DNA of 64,000 nucleotides from Bacteroidia bacterium (GTDB lineage Bacteria; Bacteroidota; Bacteroidia; Cytophagales; JAAEPT01): the NCBI GenBank assembly GCA_030431525.1, contig JAUIJC010000003.1:62001-126000 (forward strand), written 5' to 3'. Under the pieces are notes generated by a model. That model was not told the origin of the DNA and ran no database searches. It saw only the letters and a list, made by a program, of their open reading frames with translations. A program made the translations under genes and the position numbers. This document shows, in pieces, positions 1 to 64,000 of this stretch (the stretch's first letter is position 1; each line of letters opens with the position of its first letter).

Positions 1-888
1 TGAGGTCTGTGCAATGTGGCCATATAGTCCTCCGAAGTCAGTGTTTGGAACAGTGCTCACATAATTGTTGAACTCATCATTGCCTGTTTTGTTCATTCCC
101 ACGAAAATGGTTTTCTCCGAAGTGGTCTGGCTACCATGTGAATAGCCGAAGGTGGACTCTCGGCCATGATCCGTGGCGACAATAATCAACCAGTCCTCGC
201 CAGTTTGGTTGGCGCGGGTTTCTACCGCCTGCATCAAGGTGCCCAGCTGTTGGTCGGCAGTGGCTATGGAGTTGTTATAGGAGCTTCCCCAACCACTGGA
301 ATGGCCTTCAACATCCACATAGTCAAGATGGACAAATAGCAAATCAGGATCATTGTTCTGAATTTCGTTCACAGCCCAAGTGACAGCGTGGGCGTCATTG
401 CCACCATCATAACGACGATCTACGTAGCTCATGTCATTGTCCAGAAACTCATGGATTGGTGACCATGTAGCCACAGAGGCAATTTCTGCTTCAGGGTGAG
501 CTTCCTTCACATAGGCGAAAAGGCTTTTTGCCTGTGACTTGTAGGTGCCAGAGCTGTTGTTTGGAACAGCATGCTTGTCATACCATACACCTGTTAACAA
601 GGTAGTCCATCCCGGTCCGCTTGAGGTAGCCTGCTGGCTTGGGGTGCCAGTAATTCCACCTGCGTAAGCTTTACGAATGTTCAAATTGTCGAGGCTTGGT
701 GTGTTCACTCCGGCAATTTTCTCATACTGTAGGCCGTCAATGCCTACAAAGAGGACGTGTTTGTTGGAATTTGTCGCCAGCTTTGATGATATGTTACTTT
801 TTGAATCATCAGCGTCATCCTTTCTACATCCGAAAAAGGTGACAGAAGCCACTAACAAAAGGGTTTTGAGTAGGTTTTGTGTTCGCAT
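1..888 (-). CDS. Alkaline-phosphatase-superfamily lipoprotein (type I phosphodiesterase-like), 3' part outside window
   Basis: Reading the minus strand from the ATG at 888 gives an open frame that runs off the left edge, so only the first 296 residues are visible. The N-terminus is a lipoprotein signal with the lipobox VTFFGC (Cys21). The mature part has metal-site segments typical of the alkaline phosphatase/nucleotide pyrophosphatase superfamily: GIDGLQ soon after the signal, a Ser/Thr-rich segment before GWTTLLTG that may hold the nucleophile, VHLDYVDVEGH, and ATDHGRE. The family hydrolyses phosphate mono- or diesters; the substrate here is unknown. The protein should be anchored in a membrane facing the periplasm or the surface. 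The superfamily call is firm, the substrate is not. Confidence 0.8.
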   Translation of the reverse strand, partial: MRTQNLLKTLLLVASVTFFGCRKDDADDSKSNISSKLATNSNKHVLFVGIDGLQYEKIAGVNTPSLDNLNIRKAYAGGITGTPSQQATSSGPGWTTLLTGVWYDKHAVPNNSSGTYKSQAKSLFAYVKEAHPEAEIASVATWSPIHEFLDNDMSYVDRRYDGGNDAHAVTWAVNEIQNNDPDLLFVHLDYVDVEGHSSGWGSSYNNSIATADQQLGTLMQAVETRANQTGEDWLIIVATDHGRESTFGYSHGSQTTSEKTIFVGMNKTGNDEFNNYVSTVPNTDFGGLYGHIAQTS

Positions 889-1054
889 CGTTTTTAAAGT
901 TTGTAAAACAACTGATGCGAGTATAGTTAATGTGTGGAGATAAAAAATGGGTGTAATAAAATGATAATGAAAAGTTTATGCTTCGTTCTTCGTGAAAACA
1001 TTTAAGAGTATGTTTATTTACCAATAGTTAAAATATTTTTTCTAAAAGAGCTCG

Positions 1055-1093
1055 ATGACAGAAGTCCAGGTCTGTTGCCAAGACTTCTGTCAT
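1055..1093. repeat. Inverted repeat downstream of OYE gene
   Basis: Perfect 12-bp arms at 1055-1066 (ATGACAGAAGTC) and 1082-1093 enclose a 15-nt loop. It lies 46 bp beyond the stop of the minus-strand oxidoreductase operon and is followed on that strand by a short T-rich stretch, so it may end that transcript. The T-tract is not immediate, hence only moderate confidence. The rest of the 889-1138 gap is AT-rich with no recognisable gene. Confidence 0.5.
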
Positions 1094-1138
1094 GGAGTGA
1101 AAAGCTATTTCTGAATAGGCTTATTTTAATTGGTGTGC

Positions 1139-2248
1139 TTAAGATTTCATAAATGGGTAATCCGTATAGCCCACTCCAGTTCCACCACCAAAAAGGGCAT
1201 GGGTGTTTGTGATTTCATTGAGCTGAGCGTTCTGCCTTACACGTTCAGGATAGTCTGGGTTGGACAGGAATTTCCTTCCAAATCCCACCAAATCCACCAA
1301 GTTTTTATCCAGAAGGTCTTTGGCGATTTCTGGGGTCTTGTTGCCCGTGGCGATAATGGTGTTGGTAAAGGTCTGTCGCAGTTTTACGCGAAAGTCCTCA
1401 GGAATTTTCGGTGCATCGTCCCAATCAGCCTCGCATAGATGCAGGTAGGTGACTCCTATATCATTGATGGATTTTGTGGCAAGCATGATGGTATCCAAAA
1501 TTTCAGGGTCATCCATGTCTTTGAACTTGATAAATGGCGACAGGCGAACTCCCGTTCGTTCTTTCCCTACGGCATCAGCCACGGCTTGAGTGATTTCCGT
1601 GAGCAGGCGGATGCGGTTTTCCTTCGTTCCACCGTATTCATCCATGCGGTGGTTGCAATTGGTTCGTAGGAATTGGTCAATCAGATAGCCGTTGGCTCCA
1701 TGGATTTCCACACCATCAAAACCTGCTTCGATGGCATTTTTTGCTCCTCTGGCAAATTCGTCAATAACCTGTTGAATGTCTTTTGGGTTCATGGCCCTCG
1801 GTTCCTCCACAGGCACAAAAGTGGCATCGCCGTTTGGTGCACCATCAAAAATATAAACGCTGGTGTCCTTGGCCTTGATGGCCGATGGTGCAATGGGCTG
1901 TAGTCCATTGACCTTGGCGTTGCTCACCCTGCCGACATGCCAAAGCTGTAGGAAAATTTTGCTACCGTTTTTATGGACCTCATGGGTGATGCTTTTCCAG
2001 CCATTGATTTGTTCAGAGGTATAAATTCCAGGTGTTCGTGCATAGCCTTTTCCCTGTAGGGAAACTTGTGTGGCCTCGGTGATGATGATGCCGGCGGAGG
2101 TCCGTTGGCCGTAATATTCAGCCATGAGTTCGTTGGGAATGTCGCCGGGCTGAGTGCTTCGGGAGCGGGTCATGGGAGCCATCAGGAAGCGGTTTTTCAA
2201 CTGCAACTTTCCGAGGGTGTAAGGGCTGAAGAGTGGGTGAAGTTCCAT
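1139..2248 (-). CDS. Old yellow enzyme family alkene reductase (NemA-like)
   Basis: A 369-residue FMN-dependent TIM-barrel ene-reductase, expected to reduce activated C=C bonds of enals, enones, maleimides or nitro compounds with NAD(P)H in the cytoplasm. Visible family signatures are APMTRSR near residue 24, LQLWHVGR near 100, the active-site HGANGYL with His183, Asn186 and Tyr188, DEYGG after 200, and the C-terminal phosphate-binding FGRKFLSNPD. Length matches the family. It is the last gene of a three-gene minus-strand operon, 4 bp after the quinone oxidoreductase, which suggests joint handling of electrophiles or quinones. The divergent AraC regulator is the obvious candidate regulator. 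Confidence 0.93.
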   Translation of the reverse strand: MELHPLFSPYTLGKLQLKNRFLMAPMTRSRSTQPGDIPNELMAEYYGQRTSAGIIITEATQVSLQGKGYARTPGIYTSEQINGWKSITHEVHKNGSKIFLQLWHVGRVSNAKVNGLQPIAPSAIKAKDTSVYIFDGAPNGDATFVPVEEPRAMNPKDIQQVIDEFARGAKNAIEAGFDGVEIHGANGYLIDQFLRTNCNHRMDEYGGTKENRIRLLTEITQAVADAVGKERTGVRLSPFIKFKDMDDPEILDTIMLATKSINDIGVTYLHLCEADWDDAPKIPEDFRVKLRQTFTNTIIATGNKTPEIAKDLLDKNLVDLVGFGRKFLSNPDYPERVRQNAQLNEITNTHALFGGGTGVGYTDYPFMKS

Positions 2249-2252
2249 GGCA

Positions 2253-3266
2253 TCAAAATTTGACGACCACCTTTCCGATGGTCTTGTTCGTTTCCAAAAG
2301 ACGGTGTGCCTCTTTCATGTTTTCCACGTTGAATCCAAGGAGGGTTTTATTCAATGTGGATTTCAGGATGCCAGTATCCAGCAGGGAGGCTATGTTGTTG
2401 AGGATAAGGTGTTGGTTGTCCATATCTTCGGTCTCGTAGAGGGCGCGGGTGAACATCAGTTCCCAATGGAAACTGGCGCTTTTGCGTTTGAGGTCTCGGA
2501 GTTGCACAGGATCTGCAGGGTCGCTGATGGATCCGATGTGGCCTTGTGGTTTGATAAGTTCAATAAAGGCCGACCAATATTGGTTGACATCTACAAAATC
2601 CAGGATGTAGTCTACCGTTTCGAAGCCTGCATTGCGGACTTCGTTTACAAGGTCTTTATGGTTGACCACGACGTCAGCACCAAGTTCTTTACACCATTTT
2701 TCCGTTTCCGGTCGGGAAGCCGTGGCGATTACCTTTAGGTTGCCCACCTTTTTAGCCAACTGGATGGCTACCGAGCCGACCCCTCCAGCGCCCCCGATGA
2801 TGAGAATGCTCTTGCCCTTGTCCTTTTCGGGTTGGATGCGAATGCGGTCGAAGAGGATTTCCCAAGCGGTAAGGCTGGTGAGTGGCATGGCGGAGGCTTC
2901 CTCAGTGGAAATGTTTTTGGGTGCATGTCCCACGATACGTTCGTCGATGAGCTGGAATTCTTGGTTGGAGCCCGGTTTGCTCAAATCACCGGCATAAAAC
3001 ACCTTGTCACCTTTTTGAAAGAGAGAGGCATCGTCACCCGCGGCTTCCACGGTACCCACAGCATCCCATCCAATGACCTTTGGCGTTTCAAGCACTGTGT
3101 TTTTGGCGCTTCCTTGCCGGACTTTGAAGTCAACGGGATTAACTGAGACTGCTTCGATTTTTACCAATAATTCCTTGCCTTTTGGCACTGGGGTCTCGGT
3201 CTCAAACTCGATGAAGCTTTTTGCTTCGGAGATGGGGAGGGAGGTTTTGAATCCTATGGCTTTCAT
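2253..3266 (-). CDS. Zinc-type alcohol dehydrogenase-like / quinone oxidoreductase (MDR superfamily)
   Basis: A 337-residue medium-chain reductase. An N-terminal GroES-like domain (about 1-120, with SVNPVDFKVRQG) is followed by a Rossmann domain whose nucleotide-binding loop GGAGGVGS lies at 158-165. The cysteine cluster for structural zinc is absent, which fits the zinc-independent quinone oxidoreductase branch using NADPH. It lies between the deacetylase (15 bp upstream) and the old yellow enzyme (4 bp downstream) and is almost certainly co-transcribed with them. Substrate is unknown; quinones or alpha,beta-unsaturated ketones are typical of this branch. Confidence 0.92.
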   Translation of the reverse strand: MKAIGFKTSLPISEAKSFIEFETETPVPKGKELLVKIEAVSVNPVDFKVRQGSAKNTVLETPKVIGWDAVGTVEAAGDDASLFQKGDKVFYAGDLSKPGSNQEFQLIDERIVGHAPKNISTEEASAMPLTSLTAWEILFDRIRIQPEKDKGKSILIIGGAGGVGSVAIQLAKKVGNLKVIATASRPETEKWCKELGADVVVNHKDLVNEVRNAGFETVDYILDFVDVNQYWSAFIELIKPQGHIGSISDPADPVQLRDLKRKSASFHWELMFTRALYETEDMDNQHLILNNIASLLDTGILKSTLNKTLLGFNVENMKEAHRLLETNKTIGKVVVKF

Positions 3267-3281
3267 GTGTATGGTCTTGTC

Positions 3282-4265
3282 TTATTGATTGTATTGGCTT
3301 TCGGCATTATCAATGGGGGTGTTGGGATCATCAATAGCCATCTTGGCAATTTCGTCCTTGCGCATAAAGACTACACCCTTGTGGGTTTTAGCGTATTCGA
3401 TGAACTCGTCCACTGCCTTGACAACAGCTGGGGTTCCGCCGATACGGTCATGCAAACTCACAGACATCATACGTCGTTTGTTGTCACCTTCAAAGTAGAG
3501 TTGGTCGAACTCTATCTTCAATTGAGCAAGGAATTGATCAGGCGACCAGTTTTTGCCTTCGATGTTCACGATGTCATTGTTGCGCAGGGTGTAGGGCATG
3601 ACGACAAAGTTTTTGTCACGGACCTTGGTGAGGAAGGGCTCGTCGTGGCTTAGGTCGTCGATGTGGTAGAGGAAGCCAAGCTCTTGTAACACCTTAAGAG
3701 TGTTTGGACTGCGACGTAACCAGTTGCAATTGTAGCCGATGCCACGTTGTCCAGTGATGCTTTCAACGGTGTCAATGCCATTTTTAACGAAAGCCAACTC
3801 CTCTTCGTAGCTCATATCCCATTGGTCGTCCCATGCCAAACCATGGGCGGCGATTTCGTGGCCTTGGTCAGCAATAGCCTTGGCCACCTCTGGGTATTTG
3901 ACGGCGGCCTCGCCCACCACATGGGAAGTCACCTTGATGTCATGCTTTTTCCACAGGTTTAACATGCGGTAGATGCCCTCATTGGCACCGTAGCCGAACC
4001 AGCTTTCGGCAGGTAGGTCAGGCTGTCCTTTGGGGAGTGGATTTCCTGAAAAAGGGCTTTCCGCGCCAGCTGGTTGTCCGCCAGTTTCAAATTGCATGGA
4101 AACAGAAATGACAAGTTGAGCACCGTTAGGCCATTGGCTCTTCTGGGTGGTTGGCTTTTTAGACTGTTCAGTTGTATTGGGTTTTGTTTCTTCCACTGTT
4201 TTTTGCTGGCAGGAGGCCAGTCCGAAAAAAAGTAGTAGTGAAGACAAGATGATGGTATTGGTCAT
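3282..4265 (-). CDS. PuuE-like polysaccharide deacetylase family lipoprotein
   Basis: A 327-residue protein with a lipoprotein signal ending in FFGLASC (Cys19), followed by a low-complexity Lys/Thr/Gln linker to about residue 45. The rest is a NodB-fold carbohydrate esterase. It shows the atypical metal-site motifs of the PuuE/HpPgdA branch rather than the classical TFDD: SVSMQFETGG near residue 55, a His-rich AAHGLAWDD and NCNWLRRSP. Members deacetylate peptidoglycan or sugars or act on allantoin-like amides; which applies here is unclear. It is the first gene of the minus-strand operon with the two oxidoreductases, an odd pairing of an exported hydrolase with cytoplasmic redox enzymes. Confidence 0.85.
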   Translation of the reverse strand: MTNTIILSSLLLFFGLASCQQKTVEETKPNTTEQSKKPTTQKSQWPNGAQLVISVSMQFETGGQPAGAESPFSGNPLPKGQPDLPAESWFGYGANEGIYRMLNLWKKHDIKVTSHVVGEAAVKYPEVAKAIADQGHEIAAHGLAWDDQWDMSYEEELAFVKNGIDTVESITGQRGIGYNCNWLRRSPNTLKVLQELGFLYHIDDLSHDEPFLTKVRDKNFVVMPYTLRNNDIVNIEGKNWSPDQFLAQLKIEFDQLYFEGDNKRRMMSVSLHDRIGGTPAVVKAVDEFIEYAKTHKGVVFMRKDEIAKMAIDDPNTPIDNAESQYNQ

Positions 4266-4374
4266 GGTTGTGATTTTTGACTAAAGTTGATATGTCAAAA
4301 TTATAAGGGTGTTGATGGTGATTTGATGTAAAAAATCAGCCTATTATTGTAAATATCAATGAAAGAGGGTTTCT
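4266..4374. promoter_or_regulatory. Divergent promoter region, deacetylase operon / AraC regulator
   Basis: A 109-bp AT-rich gap separates two divergently transcribed units, so both promoters must lie here. I see no clear TAnnTTTG box or strong palindrome. The purine run GAAAGAGGG at 4361-4369 could serve as a weak ribosome binding site for the AraC gene. An AraC protein next to a divergent operon commonly controls it from such a gap. Confidence 0.45.
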
Positions 4375-5214
4375 ATGAAGCGACTGTTCAGTGGCCATGT
4401 GCTCAACGTATTTGATTTTGAGATGGAAACATGGCCCCACCCTATGCATACGCATAATTTTTACGAACTGATATTCATTGAATCGGGCAGGGGATTGCAC
4501 CGGTTGAACGATGCTGAGTTTGGCTATGAGGGAGGCAATGTGTTCCTGCTCACGCCTGAGGATTCGCATGAGTTTGAAATCCACGAAAAGACGAGGTTCA
4601 CATATGTGAAGTTCACCGAACAGTTGTTTCTCGAAAAGAGCGATGACACAGGATTCTCAAAATGGAGAGATACGGTCGAAAAAGCGCTGTGGCGTCCAAA
4701 TGTGGTTCCTGGAGATTTGGTCTGTCAGGAAGAGGATCGTGCCTCTATGTTTCAACTTATGGGCTTATTAAAAAGTGAGTTCAAAAAATGTACGCCCATT
4801 GACCGACAAATCGTTTTGGAATTGTTCGGCGCTTTGATGCTCATTATTGTCCGAAACCTGAGGACGGGAGGAAGGGGGAAATCACAGAACCCTGTCAAGG
4901 AAAGGGAGCGGGTGGAGCAGATGTTAAGCTATATTCGCCAACATGTGATGGAAAAGGAAAAGGTCACTTTGCAGGCCATCGCTGATGCTTTTTCACTGTC
5001 GCCCACTTACGTGACGGCTTTCTTGAAAAAACACACGGGACTGACTATCCGGCAGATTGTGATGGAAACGAAAATCTTGGCCGTCGAGCGTCTCTTGAAG
5101 CAGAGCGACCTGACCATCTCACAAATTGCAGAACGGCTGGGCTTTACTGATACCAGCCATTTGAACAAAATGTTTCAAAAGTATCGGGGAGTTAATCCTT
5201 CAGATTTTAGATAG
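4375..5214 (+). CDS. AraC family transcriptional regulator
   Basis: A 279-residue regulator. Residues 1-100 form a cupin-like sensor domain with MHTHNFYELIFIESG near the start. The C-terminal 95 residues hold two helix-turn-helix motifs: LQAIADAFSLSPTYVTAFLK, then the recognition segment ISQIAERLGFTDTSHLNKMF ending in the typical GVNPSDFR. Start at 4375 is chosen because the nearby ATG at 4359 is in another frame. It diverges from the deacetylase/oxidoreductase operon and probably controls it; the inducer is unknown. Confidence 0.93.
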   Translation: MKRLFSGHVLNVFDFEMETWPHPMHTHNFYELIFIESGRGLHRLNDAEFGYEGGNVFLLTPEDSHEFEIHEKTRFTYVKFTEQLFLEKSDDTGFSKWRDTVEKALWRPNVVPGDLVCQEEDRASMFQLMGLLKSEFKKCTPIDRQIVLELFGALMLIIVRNLRTGGRGKSQNPVKERERVEQMLSYIRQHVMEKEKVTLQAIADAFSLSPTYVTAFLKKHTGLTIRQIVMETKILAVERLLKQSDLTISQIAERLGFTDTSHLNKMFQKYRGVNPSDFR

Positions 5215-5225
5215 CGGTTAATGCG

Positions 5226-6026
5226 TTAAAAATTCAGAGGAATGCAATTGTCCAGTTTTTCCATCCAAGAGTAAAGTTCCTCGCCAAGAATTTCCCGCTG
5301 AATGTCCATTGACTTCCTTTCGTATTCACCATGTTTTGAGGTGAAACCACGGTAGTTAAAGTCAAAGCTTCTCGAATTGATTTGGTAAAGGAAGAGCGAA
5401 ACGCCGATAAGAAAAATTGAACTTGTCAGCCACTTGGTCTTTTGTCCCAAGAAGCGAATCACAGCTAAGAGAAGTAGATTAAGAACGATGACTGTTACGA
5501 TGATCAAAAAGAGGTCATAATTGTTCCACCACCAGATTTTCCCGAATCCACCCATGTACTGCGGGCTTGGGAAAAAGAATCGGACGCCACCCCAGACGCA
5601 ATGTGGTGTAGGCATGTCCTCCAGTAAATGGCAAGTAAAGCCAAGAGCAAATCCCAATACCAGTAATTTATTTTTCTGAAGGCTTTTTCTCCATTCCTGT
5701 GGTTTAACTCTTCTTTTTATAAGATTCCCAATGAGAAAAAACAGGAGTGGAATGAGAAAGGCCAGTGTGATGGAATGCAGTGCCCCATGGTGGGAATACC
5801 ACAGGGTGTTAAAATAAATATTCGCCCCAGAGAGTTTGAGCCCAAGCCATTGGCCAATAGTCTGATCGAATTTGGACCAAAGGGAAATAGCATCAAAGTC
5901 AGGCAGGGCACCTCCCAATCCCGCGATGCCGATAATGGTGGCCTTCCTTCCGAACCCGCCTTCTGAAAAGGAGGCCATCACCGTTCCGACGGCTACGCCT
6001 GTGAGGGTGTGGGAGAGGATGTCCAT
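5226..6026 (-). CDS. YdjM/DUF457-type membrane-bound metal-dependent hydrolase
   Basis: A 266-residue polytopic membrane protein. The opening DILSHTLTGVAVG, the motif GALPDFDAI near residue 40, SHHGALHS near 78 and CHLLEDMPTPH near 130 match the DUF457/YdjM family, whose conserved His and Asp residues are predicted to bind metal. Several hydrophobic helices lie between these motifs and in the C-terminal half. The natural substrate is not established for the family. It stands alone, facing the AraC gene tail to tail 11 bp away, and is followed upstream by a hairpin element. Confidence 0.8.
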   Translation of the reverse strand: MDILSHTLTGVAVGTVMASFSEGGFGRKATIIGIAGLGGALPDFDAISLWSKFDQTIGQWLGLKLSGANIYFNTLWYSHHGALHSITLAFLIPLLFFLIGNLIKRRVKPQEWRKSLQKNKLLVLGFALGFTCHLLEDMPTPHCVWGGVRFFFPSPQYMGGFGKIWWWNNYDLFLIIVTVIVLNLLLLAVIRFLGQKTKWLTSSIFLIGVSLFLYQINSRSFDFNYRGFTSKHGEYERKSMDIQREILGEELYSWMEKLDNCIPLNF

Positions 6027-6035
6027 GGGAGAATC

Positions 6036-6135
6036 GATAGATTTTATCCATCGTTAGTAGATTTCGCCCTTTCAGGGCTTTACTATGGCAGCCCTGAAAG
6101 GGCGAAATCTGTCAGCAAAGGACAACGTCCTTTGC
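6036..6135. repeat. Composite three-hairpin intergenic element, copy 1
   Basis: About 100 bp filled by three consecutive hairpins. A small one has arms 6036-6042 and 6046-6052. A perfect 20-bp stem pairs 6060-6079 with 6090-6109 around a 10-nt loop. A 9-bp stem pairs 6115-6123 with 6127-6135. The same order and similar sequence recur at 13433-13530, and the two larger hairpins recur in reverse order at 28395-28469. It occupies the whole gap between lgt and the DUF457 gene. Confidence 0.85.
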
Positions 6136-6136
6136 T

Positions 6137-7225
6137 TTAAATATCTCCTTTCACCTTCCTAGGCCCCTTCACCAAGGCAAAAACAATCAAGGCCAATCCA
6201 GCCAACACTGCAGGAATACTCAACTGCTGTCCCATATTCAAAGTCATGTCCGCTTCCTTGGCGACTTGGTTCTCCTTGAGGAATTCATAGCCGAAACGCG
6301 CCCCGAAGGTAAGGACGAAGAAAATGCCTATAAGCAAGCCTTCTGGAGTGGTAGCCTTATAGCGGCTGTAAACAAACACCAGAATACCGAGGATAAGCAG
6401 CATGCCCAAGGATTCATAAAGCTGGGCGGGATGGCGCGGTACGCCCAAGGTTTCGACAGTCACAGTAATTTCTCGTCCATTTCTGCTGACCTCGGGAGTG
6501 ATGGTTTCAGGGTAGACCACATAAACCGGCTCAGCTTCAGGATCCTGAAGCTCATTCATTGGACGCACTCGAGGAAGGAAGCTGGCGACTGTTTGTTTGG
6601 CTATTTGTGGGGTTAAGCCTTCAAAAGTGACGCTCATGGTCATTGGCTGGAATTCTTGGCCAAAGGCCTCAAAAGTCCCGTCTTTGCGTTCGAATGAAAC
6701 CTCATTGATGTTTTGTCTTCCTTCTAATCCACGCTCCACATTTTCTGAAAAGACAAAGCCCCAAGCATCGTTGGTTGGTTTTCCTACAATCTCGGAGTTC
6801 ATCAAATTGCCCAAGCGCACCAAACAGCCAGCAATGGCTACGGCAATGGCAAGGCGGTCGATGAAATAAAGGAAGCTTGGGAAGTTGAATTTCTTATAGC
6901 AGAAGTAGGAGGCAAGTAACAAGCCAATACCTGCACCATGGCTGGCCAAACCGCCTTTCCAAATCTGGAGAATTTCCAAAAGGTGCTGAGAATAATAATC
7001 CCAGTCGTAAAAAATGCAGTGGCCGAGGCGTGCGCCCAATACGGTACCCGCAATCATATAGATGAGGATCATGTCATCATTTTTCTCCTCTCGGCCTTCA
7101 ATTTTGAAGATTTTGATCATGGCCTGTGCCGACAAAAGGAAAGCCACGGCGAACAATAATCCGTACCAACGAACAGGGAGAAAGCTGAAAATCTCGGGAC
7201 TTACATCCCAAATAATAAAAGACAT
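6137..7225 (-). CDS. lgt: Prolipoprotein diacylglyceryl transferase
   Basis: Transfers diacylglycerol from phosphatidylglycerol to the lipobox cysteine of prolipoproteins in the inner membrane. The 362-residue polytopic protein has GGLASHG with the conserved His96, the Lgt signature GNLMNSEIVG at 139-148 preceded by Arg137, HPAQLYE in the C-terminal half and GARFGYEFLKE. Relative to the roughly 290-residue E. coli enzyme it has an insertion of about 100 polar residues between the signature and HPAQLYE, rich in beta-type sequence. Similar insertions are common in Bacteroidota and probably form a periplasmic domain. A palindromic leader (7233-7317) lies directly upstream of the start. Confidence 0.95.
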   Translation of the reverse strand: MSFIIWDVSPEIFSFLPVRWYGLLFAVAFLLSAQAMIKIFKIEGREEKNDDMILIYMIAGTVLGARLGHCIFYDWDYYSQHLLEILQIWKGGLASHGAGIGLLLASYFCYKKFNFPSFLYFIDRLAIAVAIAGCLVRLGNLMNSEIVGKPTNDAWGFVFSENVERGLEGRQNINEVSFERKDGTFEAFGQEFQPMTMSVTFEGLTPQIAKQTVASFLPRVRPMNELQDPEAEPVYVVYPETITPEVSRNGREITVTVETLGVPRHPAQLYESLGMLLILGILVFVYSRYKATTPEGLLIGIFFVLTFGARFGYEFLKENQVAKEADMTLNMGQQLSIPAVLAGLALIVFALVKGPRKVKGDI

Positions 7226-7232
7226 GACAATA

Positions 7233-7317
7233 CAGTTAACAGTGATCAGTTAACAGTTAACCGATGTAGGTCATCATTATAGGGGATGATAACTGATAAC
7301 CGTTAACTGATAACTGC
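7233..7317. repeat. Imperfect palindrome of GTTAACTG-type units upstream of lgt
   Basis: Repeated GTTAAC/GATAAC words in both orientations (left half 7233-7260, right half 7288-7317) form a long imperfect hairpin ending 8 bp before the lgt start. This style of self-complementary iterated word recurs in several gaps of this window. Confidence 0.7.
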
Positions 7318-7370
7318 CCAAAGATACTGTTTTGTTCAAAGGAAAATGGCTAAACTCGCTTTTGGGAAAG

Positions 7371-7453
7371 AGACGTTAGACATTATAGGGTAGACTTTAG
7401 CTTTTACCTATTGATTTTAAATCGCTAAAATCTAATGTCTATCGTCTAAAGTC
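7371..7453. repeat. Imperfect palindrome of GTCTAA-type words upstream of aldehyde dehydrogenase
   Basis: The left arm, starting with GACGTTAGACATTATAG, and the right arm, ending with CTAATGTCTATCGTCTAAAG, are approximately self-complementary around a T-rich centre near 7400-7425. It ends 23 bp before the start codon at 7477. The word GTCTAA links it to the heptamer array at 39243-39290. Confidence 0.7.
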
Positions 7454-7476
7454 CCCTTTAAACAATTCTGCTACCC

Positions 7477-8841
7477 ATGTCCATAAAGTCCATAAATCCA
7501 GCGACTAACAGTTTGGTTAAGGAATTCGATTCCTTGACCATTGAGGAGCTCAACGAAAAGTTGGAGCGTTCGGCTGCATGTTTTCGTAGCTATCGCCATA
7601 CTCCCTTTGAATACAGAAAAGAGCGGATGCTTAAGGCCGCCGAAGTCCTGAGGCAAAGGAAGGAGGAGTTTGCCACCATCATCACCTTGGAGATGGGCAA
7701 GCGCAAGGCTGAGGCGATTGCAGAGGTGGAGAAATGCGCATGGGTCTGTGAATTTTATGCCGAGGAGGCCGAAAAATTTCTGGCTGAGGAGCTGATTGCT
7801 TCCGATGCCTCAGAAAGCAAGGTGGTGTATCAGCCCCTTGGACCTGTGTTGGCGATTATGCCATGGAATTTTCCTTTTTGGCAGGTGTTCCGATTTGCTG
7901 CCCCAGCCTTGATGGCGGGGAACACGGGTTTGCTGAAGCATGCTTCCAACGTGCCTCAGTCTGCCTTGGCGATTGAGTCCGTATTTGTGGAGGCAGGATT
8001 TCCAGAAGGTGCATTCCAGACTTTGTTGATTGGTGCGGCAGATGCTGAGAAAGTTATTGCGGACCCGATTGTAAAAGCAGTGACCCTTACAGGAAGTGAA
8101 CAGGCGGGTATGCGCGTGGCACGCATTGCGGGCAAACACATCAAGAAAAGTGTGTTGGAGTTGGGTGGTAGTGATCCGTTTATTGTCTGCGCCGATGCTG
8201 ATTTGGATTTAGCGGTGGAAATGGCGGTGAAGTCGCGATTTCTGAACTGTGGCCAGAGTTGCATTGCGGCCAAGCGCTTTATCGTAGAGGATTCGATCAA
8301 GGAGGCATTCTTGGAGAAATTTTCAGCGAAGGTGACTGAACTGAAAATTGGTGATCCTTCCGAAGGAGAAACGGGCATTGGCCCGATGGCCCGTGATGAT
8401 TTGGCCGAGGAGCTTCATCATCAAGTTTTGGAGTCTGTGAAGAAAGGGGCGAGGGTGGTTGTAGGAGGGAAGCGTCCTGAGCTTGCAGGTGCCTATTATG
8501 AGCCAACGATTTTGACGGATGTGACCTTCGGCATGCCTGCCTATGATGAGGAACTATTTGGTCCAGTGGCTTCTGTGATGCCTTTTATCGGAGATGAACA
8601 TGCGTTGATGTTGGCCAATGAAACCAAATATGGCTTGGGCGCTTCGGTGTGGACCAAAGATTTGGAGCGGGCCAAGAAGTTTGTGTATGGCATTGAATCG
8701 GGTTCTGTATTCGTCAATGAGATGGTGAAATCCGATCCGCGTTTGCCATTTGGAGGCATCAAAATGTCGGGTTACGGCAGGGAACTTTCAAGCATTGGCA
8801 TCCAAGAATTTGTGAACCGCAAGACGGTTTATGTCAAATAG
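7477..8841 (+). CDS. NAD(P)-dependent aldehyde dehydrogenase, succinate-semialdehyde dehydrogenase-like
   Basis: A 454-residue ALDH superfamily enzyme oxidising an aldehyde to the acid. Catalytic features are PWNFPFW (129-135), the general-base segment LELGGSDPF with Glu228, and NCGQSCIAAKR with the catalytic Cys262. The opening SINPATN and the GQSCIAAKR context resemble the short GabD/Sad-like succinate-semialdehyde dehydrogenases, which would link GABA or putrescine breakdown to the TCA cycle. An N-carbamoylputrescine amidase lies 4 kb away but not in the same operon. The family is certain; substrate is inferred. Confidence 0.9.
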   Translation: MSIKSINPATNSLVKEFDSLTIEELNEKLERSAACFRSYRHTPFEYRKERMLKAAEVLRQRKEEFATIITLEMGKRKAEAIAEVEKCAWVCEFYAEEAEKFLAEELIASDASESKVVYQPLGPVLAIMPWNFPFWQVFRFAAPALMAGNTGLLKHASNVPQSALAIESVFVEAGFPEGAFQTLLIGAADAEKVIADPIVKAVTLTGSEQAGMRVARIAGKHIKKSVLELGGSDPFIVCADADLDLAVEMAVKSRFLNCGQSCIAAKRFIVEDSIKEAFLEKFSAKVTELKIGDPSEGETGIGPMARDDLAEELHHQVLESVKKGARVVVGGKRPELAGAYYEPTILTDVTFGMPAYDEELFGPVASVMPFIGDEHALMLANETKYGLGASVWTKDLERAKKFVYGIESGSVFVNEMVKSDPRLPFGGIKMSGYGRELSSIGIQEFVNRKTVYVK

Positions 8842-8867
8842 ACCATGACACATTTCAATTAAGACGT

Positions 8868-8875
8868 TAGTTTTG
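8868..8875 (+). promoter_or_regulatory. Candidate -7 box upstream of RNase D gene
   Basis: TAGTTTTG matches the Bacteroidota TAnnTTTG -7 element and lies 38 bp before the chosen start of the RNase D gene. No convincing -33 TTTG is seen at the usual distance. Confidence 0.45.
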
Positions 8876-8912
8876 TGGGATATTTGCACTTTTGCAACAT
8901 CCCCTTTTACCT

Positions 8913-10094
8913 ATGAATATTACGCTTAAGGTCAACGGCCTACATGTCCATTATATAGATACTCCTGAGGGATTGCAGTCAGCGGTGAAGGAATTGAAAA
9001 AACAGGAGCGTATCGCCCTTGACCTTGAGTTTGATCGCAACCGTTACCGTTACGGATTTAATCTTTGCCTGATTCAGGTGGCCACCGAAAAGGAGTGCTA
9101 CCTGATTGACCCCTTAGAAGTCAGTGAATTACAAAGCCTGTGGGATGTGTTGGAGGATGCCAATATCCAGAAAGTGGTGCATGGCGCCAGCGAGGATATG
9201 CGCCTGTTGTACAAGCACAACTGCAAACCCAAAAACATTTTTGACACGGAGTTAGCAGGCAAGTTGCTGGATTATCAGCGACTTTCATTGCGTAACCTTT
9301 TGTCGGATAATTTGGGGGTGGAGATGGATAAAGGCCAGCAAACGAGCAACTGGTTTATCCGTCCGCTGACCATGGAGCAAATCCATTATTGCGCCAGCGA
9401 CGTGGTGTACATGTTGGCCTTGAGGGAGAAAATTGTGGAGAGTTTGGAGGAGAAGGGGATGCGGACATGGCATGAGGAGGATTGTAAGGTGTTTGAGGAA
9501 GCCGATTATTCCGAGGATGATTTGGCGTTGTTGAAGAAGAGTGACTATAAGGCGTTCTCCGAAAGGCAACTTTTCGTTTTGGAACAACTCTTAGAGTTGA
9601 GGGAAGAATGGGCCGAGCAGGTCAATCGTCCACCAGCGCAGGTCATTAACAATGGCCTGATTCGGGAGTTGCTCAATACCCCATCCATCTTGGACAATTG
9701 GGAGAAAGCGAAAGGCGTTCACCGCAAGTTCAAGTCTCAAGTCGTTGGCAAAAAGCTGAAAACCTTGATTGAGAAAGCATCGGCCGAGGCCCTTGATTTG
9801 GGACTTTCAAACGGAAGGGCGCGACCTAATTATTCCTACGAGGAACAGCAACAACGCATTGAAGCGAGTAAGAAAAAGGAGGAGTTGCGTCACCAAATCT
9901 TTGTGCCGATTCAGGCACGTATCAAAGCCATGTACGGTGAGTCTGCGGGCACCTTTATTTTCAACAAGGGAGCCATGATGGACTTGTTGGACGGCACGAT
10001 TACGCTGGCCAATATGCCTCGCCGATATTGCGCCAATCTTATTCAGCAGGTAGCGAATGAGATTTCTATTGATTTGAGTGCATATAAAGGATAA
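8913..10094 (+). CDS. rnd: Ribonuclease D-like 3'-5' exoribonuclease
   Basis: A 393-residue DEDDy exonuclease that trims 3' ends of tRNA and other structured RNA. The four acidic positions are visible: Asp37 and Glu39 in LDLEF, Asp95 in HGASED, and Tyr159/Asp163 in YCASD. An HRDC nucleic-acid-binding domain covers about 211-290 (SERQLFVLEQLLELREEWAE). An in-frame TTG at 8892 would add seven residues; the ATG at 8913 is preferred because it sits just after a candidate promoter and starts the domain. Monocistronic by appearance, ending before a palindromic repeat. Confidence 0.92.
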   Translation: MNITLKVNGLHVHYIDTPEGLQSAVKELKKQERIALDLEFDRNRYRYGFNLCLIQVATEKECYLIDPLEVSELQSLWDVLEDANIQKVVHGASEDMRLLYKHNCKPKNIFDTELAGKLLDYQRLSLRNLLSDNLGVEMDKGQQTSNWFIRPLTMEQIHYCASDVVYMLALREKIVESLEEKGMRTWHEEDCKVFEEADYSEDDLALLKKSDYKAFSERQLFVLEQLLELREEWAEQVNRPPAQVINNGLIRELLNTPSILDNWEKAKGVHRKFKSQVVGKKLKTLIEKASAEALDLGLSNGRARPNYSYEEQQQRIEASKKKEELRHQIFVPIQARIKAMYGESAGTFIFNKGAMMDLLDGTITLANMPRRYCANLIQQVANEISIDLSAYKG

Positions 10095-10095
10095 T

Positions 10096-10177
10096 GGAAA
10101 GGTAGCAAGACGCCAGTATCAAGTAGCAAGATTCAGCCATTTTGGGCTCTTGTGTCTTGATACTTGATTCCCCCAAA
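10096..10177. repeat. AGTATCAAG-family palindrome
   Basis: The left arm includes CCAGTATCAAGTAGCAAG and the right arm includes CTTGTGTCTTGATACTTGA, complementary around the centre near 10138. It fills the gap between the RNase D stop and the GTG start of the cupin gene. Relatives are at 21023-21090, 22038-22076, 22586-22628, 29266-29324 and 59934-60012. Confidence 0.85.
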
Positions 10178-10188
10178 AACATAAATAA

Positions 10189-10590
10189 GTGAAAAAACCA
10201 CACATCATAGATCTTCAAACCATCGACCAAGGTGAGGAAGGCTTTCTGACCGTTGCTGAGGCGGGAAAGCAACTTCCCTTTGAGGTGAAGCGGGCGTATT
10301 GGATTTATGGTGCTCATTCTGAAAATGTCGTCCGAGGAGAGCAGGCCAATCAGTTGACTGAGCATATTTTGGTGCCTCTTCAAGGAACGTGTGTGGTGGA
10401 TCTTGAAAATTTGGAAGGAGAGGCCTTGAGCTTTTCTTTGGATAGCCCTAAGCAGGGTGTTTTCGTACCCTCAAAAACGTGGCGAAAAGTGTCCTGCTCA
10501 AAGGACTGCATTATCCTAAGCCTTGCCTCGCGCACCTATGATTCCGACGATGTCATCAGGGATTATGAACAGTGGAAAGCCCTTAGCTGA
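10189..10590 (+). CDS. FdtA/QdtA-like cupin (WxcM-like sugar 3,4-ketoisomerase family)
   Basis: A 133-residue single-domain cupin starting with GTG at 10189. It carries the family signature AYWIYGAHSENVVRGEQAN near residues 43-61, then TEHILVPLQGT and the C-terminal LASRTYDSDDVIRDYEQW. Family members isomerise dTDP-4-keto-6-deoxyglucose to the 3-keto form on the way to amino- or acylamino-sugars for surface glycans. The gene overlaps the next one by 26 bp, so the two are probably translationally coupled. No aminotransferase or nucleotide-sugar genes are nearby, so the usual polysaccharide context is missing and catalytic function is uncertain. Confidence 0.82.
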   Translation: MKKPHIIDLQTIDQGEEGFLTVAEAGKQLPFEVKRAYWIYGAHSENVVRGEQANQLTEHILVPLQGTCVVDLENLEGEALSFSLDSPKQGVFVPSKTWRKVSCSKDCIILSLASRTYDSDDVIRDYEQWKALS

Positions 10591-11524
10591 TTTGGCACAG
10601 GAATATCAGTTTTCAGTAAGCACGAAGGACTTTCCCAACTTGGGTGAGTCCTCTTATTTTTTTAATGCCGAGCGTTTCGCCAGCCAATATGAATCCCCGA
10701 ATCCCCTTTGCTTCTGGATGGAAGTAAAGGGAGAACCACAAGCGCGATTTGTTGGGTTTCAAAATGACGGAAACTTGATCAGTCCTTATCGGGCGACCTT
10801 CGGCTCCATTGAATTGAACGAGGCTTTGGCCCCTGAATATCTGGAGGCTTTTATCGCAGAAATCATTTCTTGGTGTCAGGAAAACGGCCTGCAGGAAATT
10901 CAGTTGAAATCTTGGCCTGCCTGTTATGATGCACACAAGTCTGCCTTGCTCACACATGCGCTCGTGGCCAATGGTTTTGAGATTTCTCAGACTGATTTGA
11001 ATCAACATTTGGTCGTGGATGAGTCCCCTTTTTGGGAGGGGCTTCATTCTTCCTCAAAGAATAAATTGAATAAGGCCAAAAAGGCTGGATTCAGTTTTCA
11101 GCGATTGGAGGTCGATAGGCTGGATGAGGCTTATGCCTTGATTAAGGGCTGTCGTGATTTGAAGGGATATCCCACCACCATGAGCTATTCGGCCATTGCA
11201 GAGATGTTCCAAAAGTTCCCTGAGGATTACTATCTCTTTGGCTTGATGGATGGAGAACGCTTGGTGGCCTGTTCGGTGAGCATTCGCATCAATGCCTCCA
11301 TTCTGTATAATTTCTACTTGGCGGACCATTTGGATTATCGTTCCTATAGTCCGTTAGTGATGTTGCATGATGAGCTTTACGCTTGGTGTCAAGGACAGGG
11401 CATTTCCATCATGGATTTGGGAATTTCTACGGACCAATCGGTGTTGAACTCGAGTCTTCATGTCTTCAAGCGGAGGCTTGGTTGTGAAACCTCGTTGAAA
11501 TTTTCCTTTAATAAAACGATTTAA
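10565..11524 (+). CDS. GNAT/FemAB-like acyltransferase
   Basis: A 319-residue protein whose C-terminal 170 residues look like a GNAT or FemX-type (Acetyltransf_6) domain: SSSKNKLNKAKKAGFSFQRL, ALIKGCRDLKGYP, YYLFGLMDGERLVACSVSIR and ILYNFYLADHLDYRSYSP. The N-terminal half probably is a second degenerate GNAT fold. Start at ATG 10565 is chosen because more upstream in-frame starts lie deep inside the preceding gene. Coupling with the FdtA-like cupin suggests N- or O-acylation of a sugar made with that enzyme, but this is inference from order only. Confidence 0.75.
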   Translation: MNSGKPLADLAQEYQFSVSTKDFPNLGESSYFFNAERFASQYESPNPLCFWMEVKGEPQARFVGFQNDGNLISPYRATFGSIELNEALAPEYLEAFIAEIISWCQENGLQEIQLKSWPACYDAHKSALLTHALVANGFEISQTDLNQHLVVDESPFWEGLHSSSKNKLNKAKKAGFSFQRLEVDRLDEAYALIKGCRDLKGYPTTMSYSAIAEMFQKFPEDYYLFGLMDGERLVACSVSIRINASILYNFYLADHLDYRSYSPLVMLHDELYAWCQGQGISIMDLGISTDQSVLNSSLHVFKRRLGCETSLKFSFNKTI

Positions 11525-11549
11525 AACACAGCATTTAGGTGTGGTTTCA

Positions 11550-11663
11550 CCTGCCAACAGCCGGAGGCTTTGGCAGTGTGATGTTTCTATAAAATTTTGA
11601 AGTTGAGCGTATCCCACACTGCCAAAGCTTTCAGCTGTTGGCAGGTGGGATACGCTCAACTTC
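11550..11663. repeat. Very stable long hairpin plus extra arm
   Basis: The core hairpin 11599-11663 pairs GAAGTTGAGCGTATCCCA (11599-11616) with its complement at 11646-11663 and continues inward through CTGCCAA/TTGGCAG to a tiny loop, giving close to 29 paired bases. A further arm at 11550-11580 is complementary to 11615-11645, so two alternative foldings compete. It ends 24 bp before the start of the CobE-like gene. A mobile palindrome or a leader structure are both possible. Confidence 0.8.
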
Positions 11664-11686
11664 ACTAAAAACTATTTCTTACGTCG

Positions 11687-12304
11687 ATGAATCCATTGAC
11701 CTTATTCTTGAAATGGGTGGAAGCTCAGGGCTGGACTTGGAAGACCCAAGATGCCCTTGAGAATTTGGAGGCTACAGCCAATGAAAAGAGGTTGTCATTG
11801 AGCTGGGAGGCTGGATTGACTCCAAGCATTTCCTTGCCGGAGGCCAAGGATGGCCTTCCAATAAAAGTCACATATCGGGATATTGCGGTAAAAAGCGGTG
11901 AGCTTGTGGTCTATCCCAAGGTGTTGTGCCTTGGGGCGCATTGCTCCAGCCAGATTGAATACAACTTGTTCATCGATAAATTGGAGGAATCTCTAAAAGC
12001 AGAAGGCTTGGCCTTGGAGGCCTTGAAAAGCTTTGGCTCCATTGACCGAAAAAGTAAGGAGTACGCCTTTCGGCGATTTTGTCATAAGCATCAAATTCCT
12101 TTCAGGCAGTTTACCGAGGAGGAGCTGAATCGTATTCAATGCCCGAATCCCTCAGCGCACGTTTTTGAGCGGGAAGGTGTCAATGGCATAGCGGAGCCCA
12201 GCGCGCTGTTGATGTCTGGAGGAAATAAATTGCTTGTTGAAAAGAAAGAAGTGGCGGTGCCTTCGCACAAGGTGTTTAGTTTTGCTGTTGCATTGAGAAA
12301 TTAG
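11687..12304 (+). CDS. CobE/CbiG C-terminal-domain protein
   Basis: A 205-residue protein whose second half matches the C-terminal domain of CbiG/CobE, which takes part in opening the cobalt-precorrin/precorrin ring in cobalamin synthesis. Supporting segments are LCLGAHCSSQIEYNLF near 84, FGSIDRKSKE near 120, IPFRQFTEEEL near 140, NPSAHVFEREGVNGIAEPSA near 155-174 and LVEKKEVAVPSHKVFSFAVA at the end. The first 80 residues are unrecognised. No other cobalamin gene is in the window; in many Bacteroidota this domain is fused to a methyltransferase, so the free-standing form is unusual. Function in B12 synthesis is inferred from the family. Confidence 0.65.
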   Translation: MNPLTLFLKWVEAQGWTWKTQDALENLEATANEKRLSLSWEAGLTPSISLPEAKDGLPIKVTYRDIAVKSGELVVYPKVLCLGAHCSSQIEYNLFIDKLEESLKAEGLALEALKSFGSIDRKSKEYAFRRFCHKHQIPFRQFTEEELNRIQCPNPSAHVFEREGVNGIAEPSALLMSGGNKLLVEKKEVAVPSHKVFSFAVALRN

Positions 12305-12315
12305 AGAAGATTAAG

Positions 12316-12447
12316 TTGGAAAGGGCCACAGAGGTCAAGGAGGAAAGGAGGGCACAGAGGTAGCCAAATCTCCTTTTGAATTAGGGGGGCTCCCATGTGA
12401 AAAGCCTCCCTATCTCCATCCCTCTGTGACCTCTGTGGTCATTTCCA
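12316..12447. repeat. Inverted CCACAGAGGTCA-type repeat
   Basis: The left arm (12316-12360), reading TTGGAAAGGGCCACAGAGGT and onward, is complementary to the right arm (12420-12447), CCTCTGTGACCTCTGTGGTC, separated by about 60 nt. It lies in the 249-bp gap between the CobE-like gene and the amidase gene, where no coding potential is seen. Confidence 0.7.
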
Positions 12448-12553
12448 AAGTCAGTAGAGTTAAGACTCAGGGATGAAAAAAGTTGTGTTCTGCTTCTAAA
12501 ATCTTACCTCTTAATTCTCATATCTTCACCGGCTACTTGCTACCAATCAAAAA

Positions 12554-13420
12554 ATGAAAATCAACATTGGCACTATCCAGCTGAGCTGTTCGGCTGATGT
12601 GCAAGAGAATTTGAAAAAGACGGAGGCTGAAATCCGTCAGGCGGTCCAAAAGGGCGCCAATATCATTTGCTTGCAGGAGCTTTTCCGTTCGCTGTATTTC
12701 TGCAACGAGGAGAAGCATGAAAACTTCGATTTGGCAGAGCCAATCCCAGGACCGACCACGGAGTTCATGCAAGACTTGGCCAAGGAACTCGGTGTGGTGA
12801 TTATCGCCTCGCTCTTCGAGAAGCGTGCACCTGGATTGTACCATAACACTACGGCGGTCATTGATGCCGATGGGAGTTATTTGGGCAAGTACCGCAAGTC
12901 GCATATTCCTGATGACCCAGGCTTCTACGAGAAGTTTTACTTCACGCCTGCTGATGAGAACTACAAGGTGTTCAAGACCAAGTTTGGCACCATTGGCGTG
13001 TTGATTTGCTGGGACCAGTGGTATCCTGAGCCTGCCCGTATCACGGCATTGAAAGGAGCGGAAATCCTCTTCTATCCAACGGCCATTGGCTGGGAATTGG
13101 ATGAGACCGAAGCCGTGAACACCGAGCAGTACAATGCTTGGCAGACCATGCAAAAGGCGCATGCCATTGCCAATGGCGTACACGTGGTTTCCGTGAACCG
13201 TGTGGGAACAGAGGACGGCACCAAATTCTGGGGAGGCACCTTTGTGGCAAACCCATTTGGCTCGGTGCTTTATCAGGCGCCATTTGACCAAGAGGAAACC
13301 CATGTGCAGGAAATCGACCTTGCCAAAACCGAGCATTACCGACAAGTATGGCCTTTCCTCCGCGATCGTAGGATTGAGACTTATGGCGGAATTACCAAGC
13401 GGTATTTGGATGAGGATTAA
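12554..13420 (+). CDS. aguB: N-carbamoylputrescine amidase
   Basis: A 288-residue nitrilase-superfamily enzyme hydrolysing N-carbamoylputrescine to putrescine, CO2 and ammonia in the agmatine route of polyamine synthesis. The catalytic triad is Glu42 in LQELF, Lys115 in YRKSHIPD and Cys152 in LICWDQWYPE. The region around RSLYFC and DDPGFYEKFYF is characteristic of the AguB subgroup rather than other nitrilases. The agmatine deiminase partner is not in the window. A long open frame on the opposite strand is a shadow of this well conserved gene. Confidence 0.93.
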   Translation: MKINIGTIQLSCSADVQENLKKTEAEIRQAVQKGANIICLQELFRSLYFCNEEKHENFDLAEPIPGPTTEFMQDLAKELGVVIIASLFEKRAPGLYHNTTAVIDADGSYLGKYRKSHIPDDPGFYEKFYFTPADENYKVFKTKFGTIGVLICWDQWYPEPARITALKGAEILFYPTAIGWELDETEAVNTEQYNAWQTMQKAHAIANGVHVVSVNRVGTEDGTKFWGGTFVANPFGSVLYQAPFDQEETHVQEIDLAKTEHYRQVWPFLRDRRIETYGGITKRYLDED

Positions 13421-13432
13421 GGAGTTGATAGC

Positions 13433-13530
13433 GATGGATTTCATCCATCATTGAGTATATGTCGCCCTTGCGAGGTTCTATTTGGAGCCCTGTAAGGGCG
13501 ATATCTGTCAGCAAGGGACAAGGTCCCTTG
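13433..13530. repeat. Composite three-hairpin intergenic element, copy 2
   Basis: Same order as copy 1 at 6036-6135: a small hairpin (arms 13433-13439 and 13443-13449), an imperfect long hairpin (about 13457-13477 with 13484-13504) and an 8-bp hairpin (13512-13519 with 13523-13530). The linker ATCTGTCAGCAA is shared with copy 1. The long hairpin has more mismatches than in copies 1 and 3, so this copy looks older. Confidence 0.85.
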
Positions 13531-13541
13531 TTCTATGAGTT

Positions 13542-14375
13542 ATGAGTGATATAGGAATATTCGGATTGGTCATTCTTGTACTAAACCTAATCGTTTCGTA
13601 CAAAGGCTTTACTGACCAATCGTTTTTTGAGCGATTTAAATTTCAAGTAGAGGCGGTGCTTCATCGTCGGGAGTACTGGCGAATCATTACCTCTGGATTT
13701 CTACATGTGGGCTGGATGCACCTAGCCTTTAACATGTTTGCTCTGACGTCCTTTTCTGGAGTACTGGAAGTGAAGCTGGGCATCAGTACTTTGGTGGTAA
13801 TCTATTTTGCCAGCATGATTGCCGGAGATTTGTTCGCCTTGTTCCGCCACCGTTATCATGGAGGGTATAGTGCTGTTGGAGCCTCGGGTGCCGTGTCAGG
13901 AGTGGTGTTCGCCTACATTGCCTTGATGCAAGAGGCCAAGTTGTCAATGCTTTTTTTGCCGATTAGTTTTCCCGCTTGGGTCTTCGGATTGGGCTACACG
14001 CTTTACACCATTTATGGCATCCATAAACAGAATGATAACATCGGCCATGAGGCCCACTTTGGGGGTGGTTTGGCAGGAATGCTGATTGCCATTTGCATCA
14101 ATCCATCGGTGGTGCTTTCCAATTATCTGCCAATTCTTGGCGTGCTGTTACCGTCTGTACTCTTCTTGATTTGGGTGCTCAAATCGCCATCCCTGTTTTC
14201 TGTTGGAGGCGCTCGCCCGCTTCAAGGGAAATTGACAAAGGATCAACGTTACAATGCCGAGAAAAAAGTCCGTCAGGATGAGCTTGACCGCATTCTGGAT
14301 AAGATTTCAAGAAAGGGATATGAGAAGCTAAGTGAGCGGGAAAAGGCGTTTTTGGAGGAGGTTTTGAAGAAATGA
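13542..14375 (+). CDS. Rhomboid family intramembrane serine protease
   Basis: A 277-residue polytopic protease that cleaves transmembrane substrates within the membrane. The catalytic dyad is Ser115 in GASGAVSG and His172 in GHEAHFGG; Asn64 in HLAFNM is the oxyanion-hole residue of the family. A hydrophilic charged tail of about 50 residues (NAEKKVRQDELDRILDKISR) follows the last membrane segment and lies in the cytoplasm. The ATG at 13542 is the first usable start, since the ATG at 13535 is followed by a stop four codons later. The stop overlaps the next start by ATGA. Confidence 0.93.
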   Translation: MSDIGIFGLVILVLNLIVSYKGFTDQSFFERFKFQVEAVLHRREYWRIITSGFLHVGWMHLAFNMFALTSFSGVLEVKLGISTLVVIYFASMIAGDLFALFRHRYHGGYSAVGASGAVSGVVFAYIALMQEAKLSMLFLPISFPAWVFGLGYTLYTIYGIHKQNDNIGHEAHFGGGLAGMLIAICINPSVVLSNYLPILGVLLPSVLFLIWVLKSPSLFSVGGARPLQGKLTKDQRYNAEKKVRQDELDRILDKISRKGYEKLSEREKAFLEEVLKK

Positions 14376-14658
14376 ATATGGCAAAGAAGTTATTGCTACC
14401 AGTAGGATTGATCTCCGTGATATTCGTGTTGATATATGTTTGGTCTCAACATCAAGTGGAATTTGAAGGAGGTTACACTATATATATTCCTGTCGCAGAT
14501 GAATTTGAAGGAGAATCTACACCAACTAGACTTGCTTGGATACAGGATGGGTTGATTTAATGGCTGAGGTAGATAGTCTGCCAACTGTACATCCGGAGAA
14601 TGAAATCAGACCCAAAGTCAATGAGACGATTCATACATTTAGACTGTGGCCTTGGTGA
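14372..14658 (+). pseudogene. Small membrane-anchored protein gene, apparently frameshifted
   Basis: The ATG at 14372 overlaps the rhomboid stop and encodes 62 residues with one N-terminal membrane helix (KLLLPVGLISVIFVLIYVW) before a stop near 14560. Restoring one G in the GGG run near 14544 would continue the frame through QDGVDLMAEVDSLP to a stop at 14656-14658, one base before the start of the TPR gene. That spacing is exactly what an intact three-gene operon would show, so I read it as a single-base deletion or a sequencing error. Unknown family; the intact product would be about 95 residues. Confidence 0.6.
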
Positions 14659-14659
14659 T

Positions 14660-15592
14660 ATGAGAAACTTACTTTTCTTCTTTTTTACCCTGTCGATTGG
14701 GATTGATGGCTTCTCCTGTGTGAATGAATATCGAACACGTTTGTCTGGTGAGATTCGCTACCAAGAACCACTTGATGGGCGAGTGTATACTTGGCATCCA
14801 GACACCACAAAACTTCGGATGCAGGCAAATGCTTACCTGAAGCATTATCAGGAAACTGATTCGATAATCTACTTATCCAATTATGGGGCGAAGCTTATTT
14901 GGCTTGGGGAGTACGAATTGGCAAAAACCATTTTTCTGGGAATTGAGAAAAACTATCCCAATCAGTATGCGACCGCATCTAACTTGGGGACCATCTATGA
15001 GCTTTTGGGTGTGAATGACTCAGCCTTAGTTTGGATTCGTCGTGGAATAGCCTTGAATCCAGATTCTCACCAAGGTTCGGAATGGATTCACGAGAAGATT
15101 CTAAACTTTAAAAATTCTGCTGAGAAGGATTATTCCAAGTCCATTTTAGGGTTAGATTTTGGTACCGAAGATTTACCCAAAAACAAACGTGGCTATGACT
15201 TGAAGGCCTTGGAGCAGTCCTTGGAAATCCAGTTAAGATCAAGACATTATTTCATCCCAGATTCAAACCGAATTATTGGAAATCTCTACTTTGATCTTGG
15301 GAATGTGTATGCGCTCAACCATGATGTGGAAACAGCCTTGGGGAGTTTTCAGGTGGCTAAAGAGAATGGCTTCACATCTCCTTTGATGGAGAAAAGGATA
15401 CAGGTTTTTGAAGGGATGACTGGAGGGACTTGGCCTTATGAATTTATGCTTGAGGCAAAAGATCTTGTCAAGACCAACTTTTGGCTGTTTTTCAGTTTAG
15501 GACTGGTGTTGATCTTCGGAGGAATGTTCGTTCTCTATTTAATCTGGAAACGATTGAAGGAAAGGCTACAAAATCAAAATATTGGTTCCTGA
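14660..15592 (+). CDS. TPR-repeat protein with signal peptide and C-terminal membrane helix
   Basis: A 310-residue protein with an N-terminal signal segment (MRNLLFFFFTLSIGIDGFS) and tetratricopeptide-like helices, clearest around GEYELAKTIFLGIEKNYP and ASNLGTIYELLGVNDSALVW, then LGNVYALNHDVETALGSF. A strong hydrophobic helix (FWLFFSLGLVLIFGGMFVLY) sits 15 residues from the end with a basic tail after it, giving a periplasmic TPR domain anchored in the inner membrane. Start at 14660 is preferred over an in-frame 14600 because it begins the signal peptide and follows the previous reading frame by one base. Probable operon with the rhomboid protease. Confidence 0.7.
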   Translation: MRNLLFFFFTLSIGIDGFSCVNEYRTRLSGEIRYQEPLDGRVYTWHPDTTKLRMQANAYLKHYQETDSIIYLSNYGAKLIWLGEYELAKTIFLGIEKNYPNQYATASNLGTIYELLGVNDSALVWIRRGIALNPDSHQGSEWIHEKILNFKNSAEKDYSKSILGLDFGTEDLPKNKRGYDLKALEQSLEIQLRSRHYFIPDSNRIIGNLYFDLGNVYALNHDVETALGSFQVAKENGFTSPLMEKRIQVFEGMTGGTWPYEFMLEAKDLVKTNFWLFFSLGLVLIFGGMFVLYLIWKRLKERLQNQNIGS

Positions 15593-15642
15593 TGGTTTCA
15601 TTGGAGGTCAAATTTTCATTCAATATAAATTGGGTGAAAAAG

Positions 15643-15675
15643 AAATCCCTTGGTCTGATGAAGACCAAGGGATTT
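15643..15675. terminator. Bidirectional terminator hairpin
   Basis: Perfect 14-bp arms AAATCCCTTGGTCT (15643-15656) and complement (15662-15675) with a 5-nt loop, A-rich before and T-rich after. It sits between the convergent TPR and CutA-like genes and can end both transcripts. Confidence 0.85.
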
Positions 15676-15694
15676 TATCATTTCTATCGAAAAT

Positions 15695-16033
15695 TTAGGC
15701 CAAGACCTCTTTCAGCTTTCTCTTTTTCATGCCGTTTTTCAACTGCTCGGCTTGTTCCCAATCCATGTGGATGATGGGGATGGAGTAGAGCTCTGGCATA
15801 TCTTCTTTGAAGCGTTCGCGAAGAAGCTCTTCAATTTCAGGGAAGAGGTTGGCTCTTGTTTTTCCTGTCAGAAGAAAGATCGATGATTTATGGATTTGTC
15901 CGTCGGGACCGTTGTTCCATCGTTCGATGTTGGGCTTGATGTTGACGTCAAGAATCAGTTGGTGAGTCAAAAGTATGGAGGCGACTTCCTCGATCTGTTC
16001 TTTGCTTGGAGATGAAATTCTCAGATATACCAT
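15695..16033 (-). CDS. CutA1-like protein
   Basis: A 112-residue protein with the size and secondary-structure pattern of CutA1, a trimeric protein linked to divalent cation tolerance. Comparable segments are SKEQIEEVASILLTHQLILD near residues 9-28, SSIFLLTGKTRANLFPEIEE in the middle and PELYSIPIIHMDWEQAEQL near the end, where CutA has an EIIALPI-type strand. Identity to classical CutA is low, and metal ligands cannot be confirmed by eye. Convergent with the TPR gene. Confidence 0.55.
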   Translation of the reverse strand: MVYLRISSPSKEQIEEVASILLTHQLILDVNIKPNIERWNNGPDGQIHKSSIFLLTGKTRANLFPEIEELLRERFKEDMPELYSIPIIHMDWEQAEQLKNGMKKRKLKEVLA

Positions 16034-16143
16034 AACCTTCAGTGTTGAGTGGTTTCTTGTTTAAAATATCTGTCTTTCTTTTAAACAAATAGATTTGGCT
16101 GAAAATTCAAAATGTTGTGAGTCCTTTGGTGAACATTAGGGGC

Positions 16144-16253
16144 ATGCCACAAAAAACACCCTTATTTGTGTCAAAATTTGACACGAATAATTTTCCTCTA
16201 TTTTCAAATGCCACAAAAAACCACCTTATTTGTGTCATAATGTGACACGAATA
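16144..16253. promoter_or_regulatory. Two tandem 46-bp repeats with palindromic cores upstream of fic (putative operators)
   Basis: Near-identical 46-bp blocks at 16144-16189 and 16208-16253 begin ATGCCACAAAAAA and end GACACGAATA. Each holds a palindrome GTGTCAAAATTTGACAC (16168-16184) or GTGTCATAATGTGACAC (16232-16248), repeated at a 64-bp period, close to six helical turns. The second block ends 4 bp before the Fic start codon, so a bound protein would block translation initiation or transcription. The C-terminal helix-turn-helix of Fic makes autoregulation likely. Confidence 0.75.
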
Positions 16254-16257
16254 GCGG

Positions 16258-17373
16258 ATGAAATCTTTTATTCACGAAAAATCAGGTTGGCCCAACTTTA
16301 AATGGGATGCTTCACAGCTTATTAAAGGTCTTTCGGAGGTGAGTAACCTTCAGGGGCGTTTGTTGGGCAAAATGCAGGTGTTGGGGTTTGAGTTGAGGGA
16401 GGAGGCTGTGTTGGAAACCTTGACAGAGGATATTGTGAAGTCCAATGAGATTGAGGGGGAGTTTTTGCATCCTCAATCAGTGCGTTCTTCAATTGCCAGA
16501 CGAATGGGGATTGAAGTGGCAGGAGTTTCCCAGTCTGATCGATTTATAGAGGGAGTGGTAGACATTGCCTTGGATGCTACCCGAAATTTTGACCAACCCT
16601 TGACTGCCGAGCGATTGTTTGATTGGCATAGTGCCTTATTCCCGACCGGAAGAAGTGGAATGTACCGCATAACAGTGGGGGATTGGCGGAAAGATGAGCA
16701 TGGGCCAATGCAAGTGGTATTAGGTCCTGTTTCGCGAGAAAAAGTGCATTATCAGGCTCCAGAAGCTGGGCGTTTGTCTAAGGAAATGAAGCAATTTCTA
16801 CAGTGGTTCAATGAGGAGGATGAAATGAATCCATTGTTGAAAGCTGGAATAGGCCATTTTTGGTTTGTCGCCATCCACCCTTTTGATGACGGAAATGGTC
16901 GAATTGGGCGTGCGATAAGTGATATGTTGCTTGCTCGTGCAGATAAAACAAGCCAACGTTTTTACAGTATTTCCGCCCAAATTAAGAGGGAGCAGAAGTC
17001 CTATTATGACATTTTGGAAGTGACTGTGAAGGGAGGTATGGATATTACGCCTTGGCTATTGTGGTTCTTGGATTGTCTGCAAAAGTCCTTGGAATCAACG
17101 GAATTGGTGTTGGCAAAAATTCTGAAGAAGGCGCAGTTTTGGGAGCATTTTGCCAAGGAGAATTTTAATGAGCGTCAACAGAATATGTTGAACATTCTCT
17201 TTGCGGATTTCTTTGGGAAGCTTACTTCCAGTAAATGGGCCAAGATGACCAAATGTTCGAGGGAAACCGCTATTCGTGACTTGAAGGATTTGGTCCAAAA
17301 AGGGGTGTTGGAGAAGGCTCCAGAAGGGGGAAGGAGTACAGCTTATGTGTTGGCAGAGGAGTGGAGTTGGTAG
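16258..17373 (+). CDS. Fic family protein (AMPylase) with C-terminal DNA-binding domain
   Basis: A 371-residue Fic protein predicted to transfer AMP (or another nucleotide) from NTP to a protein hydroxyl. The active-site motif HPFDDGNGRIGR is complete at 207-218, with His207 as base. An inhibitory helix motif SNEIEG (62-67) near the N-terminus marks it as a self-inhibited class II Fic, so no separate antitoxin is needed. The first 80 residues fit DUF4172. The last 70 residues form a winged helix: TSSKWAKMTKCSRETAIRDL, then LVQKGVLEKAPEGGRSTAYV. Tandem palindromic repeats immediately upstream suggest autorepression. Confidence 0.93.
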   Translation: MKSFIHEKSGWPNFKWDASQLIKGLSEVSNLQGRLLGKMQVLGFELREEAVLETLTEDIVKSNEIEGEFLHPQSVRSSIARRMGIEVAGVSQSDRFIEGVVDIALDATRNFDQPLTAERLFDWHSALFPTGRSGMYRITVGDWRKDEHGPMQVVLGPVSREKVHYQAPEAGRLSKEMKQFLQWFNEEDEMNPLLKAGIGHFWFVAIHPFDDGNGRIGRAISDMLLARADKTSQRFYSISAQIKREQKSYYDILEVTVKGGMDITPWLLWFLDCLQKSLESTELVLAKILKKAQFWEHFAKENFNERQQNMLNILFADFFGKLTSSKWAKMTKCSRETAIRDLKDLVQKGVLEKAPEGGRSTAYVLAEEWSW

Positions 17374-17380
17374 CAAGATT

Positions 17381-17824
17381 CTAAAATCGTCTGGTTTCAA
17401 AATCGCCCAACATCGTACTCAACGTTGAAATGGTTTCTTCGCTATAGCCACTTTGTTGTAAATCAACAATGGAGTCAGTAATGATTTCATATTCGTCCAT
17501 GGAACGAATTCGACCTCTATCCAAAACGATTTGAAGAACGTCTTTTCGTTCCAAGTCAATTCCTTTCTCCTTAATTAGTTTCCAAAAGTGAAGACTTATG
17601 GCAGAATACGATTCATTGAATTCTGTGAGTGCTTGTGATTCAATGAGTTTTAGTCTACCAACTTTTCCCAATTCCTTTTCCTCGTTGACAATTCGTTTGT
17701 AGTTTTCAAACCAAGCATTTCCTCCTCGCCTTTGGATTGGATCCAGGTTTGGCGCAGTGTTGTAAGCTTCAATCGCTGTGTCGAAAATGGATAGAAGTCG
17801 TTCAAACCTTTCTGCTTTTTTCAT
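17381..17824 (-). CDS. Hypothetical protein, 147 residues
   Basis: A soluble, charged, mostly helical protein with no signal peptide or membrane segment. I recognise no family. It lies tail to tail with the Fic gene (7 bp apart) and directly downstream of a small secreted-protein gene on the same strand (17 bp), at the end of the peptide transporter gene cluster. Tight spacing and a long open frame support it being real. Confidence 0.6.
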   Translation of the reverse strand: MKKAERFERLLSIFDTAIEAYNTAPNLDPIQRRGGNAWFENYKRIVNEEKELGKVGRLKLIESQALTEFNESYSAISLHFWKLIKEKGIDLERKDVLQIVLDRGRIRSMDEYEIITDSIVDLQQSGYSEETISTLSTMLGDFETRRF

Positions 17825-17841
17825 GATGTTCGAATGACTTC

Positions 17842-18294
17842 TTAGAATTTAAGAACGGCTTTCTTTTCTCCCTCTTTAAGCCACTCCCTTCCATAAGTGT
17901 ACTCGTAATCGGAGCACCAAGCTTGTTTCTTTGGGTTGAAGTGAAACACTCTTTTGACCAACGTGTCATTGATTTTCCAAGAGGGATAATCAATGGTCAA
18001 GGTAGAATCCTCAATGTGGTAGTTGAATAGTTTTCGGTCCAAATAAATGATACTGTCTTTTGCATCGCCAAGGGTAGATGAGTCGATGGGAAAGCTCCAA
18101 GCAACCTGACCATCCTCGGAGTAACCTGTTGAATCTGAATCGAAGTGATAAAAATTGGAGTAGTAAGAGAATTGACTGTTCCAGTTCGTGCCTTTTAAGG
18201 TTTTTGGAAAATCGGATTTTGGCTTCATACCAAGTAGTATGAAACCAAGGATAAGGAATATTGACGCTGATTTAAGATTCATTTTTTTAAGCAT
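17842..18294 (-). CDS. Hypothetical small exported protein
   Basis: About 150 residues with an N-terminal hydrophobic segment (KSASIFLILGFILLG) followed by a polar domain rich in Asp, Ser and aromatic residues, ending REWLKEGEKKAVLKF. The start at 18294 overlaps the transporter ATPase stop region by about a base; 18282 is an equally good start and gives a cleaner signal peptide. It could be anchored or secreted, and no lipobox is seen. Family unknown. Position suggests read-through from the transporter operon rather than a role in it. Confidence 0.6.
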   Translation of the reverse strand: MLKKMNLKSASIFLILGFILLGMKPKSDFPKTLKGTNWNSQFSYYSNFYHFDSDSTGYSEDGQVAWSFPIDSSTLGDAKDSIIYLDRKLFNYHIEDSTLTIDYPSWKINDTLVKRVFHFNPKKQAWCSDYEYTYGREWLKEGEKKAVLKF

Positions 18295-18295
18295 G

Positions 18296-20002
18296 TTATT
18301 CATCCTTCGGCACACCCCTCGGAATTGCCTCCAACAACGTCCTTGTATATTCCTGCTCCGGTTGATGATACACCATAGAAGCGGTATTCATTTCCACGAT
18401 TTCCCCTTGGCGCATTACGGCCACTTCATCTGCGATAAAGTTGATGACCGAAAGGTCATGGGAAATGAAGATATAGGTGAGGCCGAACTCATCTTGTAGG
18501 TCGAGCAGGAGGTTGAGGACCTGAGCCTGTACAGACACGTCCAAGGCGGAAACGGACTCATCGCAGATGATGAATTCAGGGTCAACGGCGAGGGCGCGTG
18601 CAATAGAGATGCGCTGGCGTTGGCCACCGCTGAATTCGTGAGGGTAACGGCTGAGTTGCTCAGGCTCGAGTCCCACTTTTTTCATCAGCCATTGGGCGTG
18701 CTCGAAGCGTTCTTTTTTGGAGTTTTTGATGTTGTTCAAAATCATCGGCTCCATGATGATTTCGGCCACTGTCATTCGCGGGTTGAGCGAAGAGTAGGGG
18801 TCTTGGAAGATGATCTGCATCTTGGAGCGGAGCGCCTTCAACTGATATTTGGGCAAGTCGGCAATGTTTTTCCCACGGTAGATGATTTCGCCGGAGGTGG
18901 GGTCCAAAAGGCGAAGGATGGTGCGCCCCAAGGTTGTTTTTCCGCAACCGGATTCTCCCACAAGTCCCAAGGTTTTTCCCTTTCGGAGTTTAAAACTGAC
19001 ACCGTTGACCGCTTTGGTGTAGTCCACGGTGCGACGGAATAATCCTGCCTTGATGGGGAAGTGTAGGTTGAGGTCGTTCACCTCCAAAATCACTGGATTC
19101 TTTTCCTCATCGTAGCCGAAATCCTTCTCCACCTTTTCCATTTTGGAAGTTTCAGGAGTTAGCGGATTGCCTTGGGCATCCATAAAGTCACTGACGGTGA
19201 GAAGGCGTTTTGGATTGTGGTCGGAGGAAGGACGACAGGCCAGCAGACTTTTGGTGTAGGGATGCTGTGGCTGGTAGAATATTTTGGAAGTGGTGTTATG
19301 CTCCACCACGTTGCTCTTGTACATTACGACCACCTCGTCGGCGATGTCGCCGATTACGCCCAAATCGTGGGTGATAAACAGCAAGCCCATTTGATATTGG
19401 TCCTGCAGTTCGAGCATGAGGTCAAGTACCTGTTTTTGGATGGTCACGTCCAAGGCCGTGGTAGGCTCGTCGGCGATGAGCAATCGTGGTTCGCAGGCAA
19501 TGGCCATGGCGATGACGACACGTTGCTTTTGACCCCCGCTCATTTCATGAGGGTATTTTCCAACGCTGTGTTTTGGGTTGGGAATGCCGACCTTGTTGAG
19601 AAGCTCAATGGATTTTTCCCAAGCCTCTTTTCTGCTCATGTTTTTGTGGAGCATGAGCACCTCGCTGAGTTGGTCGCCCACTGTAAAGACGGGGTTGAGC
19701 GAAGTCATAGGCTCCTGAAAGACCATGGATATGTCATTGCCCCGAATGGCGCGCATTTCAGCGTCGCTGAACTTGACCAAATCTTGCTCTTTGTATAAAA
19801 TTTCTCCTTGCGAGATTTTCCCTGGAGGGTCTGGAATCAAACCCATGATGGCCAAGGAAGTTACTGACTTTCCCGAACCAGATTCACCTACCAATCCCAC
19901 GGTTTTCCCTTCTTCGATGTTGAAGGAAACATTGTTGACGGCGCGCATGGTGCCGTCTTGGGTTGAGAAGTCTACGCAGAGGTCTTTGACGGAGAGGAGC
20001 AT
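18296..20002 (-). CDS. Peptide ABC transporter, fused double ATPase (OppD-OppF/YejF type)
   Basis: A 568-residue cytoplasmic protein with two complete ABC domains. Domain 1 (about 1-265) has Walker A GESGSGKS, signature MSGGQKQR and Walker [13 protein letters not shown]. Domain 2 (about 305-568) has [17 protein letters not shown] and [12 protein letters not shown]. Both also carry the C-terminal oligopeptide-transporter extension ([12 protein letters not shown] in the first). Such fused ATPases power Yej/Ddp-type importers of di- or oligopeptides. It follows the two permease genes on the same strand, completing the system. Confidence 0.94.
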
Positions 20003-20105
20003 GGTTTTGTGGTTTGGGTGCAGGGCGGAGGGTTACGGAGGCAGTTATGGTCTGAAAGGAGGGCTGTTTCCGTAGCGTCGGGTTTTACACCCGACGTTTT
20101 CGAAG

Positions 20106-21014
20106 TTATTTCCCCTTCAATTTTGGGTCAAGCGCATCCCTCAGCGCATCCCCCAAAATGTTAAAAGCAAGTACAACAAAGAACATGGCGAATGTGGCGC
20201 CAGCCAACTGCCACCAAACGCCTTGGGCGAGTTCCTGTTTGGCGTCGTCAATCATGGTTCCCCAACTTGGTTGGCCAGTAACACCAAGCCCCAAGTAGGA
20301 GAGAATCACCTCGGATTTGATGGCCACCTGAAACTGCAAAGAGGCATTGATGATCACCAAGTGAATGACGTTCGGAATGATATGGATAAATAGCTTTCGG
20401 CCGTTGCCTGCGCCAATGGCGGTGGCTGCCTGAACGTACTCACGGTTTTTGTGCTTCATCACTTCGCCACGAATCAAACGGCAAAGGCCTACCCAGCTGG
20501 TCAAGCCCAAAGCGATGTAAAGTGTAGTCAACCCTTTGCCAAAGGCGAAGGCAATCGACATCAGCAACATGATGCCTGGTACCGAAGAAAAGGTGGTGTA
20601 GAACCAAACAACAGCCTCGTCAATCCATTTGCCAAAATAGCCAGCTAAAGCACCCAAGGAGATGCCGATTGGAATGGCAATCAGGGTGGAAATCAGGCCC
20701 ACGCTCATGGCGATTTGGGTGCCGTGAATGACTTTCCGCAACACGCTGTAGCCAAAAATATCGGTGCCAAACAGCAGACTGATTTTTTCGGTGGTCGGAG
20801 CCATGTAGGATTCTCCAACCTTTTGGTCCCAGTCGGCCGCCAAGAGTCCCGTAGCTGAAAGGATAGCCACCACAGCATAAATGATAATGACCCCAAGGGA
20901 AACCATGGCGAGCTTGTCCCTTTTGAGGCGGTCCCATGCATCCGACCACACCGATCGACTTTTTATTTTGATTGTATTTTCCATTGGCAAAGGTGCCGTT
21001 TGTGTTGTTTCCAT
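20106..21014 (-). CDS. Peptide ABC transporter permease (OppC/DppC/YejE type)
   Basis: A 302-residue inner-membrane permease of the BPD_transp_1 family with an N-terminal OppC_N region, one early membrane helix (MVSLGVIIIYAVVAILSATG) and five more in the second half. The EAA loop is visible as EYVQAATAIGAGNGRKLFIH, the ATPase contact site. Pairs with the OppB-type permease encoded just upstream. Spacing to the ATPase gene is about 100 bp without a clear terminator. Confidence 0.93.
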   Translation of the reverse strand: METTQTAPLPMENTIKIKSRSVWSDAWDRLKRDKLAMVSLGVIIIYAVVAILSATGLLAADWDQKVGESYMAPTTEKISLLFGTDIFGYSVLRKVIHGTQIAMSVGLISTLIAIPIGISLGALAGYFGKWIDEAVVWFYTTFSSVPGIMLLMSIAFAFGKGLTTLYIALGLTSWVGLCRLIRGEVMKHKNREYVQAATAIGAGNGRKLFIHIIPNVIHLVIINASLQFQVAIKSEVILSYLGLGVTGQPSWGTMIDDAKQELAQGVWWQLAGATFAMFFVVLAFNILGDALRDALDPKLKGK

Positions 21015-21022
21015 TGTGCTTT

Positions 21023-21090
21023 TGGTATCAAGTACCAGGAATCAAGTATCAAGAGCGTCTTGTGTCATGATACTTGATACTTCCTACCCC
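21023..21090. repeat. AGTATCAAG-family palindrome inside transporter operon
   Basis: The left arm (TGGTATCAAGTACCAGGA and onward) and right arm (TCATGATACTTGATACTTCC) are complementary around 21055. It fills the entire gap between the two permease genes, so it is transcribed within the operon and could form an RNA hairpin there. Confidence 0.85.
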
Positions 21091-22035
21091 TTAATTCAAC
21101 TTCACCCTCGGATCCACCCAAGTGTACAAAATGTCCTGAATCAAGGTGAAGGTCACATAGGCAACGGCCGAAAGGATGGCCATGGCCTTCAGGACTGGGA
21201 AGTCAGATTCGTTCAGGGCTTCAATGGTCATGTCACCAAGACCTGGTATACTGAAAAAGCTTTCCAAAAGGAGGGCGCCCAACAGCAAAAATGGGAGTTG
21301 GATAACGGTGTAAGTAAGGATCGGAATCATGGCGTTCCGCAATACGTGCTTTAGCAACACCTTGCGGTCCGACAGCCCTTTGGCTTTGGCGGTACGGACA
21401 TAGTCTTGGTAGATTTCATCCAATATGACTGTTCGGTAAAAGCGGATGTCAGGACCGAGTGAAAGAATCACCCAAATGATAATGGGAAGGCTGATGAAAG
21501 GAAGGACACTTGGGAAGCCTGGTTCATAACCCAAGATTTCGAACCATTCCATTTTGTAGGCGAAGAACCATTGGAAGAATAGGATGTAGGCCAGTGAGGA
21601 AATACTCATCATGGCGATACAACTCACGCGGACAAACAGGTCGATGCCTTTGCCACGATAATAGGCCACCAACAGTGCGAACAGGATGCTCAGAATGGTG
21701 GAGAATACAAATGCGGGTAGGGAAACCGTCAAGGATGGAATGGCCCGCAATCGAATCATGGTGGTGATGGACTGTTTGGTCTTCCAGGAGCGTCCGAAGT
21801 CAAAGGTGAAAGCGGATTTCACCACATCGAAGTATTGCTCGTAAAGCGGTTTTGTCAAGCCAAGGTTTTGCCGAACCTCCAGAATTTGTTCTGGCGTGGC
21901 GTGCTTGCCAAGCAACAAAGCGGCAGGGTCTGGAGCCACCAAGTTGAAAAGGACAAAAATAAGCAGGCAGACCCCCAGCAATACGGGGATGAGGTAGAGT
22001 AGCCTGCGTAGGATGTAGTTCCAGCTTCCGTTCAT
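21091..22035 (-). CDS. Peptide ABC transporter permease (OppB/DppB/YejB type)
   Basis: A 314-residue inner-membrane permease with an N-terminal helix (YILRRLLYLIPVLLGVCLL), the characteristic PADPAALLLGKHAT-like segment (PDPAALLLGKHAT here), and an EAA loop DYVRTAKAKGLSDRKVLLKH. The start is placed at 22035 (MNGSWNYILRR) because the ten residues of the longer in-frame start derive from the intergenic repeat. Works with the OppC-type subunit as a heterodimer for peptide import. Confidence 0.93.
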   Translation of the reverse strand: MNGSWNYILRRLLYLIPVLLGVCLLIFVLFNLVAPDPAALLLGKHATPEQILEVRQNLGLTKPLYEQYFDVVKSAFTFDFGRSWKTKQSITTMIRLRAIPSLTVSLPAFVFSTILSILFALLVAYYRGKGIDLFVRVSCIAMMSISSLAYILFFQWFFAYKMEWFEILGYEPGFPSVLPFISLPIIIWVILSLGPDIRFYRTVILDEIYQDYVRTAKAKGLSDRKVLLKHVLRNAMIPILTYTVIQLPFLLLGALLLESFFSIPGLGDMTIEALNESDFPVLKAMAILSAVAYVTFTLIQDILYTWVDPRVKLN

Positions 22036-22037
22036 GA

Positions 22038-22076
22038 TGTATAAGTATCGAGTAGCATGACACAAGGATCAAGACC
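22038..22076. repeat. AGTATCAAG-family half element (left arm)
   Basis: A single arm reading AAGTATCGAGTAGCATGACA and onward to AAGACC. It is related in inverted orientation to 22586-22628. The pair flanks the lipoprotein gene at 22091-22582, whereas elsewhere the two arms of this family are adjacent. Confidence 0.75.
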
Positions 22077-22090
22077 TGTTCATTACAAGA

Positions 22091-22582
22091 TTATTGCTTT
22101 GGTTTCTTTTGGTGTTTTTCCTCCAAGTAGTTGGATAGGCCAATGGCATCTTTTCGAACTTCCTTATGCCATGCAGTTCCATGTTTTTGATCCAAATGTT
22201 CAAATATGATTCTGTTGTAGGACTCTTCGTGTCCTGATTGAACACAGCCAAGTCGGATGTATTCAAGATTAAATTGAGCAGAAAAACTTAAGTCTCGGTT
22301 ATATTTTGTTGGGTCATATTCCTCTGTTTTTGAAGAATCAGGAAGTATAGTAAACCCACCTTTTAAGTAAATTCGAATGCTGTTTGAGTCAATATCTTGA
22401 AGGGCTTGAAGTGAGTCTTGATTTGGGAATTCAAAAATCATAGACTCCGTAGATATTGGCTTGAAATCAAAGTCAATGTAGGGGACCAATAATGAGTCAT
22501 TGATTCTCAAGGAATCTTGGCCTTTGCAGTTCAACCCCATCAATGTGAAAAGCACCAAGTGTAATATTGTTTTGTATTTCAT
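22091..22582 (-). CDS. Hypothetical lipoprotein inserted in transporter operon
   Basis: A 163-residue protein with a signal peptide and lipobox LMGLNC (Cys19), so probably a lipoprotein. The mature part is acidic and Asp/Ser-rich at first (DSLRINDSLLVPYIDFDF) and Lys/His-rich at the end (EEKHQKKPKQ). I recognise no domain. It sits between the solute-binding protein and the permeases of the peptide importer, but is bracketed by inverted repeat arms, which suggests it arrived as an insertion rather than as a transporter subunit. Confidence 0.65.
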   Translation of the reverse strand: MKYKTILHLVLFTLMGLNCKGQDSLRINDSLLVPYIDFDFKPISTESMIFEFPNQDSLQALQDIDSNSIRIYLKGGFTILPDSSKTEEYDPTKYNRDLSFSAQFNLEYIRLGCVQSGHEESYNRIIFEHLDQKHGTAWHKEVRKDAIGLSNYLEEKHQKKPKQ

Positions 22583-22585
22583 GTT

Positions 22586-22628
22586 GGTGAGTAAGGTCTT
22601 GATACTTGTGTCTTGCTACCTGCTACCC
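22586..22628. repeat. AGTATCAAG-family half element (right arm)
   Basis: The arm reads GGTCTTGATACTTGTGTCTT and continues GCTACCTGCTACC; its reverse complement aligns with 22038-22076. It separates the solute-binding protein stop from the hypothetical lipoprotein start. Confidence 0.75.
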
Positions 22629-22630
22629 AA

Positions 22631-24379
22631 TTACATTTTCTGATACAATCGCTTTTTCTCCTCCAAGTCAATGTCGTAATACTTCTCCATGCCTTGGCTG
22701 AATTCATGGTACTTGTAGTTGCGAACCCAGCCGTGCTTTACCACAAAGGATTTTCTGTGAACGCCATAAATCATCGGCACCTGTTCGGCGGCCATTTGGT
22801 TGAGGCGTTCGTACAAAGCAGTGCGTTCAGGAGAATCCTGCATCACAGAAGAAGTTGCAAAGAGGCTATCGTAAACAGGGTTGGAGAAGTTTGATCCGTT
22901 GGAGCCAGGCGCTCCATTTGGGCTGTAGAGTAGTTGCAAAAAGTTCTCACCATCTGGGTAGTCAGCCCCCCAAGCCATGCCAAACATTTGGGCCTGCTTG
23001 GTGTTTACCTTTTGGATGAACTGAGGCCAAGTACTGGTGCTCACTTCAACACGCACGCCAATTTTTGCCATGGATTTCACAAAGTACTCGGCCATCTGGC
23101 GTGATGTGGTGCTGGCGATTGTTTCATACTTGATCACGGGAAGACCTTCGCCTTTAGGGTAGCCCGCCTTTTCCATTTCCTCTCTGGCCTTTACCAAATT
23201 GAATTCTCTGTAAGGATTCACGTAATCCTCTCGGAAACCAGCAATGCCTGGCGGGATGATGGACTGGGCTTTCAGGGTTCTTCCGTTGTAGAAAAGCTTG
23301 TTTACCTCGTCGATGTTATAGGCCAAGGACATGGCGCGACGCAGGTGCACATTGTCCTTAAAAAGGGAGTCGGCATTGTTGAATGCGATGTAGGTGATGT
23401 CCAAGCTCGGGGAAATATGGAGAACAATGCCCTTTTCCTTGTAGGCATCAGTGATAGCGTCTCCAGGGGCAACAACCTTGTCGAAGTTGTCTTTTGGAAT
23501 GCCGAACATGTCCACTCTACCTTTTTCAAAGGAAAGCCAAGCTGGTTGTGGCTCACGGATGATTTGGAGAACAATTTTGTCCACGAAGGGAACGGTCTTT
23601 CCCGAGGCTTTCAACAAGCCCTTTTCAGCATCACTTTCTTCACCTTCAGTAGGGTAGAACTCCTGTCTGTAATTCGGGTTTTTCTCAAAAACGATGCGGT
23701 AGTTTTGCTCGTAGGGCGCCATGGTGAATGGCCCTGTTCCTACAGGATGGTTCAGGAATTCCTCCCCATATTTTTCGACTGCTTCCTTCGGTGTGACCGA
23801 AGTAAAGGTCATGGCCAAGGCATATAGAAATTGTGGAAACGGCCTTTTGAGTTTAAAGATGACGGTGTAATCGTCAGGCGTTTCGAGGCCTTTGATTGGG
23901 GCGGAGTAATCGCCTCCGGCTTTGCGCCATTCGTCCAAGCCAAGCACTTTGTTTTCCAAAAGCCACCAGCCTGTCGATTGCAATTTTGGGTCTGCCAAAC
24001 GGCGGATGGAATAAGCCACATCCGAGGCTTTCATCTCACGGCCTTTGCCATTCGGGAAACACTCGTCATTGTGGAACAGCACTCCTTTTTTCAAAGGGAT
24101 TTTATAAGTGAGCCCATCCTCGGACACCTCCGGCATGGCAGAAGCCAAGTTGGGCACCAAGGTGTAGGGGCGTTTCAAGTAGTGGTATTGGTAGAGGCTT
24201 TCGTAGACTTTTCCCACGGCCTGACTGCTGTAAGCATCCGAGGCAAAGACAGGATCAAAGCCTTGAATTTTTGCTGATGCCACTTGATAAAGCACCTTCT
24301 CATCGAAGGACATCTTTTTCTTGCAGGCCATCACCAAGGCCAAGGGAAGCAGTAAGAGTATCGCTAAATGTTTTTTCAT
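22631..24379 (-). CDS. Peptide ABC transporter substrate-binding lipoprotein (SBP family 5)
   Basis: A 582-residue lipoprotein with lipobox LVMAC (signal MKKHLAILLLLPLALVMAC). It has the family 5 extracellular solute-binding fold: an early segment KVYESLYQYHYL, KKGVLFHNDECFPNGKGREM near residue 95, ASDVAYSIRRLADP, HPVGTGPF near 215, and RRAMSLAYNIDEVNKLFYNG near 350. It captures peptides for the permease/ATPase encoded downstream. The start at 24379 is preferred over an in-frame 24397 because it gives a proper lipoprotein signal. First gene of the transporter operon. Confidence 0.94.
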   Translation of the reverse strand: MKKHLAILLLLPLALVMACKKKMSFDEKVLYQVASAKIQGFDPVFASDAYSSQAVGKVYESLYQYHYLKRPYTLVPNLASAMPEVSEDGLTYKIPLKKGVLFHNDECFPNGKGREMKASDVAYSIRRLADPKLQSTGWWLLENKVLGLDEWRKAGGDYSAPIKGLETPDDYTVIFKLKRPFPQFLYALAMTFTSVTPKEAVEKYGEEFLNHPVGTGPFTMAPYEQNYRIVFEKNPNYRQEFYPTEGEESDAEKGLLKASGKTVPFVDKIVLQIIREPQPAWLSFEKGRVDMFGIPKDNFDKVVAPGDAITDAYKEKGIVLHISPSLDITYIAFNNADSLFKDNVHLRRAMSLAYNIDEVNKLFYNGRTLKAQSIIPPGIAGFREDYVNPYREFNLVKAREEMEKAGYPKGEGLPVIKYETIASTTSRQMAEYFVKSMAKIGVRVEVSTSTWPQFIQKVNTKQAQMFGMAWGADYPDGENFLQLLYSPNGAPGSNGSNFSNPVYDSLFATSSVMQDSPERTALYERLNQMAAEQVPMIYGVHRKSFVVKHGWVRNYKYHEFSQGMEKYYDIDLEEKKRLYQKM

Positions 24380-24527
24380 CCTGAAAAGCCAATCCATAAA
24401 AGAGAAAAATCGACAAGGAAGATAGGCAATAATGCTTGAAAAGGCACCACCTGAGGCGTAGGTCTAAAAAATGCCTCGCAGTGAAGATTGAAAAAATACC
24501 TTACGATTTGCGTGATGAAAAGGTTGC

Positions 24528-25043
24528 TTAAATCCCAAACTCAGGAGGGTAGGCGACTCTGCCAGAGACCTTTTCCAAGCTATTTGCTTGAAGTTCCAAA
24601 GCCATATAGGCTTGGTCAGGAACTTGTATGGGTGCGGAAATGCTGAATGTTGAGGCTGGAACAAAACCAAACTTTGGGTAATACTCTGGATGGCCGAGCA
24701 CAACGACAGACTGGAAACCAAGGGATTTTGCCATGCGCAAACTTTCCTCGACCAGTTGTTTACCGATTCCTTTTTGTTGATGGTCTGGAAGAACGGCCAT
24801 TGGCGCCAATGCCAAGGAAGGGGTTTCTTCGTTTTCGCCAACAATCTTGATTTGAGAATAAAAAATGTGGCCTACCACGGCTCCATTCAAAACGGCAACC
24901 ATTTCCAGTTCTTCTACATGGTCGGGCCGATGTCTAAGGGCATTGACCAGATGGCTCTCGTTTTCTTGGCCGAAAGCCTTTTTGATCAGCTGATTGATGT
25001 TGATGTGGTCTTGGGTTTGGGCAGATCGAATTTCTATTTCCAT
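24528..25043 (-). CDS. GNAT family N-acetyltransferase (YhbS-like)
   Basis: A 171-residue acetyl-CoA-dependent acetyltransferase. The CoA-binding motif is LPDHQQKGIGKQLVEESLR near 89-107, preceded by the beta strand LALAPMAV and followed by GFQSVVVLGHPEYYPKFGF, which is characteristic of YhbS-type proteins. Substrate unknown. Single gene divergent from the cyclophilin gene, with a 131-bp gap holding both promoters. Confidence 0.9.
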   Translation of the reverse strand: MEIEIRSAQTQDHININQLIKKAFGQENESHLVNALRHRPDHVEELEMVAVLNGAVVGHIFYSQIKIVGENEETPSLALAPMAVLPDHQQKGIGKQLVEESLRMAKSLGFQSVVVLGHPEYYPKFGFVPASTFSISAPIQVPDQAYMALELQANSLEKVSGRVAYPPEFGI

Positions 25044-25174
25044 AAGTGAACAGTGGAGGGTTGATTAAAAATTGATGTTTTCTAAAAGCGAAGCTTCGGT
25101 TTAACTTGCAAACGATTTGAAGAACTTCAAACTTGTAGCATAACAAAAATTAAACCTGTTCATATAAAAGTAAA

Positions 25175-25615
25175 ATGGCAACAAAAGCAATTATCCACAC
25201 GGCAAAGGGCGCTATGAAAGTAGAGTTCTATGAAAAAGATGCTCCAAACACTGTAGCCAACTTTGTGAAATTGGCCAAGGAAGGCTTCTACAATGGCTTG
25301 AACTTTCACCGCGTCATTCCTGATTTTGTGATTCAGGGAGGTTGCCCGAACAAGCGTGGTGACGGTGGTCCTGGCTATTCCATTGACTGTGAGCTGGATG
25401 GAGAGAACCAATATCACGACCGTGGTGTTCTTTCAATGGCGCATGCTGGGCGTAACACTGGAGGCTCTCAGTTCTTCATTTGCCATAGCCGAACTAACAC
25501 GGCTCACTTGGACAGGAATCACACCTGTTTTGGCAAGGTTGTAGAAGGCCTCGACGTTATTGACGACATCCGCCAAGGAGACGACATCGACGAGATTGAA
25601 ATTATCGAGGAATAA
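25175..25615 (+). CDS. Cyclophilin-type peptidyl-prolyl cis-trans isomerase
   Basis: A 146-residue cytoplasmic cyclophilin without signal peptide, catalysing proline isomerisation in folding proteins. Active-site motifs are [13 protein letters not shown] near 48-60 with the catalytic Arg, then [15 protein letters not shown] near 88-102 and [17 protein letters not shown]. Length is typical for the short bacterial PpiB-like forms. It ends before a strong terminator and is likely a single-gene unit. Confidence 0.95.
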
Positions 25616-25657
25616 ATAATTGGTGTTTTATTGAAAAGCACTGATTTTCAAGTTGAT

Positions 25658-25697
25658 AAAAAGCTCCATAATCCTAAATTGAATTATGGAGCTTTTT
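25658..25697 (+). terminator. Rho-independent terminator after cyclophilin gene
   Basis: 15-bp arms AAAAAGCTCCATAAT (25658-25672) and complement (25683-25697) with a 10-nt loop, followed by T residues. It also lies within the longer in-frame extension of the next gene, which argues against that longer start. Confidence 0.9.
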
Positions 25698-25741
25698 TTG
25701 TGTCCTCTCCGCGCATCCAACAGGCATTTACCATCGCATTT

Positions 25742-28375
25742 ATGAAAAAACTGATACTCCTTTTTTTGGCTGTAGTGAGCACTTTTTCAGCTTGGGCACA
25801 ACTGTCCGACAAGCTTGCTTACGTGAAAATTCGGCCGACCCATTCAATGCACACTTCATTGGGAGAATTAGCGGGACTGGATTATGTTAAAAATGCCCGT
25901 TCCATAGTTTGGCAACCAACGGCCCGCAGAATGGCGGTTCAAGGCCGAACCATCCAGTCTGGAGCCGATCGAATTTATGTGGTGGAATATATAGGAAATG
26001 GCGATTCTGTATTGACCGCTTTGAAAAGCCTTCCTTTCGTGGAGAGTGCGGTGTTGAATCCAGAGTGCAAGGTGATGTTGGTGCCCAATGATCCTTTTTC
26101 AGATAGCACTTTGGCGCTGAATCAGATGCATAGCCCTTTGGTCTTGCACAATTTTTATAAGGCTTGGGAGGTTGAAACAGGGGATACGAATATTGCTATT
26201 GGAGTAATTGATTCAGGTATCAATCCTGAGCACGAAGACATTAAGGATAACCTTTACAATAACTGGAATGACCCTGTGGACGGCGTGAACAACGACGGAA
26301 ATACCTATCAGGGCATGGAGATTACCGATGATTTTAATGGTTGGGATGTCTCCAACTGGGATAATGATCCAACGGGAGGGGGAAAGCCTCATGGGTTGTC
26401 CGTTTCGGGAATGAGCAGTGCTACGCCCAACAATGGCGTTGGTCATACTGGTTCTGGATATAACTGCCGCGTTTTTCCCTTCAAGGTGACTTATGATTCT
26501 CACCCCGACAATATTATTCACGGTTGGCACGGCTTCCTGATGGCGGCGCAAATGGACTTCATCAAGGTGATCAACCTTTCGTGGGGAGCGGTAGACAGTA
26601 ATTACTCTGCAAGTGATATTCAGCTGTATCAGCAAATGATTGATTTTGCTGTGTTAGACATGGATAAAGTTGTTGTTTCTGCCGCTGGTAATTCAGGCAA
26701 GGATGAACAGTATTTTCCTGCTGGCCTCAACAATGTATTATCGGTGACCGGAGTAAAGCCTGACAGTGTGTTGGATTCCCGATCAACTTTTCATGAGTCT
26801 GTAGATATTTCAGCGGCGATGTATTCCCATAAAGTTTTGCGAGGGAATGGTTATGTGTATGATTGGGGTACGTCATTGTCTGCACCAATTGTCTCTGGTG
26901 CGGCGGGCTTGGTTCGTTCCAAATTTCCCCATTGGTCCGCTGTCCAGGTTATGGAGCAATTGAGGGTTTCTGGGGCGGTGATTGACACCTTGCCTGGCAA
27001 TGAAGCTTATGTGGGGAAAATGGGCCGTTTGTTGGATCCTTATCGCGCTTTAACCGATACCTCCTTCAAGGCTTTTGGAATGACTCAAATCGGTTTGTTA
27101 GACTTTAATGGGACATACAATCCAGCAGGAGATGTTTTGAATCTTTTTGTTGAAGTCAGCAATTATTTGGCGCCTACCGAAAACTTGGAAGTAGAGTTAA
27201 AAATATCTGGTGATCCGAGAGTTTCCTACAGTGATAACTTCATCAGTTTTGGAGCACTTCAAAAAGGAGAGGTGGTTGATAACAGTCTTCATCCTGTACA
27301 ACTTAATGTAGAAGCAAGTCGCGATACTCTTGTGTTAGACTTGGAAATTATTGTTTCTGATGGAGGGTTGGAACGGGTAGAATCTCGGACATTGGTGCTT
27401 TACCCAACCCTTCCTGCAATAGTTGGATTGGCTTTAGAACCATTGGATAAGTCTGAATTTTATAACCCAGATGGTGATACGTTGGAAATGGGCTTAACCA
27501 TTACAAATACCTCTGTTGCTTCCGAAAATTTGGTGGCTACACTTGAGGTTTTGACGCCCACTGATGTAGTCTTTTTGGATTCCATTATCAACTTTGGTGT
27601 CGTACAAAATTCGGATACTCTCATTGGAGTTCCAGTTGAAATTGCCATTCCTCAGGGAGAAGACACTCTTAATGTATTGATTCGGATTACCTATTCAGAT
27701 GCTTCTTATAATAGAATTGAGACTCATCAATTGAGGTTCCTACCAGCGTTGGAACCAACTACTCCCGAGATTGTCGGCCTTTCCTTGGTTCCTCTGGATT
27801 ACTCGGGCTTTTATGGGCCAGCAGGAGATACCTTGGAATTGGATTTGAGCTTGACCAATAACTTGGCGGAGACTGATGATTTGAAAGTCTATGCCAAGGT
27901 GTTGAATCCTTCGGGTGTAAGTCTTATTGACTCAATATTGAGTTATGGGCAAGTGGCCACTTTGGATACTGTTTTGAGTATTGGTGATCCAATAAAAATG
28001 GCGATTCCCGCTGGAGATGAGACGTTGGATGTGCTGGTTGAGTTGCGTTATGAGGATGGAGTTTACACTCATATTGATACACTTTCATTGACCTTGATGC
28101 CCGATGAAATCACAAGTGTAAGTTTGGAAGAGGTGAACACGTCATTGTACCAAATCTTCCCGAATCCCTTTAATGACCGCCTGAATGTAAAGGTAGCCAC
28201 CAATGAGGATTATTCCATCACCATGCTTGATATGGCTGGAAACATCGTTTTCCAACGGAATTTCTCGGCAGGACAGGACGCTCGCTTGGAGGGAATGGAT
28301 TTGGTCGAAGGCATTTATTTGATGCAGGTTCAATCGCCGAGTGGTTCTCATGTGGAGAAAGTGATTCGGAGGTAA
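25742..28375 (+). CDS. Secreted subtilisin-like serine protease with type IX sorting domain
   Basis: An 877-residue S8 peptidase. Signal peptide 1-20 (MKKLILLFLAVVSTFSAWAQ), then a prodomain to about 145. The catalytic triad is Asp157 (GVIDSG), His217 (KPHGLSVSG) and Ser378 (GTSLSAP), with oxyanion Asn317 (AAGNSG). About 400 residues of three similar beta-sandwich repeats follow; two of them begin with GLALEPLDKSEFYNPDGDT-like sequence. The last 80 residues form a T9SS type A sorting domain (YQIFPNPFNDRLNVKV, EGIYLMQVQS, EKVIRR). Exported by Sec, then T9SS to the cell surface or medium, for protein breakdown. The start at 25742 follows the terminator and begins the signal peptide. Confidence 0.95.
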   Translation: MKKLILLFLAVVSTFSAWAQLSDKLAYVKIRPTHSMHTSLGELAGLDYVKNARSIVWQPTARRMAVQGRTIQSGADRIYVVEYIGNGDSVLTALKSLPFVESAVLNPECKVMLVPNDPFSDSTLALNQMHSPLVLHNFYKAWEVETGDTNIAIGVIDSGINPEHEDIKDNLYNNWNDPVDGVNNDGNTYQGMEITDDFNGWDVSNWDNDPTGGGKPHGLSVSGMSSATPNNGVGHTGSGYNCRVFPFKVTYDSHPDNIIHGWHGFLMAAQMDFIKVINLSWGAVDSNYSASDIQLYQQMIDFAVLDMDKVVVSAAGNSGKDEQYFPAGLNNVLSVTGVKPDSVLDSRSTFHESVDISAAMYSHKVLRGNGYVYDWGTSLSAPIVSGAAGLVRSKFPHWSAVQVMEQLRVSGAVIDTLPGNEAYVGKMGRLLDPYRALTDTSFKAFGMTQIGLLDFNGTYNPAGDVLNLFVEVSNYLAPTENLEVELKISGDPRVSYSDNFISFGALQKGEVVDNSLHPVQLNVEASRDTLVLDLEIIVSDGGLERVESRTLVLYPTLPAIVGLALEPLDKSEFYNPDGDTLEMGLTITNTSVASENLVATLEVLTPTDVVFLDSIINFGVVQNSDTLIGVPVEIAIPQGEDTLNVLIRITYSDASYNRIETHQLRFLPALEPTTPEIVGLSLVPLDYSGFYGPAGDTLELDLSLTNNLAETDDLKVYAKVLNPSGVSLIDSILSYGQVATLDTVLSIGDPIKMAIPAGDETLDVLVELRYEDGVYTHIDTLSLTLMPDEITSVSLEEVNTSLYQIFPNPFNDRLNVKVATNEDYSITMLDMAGNIVFQRNFSAGQDARLEGMDLVEGIYLMQVQSPSGSHVEKVIRR

Positions 28376-28394
28376 GGTTGATGGTTTTTTGTGT

Positions 28395-28469
28395 GCAAAG
28401 GGCTGAAGTCCTTTGCTTTGTAGAACCGCCCCTACAGGGCTACGTCGTTGTAGCCCTGTAGGGGCGGTT
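28395..28469. repeat. Composite hairpin intergenic element, copy 3 (inverted)
   Basis: Small hairpin first (arms 28395-28401 and 28410-28416), then a perfect 20-bp stem (28424-28443 with 28450-28469). This is the reverse orientation of copies at 6036-6135 and 13433-13530. The small GATGGAT hairpin is not evident here. Located just after the protease stop, it may also act as a transcript end. Confidence 0.85.
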
Positions 28470-28547
28470 TTCAATTGTGATGGGTAAAACCAATCGACTT
28501 TTTTATATGCCTTGTCAGAAAGCGTTTCATTCTGCGCCTTCATCCCA

Positions 28548-28555
28548 TATATTTG
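28548..28555 (+). promoter_or_regulatory. Candidate -7 box for yggS
   Basis: TATATTTG fits TAnnTTTG and lies 24 bp before the chosen ATG at 28579, which supports that start over an in-frame start at 28477 inside the repeat region. Confidence 0.5.
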
Positions 28556-28578
28556 CCCAAAACACCCGATTGCCTTAC

Positions 28579-29256
28579 ATGTCTACGATTGCCGAAAATC
28601 TCCAAAAGTTCCACAGCGAAGTAAAAGACTTCGATTGCACCTTGGTTGCTGTTTCCAAAACAAAACCCGTTGAGCTCCTGCAAGAAGCTTATGATGCAGG
28701 CCAACGGGTCTTTGGCGAGAACAAGGTCCAAGAAATGACGGACAAACATGAGGTGTTGCCAAAGGATATTGTCTGGCACATGATTGGGCATTTGCAAACG
28801 AACAAGGTGAAATACATCGCACCTTTCGTTTCCCTTATTCATGCTGTGGACAGCCTGAAGTTGTTGAAGGAAATCAACAAGCAGGCGAAGAAAAATGACC
28901 GTGTGATTGATTGCTTGGTGCAATTGCACATCGCCGATGAGGAGAGCAAGTTCGGATTCAGCTATGACGAGGCTGAGGCCTTTTTGGCGTCCGAGGAGGT
29001 TCAGGCCTTGGAGAACGTCCGCATTGTTGGCCTGATGGGCATGGCGACTAACACTTCAAATAACCAACAGGTCAAGAAAGAGTTTGAAGGTTTGAAAAGC
29101 TTTTTGGAAGTTCAGAAATCAGCGGATACGGCCCCCAATGTTCAGCTGGAAATCCTTTCTATGGGCATGAGTGGCGATTACAAAATTGCCTTGGAGGTTG
29201 GAAGTACGATGATTCGTGTGGGGAGCTCCATCTTTGGGGCGAGGAATTATAATTAA
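28579..29256 (+). CDS. YggS family pyridoxal-phosphate homeostasis protein
   Basis: A 225-residue PLP-binding TIM-barrel protein (PROSC/YggS family) that manages pyridoxal 5'-phosphate and affects amino acid balance; no enzyme activity is known. The PLP lysine is in LVAVSKTKP near residue 30. Other signatures are FGENKVQEM, WHMIGHLQTNKVKYI, GLMGMAT and LSMGMSGDYKIALEVGSTMIR near the end. The start at 28579 fits family length and the upstream promoter box. Confidence 0.95.
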   Translation: MSTIAENLQKFHSEVKDFDCTLVAVSKTKPVELLQEAYDAGQRVFGENKVQEMTDKHEVLPKDIVWHMIGHLQTNKVKYIAPFVSLIHAVDSLKLLKEINKQAKKNDRVIDCLVQLHIADEESKFGFSYDEAEAFLASEEVQALENVRIVGLMGMATNTSNNQQVKKEFEGLKSFLEVQKSADTAPNVQLEILSMGMSGDYKIALEVGSTMIRVGSSIFGARNYN

Positions 29257-29265
29257 TTAAGGGAC

Positions 29266-29324
29266 GCAAGACACAAGTATCAAGTAGTAAGACCCATGAT
29301 ACTTGTGTCTTGCTACTTGATACC
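29266..29324. repeat. AGTATCAAG-family palindrome upstream of DUF423 gene
   Basis: The left arm GCAAGACACAAGTATCAAG and right arm CTTGTGTCTTGCTACTTGAT are nearly perfect complements with the centre at about 29295. It ends 8 bp before the ATG at 29333, so the hairpin can hide or expose the translation start. Confidence 0.87.
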
Positions 29325-29332
29325 AAAAAATC

Positions 29333-29704
29333 ATGAACAAACTATTCTTATTACTTGGTAGTATTTCAGGTGCGTTGTCTGTAGCCATTGGCGCTTTTGG
29401 AGCACACGGCCTGAAGAAAATGCTGGAGGAAGCTGGCAGAATGGAGACCTTTGAAACAGGGGTGAAGTACCAGTTTTATCACACCATTGCGCTTATCCTT
29501 ATCGGTTTCCTGATGGAAAAATTCCCTGCGCCACAGATGGGCTGGGCAGGTTGGTGTTTCGTTGGTGGCATTCTGGTTTTCTCTGGTTCCTTGTATGCCC
29601 TTTGTTTGACGGGAGTTACCAAACTGGGAGCCATTACTCCAATTGGAGGTTTGATGTTTATTGCTGGCTGGGTGTTGTTGGCGATGGGGGTGATGAAAGG
29701 TTGA
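29333..29704 (+). CDS. DUF423 family small membrane protein (YgdD-like)
   Basis: A 123-residue inner-membrane protein with four predicted helices. Family signatures are GAFGAHGLKKML near residue 22 and the spaced segment FETGVKYQFYHTIALILIG. The C-terminal half (FSGSLYALCLTG, TPIGGLMFIAGW) is also typical. Function is not established. Preceded directly by a palindromic leader and followed by two unrelated small membrane protein genes on the same strand. Confidence 0.88.
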   Translation: MNKLFLLLGSISGALSVAIGAFGAHGLKKMLEEAGRMETFETGVKYQFYHTIALILIGFLMEKFPAPQMGWAGWCFVGGILVFSGSLYALCLTGVTKLGAITPIGGLMFIAGWVLLAMGVMKG

Positions 29705-29752
29705 AAGTAGTCTTGAAAAGTTATTCTTCCTACTGGAAATACCTTTCCCATT

Positions 29753-30148
29753 ATGATCACAAATAGGATTCTAAAATATATTGGTTTGTTTCTGATATCT
29801 GTTTTAGAATTTTTGATGATGACCTTTATTCTAATCCTCTTTTCTGGTGATAGAATGTTTGGGTTGAAATTTTTTGTGATACCATCCATTAGTTTTATTC
29901 ACCTTGCTTTTGCTGTCACTCAGGTAAAAGCTACTTGGTGGAAGAAAGTTGGATTTGGTTTTTTGGCAGGAGGGATTTCTGTAATAATTGGTGGGATACC
30001 TCTTTACTTTGGGGTTGATTTGGGTTTAGACCTTTATGGATATTGGAATATCATTCTGTTTTTTTCTTTGGCAACTGTAGTGGCTTGGGAGTTAATCTAT
30101 CAAGTAGAAAGAATTGTGATGGGTGTTAGGCAAAAGAATGAGGGATGA
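29753..30148 (+). CDS. Hypothetical four-helix membrane protein
   Basis: A 131-residue protein that is mostly hydrophobic, with helices near 5-30, 35-52, 62-85 and 92-115 and a basic tail. No recognised family. The stop overlaps the start of the next membrane-protein gene by 11 bp, indicating translational coupling. AT content is higher than in neighbouring enzyme genes. Confidence 0.6.
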   Translation: MITNRILKYIGLFLISVLEFLMMTFILILFSGDRMFGLKFFVIPSISFIHLAFAVTQVKATWWKKVGFGFLAGGISVIIGGIPLYFGVDLGLDLYGYWNIILFFSLATVVAWELIYQVERIVMGVRQKNEG

Positions 30149-30608
30149 AGTTGATTTCAAGCCAATGAGTAGACTAGAGCCCATAAAGATTTTTGGGGAA
30201 ATTGCCTTGGCATTTCTGTATAGCATTGTTTCGGTAATGCTATTCTCTGCCTTTTCCTCTGAATCCTATTTAGGCGATGCTAACCTCATTTACTTTTTTG
30301 AGTGGTTTGCTGGATTGGTGGCAGGAGGAGTCATTTCATTATTTATCCTCACGACCAAGTTATTTAGGAGACAGATTTCCTATGGAGCTGAGTTCTTGAT
30401 AAAGGTTGGTATAGGAATTCTATCCTTTGAAGCTTTTTGCTTTGTCCATTCTGGCAAGTCCTTGTTTTTGGGACAGGTAAACTCATCAAACAATTATCAA
30501 TGGCCATTTTTGTTGGGTAACACCTCGGCTTTACTTCTTGTCTATGGTTTGCAGGCATTCCTTAGGTCTACGAACAAGGACAAGAATACTATGACTCAAC
30601 AGGATTAG
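30138..30608 (+). CDS. Hypothetical membrane protein coupled to upstream gene
   Basis: A 156-residue protein with four hydrophobic segments (IALAFLYSIVSVMLFSAF, FEWFAGLVAGGVISLFIL, a third near 95, and a last near 130). The ATG at 30138 gives an 11-bp overlap with the preceding gene and is preferred over GTG 30123. No family recognised. Together with the previous gene it may form a small two-component membrane complex. The FecCD permease gene starts one base after its stop, so the three may be co-transcribed. Confidence 0.6.
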   Translation: MRDEVDFKPMSRLEPIKIFGEIALAFLYSIVSVMLFSAFSSESYLGDANLIYFFEWFAGLVAGGVISLFILTTKLFRRQISYGAEFLIKVGIGILSFEAFCFVHSGKSLFLGQVNSSNNYQWPFLLGNTSALLLVYGLQAFLRSTNKDKNTMTQQD

Positions 30609-30609
30609 A

Positions 30610-31614
30610 ATGGCAAACAGATTTCTTCTCCCCATACTGCTCCTTCTCCTCCTAAGCCTCTTCCTCCTCAACATCGGCTTAGGAACAGTCAGCATTTCCC
30701 CCCTTGAAGTGCTGAAAGTTCTTTTTTCAGAAGAAGGAAAGGAAAGCTCTTCGGCGATTATTCTGAATTATCGGATGCCTCAGGCTTTGACGGCCTGTTT
30801 GGCAGGACTGTCATTGGGTGTTGCAGGGCTGTTGATGCAGACCTTGTTTAGGAATGCTTTGGCGGGACCATCTGTGTTGGGCATTAGCTCAGGGGCGAGT
30901 TTGGGTGTGGCTTTGGTGATGTTGGCGGGCGTCGGTCTTGGGCATTGGTCAGGGAAATTGATGGTGGTGTTTGGTGCTGTATTGGGAGCGGGAGCAGTGC
31001 TGTTTTTTGTTGTTTCCATTGCCCGAAGGGTTTCTTCGGGAGCGACGCTATTGATTGTGGGCTTGATGATGGGTTATTTGGTTTCGGCCATGGTGTCTAT
31101 ACTCCAACATTTCAGTACCAAGGAAGCCTTGCAGTCCTTTGTGTTCTGGGGCTTTGGCAGTTTCTCCAAAGTGACATGGGCAGATATGCCGATTTTGGCC
31201 TCTGTGGTGGGCTTTGGTTTAATGCTTTCCATTTTCCTTTTAAAGCCGTTGAATGGTCTGTTGTTGGGCGAGGCTTATGCCCGAAGTATGGGCATTGAGG
31301 TCAACAAAGTACGCTCCATGGTCATTCTGTCCTCTGGGATTTTGACGGCGGTGATTACGGCCTATTGTGGCCCGATAGCCTTTTTGGGATTGGCGGTACC
31401 GCATTTTGCACGGCTATTAATCAGGAATTCCAACCATCGGATTTTGTTGCCGACCACTGCGCTCGTGGGTGCTTGTTTGGGACTGGCTTGTAACTTGGTC
31501 GCCCGAGTGCCGGGAAGTTCCATGAGTTTACCGTTAAATGCGGTGACCTCTATGGTGGGTGCGCCCTTGGTGATTTTCTTGGTGTTGGGGGCTCGAAAAA
31601 GGATTCAGGGATGA
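30610..31614 (+). CDS. FecCD-family ABC permease (iron-siderophore/heme/cobalamin uptake)
   Basis: A 334-residue inner-membrane permease with about ten helices. Family landmarks are YRMPQALTACLAGLSLGVAG near residue 54, LAGPSVLGISSGASLGVA near 85, FWGFGSFSKVTW near 178 and GPIAFLGLAVPHFARLL near 255, the last contacting the ATPase. It forms a homodimer that moves iron-siderophore, heme or vitamin B12 into the cell. The ATPase gene overlaps by ATGA. No periplasmic binding protein or TonB receptor gene is nearby, so the ligand cannot be named. Confidence 0.93.
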   Translation: MANRFLLPILLLLLLSLFLLNIGLGTVSISPLEVLKVLFSEEGKESSSAIILNYRMPQALTACLAGLSLGVAGLLMQTLFRNALAGPSVLGISSGASLGVALVMLAGVGLGHWSGKLMVVFGAVLGAGAVLFFVVSIARRVSSGATLLIVGLMMGYLVSAMVSILQHFSTKEALQSFVFWGFGSFSKVTWADMPILASVVGFGLMLSIFLLKPLNGLLLGEAYARSMGIEVNKVRSMVILSSGILTAVITAYCGPIAFLGLAVPHFARLLIRNSNHRILLPTTALVGACLGLACNLVARVPGSSMSLPLNAVTSMVGAPLVIFLVLGARKRIQG

Positions 31615-32573
31615 GATTGTTAGCGACTTCCAACTTGGCCATCGGTTACCAATCCGCTTTGCATAAGCAGATTTCATTGGGATTGGAAGAAGGGGAATTG
31701 GTCTGTTTGCTTGGACCGAATGGCGCTGGAAAATCAACTTTGATTAAAACACTTTTCGGGGTTTTGAAACCATTGGGAGGACAAGTGGAGATTGGACAAA
31801 AATCCCTCGCATCGCTTTCGCCTAAAGCCATTGCCAAACAAGTTGCGGTTGTCTTGACGGATCGAGTAAGCGAAGAGCACCTCAGGGTTCGTGATTTGGT
31901 GGCCATGGGCCGATTGCCTTATGCTGGTCTATTGGGTGGTTTGGGAGAGGAGGATTATCAGAAGGTAGATGAGGCTTTGAGCTTGACGGGTGTTTCAGCT
32001 TTTGCCGATCGATTGGTTGGTGATTTGAGTGATGGCGAGCGCCAGAAGGTGATGATTGCCCGTGCTTTGGCGCAGGATACGCAGTTGATTTTTTTGGATG
32101 AGCCTACCGCGCATCTGGATTTGCCAAGCAAGATTTCCATCATGCATTTGCTTAGGCGCTTGGCCCGAGAATCTGGAAAAGCCATGGTGGTTTCCACGCA
32201 TGATATGGACATTGCTCTGCAAACGGCTGATAAGCTTTGGCTGATGGCCAAGGAAAAGCCCTTTGTGGCTGGCGTGCCGGAGGATTTGGTGATTGATGGA
32301 AGTTTTGGCCATTACTTTCAACTTGGGGAAGTGGTGTTTGATGTGAAGAGTGGCAGTTTCGTGATGGATGTCCCAAAAAAGGCTTTTGTTAATGTGCAGG
32401 GCGAAGGCCCAGAGGCGATTTGGCTGAAGCGCGCACTCGAACGAAACGGCTTTGGCGTGGGAATGTCAGCGGTTTCTATTGAGGCGAATGAGCGTAGTTT
32501 TAGATTGAGTAATGGTGCAGAACTGAAAACCATTGCCGAGGTTTTGGCTAACTTGCCCAGCCTGTTTGAATAA
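31611..32573 (+). CDS. FecE/BtuD-type ABC ATPase with C-terminal extension
   Basis: A 320-residue ATPase partner of the preceding permease. Walker A is GPNGAGKST near 36, the signature is LSDGERQKVMIARAL near 140, Walker B is LIFLDEPTAHLD near 160, and the switch His lies in STHDMD. The usual length is about 255 residues; here about 85 extra residues follow (from VVFDVKSGSF), with a pattern resembling a small ligand-binding or regulatory fold. The extension is not recognised. Start overlaps the permease stop. Confidence 0.92.
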   Translation: MRLLATSNLAIGYQSALHKQISLGLEEGELVCLLGPNGAGKSTLIKTLFGVLKPLGGQVEIGQKSLASLSPKAIAKQVAVVLTDRVSEEHLRVRDLVAMGRLPYAGLLGGLGEEDYQKVDEALSLTGVSAFADRLVGDLSDGERQKVMIARALAQDTQLIFLDEPTAHLDLPSKISIMHLLRRLARESGKAMVVSTHDMDIALQTADKLWLMAKEKPFVAGVPEDLVIDGSFGHYFQLGEVVFDVKSGSFVMDVPKKAFVNVQGEGPEAIWLKRALERNGFGVGMSAVSIEANERSFRLSNGAELKTIAEVLANLPSLFE

Positions 32574-32594
32574 GAATTCTTTAGTACAGCTTTT

Positions 32595-33905
32595 ATGACT
32601 GAGGTGAAGAAAAAGAAGTCGATTCCATTATATATCAAGATTTTGTTGGGTGTGGTGTTGGGCGTTCTTTGGGGCGTGCTAAGTAAGTACTTGGGCATCC
32701 CTGAGTCTTTTACCAATAATTATATCCAGCCATTCGGGGCCATCTTTTTGAACCTGTTGAAGTTGATTGCGGTGCCCTTGATTTTGGCTTCGCTGATTGT
32801 CGGAGTAGCAAATTTGGGAGACATCCGAAAGCTTTCCCGAATGGGAGGAAAAACCATTGGGATCTACCTATTAACAACCCTAATTGCCTTGGTGATTGGT
32901 TTGGGTGTGGTAAATGTGATTCGACCTGGCGTAGGGATTTCGCAGGAAACACGTGATAAATTGATGGAGGGAAGTAAGCAATCGGCTTCTGACAAGTTGG
33001 AAATTGTTGCCAAAAACAAGGAGAAAGGGCCTTTGGCACCTCTGGTGGACATGTTTCCTGATAACATTACCAAGGCGGCTACGGATAACAAGAATATGCT
33101 TCAAGTGGTTGTCTTTGCCCTTATTGTAGGTATTGCGGCTGTCAGTTTGCCCAAGGAACAAACAGCAACCTTTGTCGCTTTTTTTGACAACCTGAACAAC
33201 ATCATTCTTAAGGTGATTGATTATATCATGCTTTACGCCCCAATAGGAGTATTTGCGTTGATGGCTAAATTGATTGCCGACGCCCCAAACGCCGAGATTC
33301 TTTGGGCATTGGGATGGTACTGTTTAAGCCTGATTATAGGCCTCTTGGTGATGATGTTAGGGGTCTATCCAACCATCATGATGATGGTTTCAAAGTTGGG
33401 CTACATGGATTTTTTCAGGGCCTTGCGTCCAGCGCAGTTGTTGGCATTCAGTTCCAGTTCCAGTGCGGCCACCTTGCCATTGACCATGAAGCGATGCGAG
33501 GAAAACCTCGGTGTTTCGGAGGAGGTTTCCAGCTTTGTATTGCCTTTGGGCGCTACCATCAACATGGATGGAACGAGCATGTATCAGGCTGTGGCGGCAG
33601 TATTTATCTCTCAGGTGATTGGTGATGATTTGACCTTGGGTGAGCAACTGACCATCGTGTTGACGGCATTGTTGGCCTCCATAGGAACGGCAGGTGTACC
33701 TGGCGTTGGGGTAATTATGCTGGCCATTGTGCTGGAGTCGGTGGGCATTCCATTGGAATATATCGCTTTGATTTTGGCACCAGACCGTATATTGGATATG
33801 TGTCGCACGGTGGTGAATGTGACTGGTGATGCTGCGGTGGCGGCTACAGTGGCTGCTACTGAGGGACAGTTGACTCCTGTTTCCGAAGAGGTGGAAGACT
33901 TGTAA
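32595..33905 (+). CDS. Dicarboxylate/amino acid:cation symporter (DAACS/GltP family)
   Basis: A 436-residue sodium- or proton-coupled symporter for glutamate, aspartate or C4-dicarboxylates in the inner membrane. Family features are FLNLLKLIAVPLILASLIVG near 50, the serine-rich hairpin AFSSSSSAATLPLTMK near 285, GATINMDGTSMYQ (the NMDGT motif) near 315 and ILAPDRILDMCRTVVNVTGD near 395. A hydrophilic loop of about 45 residues (110-155) lies between early helices. Gene starts 21 bp after the ABC ATPase, possibly read through. Confidence 0.95.
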   Translation: MTEVKKKKSIPLYIKILLGVVLGVLWGVLSKYLGIPESFTNNYIQPFGAIFLNLLKLIAVPLILASLIVGVANLGDIRKLSRMGGKTIGIYLLTTLIALVIGLGVVNVIRPGVGISQETRDKLMEGSKQSASDKLEIVAKNKEKGPLAPLVDMFPDNITKAATDNKNMLQVVVFALIVGIAAVSLPKEQTATFVAFFDNLNNIILKVIDYIMLYAPIGVFALMAKLIADAPNAEILWALGWYCLSLIIGLLVMMLGVYPTIMMMVSKLGYMDFFRALRPAQLLAFSSSSSAATLPLTMKRCEENLGVSEEVSSFVLPLGATINMDGTSMYQAVAAVFISQVIGDDLTLGEQLTIVLTALLASIGTAGVPGVGVIMLAIVLESVGIPLEYIALILAPDRILDMCRTVVNVTGDAAVAATVAATEGQLTPVSEEVEDL

Positions 33906-33954
33906 AGTCGTAAATCAATGTATGTACAATGATGCATTGAAACTAAAGCTATCT

Positions 33955-33962
33955 TAACTTTG
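33955..33962 (+). promoter_or_regulatory. Candidate -7 box for nfu gene
   Basis: TAACTTTG matches TAnnTTTG 60 bp before the Nfu start. The -33 element is not at consensus spacing. Confidence 0.5.
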
Positions 33963-34022
33963 TAATAATTCTGGAATACAGCGCCTGCTGATGGTATCAT
34001 CTAGGCGATTAAAAATAGAGAT

Positions 34023-34610
34023 ATGGAGAAGCAACCCGTAGTGATTTATACAGAAGCCAGTCCAAACCCAAACTCCTTGAAGTTCGTGTTGAACTTCCGT
34101 TTGTTGGATGGCGTTTCCCGTGATTACCCTTCAAAGGAAGATGCCAAGAACTGTCCTTTGGCCATTGCCCTTTTTGAAGAGTTTCCGTTTGTGAAGAATA
34201 TTTTCGTGGCGGCGAATTTTATTACGGTCACGAAGGACGATGCCATAGATTGGTACGAGGTGAATCCTCAGGTGCGTGCTTACATCAAGCAATACATCGA
34301 GGAAGGCAAGGAGGTGTTCAATGAGAACATCAAGAAGGAAGTGGTAGGCGAAGACCTTCGTTCGCAGATGAACGAGTCGGAGATTGATGCCAAAATCAAA
34401 TCTTTGTTGGACACTTATGTGAAGCCAGCAGTAGAAGGTGACGGCGGTGCAATTTCATTCCACTCCTTTGAAGATGGTGTGGTAAAAGTGATTCTTCAGG
34501 GGTCTTGCTCGGGTTGTCCATCAAGCACCGTGACCTTGAAAAATGGTATTGAGAATTTGCTGAAACGCATGGTGCCTGAGGTGACTGAGGTGGTTTCGGT
34601 GAATGGCTGA
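34023..34610 (+). CDS. NifU/Nfu-type Fe-S cluster carrier protein
   Basis: A 195-residue protein with an N-terminal Nfu_N domain (about 5-92, TEASPNPNSLKFVLNF, FPFVKNIFVAANFITVTK) and a C-terminal NifU domain (about 115-195). The cluster-binding Cys162 and Cys165 are in GSCSGCPSS. It binds and hands over a [4Fe-4S] cluster to apoproteins in the cytoplasm. Domain order matches bacterial and mitochondrial Nfu1. A terminator follows directly, so this is probably a single-gene unit. Confidence 0.95.
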   Translation: MEKQPVVIYTEASPNPNSLKFVLNFRLLDGVSRDYPSKEDAKNCPLAIALFEEFPFVKNIFVAANFITVTKDDAIDWYEVNPQVRAYIKQYIEEGKEVFNENIKKEVVGEDLRSQMNESEIDAKIKSLLDTYVKPAVEGDGGAISFHSFEDGVVKVILQGSCSGCPSSTVTLKNGIENLLKRMVPEVTEVVSVNG

Positions 34611-34640
34611 TTGGGGACTTAAGCGTTGAGAAATAAGACT

Positions 34641-34670
34641 AAAGCCCTTCCGTTTTGGGAGGGCTTTTTT
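34641..34670 (+). terminator. Rho-independent terminator after nfu
   Basis: Arms AAAGCCCTTCC (34641-34651) and GGGAGGGCTTT (34657-34667), with one weak pair, are followed by TTTTTT. Strong intrinsic terminator 30 bp after the Nfu stop. Confidence 0.92.
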
Positions 34671-34674
34671 GGTT

Positions 34675-35094
34675 ATGAAAAATTGGAATACAGTAGGGTA
34701 TATTAAAGCAGGCGTGCTTTTGTTAGTAGCATTTCCAAATTTTTTCCTTCCACCAAGTGCACTTCCACAACAGCCTATATTGGTTGTTGTGTTTGCTTTT
34801 TTTGCACCCTTCATCGTTTTAGCCTTAAAGGCATTCAAACGGTTTAAAGAAATTAGAGAAATGGGTTTTCCTTCTTGGAATGAGAACCCATTTACAAGTA
34901 AAAAATGGCTAACCAAATGGGTGATGGGGAGTGGCTTCTTTCTGACGCAAGGAACAGCACTGTTAATTGGTAGTTTGATTCGGTTTTCGACGCCTCCTAT
35001 GATTGTATTTGCAATACTAGGGTATGGTTTCGGAATTCTTGTAGGAAGTACATTGCCATTTTACATCCTGAAACAACCTTCATCTAGGCCTTAA
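34675..35094 (+). CDS. Hypothetical membrane protein, 139 residues
   Basis: Four hydrophobic segments (IKAGVLLLVAFPNFFLP, ILVVVFAFFAPFIVLAL, MGSGFFLTQGTALLIG, MIVFAILGYGFGILVG) with a polar cytoplasmic loop KAFKRFKEIREMG between the second and third. No family recognised. The ATG at 34675 sits only 4 bp after the terminator T-tract, so its transcription needs read-through or a start inside the nfu gene. Convergent with the hydrolase gene. Confidence 0.55.
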   Translation: MKNWNTVGYIKAGVLLLVAFPNFFLPPSALPQQPILVVVFAFFAPFIVLALKAFKRFKEIREMGFPSWNENPFTSKKWLTKWVMGSGFFLTQGTALLIGSLIRFSTPPMIVFAILGYGFGILVGSTLPFYILKQPSSRP

Positions 35095-35128
35095 ATGCGA
35101 ACCAGAAAGGTTTTCTGTATATCCCATC

Positions 35129-35926
35129 CTAAAGGTTTCTCTGAATAAAGGAGATCGCCAGTTGATTAAATCGAGGAGCCGACTCCACATTCACCACATG
35201 CCCACAGGAGCGGATGACTTCCAAAAGTTTATGGCGACCTTCCAGCATTTTTCTTAGTTCCCTGAGGAACATGTGGTCTTCCTCGCCTTGAATGTATAGC
35301 ATGGGGATGGAAGGGAGTTCTTTGCGGATTTGACGAAGGGCGTTTTTCAATTCCTTGGTCATAGCAAACCATTTCAGAAATTCCGATTGCTCCATGCGCT
35401 TTGCTTCGCGGATGAAAAGTGCCCGACTTGATGAGTGATTTTTTCTGGGTAGGATGATGGTCGCAAAGATTTTATAAAGCCACATGAAGGGAACTTGGCC
35501 TTTGAACAGGTTGCCGACGGTGAGTAGGGTGCGCGCCTTGAGATTAAGGCTAACAATGGACCCCGCCAACACCATGCTTTTTACCCGCTGAGGGTGGTCA
35601 TTGGCCAAAAGCTTTACGAGCATGCTTCCCAAAGAGACACCCACGAAGTGCGCCGATTCAATTTTCTTTGATTTAAGGAGCCTAAGAATATCCTCAGTGA
35701 TGTCCTTGAAGCGGTACTTGTTCAATGCTGGCTCACAAGCCTTGGATTTCCCATGGCCTCTGAGGTCGAGCATCAGAAGGTTGAAATGTTCCTGAAATGC
35801 ACGTTTTTGTTTGAACCAAATGGAGGAACTTCCTCCAGCACCATGGACAAATACCACCCATTCGGTGCTCTTTGGTTGCAGGTATATTTTTGAGAACAAG
35901 GTCATAGCTCCGTTTTCTACCATCAA
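35129..35926 (-). CDS. Alpha/beta hydrolase
   Basis: A 265-residue cytoplasmic hydrolase. The oxyanion segment VFVHGAGGSSSIW lies near 22-34, the nucleophile elbow GVSLG holds the Ser near 96, the acid is in QGEEDHMF near 210, and the catalytic His is in CGHVVNVESAPRFN near 240. These form a complete catalytic triad. Cap domain segments are basic. Substrate unknown; esters or lactones are typical. Divergent from the flavin reductase fusion gene with 127 bp between them. A start seven codons downstream is also possible. Confidence 0.9.
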   Translation of the reverse strand: MMVENGAMTLFSKIYLQPKSTEWVVFVHGAGGSSSIWFKQKRAFQEHFNLLMLDLRGHGKSKACEPALNKYRFKDITEDILRLLKSKKIESAHFVGVSLGSMLVKLLANDHPQRVKSMVLAGSIVSLNLKARTLLTVGNLFKGQVPFMWLYKIFATIILPRKNHSSSRALFIREAKRMEQSEFLKWFAMTKELKNALRQIRKELPSIPMLYIQGEEDHMFLRELRKMLEGRHKLLEVIRSCGHVVNVESAPRFNQLAISFIQRNL

Positions 35927-36053
35927 ATTTAGTGAGTAATGTTTATTAAATTTGAAATAATGTTAAACAAAGTGAGCGAATGCCTTTTCTGACGTTAGAA
36001 GGATACCATTGATATTCATTCAAGGTAATTGGCTCTTAATCAAATTGACTCCC

Positions 36054-37085
36054 ATGTATTTAGACGCTCAAAGATTGAAACAATTCGACAGGTCCCACCG
36101 CATCAAACTTGTTAATTCTTTGTCGGGCTATAAAGGCGTCCATTTGATTGGGACGGTGAATCAGCAGGGGCAAAGCAATGTGGCCATTTTCAATTCTGTG
36201 GTCCATATCAGCGCCGAACCAGCCATGATTGGGTTCATTGTGAGGCCAAGGACGGACTACCATCAAACCTTGAATAACATTGAGGAGATGGGTTGTTTCA
36301 CGATTAACCATGTCCATAAATCATTCGTGAGGCAGGCGCACTACACCTCTGCAAATTTTCCGAGGGAGGTGTCTGAGTTTGATGCATGCGCCTTGGAGGC
36401 TGAATTTGAGCAGGGTTTTGAGGCTCCGTTTGTGGCCGAAAGCGAGGTGAAAATGGGATTGAGGTTGAAGGAAATTGTTCCGATTCCTGTCAATAGCTCA
36501 TTCCTTGTGATTGGTCAGGTTGAGCAGGTTTATTTGAATGACCGCGTGATTGATGAGGACGGCCAATTGCAACTGGAAGCAGTGCAGGATGTGGTGGTTA
36601 CGGGCCTGAATCAATATTCTTCGGTAGAAGCTCTTCAAAAGTTGCCTTATGCGCGGGTCATGGAAGTGCCTGACTTCCGACACAAAGAACGCCCTGATGC
36701 CGTTGTGTTTGATGATGAGTCTCAGCAATATCACGCAAAGGCGTTATCCTATGCGTCAAGCTTAGGGAGTCCAGCGATTATGGCTGAGAACATGGACAAC
36801 TGGAAACGGAAGAATGTTCAGGGATTCAACCACCAGCTGAAGAGCAAGGTGGAAGAGTTGAAAAAACGCTACGAGGGCCTTTTGGAAGAGTATCAACTCA
36901 ATGAGCACATTTATCAGGCGAAGATCAATTTTGAACCAGTGGTAGGGGAGACATACCACCTTTACATTGGTCGAGACGGGAAGAATTTTCTATCCATGAT
37001 TCCTCCTCACAGTTGGAATGCAGAGCATCTTGGGGCTTTTCGGTTGACCCATGACCATTGTTGGGTTGCGGTTACCGAAGGGTAA
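36054..37085 (+). CDS. Flavin reductase-like domain fused to DUF2452 (C1orf50-like) domain
   Basis: A 343-residue protein. Residues 1-190 form a flavin reductase-like FMN-binding split barrel: LVNSLSGYKGVHLIGTVNQQ, NVAIFNSVVHISAEPAMIGF, GCFTINHVHKSFVRQAHYTS. After a linker, residues 225-343 match DUF2452: KALSYASSLGSPAIMAENMD, an amphipathic helix QLKSKVEELKKRYEGLLEEY, and NFEPVVGETYHLYIGRDGKN with FLSMIPPHSW. DUF2452 is best known as human C1orf50 and as separate small bacterial proteins. The fusion implies that both domains act on the same process, otherwise unknown. Start at 36054 matches the usual N-terminus of the reductase. Confidence 0.8.
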   Translation: MYLDAQRLKQFDRSHRIKLVNSLSGYKGVHLIGTVNQQGQSNVAIFNSVVHISAEPAMIGFIVRPRTDYHQTLNNIEEMGCFTINHVHKSFVRQAHYTSANFPREVSEFDACALEAEFEQGFEAPFVAESEVKMGLRLKEIVPIPVNSSFLVIGQVEQVYLNDRVIDEDGQLQLEAVQDVVVTGLNQYSSVEALQKLPYARVMEVPDFRHKERPDAVVFDDESQQYHAKALSYASSLGSPAIMAENMDNWKRKNVQGFNHQLKSKVEELKKRYEGLLEEYQLNEHIYQAKINFEPVVGETYHLYIGRDGKNFLSMIPPHSWNAEHLGAFRLTHDHCWVAVTEG

Positions 37086-37472
37086 TCAGTCCTTTACCAG
37101 CGTGTCCGAAAGTCGCTGGGAAATCATTTGGCTAATCCGTTTTCCCAGCTCTGCCCGATGATCCGAGAAGAAATCGAACTCTTCCAAAGTCAACATGCCG
37201 AGAACCATCCCACGAAAGTGTTGCTGAAGGGATTGGTCATTTTTTAGGGCATTGCTGATTAGGGATTTTTGGGCTTTTGGCTCAAGTCCTGAGAAGTTGC
37301 CGTGGTGCTCCGTGATGTATTTCTTGAAATAAGCGATGAGCAGTTGGTGCTGGAATTTTAGAATCGGTCGAAGGGTCTTGTTTTGGAAAGCCTCCAAATC
37401 GGATGTTTGCTCCTGAACTATTGCAGTTTGAATCTCTGGGCGAAGCTCCACCAGCTGTAAGTCACGATTCAT
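37086..37472 (-). CDS. Conserved hypothetical protein, 128 residues
   Basis: A soluble, helical protein starting MNRDLQLVELRPEIQTAIVQ, with a conserved-looking core LRPILKFQHQLLIAYFKKYI and a C-terminal helix ELGKRISQMISQRLSDTLV. I have no firm family; similar proteins occur in other Bacteroidota without known role. It is the last gene of a minus-strand group with the deaminase and CHAD genes and abuts the fusion gene tail to tail with no gap. The start at 37472 leaves a 17-bp gap to the deaminase stop. Confidence 0.6.
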   Translation of the reverse strand: MNRDLQLVELRPEIQTAIVQEQTSDLEAFQNKTLRPILKFQHQLLIAYFKKYITEHHGNFSGLEPKAQKSLISNALKNDQSLQQHFRGMVLGMLTLEEFDFFSDHRAELGKRISQMISQRLSDTLVKD

Positions 37473-37489
37473 TGGAAAATGATTGTGGT

Positions 37490-37957
37490 TCAATAGTGTT
37501 TTTTGTCTTCCTTTTCCTTCCACTCATGGAAAACAGTTAGGGCGTCCTCCCGCATTAGTGGTGCAAATGGAATATGCCGATCCTCTAAGGGGAGTTCAAT
37601 TTCTTGGTAGATAAAATGGTCGTCGAAACCGATAGCCGAGGCGTCCTTGTGGTTGCAAGCGAAGAACACGCGTTTCACGCGTGACCAATAAATGGCTCCC
37701 AAACACATGGGGCAAGGTTCGCAGGAGGTATAAACCTCACAGTCTTCTAGTTGATAGGTGCCTAGGTTATTACAGGCATCTCGAATGGCGACCACTTCGG
37801 CATGGGCAGTGGGGTCATTGCTGGAGGTGACTTGGTTACAGCCTTTCCCCACGATTTTTCCATCCTTCACAACGACAGCCCCAAAGGGGCCACCAATTTC
37901 ATTGCGCATACCATCCTGAGCCAGTTTAATGGCTTCCTTCATAAAGGCTGGATTCAT
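37490..37957 (-). CDS. Nucleoside/guanine deaminase (CDA superfamily, GuaD-like)
   Basis: A 155-residue zinc-dependent deaminase. The zinc and proton-shuttle motif is HAEVVAIRDA (His and Glu near 53-55), and the second zinc ligands are in SCEPCPMCLGA near 82-92. The distinctive segment AIYWSRVKRVFFACNHKDAS followed by GFDDHFIYQEIELP matches bacterial guanine deaminases that make xanthine. Related enzymes act on other purines or on tRNA, so substrate is inferred. The start overlaps the CHAD gene stop by ATGA. Confidence 0.9.
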   Translation of the reverse strand: MNPAFMKEAIKLAQDGMRNEIGGPFGAVVVKDGKIVGKGCNQVTSSNDPTAHAEVVAIRDACNNLGTYQLEDCEVYTSCEPCPMCLGAIYWSRVKRVFFACNHKDASAIGFDDHFIYQEIELPLEDRHIPFAPLMREDALTVFHEWKEKEDKKHY

Positions 37958-38724
37958 TTGATCATTGCTTTGGCTTGTTCAAGAAAACTATTAGCGTCCT
38001 TCCTTACCCGTTCTTCAATCAGTTCGTAGCCACGCATATTTCCCGCGGTGTGAAGCCTAAAGTTTTGAATGGAATCGGCCAAGATGATCCGATCATGCCA
38101 ATGGCCAAGCAAGTGCCCAATATCATCCAAAATGTGGTGGTGCTTGGATGAAATACGCTTGTTCAGGGCCTTGGTAAGGAAGTCTTCCGCATAATAAATC
38201 CTTTTCAGGAAAGTCCTTGCCTTGTGAAACTCATTTTTGGTCCAAGCCTTTTCAAATTTCTTCTCGAGTTTTTCGACAAACTTGGTAGAATGTTCTTTTA
38301 AGGTCCTCTTTTTAGCTGAGTCAAGGTTTTGCTTTAGGGCTCTCTCAAGCCTTGAAAACGCCTTTTGAGGAAATTGATGTATCCAAGTAGCCAAGTGTTG
38401 TTCGAGTTTTTCCTCTTGCCCTTTTAGGTCTTTTAGAAGAGCGGTTCCCCGCATTCCTGTTTGTTTGAGATATTCCGCGAGGAGCTGTTCCTGAATTTGG
38501 ATGTTCCTGATAGCCCCCATTTTTTTGAAGAGCTTATCGGTGGCTTGGTGCGCGATTTGAAGGTTTTTGTTGTCTCCGAATGTTTCGGCAATGCCCTCCA
38601 GCATCTTTAGTTTTTTGGCGGTTACGCGCAATTTGTGGATGCCTTCCGTATCGAAATTCGAGGCTAAATCGATTAGTGAAGAGGCGCGTTCAGTCAGCTT
38701 GTGCAGGTAGTCCTTAGGTGTCAT
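37954..38724 (-). CDS. CHAD domain protein
   Basis: A 256-residue helical protein rich in Lys, Arg and His, matching the CHAD domain, a helical bundle that binds polyphosphate and is often found near CYTH phosphatases. The hallmark segment near the start is DTEGIHKLRVTAKKLKMLEG, and a second helical repeat has FHKARTFLKRIYYAEDF followed by DIGHLLGHWHDRIIL. No CYTH gene is in the window. It overlaps the deaminase start by 4 bp and so forms an operon with it. Confidence 0.88.
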   Translation of the reverse strand: MTPKDYLHKLTERASSLIDLASNFDTEGIHKLRVTAKKLKMLEGIAETFGDNKNLQIAHQATDKLFKKMGAIRNIQIQEQLLAEYLKQTGMRGTALLKDLKGQEEKLEQHLATWIHQFPQKAFSRLERALKQNLDSAKKRTLKEHSTKFVEKLEKKFEKAWTKNEFHKARTFLKRIYYAEDFLTKALNKRISSKHHHILDDIGHLLGHWHDRIILADSIQNFRLHTAGNMRGYELIEERVRKDANSFLEQAKAMIK

Positions 38725-38740
38725 ACCCTTTTGAACGGAA

Positions 38741-38764
38741 AAAGCCGACCAAATGGTCGGCTTT
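38741..38764 (-). terminator. Rho-independent terminator after HIT gene
   Basis: Arms AAAGCCGACC and GGTCGGCTTT around a 4-nt loop, followed on the minus strand by T residues. It separates the HIT gene from the CHAD operon. Confidence 0.9.
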
Positions 38765-38789
38765 CGATGTTTTTGAATGGGAAAGGGAA

Positions 38790-39182
38790 TCAGAGTTCCG
38801 CCGTGATTTTGGCTTGGATCTCTGCCATTTCCTCTGGCGAGAGCTTCAACTTCGGTTTTGTGAAGTTGATGTCACCCATGGAGTTCAGGGGAATTAAGTG
38901 AATGTGTGTGTGCGGTACCTCGAGGCCAACAACAGCGACGCCAACGCGAATGCATGGGATGGCTTTGCGAAGGCCCTTGGCAACTTTCTTGGCGAATAGT
39001 TGGAGGTGGGCGTACAATTCGTCCTCAATGTCGAAGATGTAGTCAATCTCTTCCTTTGGGATCACCAAAACATGGCCTTTGGCCACTGGGGTGGCATCGA
39101 GGAAGGCCAGACATTTGTCGTCTTCGGCAATCTTATAACAAGGGATTTCTCCGTTGACGATTTTTGTAAATACGCTTGCCAT
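38790..39182 (-). CDS. HIT family nucleotide hydrolase
   Basis: A 130-residue histidine-triad protein, HINT-like, that hydrolyses nucleoside phosphoramidates or adenylated conjugates. The active-site triad is HTHIHLIPL near 95-103. Upstream features are FTKIVNGEIPCYKIAEDDKC at the N-terminus and ATPVAKGHVLVIPKEEIDYI. Length is typical. It is probably in an operon with greA upstream, separated from it by the heptamer-repeat palindrome. Confidence 0.95.
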   Translation of the reverse strand: MASVFTKIVNGEIPCYKIAEDDKCLAFLDATPVAKGHVLVIPKEEIDYIFDIEDELYAHLQLFAKKVAKGLRKAIPCIRVGVAVVGLEVPHTHIHLIPLNSMGDINFTKPKLKLSPEEMAEIQAKITAEL

Positions 39183-39219
39183 AAAAGTGTGTTTTAAAAG
39201 GCGTTTAGATCGCTTTGCT

Positions 39220-39290
39220 TTTAGACATTAGAATTAAGCTTTGTCTAACGTCTAACGTCTAACGTCTAACGTCTAACGTCTAACGTCTAA
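39220..39290. repeat. Heptamer tandem array (GTCTAAC) with inverted partner
   Basis: Six perfect GTCTAAC units plus one partial unit run from 39243 to 39290. A reversed word TTAGACATTAGA at 39221-39232 can pair with any unit, giving sliding hairpins. The array fills the gap between greA and the HIT gene. Exact tandem copies suggest recent slippage, so copy number is probably variable between strains. Confidence 0.9.
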
Positions 39291-39305
39291 GGCAGAAATC
39301 CTGAG

Positions 39306-39779
39306 TTAACGGCTGATATCAATAATTTCAAGCTCCATTTCACCTGCTGGCACTTTTACCACGGCTTTTTCACCTACACCTTTGCCCAAAAGACCTTTGG
39401 CGATAGGGGTTTTGATGGAGATTTTTCCGCTTTTAAGATCAGCTTCGTCCTCAGCAACAATGGTGTAGGTCATTTCCATACCATTTTTGGAGTTGCGGAT
39501 TTTCACCACAGACATGATAGCTACCTTGGAAGCGTCAATTTGGGAAGAGTCAATGATACGAGCGCTGGCTACTTTGCCCTCCAATTCAGAAATGCGCATT
39601 TCCATCAAGCCTTGAGCTTCTTTGGCAGCATCATATTCGGCGTTCTCGGAGAGGTCACCTTTGTCGCGAGCTTCAGCAATTTGGTTGGACATGTCTTTAC
39701 GTCCACGTGTTTTGAGGTCGTGCAACTCGTCCTTGAGTTTTTGCAAGCCCTCTTCGGTCATGTAATTGTACTGTGCCAT
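39306..39779 (-). CDS. greA: Transcription elongation factor GreA
   Basis: A 157-residue GreA. The N-terminal coiled coil (about 1-75) has the tip signature GDLSENAEYDAAKEAQ with the acidic residues that enter the RNA polymerase secondary channel to stimulate transcript cleavage. The C-terminal FKBP-like domain has KISIKTPIAKGLLGKGVGEK. Preceded by a GC-rich hairpin in its leader. Likely leads a transcript that includes the HIT gene. Confidence 0.97.
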   Translation of the reverse strand: MAQYNYMTEEGLQKLKDELHDLKTRGRKDMSNQIAEARDKGDLSENAEYDAAKEAQGLMEMRISELEGKVASARIIDSSQIDASKVAIMSVVKIRNSKNGMEMTYTIVAEDEADLKSGKISIKTPIAKGLLGKGVGEKAVVKVPAGEMELEIIDISR

Positions 39780-39799
39780 ACGAATAAATCAAATACAGA

Positions 39800-39835
39800 C
39801 CCTTCGGGTTCCGTGTCTGTGCGGAACCCGAAGGG
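39800..39835. repeat. GC-rich hairpin upstream of greA
   Basis: Perfect 14-bp arms CCCTTCGGGTTCCG (39800-39813) and complement (39822-39835) with an 8-nt loop, 21 bp upstream of the greA start codon. It lies in the greA leader or promoter region and may be an RNA structure or another mobile palindrome. Confidence 0.8.
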
Positions 39836-39883
39836 CCTTATCACTTAATACAAGATTGTAATTATACCTTGGGTCAATCCCAA

Positions 39884-40044
39884 GCAAAAGTGAAACAATA
39901 AACTGCCCCAGTCGTCTTGTTCTTTTGCCCGCTGTTCGTAGCAACTTGATTTGCGATAGCTACGGCTATCCCTGCATCAATTTGCTACAAACAGCGAACA
40001 AAATAACTGCGCCTTAGTTGGTCAGTTTATTATTTCACTTTTGC
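39884..40044. repeat. MITE-like long imperfect palindrome, about 160 bp
   Basis: The outer arm GCAAAAGTGAAACAATAAAC (39884-39903) pairs with the right end near 40025-40044. Inner arms CGCTGTTCGTAGCAACTTGA (39930-39949) and the complement around 39979-39998 continue the stem, and GCTACGGCT is the centre at about 39963. The stem spans close to 70 bp with mismatches and no open frame. With the GC-rich hairpin it accounts for most of the 422-bp gap between greA and the dehydrogenase; the remaining 40045-40201 is AT-rich with no feature I can name. Confidence 0.8.
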
Positions 40045-40201
40045 CAAGCCAAGAACAGCAAAAAGCTTTAAATCCATATACGGATTTCATGGCCATAGGG
40101 AATAAAAAAAGAACGGGAGCGATCAACGACGCCTCCGTTCCGATGATTCAAAGGTAAAGAATTCTCAACGAATAGTGAAAACTGTAGGCCTTGAAATGGG
40201 C

Positions 40202-41134
40202 TTATCCAAGCTTCAGTGCCTTAATCTTCTCCACCAATACCTCATTGATTTTTACATGGGATTCAAAACTCCATCCGCCCACGTGAGGGGTGAGGATGAC
40301 GTCCCTTCGTTGTGTGAGTTTTTCAAAGGTTTTCTCTTGCTCAGGGCTGAAGGTGTGGAGCTTCTCATTTTCAATCACATCCAAACCAGCGCTGAGCACT
40401 TGTTTTTCATCCAAGGCCCGCATGAGGTCCTCCAGTTTGCAGTGGCGACCACGAGCAGTGTTTACGAACCAGATAGGTTTTTTGAATCGCTTGAAGAATT
40501 CATAATCCAACCAACCGTCAGTTTCCTCGGTCAATGGAATATGGATACTAAGGACATCACATTGCTCAAAGAGGTCTTCCAAGGAAGCTTGTTCAGCAAA
40601 TTCATCACCATAGTTTTCTCGGTACTTGTCATAGGCCAACACCCTGCAACCAAATGGTTTTGCACGTTTGGCAAAAGCCTGACCCATATTGCCGTAGCCG
40701 ATAATGCCCACCGTGCGCTCGCTCAGTTCAAAACCACGATTTCCCTCACGATCCCAGATTTTTTCACGAATCTCTTTGTCTGCCTTTCCCATGAAATTCA
40801 AAAGACAAAGAAGCATGCCCACGGCGTGTTCACCCACGGCATCGCGGTTTCCTTCGGGAGCGTTCAGTAGGGGAATCCCTCGCTTTTCTACCTCCTCAAC
40901 ATCAATTTGATCCAGTCCAGCTCCGGCTCGGCCAATGAATTTTAGCTTTGGGCCTTGGTCCAAGATTTCTGCATCAATCTTGGTTTTACTTCTAACCAGC
41001 ATACCGTCGTAGTCGGAAAGGCATTCCAGAATTTCACTTCTTTTAATGTCAGGATGATAGTCAGACTGTACGCCAATTCCTTCCAATAGCTCAATGATGG
41101 AAGGGTGAAAGTCATCAATGATAAGACAACGCAT
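40202..41134 (-). CDS. D-isomer-specific 2-hydroxyacid dehydrogenase (3-phosphoglycerate dehydrogenase-like)
   Basis: A 310-residue NAD-dependent dehydrogenase. The substrate-binding motif KFIGRAGAGLDQID lies near 67-80, the Rossmann loop GIIGYGNMGQAFAKRAKPFG near 145, and the catalytic Arg, Glu and His are in NTARGRHC, DVIENEK and LTPHVGGW. It resembles SerA lacking the ACT regulatory domain, so it may start serine synthesis or act on glyoxylate or hydroxypyruvate. The start is placed at 41134 because the ten extra residues of the longer frame have no family counterpart. Next to the intron-bearing tRNA gene, same strand. Confidence 0.88.
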   Translation of the reverse strand: MRCLIIDDFHPSIIELLEGIGVQSDYHPDIKRSEILECLSDYDGMLVRSKTKIDAEILDQGPKLKFIGRAGAGLDQIDVEEVEKRGIPLLNAPEGNRDAVGEHAVGMLLCLLNFMGKADKEIREKIWDREGNRGFELSERTVGIIGYGNMGQAFAKRAKPFGCRVLAYDKYRENYGDEFAEQASLEDLFEQCDVLSIHIPLTEETDGWLDYEFFKRFKKPIWFVNTARGRHCKLEDLMRALDEKQVLSAGLDVIENEKLHTFSPEQEKTFEKLTQRRDVILTPHVGGWSFESHVKINEVLVEKIKALKLG

Positions 41135-41214
41135 GTGGTTATACTTTAGGATTTTCGTACACAAACAGCCAGTTTTTCATACGAAGTCCTTTAAGGAATA
41201 AATGACTTAGGATA

Positions 41215-41243
41215 CAAAAAAAGGCTACCCAAAGGGGTAGCCT
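41215..41243 (-). terminator. Rho-independent terminator of tRNA gene
   Basis: Perfect 9-bp arms (41222-41230 and 41235-41243) with a 4-nt loop, followed on the minus strand by seven T residues. It lies 14 bp past the tRNA 3' end, so the tRNA and its intron form a single transcription unit. Confidence 0.92.
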
Positions 41244-41293
41244 AATGTTTTGGGTGTGGGCCCACCTGGACTCGAACCAGGCACCTACTGATT

Positions 41294-41978
41294 CACCTTC
41301 CAAAAGTTTCCTTGAGGGGTAGGACTATATCATCACCCTCGACTTTACGTTAGGGTGGGGGGCGTTCGTGACGGTAATTAAGGGAACTTTGTCCAAAAGG
41401 ACATCCCTCCGTTAGTCTCTGCACCTTCCTTGGGTGTACCCAAAGCTTGGCTCAGGATTGCCATCAGCATTACCTGTTAAGGTTTCCCTGAGTTAACCCC
41501 CTTGGCATCCATGGGTTTCCCCATGGAGTCACCGTGAACGAGTTTAACTACATTGTTAATTTGTAATTCGGGATTATGTTCTTCTGCATGACAATTAGCA
41601 CACAAAAGAATACATTTTTTAAGCTCCTTCCTTAAAGAATCTTCTCGTTTATTCGATAGACTTCGAAGACCCAAGGGAAATTCTTTGTGTTCAGCTTCCA
41701 AATGATGGAAGTGAAGGGCAGAAAGATTTTTATTATAACCACAATGCTGACACATTCCTCCTAATTCTTCCACAAACTTTAGCTTTCTTTTCAAAGCTCG
41801 AATTGTTTGTGAGTGATAGGTATTAGTTTGTGTCTTTATGTGGTAATAATGGTGTTTTTGTTTGCAACGATTGCTACAAAACTTAATCTTTTGCCCAGAA
41901 AGAGGCTTTCCACAGATTACACAACTATTCATATACGCAGAATAGTTCTTTCAACAAATAAGTTCAGACCGCTCGTTG
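41294..41978 (-). ncRNA. Group I intron (IC3-like) in tRNA anticodon loop
   Basis: The 5' exon ends in CAU and the intron ends in G, as group I splicing requires. The core lies in the last 240 nt. The guide sequence GUGA (41532-41529) pairs with exon UCAU through the G-U wobble at the splice site. The P2 hairpin at 41526-41509 has a GAAA loop. Next come CUCAGGGAAACC, the P-Q region GGCAAUCCUGAGCCAAGC (41462-41445), the R element GUGCAGAGACU (about 41424-41414), CCCUAACGU near P8, and the S element GAUAUAGUCC (41331-41322). These strings match tRNA introns of cyanobacteria (Leu-UAA) and Azoarcus (Ile-CAU). The endonuclease gene fills the P1 loop. Confidence 0.93.
41477..41932 (-). CDS. Intron-encoded HNH homing endonuclease
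   Basis: A 151-residue protein. An N-terminal zinc ribbon has Cys4, Cys7, Cys19 and Cys23 (CVICGKP, FCSNRCK). A basic helix SQTIRALKRKLKFVEE follows. The HNH domain has CQHC (61-64), the His pair in LHFHHLEAEH (75-82) and LLCANCHAEEH (109-119) with zinc Cys111/Cys114. It probably nicks or cuts intronless tRNA-Ile genes to spread the intron. The gene begins 47 nt inside the intron in the P1 loop. Its last 18 codons (from Gly134) overlap the guide sequence and P2 of the ribozyme, so those residues are constrained by RNA folding. Intact, so possibly active. Confidence 0.92.
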   Translation of the reverse strand: MNSCVICGKPLSGQKIKFCSNRCKQKHHYYHIKTQTNTYHSQTIRALKRKLKFVEELGGMCQHCGYNKNLSALHFHHLEAEHKEFPLGLRSLSNKREDSLRKELKKCILLCANCHAEEHNPELQINNVVKLVHGDSMGKPMDAKGVNSGKP

Positions 41979-42056
41979 ATGAGTCAGTTGCTCTAACCGG
42001 ATGAGCTATAGGCCCATAGGGAAAACCGATGTTCTCCCTATTTGTTTTATGTGGCA

Positions 42057-42087
42057 CAAAGGTAAATATTTGCATGAATTACGCAAA
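42057..42087 (-). promoter_or_regulatory. Consensus Bacteroidota promoter of the tRNA-Ile gene
   Basis: On the minus strand, TTTG (42087-42084), a 19-bp spacer and TACCTTTG (42064-42057) match the -33/-7 consensus exactly. The predicted start of transcription lies a few bases downstream, about 35 nt before tRNA position 1. This is the best promoter in the window and fits a highly expressed stable RNA. Confidence 0.88.
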
Positions 42088-42175
42088 GAAGCAGTATTTA
42101 AAAATGTATGGATTCGCGTAATGAATCATACTTCTATTGTGGAGGAAAAGTTTTCAAAACTTTAAAAATCAGCAA

Positions 42176-42799
42176 ATGAACGGTATAAAGAATATCATTT
42201 TTGACTTGGGTAATGTGATTATCGACATCGATTTCGACCTGACCTACAGGGCTTTTGCGGAATTGGTGGGTAAGCCCATGGACGAGGTTTATGCCGAGAT
42301 GGAAAGGTTGGAGGTGTTCGACCGTGTGGAAAAGGGACATTTTACGGATTTGGAGTTTGTTCAATTCCTTCGTGAAAAAATGGCCATTGAGGCGGATGAC
42401 AAAACAATCATCGATGCTTGGAACGCCCTCTTGTTGGATGTGCCGAAGGAGCGAACAGAGTTGATTTTTAAGCTCAGAGAAAAGTACAATGTCTATGTGC
42501 TGAGCAATACGAGCAACCCACATATTATTGAGGTGAACAATATCCTTGAGCGCCAAACGGGTGTGAAGGATGTCAAAGATTTATGTGACAAGGCATTCTA
42601 TTCCTATGAAATGGGACTTCGCAAGCCAGGGACTGAAATCTATGAGGTGGCCTTGAAAGAGCAGGGGCTCGTGGCTGAGGAAACCTTGTTTTTGGATGAC
42701 CGCCTTGATAACCTGCAGGGCGCTGAGGCTGTAGGAATAAAGACCATTCATGTAGAAGCGCCCAAGTCCATCATGGACTATTTAGGTGGATGGGTTTGA
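42176..42799 (+). CDS. HAD-superfamily hydrolase (YihX-like phosphatase)
   Basis: A 207-residue HAD phosphatase. Motif I is FDLGNVIIDID (Asp near 10 with an Asn in place of the usual second Asp in DLGNV, as in YihX and epoxide-hydrolase N-terminal domains). Motif II is VLSNTSNPH, motif III is around GLRKPGTEIYE, and motif IV is LFLDDRLDNLQGAE. The helical cap sits between residues 17 and 90. YihX-type members remove phosphate from sugar phosphates such as glucose-1-phosphate. The start at 42176 matches the family N-terminus. Confidence 0.9.
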   Translation: MNGIKNIIFDLGNVIIDIDFDLTYRAFAELVGKPMDEVYAEMERLEVFDRVEKGHFTDLEFVQFLREKMAIEADDKTIIDAWNALLLDVPKERTELIFKLREKYNVYVLSNTSNPHIIEVNNILERQTGVKDVKDLCDKAFYSYEMGLRKPGTEIYEVALKEQGLVAEETLFLDDRLDNLQGAEAVGIKTIHVEAPKSIMDYLGGWV

Positions 42800-42856
42800 T
42801 CCCAAATGCCTACTTTCGTCTCTGAATAGAAGAACACGTTTGTCCCCATTATTGTA

Positions 42857-44116
42857 ATGTCGAAATCCAAATTGCTCCATATCTTTCTTTTCATCGTCAC
42901 TTTTGTGGGTACCACCTTGGCAGGTGTGGAGCATAGCGTCGATCCCTTTACAGCTTTTGATTCTGATTGGAATTTCAATTATACCTGGGCTGAAGTTTTA
43001 ACCGGCCTTTATTATTCTATTCCATTCCTGGGGATTTTAACCGTGCATGAGTTCGGCCATTATTTTATGGCAAAGTATCATAAGCTCAAGGTCACTTTGC
43101 CTTATTACATTCCATTTTGGTTTCCGGTTGGCTTTTTTTGGATTGGGACCATGGGAGCTGTAATTCGTCTAAAAAGTCCTTCCCAGACCAAGAAGCAGTT
43201 TTTTGATGTTGGCATTGCAGGGCCATTGGCTGGCTTTGTGGTGGCCTTGGGAGTGTTGGGGTATGGGTTTACACATTTGCCTCCAGCAGAACACCTTCTT
43301 TCTATTCACCCAGAATATAAGCCAAGTTTTGAAAAGCATGGGGCAGAGAGTTATCAGGATTATGTATTTGATGAAACAGTAGACTTTCGTGTTCAAGAAA
43401 AGACCAAAAACTTTGTTGAACGAGAAGGAAGGCAACCAAATGAGAAGGAAAAGGAGGCGTTAGAATATTTAGCTGAGAATGATATTGTCCTGAGCATGGG
43501 CAAAAATCTCCTTTTTATTTTCTTTGAAAAGTATGTGGTTCAAGACAAATCACGGGTTCCAAGCAAGTATGAAATGTATCATTACCCCATCATTTTTGCT
43601 GGTTTTTTAGCCTTGTTCTTTACTGCGCTAAACCTGTTGCCCATCGGTCAGTTAGATGGAGGGCATGTGGTGTATGGGTTGTTGGGTTTCAAGCGAGCAA
43701 AAACGGTTTCCTTGGTAGCCTTTACACTGTTCGTTTTGTATGCCGGGATGGGCATGGAATACATTTCACTTCAGCATACTAAGAATTTCGGGGAGCTGTT
43801 TTTCAATCTGTTTTTGTATGGCTACTTCCTGTTTTTCATTTTTCAGCCAGCATTTGAATGGCGCCGAAATGCAGGAGTTTTTGCCATGGTGGTGTTGACC
43901 ACTCAATTTGCGTTGGGAAACCTTTTCCCAGAATGGCAAGGCTATCCAGGTTGGTTGGTTTTTGCCACTTTGATCTCTCGAGTTTTGGGAATTTATCACC
44001 CTCAGGCGCCCATTGAGAAGCCTTTGGATACGAAGCGAAAAGTGTTGGGCTGGGTATCCTTGGCCGTATTTGTCCTTTGTTTCACGCCTGCGCCGTTTGA
44101 TTTCTCAACACCTTGA
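42857..44116 (+). CDS. Site-2 protease family membrane metalloprotease (M50)
   Basis: A 419-residue polytopic zinc protease cutting membrane proteins. Zinc ligands are His64 and His68 in VHEFGHYF with catalytic Glu65, and the third ligand is the Asp of LLPIGQLDGGH around residue 266. Between them lies a soluble insertion of about 110 residues (about 140-250). Several helices follow the second motif. There is no PDZ domain, placing it in the group often linked to unknown membrane substrates rather than RseP. It stands 57 bp after the HAD gene and may be co-transcribed with the barrel protein downstream. Confidence 0.92.
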   Translation: MSKSKLLHIFLFIVTFVGTTLAGVEHSVDPFTAFDSDWNFNYTWAEVLTGLYYSIPFLGILTVHEFGHYFMAKYHKLKVTLPYYIPFWFPVGFFWIGTMGAVIRLKSPSQTKKQFFDVGIAGPLAGFVVALGVLGYGFTHLPPAEHLLSIHPEYKPSFEKHGAESYQDYVFDETVDFRVQEKTKNFVEREGRQPNEKEKEALEYLAENDIVLSMGKNLLFIFFEKYVVQDKSRVPSKYEMYHYPIIFAGFLALFFTALNLLPIGQLDGGHVVYGLLGFKRAKTVSLVAFTLFVLYAGMGMEYISLQHTKNFGELFFNLFLYGYFLFFIFQPAFEWRRNAGVFAMVVLTTQFALGNLFPEWQGYPGWLVFATLISRVLGIYHPQAPIEKPLDTKRKVLGWVSLAVFVLCFTPAPFDFSTP

Positions 44117-44161
44117 TGGCATTGGGCGTACCCAAAAGAGGACAACCATCATTAGCCCTCT

Positions 44162-44758
44162 ATGAAAACTTGGGTGCTTTCCTTGTTGCTGTGTTTAAGT
44201 GTGTTCGTGGCCGAGGCTCAAATTGGTGTAGGAGCCAGTGGAGGATTTAGAGGTTCTCGGCTTTATCCTGCGGGATTGAATGGCGTTAAGCATTTGGATG
44301 CTATCCCAACAGGATTTTTTAGGGGATATATTCGAATAGGGCGTCCAGTCTATTTTGAGCCAGGGATTGGTTATGGCAGTTCGGGTGGAGAGCTGATAAA
44401 TACCATTGACGACCAAAAGTTTACCGTGAACCTGCGGGCTTTTGAATTCCCGATGTTGGTGGGGTGGAGGTTCCTTGGAAAAGACAATCCTGTATTTTCA
44501 GCACGGATTTATGGAGGGCCTGTGTTCTCAGCGATTGTTTATAGGAATGTGGGCGGACAACGAACTCCCGTTTTGACCGAATCAAATATTCGGAATTTCA
44601 ATATGTCCCTGTTGGGAGGCATCAACTTCAAACTGCTGATTTTCACACTCGGATTGGAGTATGAAGGAGGGGTAACAAACCTTTATAAAGGAAATCAAGA
44701 TGGCTCCCTGAAAACAGGCGTATTTAACCTCAGTTTTGGTTTGGCTTTGGGAACCTGA
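44162..44758 (+). CDS. Outer-membrane beta-barrel-like protein
   Basis: A 198-residue protein with signal peptide (MKTWVLSLLLCLSVFVAEAQ) and alternating hydrophobic strands such as GRPVYFEPGIGYGSSGGELI, NLRAFEFPMLVGWRFL, FSARIYGGPVFSAIVYRN and the final GVFNLSFGLALGT ending near the C-terminus. The pattern fits a small PorT-like eight-stranded barrel of the outer membrane. Function unknown. 45 bp after the M50 protease gene on the same strand. Confidence 0.75.
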   Translation: MKTWVLSLLLCLSVFVAEAQIGVGASGGFRGSRLYPAGLNGVKHLDAIPTGFFRGYIRIGRPVYFEPGIGYGSSGGELINTIDDQKFTVNLRAFEFPMLVGWRFLGKDNPVFSARIYGGPVFSAIVYRNVGGQRTPVLTESNIRNFNMSLLGGINFKLLIFTLGLEYEGGVTNLYKGNQDGSLKTGVFNLSFGLALGT

Positions 44759-44805
44759 GCAAATTTTAAGTTGGTGACCAAAATGAATGATCAAAAAAAG
44801 AAGAC

Positions 44806-44944
44806 TACGGTGAAAGGGAGGAAAGGAGGCTCCGTGTGGTTTAAAGAGATCTGCTTCGCAGTTTGAGAATAGGAGTCCACGTAATCTTTCCAAAGCTATT
44901 TTCTTTTTTGAATCACATACGTCTCCTTTCCTCCCTTTCTCCGT
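44806..44944. repeat. Inverted GGAGGAAAGGAG-type repeat
   Basis: The left arm ACGGTGAAAGGGAGGAAAGG (44806-44825, continuing 2 nt) is complementary to 44923-44944 across about 95 nt. It fills the 256-bp space between convergent genes, where I see no coding frame, and may serve as a bidirectional transcript end. Similar in style to 12316-12447. Confidence 0.7.
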
Positions 44945-45014
44945 GGTTTAAAAATCTACTCCCTTACCTATAATCCCTGCTTTCCTGTAGTTGGGTTTAG
45001 AAAAGTCGAGTTTG

Positions 45015-45623
45015 TTATGGTTTTATCGAGGCTGGGAGAAGGTTGGTTGGAGTTGGCCTGTGTTTCTCGAAAATCATAGGTCTTAGAGGGCGATAAGGAG
45101 GAGTGTTTTTATAACTGCCTTTCGGGCCGTTAGTCTTAAAGTGGCCAAAACGGAGTTTGGTGGCGGGGGCATTCCAGTCTAATTCATCAAAATCAATTTC
45201 TTCAAAAAGGTAGGGGGTGTCGTTTTGAAAAAATGCCTCATTGCCATAGATGTAAAAGCCCAGATTGTGGGGGGTGAGATAGGCAATGTCGATGACGGCC
45301 AATTCATTGGCTCGTGCGTAAATGGCAAGGCGTTGTGTGTACTCATTTTCCCAAGTTTCCTGAACAGAGAGGTAGTCATTTTCACCGTCTTCATTAAGGT
45401 CCACATGGGTGAGGGCTAACGGCTTATTCAGGTTGGTTTCCAGCTCTTGGGCGGATTGCGAAATGAGCACTTCTTCCCGCAGGATTTCCAGATTTAATTC
45501 ACCAGAAAAAGGAACCGATGGCCTTCTTTGAGCACTAAATAGAAGCCACCCCATGAGCATGGCCCCAAAACTGCCAGACACCATCACTCCGGTAATCAGT
45601 CGAACCTTGTTTTTACGCTTCAT
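45015..45623 (-). CDS. Hypothetical membrane-anchored protein with Asp-rich loop
   Basis: A 202-residue protein with one N-terminal membrane helix (LITGVMVSGSFGAMLMGWLL) and a periplasmic domain. The loop DLNEDGENDYL near 76 resembles a calcium-binding EF-hand-like or FG-GAP loop, followed by VQETWENEYTQRLAIYA. The C-terminus is basic and Pro-rich (PYRPLRPMIFEKHRPTPT). No family recognised. Independent unit between convergent and divergent neighbours. Confidence 0.6.
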   Translation of the reverse strand: MKRKNKVRLITGVMVSGSFGAMLMGWLLFSAQRRPSVPFSGELNLEILREEVLISQSAQELETNLNKPLALTHVDLNEDGENDYLSVQETWENEYTQRLAIYARANELAVIDIAYLTPHNLGFYIYGNEAFFQNDTPYLFEEIDFDELDWNAPATKLRFGHFKTNGPKGSYKNTPPYRPLRPMIFEKHRPTPTNLLPASIKP

Positions 45624-45723
45624 AAAAGTGATTGGAAAAATGAAATGGACAAACCGTTCTTTTTAAGATAGGGGTTTTCTCCAATCTGCCAAAAACGGGT
45701 GGTCTGTGAATCAGTGAGATAGC

Positions 45724-46632
45724 TTATGATTCTTCAGAATCATCCTTTGGTGGATTCTCCTGCATGATGACCGTCCGTATTGGAAATGGGATTTCAATCC
45801 CATTTTTATCAAAAGCCTGCTTGAGGGAAATGATACTTTGGCTTTGCGCCTCAAAAACCTGAACCTGCGAGGTGGCTTTGATCCAAAACCTCAACTGAAA
45901 ATCAATGGAACTGGCCCCAAAGGCAAGGTAATGGAATTCAACCCTTTCGTGTGGTTTTGGGTCAAATTGGTCTTTAATGGTTTCGATGGCAATGGACTGC
46001 ACCTGCTCCAAGTCTGAATCATAGGCCACCCCACAATTGATGGTTATCCGAATTCGGGGAGTGAGTCCAAAGTTCTTGAATGGATTGTCCAACACATTTT
46101 TGTTGGGGATGATGACGAGGTTGTTATCGGACTCCTTGAGTTTGGTATTTCTCAAATTGATTTCCATCACTCGGCCAGAAAAGCCATTGGTTTCAATCCA
46201 ATCACCGACATTAATGACATCCTTAATGGCCAGAAAGATTCCCGAAAAGGTGTTGGAGAGTGTGCCTTGTAGGGCCAAGCCCACCGCCAAACCAGCGACA
46301 CCTGCACCAGCAAGGATTGATTTGAGCACTTGGTCGAGATTCAGGACACTGAGCGCCACAAATAGCCCAAAGGCAATGATGGCAATGGAGGCAAAATTGG
46401 AAATGAGTTCACGAATGGACGCCTGCTTTATAAACTTTTTTAATCCTTTGGAGGACCATGCTTGGACGTACCGTGAAACCCAATAGGTGAAGAGAAAAAT
46501 GACAATTGAGATGAGCAGGTTGGGCAGGTTTAGGATGGCTGTATCCACCCAGTTTGCCAACCTGTCCAGCATTTTTTCCCAAGAGGACACCATGTGCTCT
46601 TGGATTTCCTCTGTTCCTGTTTCTTGGGGCAT
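45724..46632 (-). CDS. Mechanosensitive channel of the MscS family
   Basis: A 302-residue inner-membrane channel opening under membrane tension to release osmolytes. An N-terminal amphipathic part and three helices (LNLPNLLISIVIFLFTYW; ISNFASIAIIAFGLFVAL; the pore helix with LAGAGVAGLAVGLALQGTLS near 110-129) lead into the beta domain (NVGDWIETNGFSGRVMEINL, NNLVIIPNKNVLDNPFKNF) and a cytoplasmic alpha/beta domain. Length and order match E. coli MscS. Single gene. Confidence 0.95.
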   Translation of the reverse strand: MPQETGTEEIQEHMVSSWEKMLDRLANWVDTAILNLPNLLISIVIFLFTYWVSRYVQAWSSKGLKKFIKQASIRELISNFASIAIIAFGLFVALSVLNLDQVLKSILAGAGVAGLAVGLALQGTLSNTFSGIFLAIKDVINVGDWIETNGFSGRVMEINLRNTKLKESDNNLVIIPNKNVLDNPFKNFGLTPRIRITINCGVAYDSDLEQVQSIAIETIKDQFDPKPHERVEFHYLAFGASSIDFQLRFWIKATSQVQVFEAQSQSIISLKQAFDKNGIEIPFPIRTVIMQENPPKDDSEES

Positions 46633-46721
46633 TTGTGCACAAAAGGTTCTCTATTTAATGTGTACGGCCAAAAAGGCGCAGGGAATTCTTAAAACGGGAA
46701 AGTCTTCTGAAGCACAAAAAA

Positions 46722-46757
46722 AACTCCTCAGGAATAAGTCAATTATCCTGAGGAGTT
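46722..46757 (-). terminator. Rho-independent terminator after YD-repeat gene
   Basis: Perfect 12-bp arms AACTCCTCAGGA (46722-46733) and complement (46746-46757), followed on the minus strand by eight T residues. It ends the YD-repeat transcript 28 bp past the stop. Confidence 0.9.
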
Positions 46758-46784
46758 GAAAACGCTGTGAGGGGGCTACCTCAA

Positions 46785-47699
46785 TTACTTTTTCTTTTTG
46801 TAGTACTCATAAATGTATTCGAGTACATAGGAAGGTTTTTTGTCGCCTGATTGGTAGGTGATGATTTTCGTGATGTTGCCGAAGCTGTCATAAGCATACA
46901 GCCATTTGTTGCTCTCGTAGCCGAGCTCCGCCTCATAAAGGGAGACCGTTTTTATGTTGCCCACCTCATCGTAGGTGTATTTGTAGTGGTGTTCAAAGTC
47001 TCCGTTTGGCAAAAAACGTTGCTCCTTAATTTTCTGACCCTTGTCATTGTACTCGTAAACCAAGGTGTGCAATGGCTTCCCGTTGACCGTTTCCTTCTTT
47101 TGAATCAACTGGTTTTTTTCATTGTAGCGCATTTCGGCTTTTACCGTCTTTTTGCCCTTGTAATTAGTTTCTACACGGTTTCCCAACGAATCATACGTAT
47201 GGGTGTAGGTGTATTCTGGAAAGCCTTGGTCATCCGCTCTTTCCTGCTTAGTCAATTTGCCAGCCTTGTTATAAGTGTAGGTGACAGTGTATGAAGCGCC
47301 TTCTTTCGTTCCTTCCTGTTTGGTGATGTCACCATTGGAGTTATAGCTACGAGTATATTCCTCCATGACTTGATCATTGACATCCGTCATTTTTGCCTTG
47401 GTGATGTTCCCGTTGGCATCGTAGGCGAATTTCCAAAGTCCTTTTAACGTCGTGTTGTCCCCATAGGTGGCATAAGCAACGGTTTGACCGTTGGTGTTGA
47501 AGCGTTTGTAGCTGTCCTTATAGCCGACATCTTTTCGGAAACCATCCCTGTCATAACCATAGAACATGCCTACCTGAGACTTGATTTTGGCTTTTTTTAT
47601 GTTTTCGGCCTCTTTTTTTGGGTCGACCTCTTGGGCAAAAAGAGAAGTGGAAAAGAGAAGGCAAAGAATAAGGCTATTAAGAGCTGAAAAGACTTTCAT
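46785..47699 (-). CDS. Secreted YD/RHS-like repeat protein
   Basis: A 304-residue protein with signal peptide (MKVFSALNSLILCLLFSTSLFAQ). From about residue 60 on it has at least eight short tyrosine-rich units of the type YDxxGNITK and YNxxGDIT, as in FAYDANGNITKAK, RSYNSNGDITKQEG, YTYDEVGNIKTVS and YAYDSFGNITKII. Such YD repeats form extended beta-wraps seen in RHS and teneurin shells. It is far too short to be a polymorphic toxin and lacks an RHS core or toxin tip. Probably a surface or periplasmic protein of unknown role. Divergent from the chitinase gene. Confidence 0.8.
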   Translation of the reverse strand: MKVFSALNSLILCLLFSTSLFAQEVDPKKEAENIKKAKIKSQVGMFYGYDRDGFRKDVGYKDSYKRFNTNGQTVAYATYGDNTTLKGLWKFAYDANGNITKAKMTDVNDQVMEEYTRSYNSNGDITKQEGTKEGASYTVTYTYNKAGKLTKQERADDQGFPEYTYTHTYDSLGNRVETNYKGKKTVKAEMRYNEKNQLIQKKETVNGKPLHTLVYEYNDKGQKIKEQRFLPNGDFEHHYKYTYDEVGNIKTVSLYEAELGYESNKWLYAYDSFGNITKIITYQSGDKKPSYVLEYIYEYYKKKK

Positions 47700-47904
47700 G
47701 GTGTCAATGTCAGAGGGTTAGAGTGTTGATGTCTGGAAGATAAATTTATGCCGAAAGATTGAATTTGGCGAAACTATGTCTTTTTGATGATAAACATACG
47801 TGAAAAAAATGAGGGTTTACCTTTTGGGATTTGAACGAATTAACATCTAATTGTATTTTTACAAGAATCACACGCTATACAGCCACTCTACAAATTTAGA
47901 CTCT

Positions 47905-50900
47905 ATGATGTTTAGACGTTTATTCAGCCTATTAGCCTTCCTTTCGTTGTTGGGGACAGCGAATGCTCAGAAGGTCTTGGGCTATTTCCCTGATTATGGG
48001 ACGACGGGTAATGAGCCCATCCAGTACCAACATATGACGGATTTAGCATATGCTTTTATCGCTCCGAACTCTGATGGTACGCTGAATACACAGTTCTTTA
48101 CTCCAGCTACTTTTGCTATTGTTCGGGATAAGGCCCATGCGGCAGGCGTTAAGATGCATATTTCAGTGGGTGGAGCGGGTTCGCCAACTGTGCAGTTGGC
48201 TAATGCAACAGCAAATGCTACCTCAAGAGCCAAAATGATTGAAGAGTTGATGAAATTCATTTCGGGAAATCATCAATACAATGATACGCCTATTGCGGGT
48301 ATTGATATTGACTGGGAGTTTCCAACCAACCAAACCTCACGTAACAATCATGAAACTCTGTTGAAGGAGTTGCGTCAGGCGATGGATGCTCAGGAGGCTA
48401 AGGATGGCCGCACCTATGAGCTTTCATGTGTATTGGGTGGTGATGTAATCAGTAATGTTTCGCATGCGGATTATATCAATCCAAACGCTTTCCAATATGC
48501 TGACTATTGGCACATCATGAGCTATGATATGGCTTATGTGACCAAATACAACCCACACCATTCACCATTACAAGCAGCCATGGATGCGGTTGATGAGTAT
48601 AATCGAATGGGGTGTCCAAAGAGCAAAATGCTTATTGGTGTTCCATTTTATGGACGTAGTGGTGGAGGAACTATTGAATACAGCCAAATTAATTCTTCTG
48701 GTACGCAAGCGCTTTATGAAGGAGATCAGAGTGGTTCTTATTACTACAACGGTAAAACCCTGATTACTCAAAAAGCAGATTTTATCATGAACGAAGGCGG
48801 TGTAGGTATCCTGATTTGGGAGATTACACAGGACCGTATGGGCAATGACCCATATTCGCTTTTGAAGGCTTGTGGTGAGGCAATGAGCCCTTACCAATGT
48901 CCGCTTCCTGCCCCAAATTTGGGCGCTGACGTTTCGATTTGTGGTTCTTCTTCCGTGACCTTGAATTCTGGCTTGACCACTGGTGGTGGCAAAACTTTTA
49001 CCTGGAAAAAAGGCACGCAGACTTTGGTTAGCAATACAACGGCTACCACTTACAACGCAACTTCTGCTGGAACCTATACTGTAGAAGTTTCTGACGGTTC
49101 ATGTTCTCGTTCTGACCAAATCGAAGTGTTGGGTACTTTGCCAACGGTTGACTTGGGTGCGGACGTTGAGCTTTGTAATCCAGCAACCGCTACCTTGGAT
49201 GCTGGTGTTTCAGGCAATGGACTGACTTACACTTGGAAAAAGGACAATGTGACAATTTCTGGAGCAACTGCTCAAACTTTAACTGTTGATCAAGCTGGCG
49301 TTTATTCGGTGACTGTTTCGGCATCAGGTTGTTCTTCATCCTCGGATCAAGTAACGGTAACTTCTTTGTTGTTGGACATTCCTGCTGTTACAGCTTGTAA
49401 GAATGATCCGACTACAGTAACTGTAAATAACCCTACTTCTGGTGCCACTTATTCTTGGTTTACGACCCAAACAGGTGGAACAGCTTCTTATACTGGTTCT
49501 TCTGTTGATGTGACTCTTGCTTCTACAACAACTTTTTATGTAGAAGAGGAGGTTACAATTGGTGTTAATTGCCAGGGATTAGATTCTTGGGATCCATCTT
49601 CTAGCTATTCTCAGTATTCAGAAGTAATTCATAATGGGAAAAAGTATTCAGCGGCTTGGTGGGCTAATGCAGGTGATGAGCCAGGTGTTGCAAACATGTG
49701 GACTTATGTAGACGAATGCGGTGGTGGAAATGGCTGTGAGCGCACCCCAGTAACCGTAACCGTTGATCCTAATTGTTCTGGATGTACTGCTCCTGAGGCT
49801 AAGATTACATCTTCTGATTTTGATTATTGCTCAGATGAAAGTGGTGTGAGCTTGGTGGCTAAAGCAGTTTCTGGTGCCACTTATGAGTGGTTCAAGGGAA
49901 CAACTTCGGTAGGTTCTAATCGCACCTTGAACAATGCCACTGCTGGAAAATACACGGTAGTGGTAACAAAGGATGCTTGTTCAGCTACTTCCGATGAGGT
50001 AACGGTGGTTGAAAACGCTGTTCCTTCTGCAACAATCACAACTACTGCCTTAGAGTACTGTGAGGGCATCAACGGTATTAGCTTGGTGGCTAAAGCGGTT
50101 ACTGGTGCTACTTATGAGTGGTTCAAAGGTTCTACATCGGTAGGAACAAACCGCACATTGAACAACGCTACGGCAGGAATCTACACCGTTACTGTTTCCA
50201 ACAACGGCTGTTCTGAAACATCTTCTTCTGTAACAGTAGTGGAGAATGCTTCTCCTGAGGCGACCATTACTACCACAGATCTTTCTTACTGTTCTGGTGA
50301 CAATGGCTTGACGCTTTCTGCTAAGGCTGTATCTGGTGCTACTTATGAGTGGTTCAAGGGAACACAGTCCGTAGGGACTGGCCAGAATCTTTCAAATGCC
50401 GAGGCAGGTGATTACACTGTTGAGGTGAGCAAAAATGGATGTACAGCCACTTCATCTTCTGTAACAGTTGTTGAAAATGGTTCGTTGAGCATCAGCCTTT
50501 CTGCTGACCAAACCAATCTTTGTTCTCCAGCCACAGCTACTTTGGATGCTGGTGTTTCTGGAGCTGGCTACAGCTTTGTTTGGAAAAAGGATGCGACTGT
50601 AATTGCAGGTGAAACTTCATCAACCCTATCGGTTTCAGAAGCTGGTGTTTACGAGGTGACCGTAACTACTTCCGGTACTTGTTCTTCCTCTGCTTCCGAC
50701 CAAGTAACCATCACTTCTTCTTTGGTTGAAATTGATGATGCCACGGCTTGTGAGAATGATCAAGTGACTTTGGCAGTGAACAATCCTGAAACGGGTGTTA
50801 CTTATAAGTGGTATGACGTTGCCACTGGCGGTACTGAACTTCACACTGGCGCTACTTATGATGTCACCTACACCACGGATGTAACTTTCTATGTAGAGAA

Positions 50901-53724
50901 GGAATATCCGATGGGAGCTGACTGTGCAGGTTTAGAGACTTGGGCAAGTGATAAAGATTATGGAGGAGGGGCCCAAGTGGTACACCAAGGCAAAAAATAC
51001 AATGCTAAATGGTATGCAAATGCTGGCGATGAGCCAGGCACTGCAACAGGTGGAAGTACAGCTTGGGAATATGTAGAAGACTGTGGAACTGGAGGTCAAG
51101 TATGTGACCGTTCTGCTGTTTCTATTACCAAGTCTACAGGCTGTGCGACTTGTACAACTCCAGATGCTCAAATCACTTCTACGGATTTGGAATATTGTGA
51201 AGGTGACAATGGTGTGACCTTGATTGCTAAGCAAGTTTCTGGTGCTACATATGAGTGGTATAAAGGAACAAGCAAAGTAGGAACAGGAGTAAGTCTTGCT
51301 AATGCAACTGCTGGTTCATACACTGTAAAAGTCATTGACGGAACTTGTGAGGCTACATCTTCCGCAGTAACTGTTGTTGAAAATGCCTTGCCGTCTGTTA
51401 CAGCAAATGCCTCTGCAACGACGCTTTGTGAGGGTGAGTCTTTGACATTGACAGGAAGTGGAGCCACTTCTTATGCTTGGGATAATGGTGTTTCAAACGG
51501 AACTTCATTTGTTCCTGCCCTTGGCACAACAACCTATACGGTAACTGGTGTTGATGCCAAAGGTTGTGAGAATACTGATCAGGTATCTGTAACAGTGAAT
51601 GCTTTGCCAACTGCGAAAATCACTTCCACGGATTTGGAATACTGTGAAGGCGAAAGCGGTGTTAGCTTGACTGCACAGCAGGTATCCGGTGCTACTTATA
51701 CTTGGTTCAAAGGTTCAAGCCAAGTTGGTACAGGAATGAACTTGAATAACGCAACTGCTGGAAGTTATACTGTTGAGGTTGCTGTAGGTTCTTGTATGAC
51801 TACCTCTTCGGCAGTAACTGTTTCCGAGAATTCGGCCCCTGCAGTAGTTGCCAATGCATCTGCTACTTCCGTTTGTGAAGGCGAGACCGTAACCTTGACT
51901 GGTAGCGGTGCTTCTTCCTACACTTGGGATAAAGGTGTTCAGGATGGAAAGGCTTTCGCTATCACCTCTGGAGGCAATTACACTGTGCTTGGAACTGATG
52001 CTAATGGTTGTACTGCCACTGACCAAGTAAACATCACCGTAAACGAAGCGCCTACTGCGAAGATCACTTCTTCAGGTTTGGAGTATTGTGAAAGCACCAA
52101 TGGTGTTACCCTTTCCGCTGAGGTGGTTACTGGTGCTACATACACTTGGAGCAACGGCAAAACAGGCTCAAGCATTTCCAATGTGACTGAAGGCGACTAT
52201 TCTGTAACCGTTTCTAAAAATGGTTGTACTGCAACTTCTGGAACGGTGACTGTAACAAAGGTATCGAGCCCAACGGCTGAGATTACCTCTACAAACTTGG
52301 ATTACTGCGAAGGTGATAATGGTGTTACTTTGACTGCTAAAAACGTCAGTGGTGCTACTTACACTTGGAGCAATGGCCAAACTGGTCGTACCATTTCCAA
52401 TGTGACCTCAGGAACCTACACGGTAACTGTTGCTTTGGGAACTTGTCAAGGCACTTCCTCTTCGGTAACTGTTAATGAGAATCAGGCACCAACCGCTTCC
52501 ATTACTTCTTCAGATTTGGATTACTGTGAAGGTGACAATGGAGTAACCTTGACTGCTCAGCAAGTTACAGGCGCAACTTATGAGTGGATGAAAGGTGGAA
52601 GTACCACAGTTGGAACAGGCCAGTCATTGAACAATGCTCAGGCTGGATCTTATGCTGTTAAGGTTTCTGCAAACGGTTGTTCTACGACTTCATCTACTGT
52701 TTCTGTACAAGAGCTTGGCGCTCCAACTGCTCAGATTGTTTCCACAAATGTGGAATACTGTGAGGGTGGAAGCGGAGTAACATTGGTTGCTAAAAATGTT
52801 TCTGGTGCCTCATACCAATGGAGCAACGGACAAACTGGTTTGAGCATCTCCAATGCAACAGCTGGAACGTACTCTGTGATGGTAACTGATGCCAACGGTT
52901 GTTCTGCATCTTCAGTTGACAAAACGGTTATTGAGAATGCATTGCCTACGGCTGTGATTTTGACTTCAGGAAATGAGCTTGAGTATGTGAAAGGAACGGC
53001 TGGTGTGACTTTGAATGCTCAGCAGGTATCTGGTGCTTCTTACCAGTGGAAGAAGGCCAGTGTGAACGCAGGCCAAGGTCAAACGCTCAACAATGCTCTT
53101 GAAGGTGAGTACACAGTAACGGTGACTAGTGATGCTGGTTGTGAAGCGACTTCACCAAGTGTAACCGTTGTTGAGCTTGAAGCCAAAGCGGATATTGTTA
53201 TCAATCTCCCAAGTGGAAAAGTGGTTGCTGGCGACGATGTTACTTTGGATGTGGACGTAAACGACCCAAGCAATGTGGTAACAGAGGTGGAGTACACTAT
53301 CACGAATAATAATGATGGTTCCAAGGAAGTGCTTACTGCAACTGCTCCTGACTTCTCAGTAGTTTGGACGGCTGATAACACTGGTGACTATACCATCACA
53401 GCTGTGGCCAAAGACAACTCAGGTAATGAGCTTGGTTCAGCCCAAGAAAACTTGAAGGTTGATGTTATTGACTCTGTGTTTGATGGTGAGGTTCATGCCT
53501 TGGATGTTTATCCAAACCCAGCTAATGACTTGGTAAACCTTGACGGCGTTGAGGCATATGAGCAAGTTGAAGTGTTGGACATGACAGGCAACATCCTTCT
53601 TCAAGACAAACTTGATTTCGGAAATCAACTTAACGTTACTGACCTACCAGACGGTGTTTATATGCTTCACTTTATCGATGGAGCTGGCAATGAAGCCAAC
53701 CGTCGCTTGGTAGTGAAACACTGA
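47905..53724 (+). CDS. Giant secreted GH18 chitinase with Ig-like repeats, two CBM5/12 modules and T9SS sorting domain
   Basis: A 1939-residue enzyme. Signal peptide 1-22. The GH18 domain (about 23-335) has ISVGGAGSP and AGIDIDWEFP with Asp134, Asp136 and proton-donor Glu138; the first Asp of the usual DGxDxDxE is Ala131. About a dozen Ig-like repeats of 70-80 residues follow, many with YCEGDNGVTL and VSGATYEWFKG. Two chitin-binding modules of CBM5/12 type interrupt them (about 551-612 and 999-1062; HNGKKYSAAWWANAGDEPG and HQGKKYNAKWYANAGDEPG). A PKD-like domain and a T9SS sorting domain (LDVYPNPANDLVNLDG) end it. The start at 47905 begins the signal; an upstream TTG is not needed. It should degrade chitin outside the cell. 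Confidence 0.94.
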   Translation: MMFRRLFSLLAFLSLLGTANAQKVLGYFPDYGTTGNEPIQYQHMTDLAYAFIAPNSDGTLNTQFFTPATFAIVRDKAHAAGVKMHISVGGAGSPTVQLANATANATSRAKMIEELMKFISGNHQYNDTPIAGIDIDWEFPTNQTSRNNHETLLKELRQAMDAQEAKDGRTYELSCVLGGDVISNVSHADYINPNAFQYADYWHIMSYDMAYVTKYNPHHSPLQAAMDAVDEYNRMGCPKSKMLIGVPFYGRSGGGTIEYSQINSSGTQALYEGDQSGSYYYNGKTLITQKADFIMNEGGVGILIWEITQDRMGNDPYSLLKACGEAMSPYQCPLPAPNLGADVSICGSSSVTLNSGLTTGGGKTFTWKKGTQTLVSNTTATTYNATSAGTYTVEVSDGSCSRSDQIEVLGTLPTVDLGADVELCNPATATLDAGVSGNGLTYTWKKDNVTISGATAQTLTVDQAGVYSVTVSASGCSSSSDQVTVTSLLLDIPAVTACKNDPTTVTVNNPTSGATYSWFTTQTGGTASYTGSSVDVTLASTTTFYVEEEVTIGVNCQGLDSWDPSSSYSQYSEVIHNGKKYSAAWWANAGDEPGVANMWTYVDECGGGNGCERTPVTVTVDPNCSGCTAPEAKITSSDFDYCSDESGVSLVAKAVSGATYEWFKGTTSVGSNRTLNNATAGKYTVVVTKDACSATSDEVTVVENAVPSATITTTALEYCEGINGISLVAKAVTGATYEWFKGSTSVGTNRTLNNATAGIYTVTVSNNGCSETSSSVTVVENASPEATITTTDLSYCSGDNGLTLSAKAVSGATYEWFKGTQSVGTGQNLSNAEAGDYTVEVSKNGCTATSSSVTVVENGSLSISLSADQTNLCSPATATLDAGVSGAGYSFVWKKDATVIAGETSSTLSVSEAGVYEVTVTTSGTCSSSASDQVTITSSLVEIDDATACENDQVTLAVNNPETGVTYKWYDVATGGTELHTGATYDVTYTTDVTFYVEKEYPMGADCAGLETWASDKDYGGGAQVVHQGKKYNAKWYANAGDEPGTATGGSTAWEYVEDCGTGGQVCDRSAVSITKSTGCATCTTPDAQITSTDLEYCEGDNGVTLIAKQVSGATYEWYKGTSKVGTGVSLANATAGSYTVKVIDGTCEATSSAVTVVENALPSVTANASATTLCEGESLTLTGSGATSYAWDNGVSNGTSFVPALGTTTYTVTGVDAKGCENTDQVSVTVNALPTAKITSTDLEYCEGESGVSLTAQQVSGATYTWFKGSSQVGTGMNLNNATAGSYTVEVAVGSCMTTSSAVTVSENSAPAVVANASATSVCEGETVTLTGSGASSYTWDKGVQDGKAFAITSGGNYTVLGTDANGCTATDQVNITVNEAPTAKITSSGLEYCESTNGVTLSAEVVTGATYTWSNGKTGSSISNVTEGDYSVTVSKNGCTATSGTVTVTKVSSPTAEITSTNLDYCEGDNGVTLTAKNVSGATYTWSNGQTGRTISNVTSGTYTVTVALGTCQGTSSSVTVNENQAPTASITSSDLDYCEGDNGVTLTAQQVTGATYEWMKGGSTTVGTGQSLNNAQAGSYAVKVSANGCSTTSSTVSVQELGAPTAQIVSTNVEYCEGGSGVTLVAKNVSGASYQWSNGQTGLSISNATAGTYSVMVTDANGCSASSVDKTVIENALPTAVILTSGNELEYVKGTAGVTLNAQQVSGASYQWKKASVNAGQGQTLNNALEGEYTVTVTSDAGCEATSPSVTVVELEAKADIVINLPSGKVVAGDDVTLDVDVNDPSNVVTEVEYTITNNNDGSKEVLTATAPDFSVVWTADNTGDYTITAVAKDNSGNELGSAQENLKVDVIDSVFDGEVHALDVYPNPANDLVNLDGVEAYEQVEVLDMTGNILLQDKLDFGNQLNVTDLPDGVYMLHFIDGAGNEANRRLVVKH

Positions 53725-53749
53725 TCTAACCGATAAAATCCATAAGAAA

Positions 53750-53778
53750 AGCCATCCGCATTGCGGATGGCTTTTTTT
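53750..53778 (+). terminator. Rho-independent terminator after chitinase gene
   Basis: 11-bp arms AGCCATCCGCA (53750-53760) and complement (53762-53772), followed by seven T residues. The T-tract abuts the promoter of the next gene, leaving no spare sequence. Confidence 0.92.
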
Positions 53779-53779
53779 G

Positions 53780-53787
53780 TACCTTTG
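53780..53787 (+). promoter_or_regulatory. Candidate -7 box for CARDB gene
   Basis: TACCTTTG, a perfect -7 box, begins right after the chitinase terminator and 23 bp before the ATG at 53810. The -33 element would fall inside the terminator stem. Confidence 0.65.
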
Positions 53788-53809
53788 CCCTCCAATTCAA
53801 TGTGCTTTA

Positions 53810-56800
53810 ATGATGGTTAGACAATTTTTGAAACTCACTCTTCCTCTGTTTTTGATGTGTGTGACAATGAGTAAGCTTTTGGCTTACTATGTCCCTTCTA
53901 GTGGAAACTCTTCGATTACAACTTGTTCAGGAACAGTTACCGACCATGGGGGTACGAGTTATTATTCCAACAATGCTAATGGTACACTCACCATTAATCC
54001 AGGTACAAGTGGGAGTAAGGTAAAATTGACGTTTTCCTCCTTTTCAACAGAGTCAGGTTTCGACAAGCTTTACGTTTATAACGGGACCAGTACTTCAGCA
54101 TCTTTGATTGGAACATATTCAGGAAGTAGCCTTCCTAGTGCGATTACAGCTACCGGAACTACAGGAGCCTTAACCCTGAAGTTTGTCAGTGATTATTCGA
54201 CTACCAGGGCGGGATTCCAGGCATCCATATCCTGTGTGTCGGGAGGTACTGATGTTACAGTTGTTTCCACTAGCTTGTCTTCAACTACGATCACTCAAGG
54301 AGGAGCAATCTCAGTTTCTGGTTCACTCAAAAATTCAGGTTCAACACATATCTCAGGCTATACCTATTTGGGGTATTACCTATCAAAGGACAGTGTGTTT
54401 GATGTAGGTGATACCTACTTGACAAACGACTATAACACCTATATGTATGCCGGAAGCAGTTATTATGAATCAGCGTCCATGACTATTCCGAGCTCAATGC
54501 CTGTAGGAGATTATTATATCCTATTTGTTGCTGATTACAATAATCTGCATAATGAATCTGATGAGATGAATAACGTGGTGGCCGAGCCGTTTTCAATAGA
54601 AAAAGCCTATGTGGATATCACGGTAGTAACCACAAGCCTTTCCTCCACAACAGTGGGGCAGGGGAATTCAATTACGGCTTCAGGTTACTTGAAAAATCTT
54701 GGTAATAGTTCAGTGTCTACCATTACCTATTTAGGATATTATTTATCAAAGGATGCGAAGATAAGTTCGGATGACTTGCTCTTGGCTACGGATTATACTT
54801 CTTCAATGTATGCCGGAAGCAGCTATGATGAGTCGGCTTCACTAACAATTCCGGATACGACTCTTCCTGGTAGCTACTATGTGTTGTTTGTTGGAGATTA
54901 CAACAACCTTCATACGGAGTCAAATGAAGTGAACAATATTGTTGCGTCTTCATTAACGATTGAGGAAACCTATATTGATGTTTCTGTGGTTTCTTCCAGT
55001 TTGGCTTGGTCTAATAAAGTTGGCCAAGGTAATCCCATCATGGCTTATAGCTCCCTGAAAAATTCAGGAACTAGATCTATGGGGGGGACATATCTGGGAT
55101 ATTATTTATCCTCGGATGCCAAATTTGATTCTAACGATCAGTTGTTGGCCACAGATTATGCGAGCCTGGTGAATGTGGGAGGTAAATATTCACAAAATGC
55201 ATCCCTAACAATTCCAGAGTCAACGGTACCAGGGAGCTACTATATTTTGTTTGTTGGAGATTACAACAACCTCCATACAGAATCAAATGAGAGTAATAAC
55301 GTTGAGGCTGTTCCTGTTACCGTAGAGGAAACATATAAGAACATCACCGTTGTTTCGGCCAGTCTTTCAATGTCAAAGGTGGCAAAAGGATATTCGGTCA
55401 CCGCTTATGGGGCACTGAAGAACATTGGCACGGCAAATATTTCAACCACAACCCATCTTGGTTATTATTTGTCAACAGATGCCATTCTCGATACAGGGGA
55501 CAAACTATTAACTACAGATTCAAATCCAGGAATGATTGTAGGAAGTAGCCATAGTGAGTCGGCGACCTTGACTATCCCATCAAGTACAGCACCTGGTGAT
55601 TATTATATTTTGTTCGTAGGAGATTACAACAACCTTCATACAGAGTCGAATGAGAGTGATAATGGTGTTGCCGTTCCACTAAAAGTGGAGCTGGCCTACC
55701 GGGATGTTACTGTTGTTTCCACCAGTTTGTCTGCCAATAGTGTAACACAAGGAGGGTTCGTTACAGCCTATGGTTCGATGAAAAATGAGGGGAACATTGC
55801 CATTTCAGGCTATACCAATTTAGGGTATTACCTTTCAAGGGATTCCCTGTTTGACGGTTCAGATGTACTGCTTGCAACCGATTATAATTCAAGCATGGCT
55901 GTTGGTGGTGCTGTAAGTGAGTCGGCGACCTTGACTATCCCATCTACTACAGTGTTGGGGGACTATTACATCTTGTTTGTTGGGGATTATGACAATCAAC
56001 AAACCGAATCCAATGAAGACAATAACGTATCAACAGTTCCATTGACTGTTGAGCAATCTAAACGAGATGTCTCTCTGAAAAATGTTTATATCAGTGGATC
56101 CACAGAAGTTTATAGTGGGGGGTATTTATATGCTTATGCCACCTTGGTGAATAGCGGAAATGTGAGCCTGAGCTCATACATCCATTTGGGCTATTATTTT
56201 TCTACCGATTCAACTTGGGACTCTTCCGATGAGCTGCTGGATACGGATTATGATTATTCGATGAGTGTTGGGGGCTCTTCTTCCGAATCTACAACGCTTT
56301 ATGTGCCCTCTGGTACCAGTGCAGGAACATATTACATCATCTTTAAGGCTGACTATACGAATCGTTGGACAGAATCTGATGAGAACAATAATTATAAGTC
56401 AATTCCAATAGTTGTAAAGGCGAAGGATATTGATCTATCCATTGACGCTTCTGTCACATCTAATCAAATTGAACAAGGAGGAGTACTTAGCATCAACTAC
56501 ACGCTTGAGAACTTGGGAACATATACAAGTTCAAGCTCTTATGTTGGCTTTTATATTTCTGAGAACCAAGTGTGGGATGATGCAGATTATTATATAGGTA
56601 GTGAGTATGAGTCGAGCATGTATGGAGGAGAGAAGACCACAGGTAATTTTAACAAGTCTTTTACTGCAAGCCTAAGTGACGGCATCTACTACCTTTTGGT
56701 CGTGGCCGACCATGGGGAGAAGGTGTCGGAAGTAAACGAGGCTAATAATGTTAAAGCTATTCTGATATATGTTGGAGAAGCAGAAGTTCGGGAGTTAGAG

Positions 56801-57754
56801 CCAAGTTTGGAGTCCGCCTCCTCATTGGTGGTGTTCAATGGCCTGCTGGAGTGTAAGGGGGAAATTAGCAATCCAGGTAACATTTCATCAGGGTCATTTA
56901 ATGTCCGCTATTACCTGTCTAACAACAGCCAGTTTGATTTGCTTGATGAAGAGCTCAGTCAACAGAACCTCTCAAGCATTTCAGGTCAAGGGTCATCTAC
57001 GTTCAGTTTCAATTATCGCATGACCGATGAATATGAGGAGGGTGATTACTACCTTTTCATTGTAGTAGATGAGGATGACCTTGTCAATGAGAACAATGAA
57101 AACAACAATATTCTGTCCTTTCCATTCAAGCTGCGCCAACTCCGTCCAGACCTGACAATTCAAGGCGTAAGGACTGAAGGTTTCTATTATGCTGGGCAAA
57201 CCATCGATTATGAGGTGGAGATTGGCTCTTTCTTAACGGCTACCTCTACAGTGAAATTTGCCGTTTATTTGTCCAAGAACAGTACCTTGGATGCTTCTGA
57301 TCTACGATTCCATACTGAGGATGTGGAGCCATTTTACACTCCTTCGGGTGTGAAAACGTTGTCAGGGAGTTTTCAATTGCCGTCTTCTACTTCTGGCTCC
57401 AACTATTTAATTTATGTCATCGATGATGAGGATGATATGGTGGAGTTGGATGAGTGGAATAACCAATTCAAGATTTATTTCGCCAACGGAAAGCCGCTTG
57501 GGGATGATGATCCGAGCCAGTGGGAGATTTCAATGTTCCCGAACCCAGCCTCTTCGATGGTTCAATTTGAGTTGAACCATGGATTTGACAGGGTGGAGGT
57601 TATTAATGTTTCGGGCATGGTGGTGAAACAAGAAGCGTTTGGTGAGTCATTTGGATCCATGGATGTGACGGACTTGCCAGAAGGGACGTATTTCGTCAGA
57701 TTTAGCAATCTTGAGGGGCACTCCACCGTTAAAAAGATGGTGGTAAGGCGTTAA
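53810..57754 (+). CDS. Giant secreted CUB/CARDB-repeat protein with T9SS sorting domain
   Basis: A 1314-residue protein with signal peptide (RQFLKLTLPLFLMCVTMSKLLA). A CUB-like domain covers about 33-145 (YSNNANGTLTINPG, GFDKLYVYNG, LTLKFVSDYS). Then come nine CARDB-type beta-sandwich repeats of about 110-125 residues, each starting with a variant of DVTVVSTSLSS and containing GYYLSKD and YYILFVGDYNN. A T9SS sorting domain ends it (ISMFPNPASSMVQFEL, EGTYFVRFSN). No catalytic domain is visible, so an adhesin or structural surface role is likely. Adjacent to the chitinase, it may help attachment to chitin-bearing surfaces; this is inference. The start at 53810 begins the signal peptide. Confidence 0.9.
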   Translation: MMVRQFLKLTLPLFLMCVTMSKLLAYYVPSSGNSSITTCSGTVTDHGGTSYYSNNANGTLTINPGTSGSKVKLTFSSFSTESGFDKLYVYNGTSTSASLIGTYSGSSLPSAITATGTTGALTLKFVSDYSTTRAGFQASISCVSGGTDVTVVSTSLSSTTITQGGAISVSGSLKNSGSTHISGYTYLGYYLSKDSVFDVGDTYLTNDYNTYMYAGSSYYESASMTIPSSMPVGDYYILFVADYNNLHNESDEMNNVVAEPFSIEKAYVDITVVTTSLSSTTVGQGNSITASGYLKNLGNSSVSTITYLGYYLSKDAKISSDDLLLATDYTSSMYAGSSYDESASLTIPDTTLPGSYYVLFVGDYNNLHTESNEVNNIVASSLTIEETYIDVSVVSSSLAWSNKVGQGNPIMAYSSLKNSGTRSMGGTYLGYYLSSDAKFDSNDQLLATDYASLVNVGGKYSQNASLTIPESTVPGSYYILFVGDYNNLHTESNESNNVEAVPVTVEETYKNITVVSASLSMSKVAKGYSVTAYGALKNIGTANISTTTHLGYYLSTDAILDTGDKLLTTDSNPGMIVGSSHSESATLTIPSSTAPGDYYILFVGDYNNLHTESNESDNGVAVPLKVELAYRDVTVVSTSLSANSVTQGGFVTAYGSMKNEGNIAISGYTNLGYYLSRDSLFDGSDVLLATDYNSSMAVGGAVSESATLTIPSTTVLGDYYILFVGDYDNQQTESNEDNNVSTVPLTVEQSKRDVSLKNVYISGSTEVYSGGYLYAYATLVNSGNVSLSSYIHLGYYFSTDSTWDSSDELLDTDYDYSMSVGGSSSESTTLYVPSGTSAGTYYIIFKADYTNRWTESDENNNYKSIPIVVKAKDIDLSIDASVTSNQIEQGGVLSINYTLENLGTYTSSSSYVGFYISENQVWDDADYYIGSEYESSMYGGEKTTGNFNKSFTASLSDGIYYLLVVADHGEKVSEVNEANNVKAILIYVGEAEVRELEPSLESASSLVVFNGLLECKGEISNPGNISSGSFNVRYYLSNNSQFDLLDEELSQQNLSSISGQGSSTFSFNYRMTDEYEEGDYYLFIVVDEDDLVNENNENNNILSFPFKLRQLRPDLTIQGVRTEGFYYAGQTIDYEVEIGSFLTATSTVKFAVYLSKNSTLDASDLRFHTEDVEPFYTPSGVKTLSGSFQLPSSTSGSNYLIYVIDDEDDMVELDEWNNQFKIYFANGKPLGDDDPSQWEISMFPNPASSMVQFELNHGFDRVEVINVSGMVVKQEAFGESFGSMDVTDLPEGTYFVRFSNLEGHSTVKKMVVRR

Positions 57755-57780
57755 TCCTGAATCGAAAAAATCTTCAAGAA

Positions 57781-57806
57781 AAGGTCGCTTTCCAGCGGCC
57801 TTTTTT
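57781..57806 (+). terminator. Rho-independent terminator after CARDB gene
   Basis: 9-bp arms (57781-57789 and 57794-57802, one G-T pair) with a 4-nt loop, followed by T residues. Ends 27 bp past the CARDB stop. Confidence 0.88.
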
Positions 57807-57826
57807 GGCCTAAAGGGATTTTGATT

Positions 57827-58102
57827 ATGATGGTTTGTTTGGTTTGCCAAGGGAAGAAGTGCAAGAAGCGAGGCAGTAAGAAAATCATGGCTTCTTGTGA
57901 AAAATACCTTGCTAAAAAGGGCTTGGAAGAACTATGCAAAATCAAGGGATCCAAGTGTTTGGGGCATTGTAAGAAGGCTCCAGTCGCCTTAATCAAAAAG
58001 GAGCCAGGCTGGTTGTTTTATCAAGACAAAAAGACGCTAAAGAAGCACCTTAAGGAACTGCTTTCAAAACAGATAAAACTGAGCTTTTCTCCTGCAGCTT
58101 GA
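57827..58102 (+). CDS. Small (2Fe-2S) ferredoxin-like protein
   Basis: 91 residues with Cys in two groups: VCLVCQGKKCKKRGSKK at the N-terminus and CKIKGSKCLGHCKKAPVA in the middle. This spacing resembles thioredoxin-like [2Fe-2S] ferredoxins of the NuoE C-terminal type. The protein is very basic (many Lys), unlike acidic plant-type ferredoxins. It probably binds a cluster in the cytoplasm; partner unknown. The ATG at 57827 is chosen over an upstream TTG; 57830 is equally possible. The gene lies between the CARDB terminator and the his operon promoter, so it is probably monocistronic. Confidence 0.7.
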   Translation: MMVCLVCQGKKCKKRGSKKIMASCEKYLAKKGLEELCKIKGSKCLGHCKKAPVALIKKEPGWLFYQDKKTLKKHLKELLSKQIKLSFSPAA

Positions 58103-58142
58103 TTTCCATGTAAGGACTCCGTCATTTTTCGTCCTCTATTTG

Positions 58143-58150
58143 TACCTTTG
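58143..58150 (+). promoter_or_regulatory. Candidate -7 box of the his operon
   Basis: TACCTTTG lies 50 bp before the hisB start. A TTTTTC stretch is present near the -33 position instead of TTTG. No leader peptide rich in His codons is visible, so classical attenuation is not supported. Confidence 0.65.
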
Positions 58151-58199
58151 CGGCTTGACTTAAAGTACAGCGTACTCTGTACCCAGTACCATTCTCTCC

Positions 58200-59303
58200 A
58201 TGAAGCGCAAAGTTCTCTTTATTGATAGGGACGGCACCATCATCGTCGAGCCGCCCACCGATTTCCAAGTTGATTCCCTCGAAAAGTTGGAGTTTTTGCC
58301 CAAGGCAATCTCTGCGCTTCAGCGCATTGCCAAGGAGCTGGATTACATGTTGGTCATGGTGACCAACCAAGATGGCTTGGGTACGGATTCATATCCTGAG
58401 GATACTTTCTGGCCGGCGCACAACAAGATGATTCAAACCTTGGAAGGGGAGGATATCGAGTTTGAAGCCATGCATATCGATGATACTTTTGAGCATCAGA
58501 ATGCGCCAACTCGTAAGCCACGCACGGGAATGCTCTCTGAGTATTTCGACAAGGAGAAATATGACCTTGCTAATTCCTTTGTGATTGGTGACCGCATGAC
58601 TGATGTGGAGCTTGCCGAGAATCTTGGTGCCAAGTCAATCTATATCGCCAAGGAGGAATCTGAGCGTGCAACTTTCACGACTGATTCTTGGGATGATATT
58701 TATTCTTTCCTAAGGGCCAATAGTCGTTCGGCTAAGGTTGTTCGGAAGACTTCCGAAACTTCTATTGAAGTGAAGGTGAACTTGGATGGTACTGGTCAGG
58801 CAGACATCTCTACGGGGATTGGATTCTTTGACCACATGCTGCACCAAATTGCTCGTCATGGTGATTTGGATTTGCATATTAAGGTAACGGGTGACCTCCA
58901 TATTGATGACCACCACACTGTTGAGGACACTGGTTTGGCTTTGGGTGAGGCTTTCGCGAAAGCTTTGGGCGACAAGCGTGGCATTGAGCGTTACGGACAT
59001 TTCCTTTTGGCAATGGACGAGGCTTTGGCGCAAGTAGCGTTGGATTTCTCTGGCCGTAACTGGTTGGTTTGGAATGCTGAGTTCTACCGTGAGACTGTGG
59101 GTGGTATTTCAGTGGAAATGTTCGAGCACTTCTTCAAGTCATTCACCGATACATGTCGTTGCAACCTCAATGTAAAGGCTGAGGGGAAAAATGCACACCA
59201 CGTAATCGAGGCCACCTTTAAAGGTCTGGCTAAAGCGATTCGTATGGCCAAAAAGCGCATTGACGGAAACAACGAGATTCCAAGTACCAAAGGGGTGCTA
59301 TAA
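58200..59303 (+). CDS. hisB: Bifunctional histidinol-phosphatase / imidazoleglycerol-phosphate dehydratase
   Basis: A 367-residue fused enzyme for steps 6 and 8 of histidine synthesis. The HAD phosphatase domain (1-170) has [13 protein letters not shown] with Asp9 and Asp11, VTNQDGLG and [14 protein letters not shown]. The dehydratase domain (about 175-367) has the two metal-binding His clusters in [13 protein letters not shown] and [14 protein letters not shown], and [12 protein letters not shown]. First gene of hisB-hisH-hisA-hisF-hisIE. Confidence 0.97.
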
Positions 59304-59314
59304 CCCCAATTGCA

Positions 59315-59923
59315 ATGAAAGTAGCGATTGTAAAATATAACGCGGGCAATGTTCAGTCCGTGGTGCACGCCTTGAACCGTTTGGGGATCGAGCCTCAAAT
59401 TACGGATGTAGAGGAGGAGTTGAGGGCGGCAGACAAAGTGATTTTTCCAGGTGTTGGTCATGCCGCATCGGCTATGGCTTACCTCAAGGAAAAGGGCTTG
59501 GACAAGATTCTTCCGACCTTGACACAGCCTTTCTTGGGCATTTGCATTGGCCAGCAACTGATGTGTGAGCACTCAGAGGAAGGAGATGTGGATTGCTTGG
59601 GTATTTTCCCTTTGAAGGTGAAGAAATTCCATCAAGGAGATACTGACGGCAAGGAAGTGTTGAAGGTTCCTCACATGGGATGGAATGCCATCAAGGACAT
59701 GCAAAGCCCGTTGTTCAAGGGCATTGACCCTGAGCATGCCTTCATTTATTATGTCCACAGTTACTACTGTGAGATGAGCCCTGAATATACGGTGGCAACC
59801 ACTCACTATGTTCACGATTATAGCGCGGCATTGCACAAGGATAATTTCTATGCGATGCAGTGTCACCCTGAAAAGAGTGGCAAAATCGGTGAGCAGATGT
59901 TAAAGAATTTCCTTGAGATGTAA
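59315..59923 (+). CDS. hisH: Imidazole glycerol phosphate synthase, glutaminase subunit
   Basis: A 202-residue class I amidotransferase that releases ammonia from glutamine and passes it to HisF. The nucleophile is Cys77 in LGICIGQQLM, the oxyanion region is FPGVGHAASAM, and the His/Glu pair is in MQCHPEKSG near 185. Starts 11 bp after hisB. A palindromic repeat separates it from hisA. Confidence 0.97.
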   Translation: MKVAIVKYNAGNVQSVVHALNRLGIEPQITDVEEELRAADKVIFPGVGHAASAMAYLKEKGLDKILPTLTQPFLGICIGQQLMCEHSEEGDVDCLGIFPLKVKKFHQGDTDGKEVLKVPHMGWNAIKDMQSPLFKGIDPEHAFIYYVHSYYCEMSPEYTVATTHYVHDYSAALHKDNFYAMQCHPEKSGKIGEQMLKNFLEM

Positions 59924-59933
59924 AGAGGTTGTG

Positions 59934-60012
59934 GGGACACAAGTATCAGGTATCAAATAGCATGACCGAAGTCAGGTCTGTATCTTGATACTTGATACTT
60001 GATACTTGATAC
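59934..60012. repeat. AGTATCAAG-family palindrome between hisH and hisA
   Basis: The left arm GACACAAGTATCAGGTATCA and the right arm, made of repeated TTGATACTTGATACTTGATA, meet around 59970. The right arm contains about three tandem copies of TTGATAC. It interrupts an otherwise tight operon and ends 24 bp before the hisA start. Confidence 0.87.
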
Positions 60013-60036
60013 CCAACACCCACACCCAATAACCAT

Positions 60037-60765
60037 ATGGCAAAGATTCAGATTGTTCCAGCCATTGACCTGATTGACGGTAAATGTGTTCGTTTGACCC
60101 AAGGCGATTACGGTCAGAAAAAGGTCTATAACGAGAACCCATTGGAGGTGGCAAAAGCCTTCGAGGGAGCAGGTATTAAGCGTCTTCATTTGGTTGACTT
60201 GGACGGTGCCAAAGCCAAGAAAATTATCAACCAAAAGGTGTTGGAGGAAGTGGCTTCAAAAACCAGCCTTTCCATTGATTTTGGTGGAGGAATTCAATCC
60301 AATGAAGATATCCAATTGGCGTTTGATTCTGGCGCCAAGCAGGTGACGGGTGGAAGTATCGCCATTCGAAATGAGGAGCTCTTCTTGGAGTGGATTGAAA
60401 AATACGGTCCAGAGAAAATCATTTTGGGTGCCGACTGCAAGGATAAGAAAATCGCCGTAGGCGGATGGCAGGAAGTGACGGAGGTTTCTGTGTTTGATTT
60501 GGTAGAGAAGTTCACTGCCAAAGGCTTGAATCACGTTATTAGCACCGACGTCGCCAAGGATGGTTTATTGCAAGGCCCTTCTTTCGAGTTATATGAGGAG
60601 TTTTCTCAGCGTTTTCCAAAGCTGAATATGATTGCCAGCGGTGGGGTGACGACCATGGATGACATCCATAAGCTCAACGAAATGGAAGTCTACGGCGTGA
60701 TTGTCGGCAAGGCATTCTACGAAGGAAATATCTCTCTCAAGGACTTTGAGGAGTTTTATAAATAA
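60037..60765 (+). CDS. hisA: ProFAR isomerase
   Basis: A 242-residue TIM barrel isomerising ProFAR to PRFAR. The catalytic Asp8 is in VPAIDLIDGKCVRLTQGDY and the second Asp in STDVAKDG near 170. Phosphate-binding segments are SIDFGGGIQSNEDI and IASGGVTTMDDI. Homologous to HisF by gene duplication. Preceded by a palindrome and followed 16 bp later by hisF. Confidence 0.97.
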   Translation: MAKIQIVPAIDLIDGKCVRLTQGDYGQKKVYNENPLEVAKAFEGAGIKRLHLVDLDGAKAKKIINQKVLEEVASKTSLSIDFGGGIQSNEDIQLAFDSGAKQVTGGSIAIRNEELFLEWIEKYGPEKIILGADCKDKKIAVGGWQEVTEVSVFDLVEKFTAKGLNHVISTDVAKDGLLQGPSFELYEEFSQRFPKLNMIASGGVTTMDDIHKLNEMEVYGVIVGKAFYEGNISLKDFEEFYK

Positions 60766-60781
60766 GCAGTACTGAGTACAC

Positions 60782-61537
60782 ATGCTAACAAAACGCATAA
60801 TCCCTTGTTTGGACGTCAAGGACGGAAGGACAGTAAAGGGTGTGAATTTCGAAAACCTTCGCGATGCGGGTGACCCTGTGGAATTGGCGAAAGCCTATGC
60901 CGAAGAGGGCGCTGACGAGCTAGTTTTCTTGGATATTTCCGCCACGGTGGAGCAACGCAAAACATTGGTGGAGTTAGTGAACCGATGTGCGGCTGAATTG
61001 AATATTCCATTTACTGTAGGTGGTGGAATTTCTTCTGTAGAGGACGTTTCCATTTTGCTGAATGCTGGTGCCGACAAGGTTTCCATCAACTCGGCGGCGG
61101 TACGTCGTCCTGAGTTGGTCAATGAACTTGCTCGTGAGTTTGGAAGCCAGTGCATTGTGGTGGCCATCGATACCAAAATGTATGAGAACGAATCACGGGT
61201 TCATACGCATGGTGGTCGCAAACCAACGGATATCAATACCTTTGCTTGGGCCAAGGAAATTGAGGACCGTGGAGCCGGAGAAATCCTTTTGACTTCCATG
61301 GACCACGACGGTGTGAAGACTGGCTTCGCCAATGAGGTGACAGCCAAGATTTCTGAGAATGCAACCATTCCTGTCATTGCTTCAGGAGGTGCTGGTCAGA
61401 TGGAGCATTTCTATGATACCTTTACTGAAGGTAAAGCAGATGCGGGCTTGGCGGCAAGCATTTTCCATTTCAAGGAAATTGCCATTCCAGATTTGAAAGC
61501 CTATTTGAAGGAGCGCGGTGTTCCTGTGAGAATTTGA
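60782..61537 (+). CDS. hisF: Imidazole glycerol phosphate synthase, cyclase subunit
   Basis: A 251-residue TIM barrel that uses ammonia from HisH to form the imidazole ring and AICAR. The catalytic Asp11 is in [17 protein letters not shown] and the second Asp in [14 protein letters not shown]. Phosphate-binding loops are [12 protein letters not shown] and [13 protein letters not shown]. The leader contains the short word CAGTACTGAGTAC, similar to the hairpin before hisIE. Confidence 0.97.
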
Positions 61538-61539
61538 TG

Positions 61540-61556
61540 TGAGTACTTCGTACTCA
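61540..61556. repeat. Short GAGTAC hairpin between hisF and hisIE
   Basis: TGAGTAC-TTC-GTACTCA forms a 7-bp stem with a 3-nt loop, followed by nine A residues and 13 bp before the hisIE start. Related AGTAC words precede hisB (near 58163-58195) and hisF (60768-60780). Confidence 0.75.
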
Positions 61557-61569
61557 AAAAAAATATACA

Positions 61570-62160
61570 ATGATTGACTTCAACAAAGGAGGTGGGCTTG
61601 TTCCTGCCATCGTCCAAGATTCAGTAACAGGTAAAGTGCTGATGTTGGGTTATATGAATGAGGAGGCCTACGAGAAAACCAAGGCTGAGGGCAAGGTGAC
61701 TTTTTACAGCCGTTCAAAGGATCGTCTTTGGACCAAAGGTGAATCTTCAGGCAATTTCTTGACGGTAAAAAACCTTTTGGTTGATTGCGACAACGACACC
61801 ATTTTGGTGAAAGCTGTTCCTGCTGGCCCAACCTGCCACACAGGTGCTGACACATGCTTCAAAGAGGAGAACAAAGGAAAGGCTTCTTACTTGAACTACT
61901 TGCAGGCTGTGATTCACGACCGAAAAGTAAATCCTTCTGACGAATCTTACACGACTTCCCTCTTCAAGAAGGGTGTGAACAAGATTGCCCAGAAAGTGGG
62001 TGAGGAGGCTGTGGAGATTGTTATTGAGGCAAAAGACGACAACAAAGACCTCTTTTTGGGTGAGGCGGCCGACTTGATGTTCCACTTTCTCGTCCTTTTG
62101 GAGGAAAAAGGCATGGACCTTGACGAGGTGATTGGTGTGTTGCAAGAGCGTCATCAGTAA
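61570..62160 (+). CDS. hisIE: Bifunctional phosphoribosyl-AMP cyclohydrolase / phosphoribosyl-ATP diphosphatase
   Basis: A 196-residue fusion for steps 2 and 3 of histidine synthesis. The HisI domain (1-100) has LMLGYMNEEAYEKT, FYSRSKDRLWTKGESSGN, the zinc/magnesium-site DCDNDTILVKA and CHTGADTCF. The HisE domain (about 108-196) has the MazG-like helix QKVGEEAVEIVIEAKDDN and LGEAADLMFHFLVLL. Last gene of the operon; hisG, hisD and hisC are not in the window. Confidence 0.97.
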   Translation: MIDFNKGGGLVPAIVQDSVTGKVLMLGYMNEEAYEKTKAEGKVTFYSRSKDRLWTKGESSGNFLTVKNLLVDCDNDTILVKAVPAGPTCHTGADTCFKEENKGKASYLNYLQAVIHDRKVNPSDESYTTSLFKKGVNKIAQKVGEEAVEIVIEAKDDNKDLFLGEAADLMFHFLVLLEEKGMDLDEVIGVLQERHQ

Positions 62161-62183
62161 TTGCAAAAGGCTGGAGGGTAATA

Positions 62184-62317
62184 CTGTTGCATTAAGCTCG
62201 AGATTTCGACCCCACCTCTGTCCTCCCCTTATCCAAGGGGAGGAGAATGTTACAGAGAATACTTGCCAATGGTGGGGTTGACCCAGAGTTTGGGAGTTTC
62301 CATCCTTAAAGCAACAG
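62184..62317. repeat. Nested palindrome downstream of hisIE
   Basis: The outer arms CTGTTGCATTAAG (62184-62196) and CTTAAAGCAACAG (62305-62317) enclose middle arms GACCCCACC/GGTGGGGTT and a perfect inner hairpin CCTCCCCTT/AAGGGGAGG at 62222-62243. It can end the his transcript and may be another mobile palindrome. It fills most of the 204-bp gap. Confidence 0.75.
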
Positions 62318-62364
62318 CATTTGTTCACTTTATTATTTCCCTTTTGCTTAGAAAATCTCCAATT

Positions 62365-63750
62365 ATGAAACGACTCCTATTTTCCTTACTTCTTTGCTTT
62401 CCTTTTTTGACTTGGGCGCAAACCAAGAACTTCCAGAAATCCTTCGGTAACGACGGTGAAGAGCGGTTTTATTCCGTGGCTACCACTACCGATAGCGGGT
62501 TTGTATTACTGGGAATCACGAGTGGTTTTGCCAATAGGAAAAAGGCCTATGTGGTGAGGTTGGATAGCACGAGTCGCTTGCTTTGGTCAAAAACCTATGG
62601 CTCGGCTGGCCTTGATGTTGGCCGATCAATGGCGCCAACCAAGGATGGTGGTTTCGTGATTGTGGGAACCACAACCAGTATCGGTGCTGGAAAGAAGGAT
62701 GTCTGGTTGTTGAAGATTGACCACGAAGGTGAGGTGGAATGGTCTCATGCCTATGGTGGAGTTGAAAACGACTATGGTTTCTCAGTGAAGCAGACCTTGG
62801 ATGGAGGCTATATCATCGGTGGTGAAACCAATAGTTTCGGTACGGTTGGGTCTGACATTTACCTTCTCAAAACTGATGAGAAAGGAAATCTCCAGTGGTC
62901 GAAAGCCTTGGGAGGAAAGGACGCCGAGTACATCTATGAGGTGATCGAAACCTTTGATGGCTTTGTCTTCGCCAGCGAAACCAATACCTATGGTTCAGGT
63001 GAGTGGGACATTATGCTCACCAAGGTTGACAAAAAAGGCGAACTTCAGTGGAGCCAAGTGTATGGCGGAAACAAGGTGGAGTTCGGTTATGATTTGATTC
63101 AAACCAAGGACGGTGGTTTTGTGCTAGTTGGTTCCACCTATAGCTTCGGCGTAGGAGGGATGGACATTTACTTTTTGCGGACTGATAAGAAAGGGAAGCT
63201 TGTGGTGGCACGTACCTTTGGCGGAGGCTCTAACGACCAAGCCCATACAGTTCATCAAATGCCTGACGAAGGGTTCATTATTGGAGGCTTTAGTGCGAGC
63301 TATGGCAATCAGTTAAATGCGGAGGACGCTTACCTCATCCGCCTTAACAAGAAGAATAACCTGAAGTGGTCGAAGGTTTTCGGAGGTACTTTCGGGGATT
63401 ATGCCTTGGATATGCAGACAGGTCTACATGGCGAAATCCTGATGGTGGGTGAAACCAAGAGTTTCAATGGAAGGGATGACAGCGATGCGTATCTCATCCG
63501 TACTGAGGATGATTCAAAACTTAAGACTTGCGAGTTGAGCAGGGTACAGACCCAAACCATCCTTAAATCTGAGTTTGTAACCAAGACGCCTGAATTGGGA
63601 ATAACAGCTACCGATACAAAAGAAGCTACTTTTGATGTCGAAAGCACGGAAGTCCTTTCCTCTGAGAATGTCATTTGTGATGGAAACATTCAGGTGATTC
63701 AGAACCAAACCGAGAGAAAAAGGCAGGAGCGGAAGACTAAAAAGAAGTAA
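62365..63750 (+). CDS. Secreted beta-propeller-like repeat protein
   Basis: A 461-residue protein with signal peptide (MKRLLFSLLLCFPFLTWAQ). Residues 25-400 contain about seven repeats of 50-53 residues of the form DGGFVIVGTTTSIGAGKKDV followed by WLLKIDxxGEVEWSxxYGG, as in DGGYIIGGETNSFGTVGSDI and DGGFVLVGSTYSFGVGGMDI. Each probably makes one blade of a propeller. The last 60 residues are polar and end in a very basic tail (RKRQERKTKKK) without a T9SS sorting domain. No catalytic residues are recognisable. A chromosome-edge gene of unknown role, perhaps in the periplasm. Start at 62365 begins the signal peptide. Confidence 0.82.
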   Translation: MKRLLFSLLLCFPFLTWAQTKNFQKSFGNDGEERFYSVATTTDSGFVLLGITSGFANRKKAYVVRLDSTSRLLWSKTYGSAGLDVGRSMAPTKDGGFVIVGTTTSIGAGKKDVWLLKIDHEGEVEWSHAYGGVENDYGFSVKQTLDGGYIIGGETNSFGTVGSDIYLLKTDEKGNLQWSKALGGKDAEYIYEVIETFDGFVFASETNTYGSGEWDIMLTKVDKKGELQWSQVYGGNKVEFGYDLIQTKDGGFVLVGSTYSFGVGGMDIYFLRTDKKGKLVVARTFGGGSNDQAHTVHQMPDEGFIIGGFSASYGNQLNAEDAYLIRLNKKNNLKWSKVFGGTFGDYALDMQTGLHGEILMVGETKSFNGRDDSDAYLIRTEDDSKLKTCELSRVQTQTILKSEFVTKTPELGITATDTKEATFDVESTEVLSSENVICDGNIQVIQNQTERKRQERKTKKK

Positions 63751-63772
63751 CTCTTCAAAAAAGAGGAGATTG

Positions 63773-63806
63773 AAGCCCTTTCAATATTAGTTGGAAGGGC
63801 TTTTTT
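63773..63806 (+). terminator. Rho-independent terminator after propeller gene
   Basis: Arms AAGCCCTTTCAA (63773-63784) and TTGGAAGGGCTT (63791-63802), with one weak pair, are followed by T residues. It lies 23 bp past the stop. Confidence 0.9.
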
Positions 63807-63831
63807 CATTTCTTCTATCAATTCATCATTC

Positions 63832-63839
63832 TATCTTTG
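63832..63839 (+). promoter_or_regulatory. Candidate -7 box upstream of probable valS
   Basis: TATCTTTG matches TAnnTTTG and would start a transcript whose leader contains the whole 63854-63947 palindrome. Confidence 0.6.
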
Positions 63840-63853
63840 CACGCTGATATTAA

Positions 63854-63947
63854 TTGTATAAAGTGTTAAGTACAATGTATTATGTATAATGACAGCTATC
63901 GTCATAATACATGATACATAATACATTGTACTTAACACTTTATACAA
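63854..63947. repeat. Near-perfect long palindrome in leader of probable valS
   Basis: The left arm TTGTATAAAGTGTTAAGTAC (63854-63873 and on to about 63893) is complementary to the right arm ending GTACTTAACACTTTATACAA at 63947. The stem of about 40 bp has a loop at GCTATC. It lies between the promoter box and the start codon, so the RNA would carry a very stable hairpin. Confidence 0.9.
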
Positions 63948-63975
63948 CCACCCCATAGAAAACTGTTGGAAGAAC

Positions 63976-64000
63976 ATGTCCATTTCAAGTAAATACAATC
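63976..64000 (+). CDS. Probable valyl-tRNA synthetase, first codons only
   Basis: The ATG at 63976 opens a frame to the window edge reading MSISSKYN. Valyl-tRNA synthetases of Bacteroidota often begin with a similar (I/P)xKYNP motif, and a strong promoter and leader precede it. Eight residues are too few for proof. Confidence 0.4.

Follow-up and report, generated by a model that had tools for sequence, protein, structure and literature searches.

We have found a group I intron in the anticodon loop of a tRNA-Ile2(CAU) gene of a Bacteroidia bacterium, on the reverse strand of the 64,000-nt stretch of DNA analysed here (the window). We put the probability at about 0.8 that this is a mobile, self-splicing intron that interrupts the cell's only gene for this tRNA and is spread by an HNH homing endonuclease encoded within it. 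The locus would then hold a mobile ribozyme in a probably essential tRNA gene, at a site that escapes ordinary tRNA annotation; it makes testable why group I introns choose anticodon loops and how they cross between phyla. The coordinates of the features are collected in Table 1.

Table 1. Features of the intron-bearing tRNA-Ile2(CAU) locus (positions in the window)
Feature	Coordinates	Strand	Evidence or remark
Pre-tRNA, tRNA-Ile2(CAU)	42015-41257	-	37-nt exon, 685-nt intron, 37-nt exon
5' exon, 37 nt, last base U36 (...GACTCAT)	41979..42015	-	spliced cloverleaf; identical half-match in genome
Group I intron, 685 nt, first C 41978, terminal G 41294	41294..41978	-	RF00028; exact empty allele (CAT directly followed by AATCAG) in relatives
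3' exon, 37 nt, first base A37	41257..41293	-	spliced cloverleaf, anticodon CAT
HNH-type endonuclease ORF, 151 aa, ATG 41932, TAA 41477	41477..41932	-	ORF list, alignment, AlphaFold, omega
P1 extension, 5' strand AACGAG	41972..41977	-	pairs with CTCGTT 41542-41537
P1 extension, 3' strand CTCGTT, closes ORF-holding loop	41537..41542	-	long-range pairing
Internal guide sequence GGUG	41530..41533	-	GUG (41532-41530) pairs with anticodon CAU; GGTG invariant in 15 introns
P2, 7 bp, GAAA cap	41509..41526	-	7/7 pairs change on both sides across relatives
P3, 5' strand; partner G41363-C41358	41496..41501	-	15-intron pair counts
P4-P5 domain (P4 CUCAGG/CCUGAG)	41451..41492	-	P4 paired in 100% of cells
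P7, 5' strand GACUA (guanosine-binding site), partner UAGUC 41327-41323	41413..41417	-	invariant in 15 introns
Extra P7-P3 hairpin (P7.1-like), absent from Azoarcus	41367..41412	-	outer stem covaries across relatives
P8 (CACCC...GGGTG)	41334..41357	-	15-intron pair counts
P9, GAAA loop	41302..41319	-	15-intron pair counts
Probable intrinsic terminator, hairpin and T-run directly downstream of tRNA	41213..41243	-	sequence
HAD-family hydrolase, divergent, upstream neighbour of tRNA	42179..42799	+	upstream flank kept in related genus

When joined, the two exons make a canonical 74-nt tRNA with a CAU anticodon and every stem paired, in agreement with a preliminary description of this DNA. That description was also right about the length and position of the insert, its guide sequence and its GAAA-capped P2 (a 7-bp helix), while it overlooked both the HNH ORF (41932-41477) and the long-range extension of P1. 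Its placement of the border after U36 holds as well, being fixed by the sensible anticodon, by the G that ends the intron and by a U.G pair at the 5' splice site, where U36 faces the GUG guide; the 3' end of the intron reads GGTG, followed by AATCAG of the exon. The 3' exon does not encode CCA. Plain ARAGORN (no intron search) reported no tRNA in the window; with the option -i it joined the exons, set the border two bases off and miscalled the gene Gln(CTG).

The genome has 53 further tRNA matches, four of which carry a CAU anticodon (two identical elongator Met genes and two identical initiator genes). Unlike these four, the split gene has C4-G69 and C5-G68, the TilS elements of tRNA-Ile2, and TilS is encoded in the genome (191 bits). 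Its anticodon, its distinctness from the Met and fMet genes, the two base pairs and the presence of TilS together identify it as tRNA-Ile2(CAU). Neither a second Ile2(CAU) gene nor a UAU tRNA was found among the tRNAs of this draft assembly, and 7.5% of the isoleucines in 26 long window ORFs are encoded by AUA. With a single Ile2 gene found, TilS present, no UAU tRNA found and AUA in use, splicing of the intron is probably essential for the cell, as had been proposed for the case that this is the sole AUA reader. The tRNAs found in the draft also include neither tRNA-Ile(GAU) nor tRNA-Ala(UGC), which presumably sit in collapsed rRNA operons; a second tRNA-Ile2 copy in unassembled sequence is thus conceivable. 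That the whole locus is a dead tRNA relic, with AUA read by another tRNA, gains something from the draft state of the assembly. We regard it as extremely unlikely in view of this tRNA inventory, the retention of TilS, the intact pairing of the exons and the maintained pairs of the ribozyme core.

The upstream flank in a related genus appears to code for a similar HAD-type gene. Since this neighbour is apparently shared with relatives, the tRNA locus looks native and the intron looks like the part that came into it. Elsewhere in the same genome (L051, C58:39685-39757) a degenerate tRNA-like sequence of 41.9 bits lies beside Thr and Tyr tRNA genes; ARAGORN rejects it. In another genome of the family (G001, 84% complete), a search for an empty site gave as its full-length match a tRNA-Val(UAC), which has no bearing on the intron site.

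The intron aligned end to end with the Rfam group I model RF00028 (1-253 of 253; 93.1 bits, E = 1.3e-22). With a cut-off of 50 bits this full-length score is far beyond chance, and the covariance-model check suggested in the preliminary description is thereby passed. No other group I intron was found in the 4.24-Mb genome. The sequence features of a group I intron are seen: a P3-P8 core with a guanosine site in P7, a U.G pair where the 5' splice site lies, and a terminal G. Across 15 related introns 92.6% of the cells are paired, and both-sided changes occur in 27 of the 48 pairs, vs 13.3 after shuffling; the covariation score of 0.424 compares with 0.149 for shuffled and at most 0.103 for slid versions. 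P9 of the window intron contains two mismatches. The additional P7-P3 hairpin is shared by all introns of the window lineage; its outer stems (pairs read by eye) are ACGG/CCGT, AGAAG/CTTCT, AAGTG/CACTT, GGAGG/CCTCC, CCTG/CAGG and GTGG/CCAC.

Most of the intron is occupied by the 151-aa ORF, which lies within the P1 loop. The long-range duplex that extends P1 is present in the window intron and in every other ORF-bearing intron tested. The N terminus of the encoded protein is zinc-finger-like (C4, C7, C19 and C23) and is followed by the residues of an HNH core (C61, C64, H76, H77, C111, N113, C114 and H115); the catalytic motif (H76, H77, N113 and H115) and the zinc cysteines are invariant across eight relatives. 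The AlphaFold model is of fair quality (pLDDT 80), and Foldseek searches with it gave weak matches, mostly to HNH nucleases, the best with an E-value of only 0.09. Pfam gives the protein no name, the Pfam HNH family being reached only below cut-off and for a relative; a sequence search of solved structures yielded no useful match, and a search of plasmids found no relatives. In the codon analysis omega lay at 0.05-0.10 for the Runella-type copies and did not exceed 0.15 for the others, values that indicate purifying selection and thus a maintained protein. The final codons of the ORF overlap P2, P3 and P4. As this C-terminal tail is absent from two Runella proteins, it is likely a passive overlap with the ribozyme core. 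We infer that the product is an HNH-type homing endonuclease, which would cleave DNA and drive homing.

The locus would then work as follows. In the transcript the guide GUG would pair with the CAU anticodon, to which the P1 extension would deliver it across the 450-nt ORF loop; the ribozyme core, acting without help, would excise the intron in two guanosine-initiated transesterifications, and TilS would convert the spliced tRNA to an AUA reader. In the DNA, the endonuclease would recognise and cut the CAU anticodon-loop region where the tRNA gene is free of the intron, repair on an intron-bearing copy would insert the intron, and the insertion would destroy the endonuclease target.

Group I introns occur in 29 of 390 sampled genomes of the order, a dozen of them in tRNA-Ile(CAU). 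The named carriers (Runella zeae, Runella limosa and Emticicia agri) place the window in their order. The share of sampled genomes with such introns is about 7-8%, both within the order and across the phylum; the Bacteroidota setting emphasized in the preliminary description stands, and it is not an isolated one. Within one genus, three genomes (G284, G013 and G030) have an intact tRNA locus in which CAT is directly followed by AATCAG, and three others (G260, G296 and G344) have an intron at the identical spot; the upstream flanks of empty and filled loci are 72-90% alike over ∼1.2 kb. All six strong matches to the endonuclease family elsewhere in the order lie within tRNA-Ile(CAU) introns. 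The ORF is frameshifted in one relative (L075), carries a stop in another (L052) and is absent from the introns of five more (L053, L059, L060, L071 and L072). The endonuclease ORF thus sits inside the intron that it would mobilise, orthologous alleles exist without the intron, and the combination of empty and filled alleles with broken or lost ORFs is what a homing cycle should leave behind.

The same observations bear on the idea that the main role of the HNH protein is to help splicing, as a maturase, or that it acts on the tRNA instead of DNA. In phages the family adjoins the matching tRNA isoacceptor (see below), which would fit an enzyme working on that tRNA. Three of the ORF-less introns (L059, L071 and L072) have similar cores, however, so that splicing seems independent of the protein; HNH nucleases dominate the Foldseek matches, known proteins that combine HNH with zinc fingers have a DNA-nuclease fold, and the empty and filled alleles and the ORF decay fit homing. 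We therefore find a role in splicing or on the tRNA quite improbable and retain the homing endonuclease.

Outside the order, the closest cellular relatives of the endonuclease are also tied to tRNA-Ile introns, in other layouts. A member from Peregrinibacteria (L084) lies antisense inside a tRNA-Ile intron with an inferred site after U33, and a gammaproteobacterial one (L085) lies ∼100 bp outside an intron-bearing tRNA-Ile. In Acidiferrobacterales (L086) a 17-residue HNH remnant beside an intron-bearing tRNA-Ile is likely the relic of a decayed adjacent endonuclease. Two further observations concern tRNA-Ile loci of the phylum. In Runella zeae (L082, ∼1527-1575 and 1833-1881) the 5' half of the tRNA, followed by the first intron bases, recurs as two decayed copies upstream of the intron-bearing tRNA-Ile, and in a genome outside the window's order (L261, G633) a tRNA-Ile(CAU) holds an ORF-less group I intron.

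The Azoarcus IC3 intron is inserted after U36 and uses the CAU/GUG guide pairing. The host tRNA, the insertion site and the guide pairing of the window intron are thus those of the Azoarcus sp. BH72 tRNA-Ile(CAU) intron; the match in host tRNA and site had been pointed out in the preliminary description. With similar strings in P4, P6 and P7, this likeness would suit an IC3 tRNA intron of the Azoarcus/cyanobacterial type that jumped between phyla, its ORF being incidental. The core tree separates the two: the window lineage groups with two gammaproteobacterial tRNA-Ile introns, two Bacteroidota tmRNA introns (L055 and L058) and one tRNA-Met intron (100/99), whereas Azoarcus falls with the Leu(UAA), fMet and Arg introns. 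A tree constrained to unite all tRNA-Ile introns was rejected (AU p = 0.037). The tree is based on an alignment of ∼200 columns, with a provisional Azoarcus sequence, and is therefore good, not final, evidence for separate lineages. On the same Azoarcus sequence, that intron lacks both an ORF and the P7-P3 hairpin of the window lineage, and IC3 membership of the window intron, in the sense of clustering with the Azoarcus and cyanobacterial Leu introns and of lacking P7.1, is not seen. Together with the strong purifying selection on the ORF, these results make a jump of an IC3 intron unlikely, and the close relationship to the Azoarcus and cyanobacterial tRNA-Leu introns that had been proposed at first, whether by descent or by kinship, finds no support. 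Instead, two intron lineages appear to have reached the same tRNA-Ile site, for which the evidence is again good but not final. Horizontal movement of the intron, also part of the preliminary description, is supported by comparison of genomes: its presence is patchy, orthologous sites are empty or filled, and it has gammaproteobacterial relatives.

Several elements of this picture are already on record, among them tRNA-Ile2 introns, tmRNA introns of Bacteroidia, HNH genes in phage tRNA clusters and collaborative homing. The nucleases of two comparison systems have folds other than HNH: that of I-Ssp6803I is PD-(D/E)XK, and T4 SegB, the phage example, is a GIY-YIG enzyme. The intron with I-Ssp6803I also occupies another tRNA, the tRNA-fMet of Synechocystis (cited in PMC3984707). 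The origin of the Azoarcus sp. BH72 intron from tRNA-Ile is documented (PMC6274277). Like the window, Acidovorax and Burkholderia have group I introns in tRNA-Ile2; the accessible part of the report states that tRNAscan-SE is not designed to detect them and mentions no endonuclease (PMC8450103). The tmRNA introns, some of them from the class Bacteroidia, share with the window a P7.1 region and, for L055 and L058, the lineage in the core tree; they differ in their T-loop site and in having few endonucleases, of the LAGLIDADG type (PMC11915505). Free-standing HNH nucleases are known from phage tRNA clusters, for example Felix O1 ORF44 beside tRNA-Ile and those of mycobacteriophages (PMC6409571), and the phage relatives of the window protein are of this kind, whereas the window gene sits inside a ribozyme. 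Collaborative homing pairs an intron with an adjacent free-standing endonuclease; the cases described are in phage protein genes (PMC10448857), and the gammaproteobacterial L085 has the matching layout at a tRNA-Ile. Our search of the open-access literature turned up no Bacteroidota tRNA-Ile intron, no tRNA intron carrying a member of this endonuclease family and no mention that the family matches tRNA type.

Members of the family are common in viral contigs, where they are free-standing and have a tRNA within 100 bp at 100 of 134 loci; Felix O1 ORF44 overlaps a tRNA-Ile by a few bases. The window protein is 51-61% identical to three members beside tRNA genes (L102, L161 and L162), with which it shares a clade (SH-aLRT 99). 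One clade with SH-aLRT 99 holds all 31 members whose nearest tRNA has a CAU anticodon, the window's included, and this label changes 6 times on the family tree vs 25 times when shuffled. A CAU tRNA lies within 150 bp of 27 of the 30 viral clade members and of 3 of the 48 members outside (Fisher p = 2e-14, with members counted as independent despite their relatedness). For the comparison of tRNA types, the single nearest tRNA was replaced as a label by any tRNA within 150 bp. The former made the ties to Asn and Arg tRNAs look weaker than they are, since in many cases a variable tRNA overlaps on the downstream side, whereas the constant partner is found ∼60 bp upstream.

A gene order common to related phages could in principle produce such a tie between clade and tRNA: related phages are indeed the source of some of the loci, and several of the cluster orders are seen more than once. 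Under the new label, a tRNA within 150 bp is common to both partners in 55 of 78 best-hit pairs (25.4 when shuffled), whereas tRNAs >300 bp away are shared at chance level (18 of 59 pairs, 17.9 expected). The placement of the CAU tRNAs, upstream or downstream of the HNH gene and on one strand or the other, speaks against an operon. In addition, bacterial introns in Ile, Asn and Arg tRNAs repeat the rule. A tRNA-Asn(GUU) intron from Bacteroidota outside the order (L090), confirmed by in silico splicing, encodes an HNH protein whose best phage matches mostly adjoin tRNA-Asn. The tRNA-Arg(UCU) introns of the window's order carry an antisense HNH protein, and those of its best matches that have a nearby tRNA adjoin tRNA-Arg(UCU). 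Mere gene order is thus an improbable explanation; the enzyme lineage matches the tRNA type for three tRNAs (Ile, Asn and Arg), in phages and in introns.

It seems to us rather probable, at a level well below that of the main reading, that a single HNH family has split into lineages that would each recognise the anticodon-loop region of one tRNA (CAU, GUU or UCU). The family would spread as free-standing genes in phage tRNA clusters, which would serve as a reservoir of mobility, and would have repeatedly joined group I introns of the matching bacterial tRNA, whether outside the intron, inside it in antisense or inside P1 in sense. The window endonuclease would accordingly have originated from the phage tRNA-cluster family. 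If the family does track tRNA isoacceptors, a phage-borne enzyme would set the target, and its specificity could be read from gene neighbourhoods. As only 4 of 25 adjacent phage CAU tRNAs have both TilS pairs, the partner is claimed here only as a CAU tRNA (Ile2 or Met).

Group I introns are also seen in other Bacteroidota genes, and plain ARAGORN misses or mis-phases the intron-bearing tRNA genes of the phylum. They lie in tRNA-Leu(UAA) (L061, L063, L069, L073, L074 and L080), tRNA-fMet (L065-L067, L070 and L077), tRNA-Arg(UCU) (L068, L076, L078 and L079), tRNA-Met (L056), tRNA-Asn (L090 and L262) and tmRNA (L055 and L058); four further matches (L264, L281, L282 and L283) are in apparent 23S rRNA. 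In two of the tRNA-Arg(UCU) introns (L076 and L079) the HNH ORF is antisense, on the strand opposite to the window's arrangement. A probable tRNA-fMet intron (L070, in genome G284) encodes a PD-(D/E)XK endonuclease (Pfam PDDEXK_5, E = 5e-50), which seems to be of the same type as I-Ssp6803I, known from cyanobacterial tRNA-fMet. The HNH protein encoded in two of the tRNA-Leu(UAA) introns (L074 and L080) is a different one; its N-terminal region is apparently DNA-binding, and its matches to the NCBIfam models ZorE and IscB are weak.
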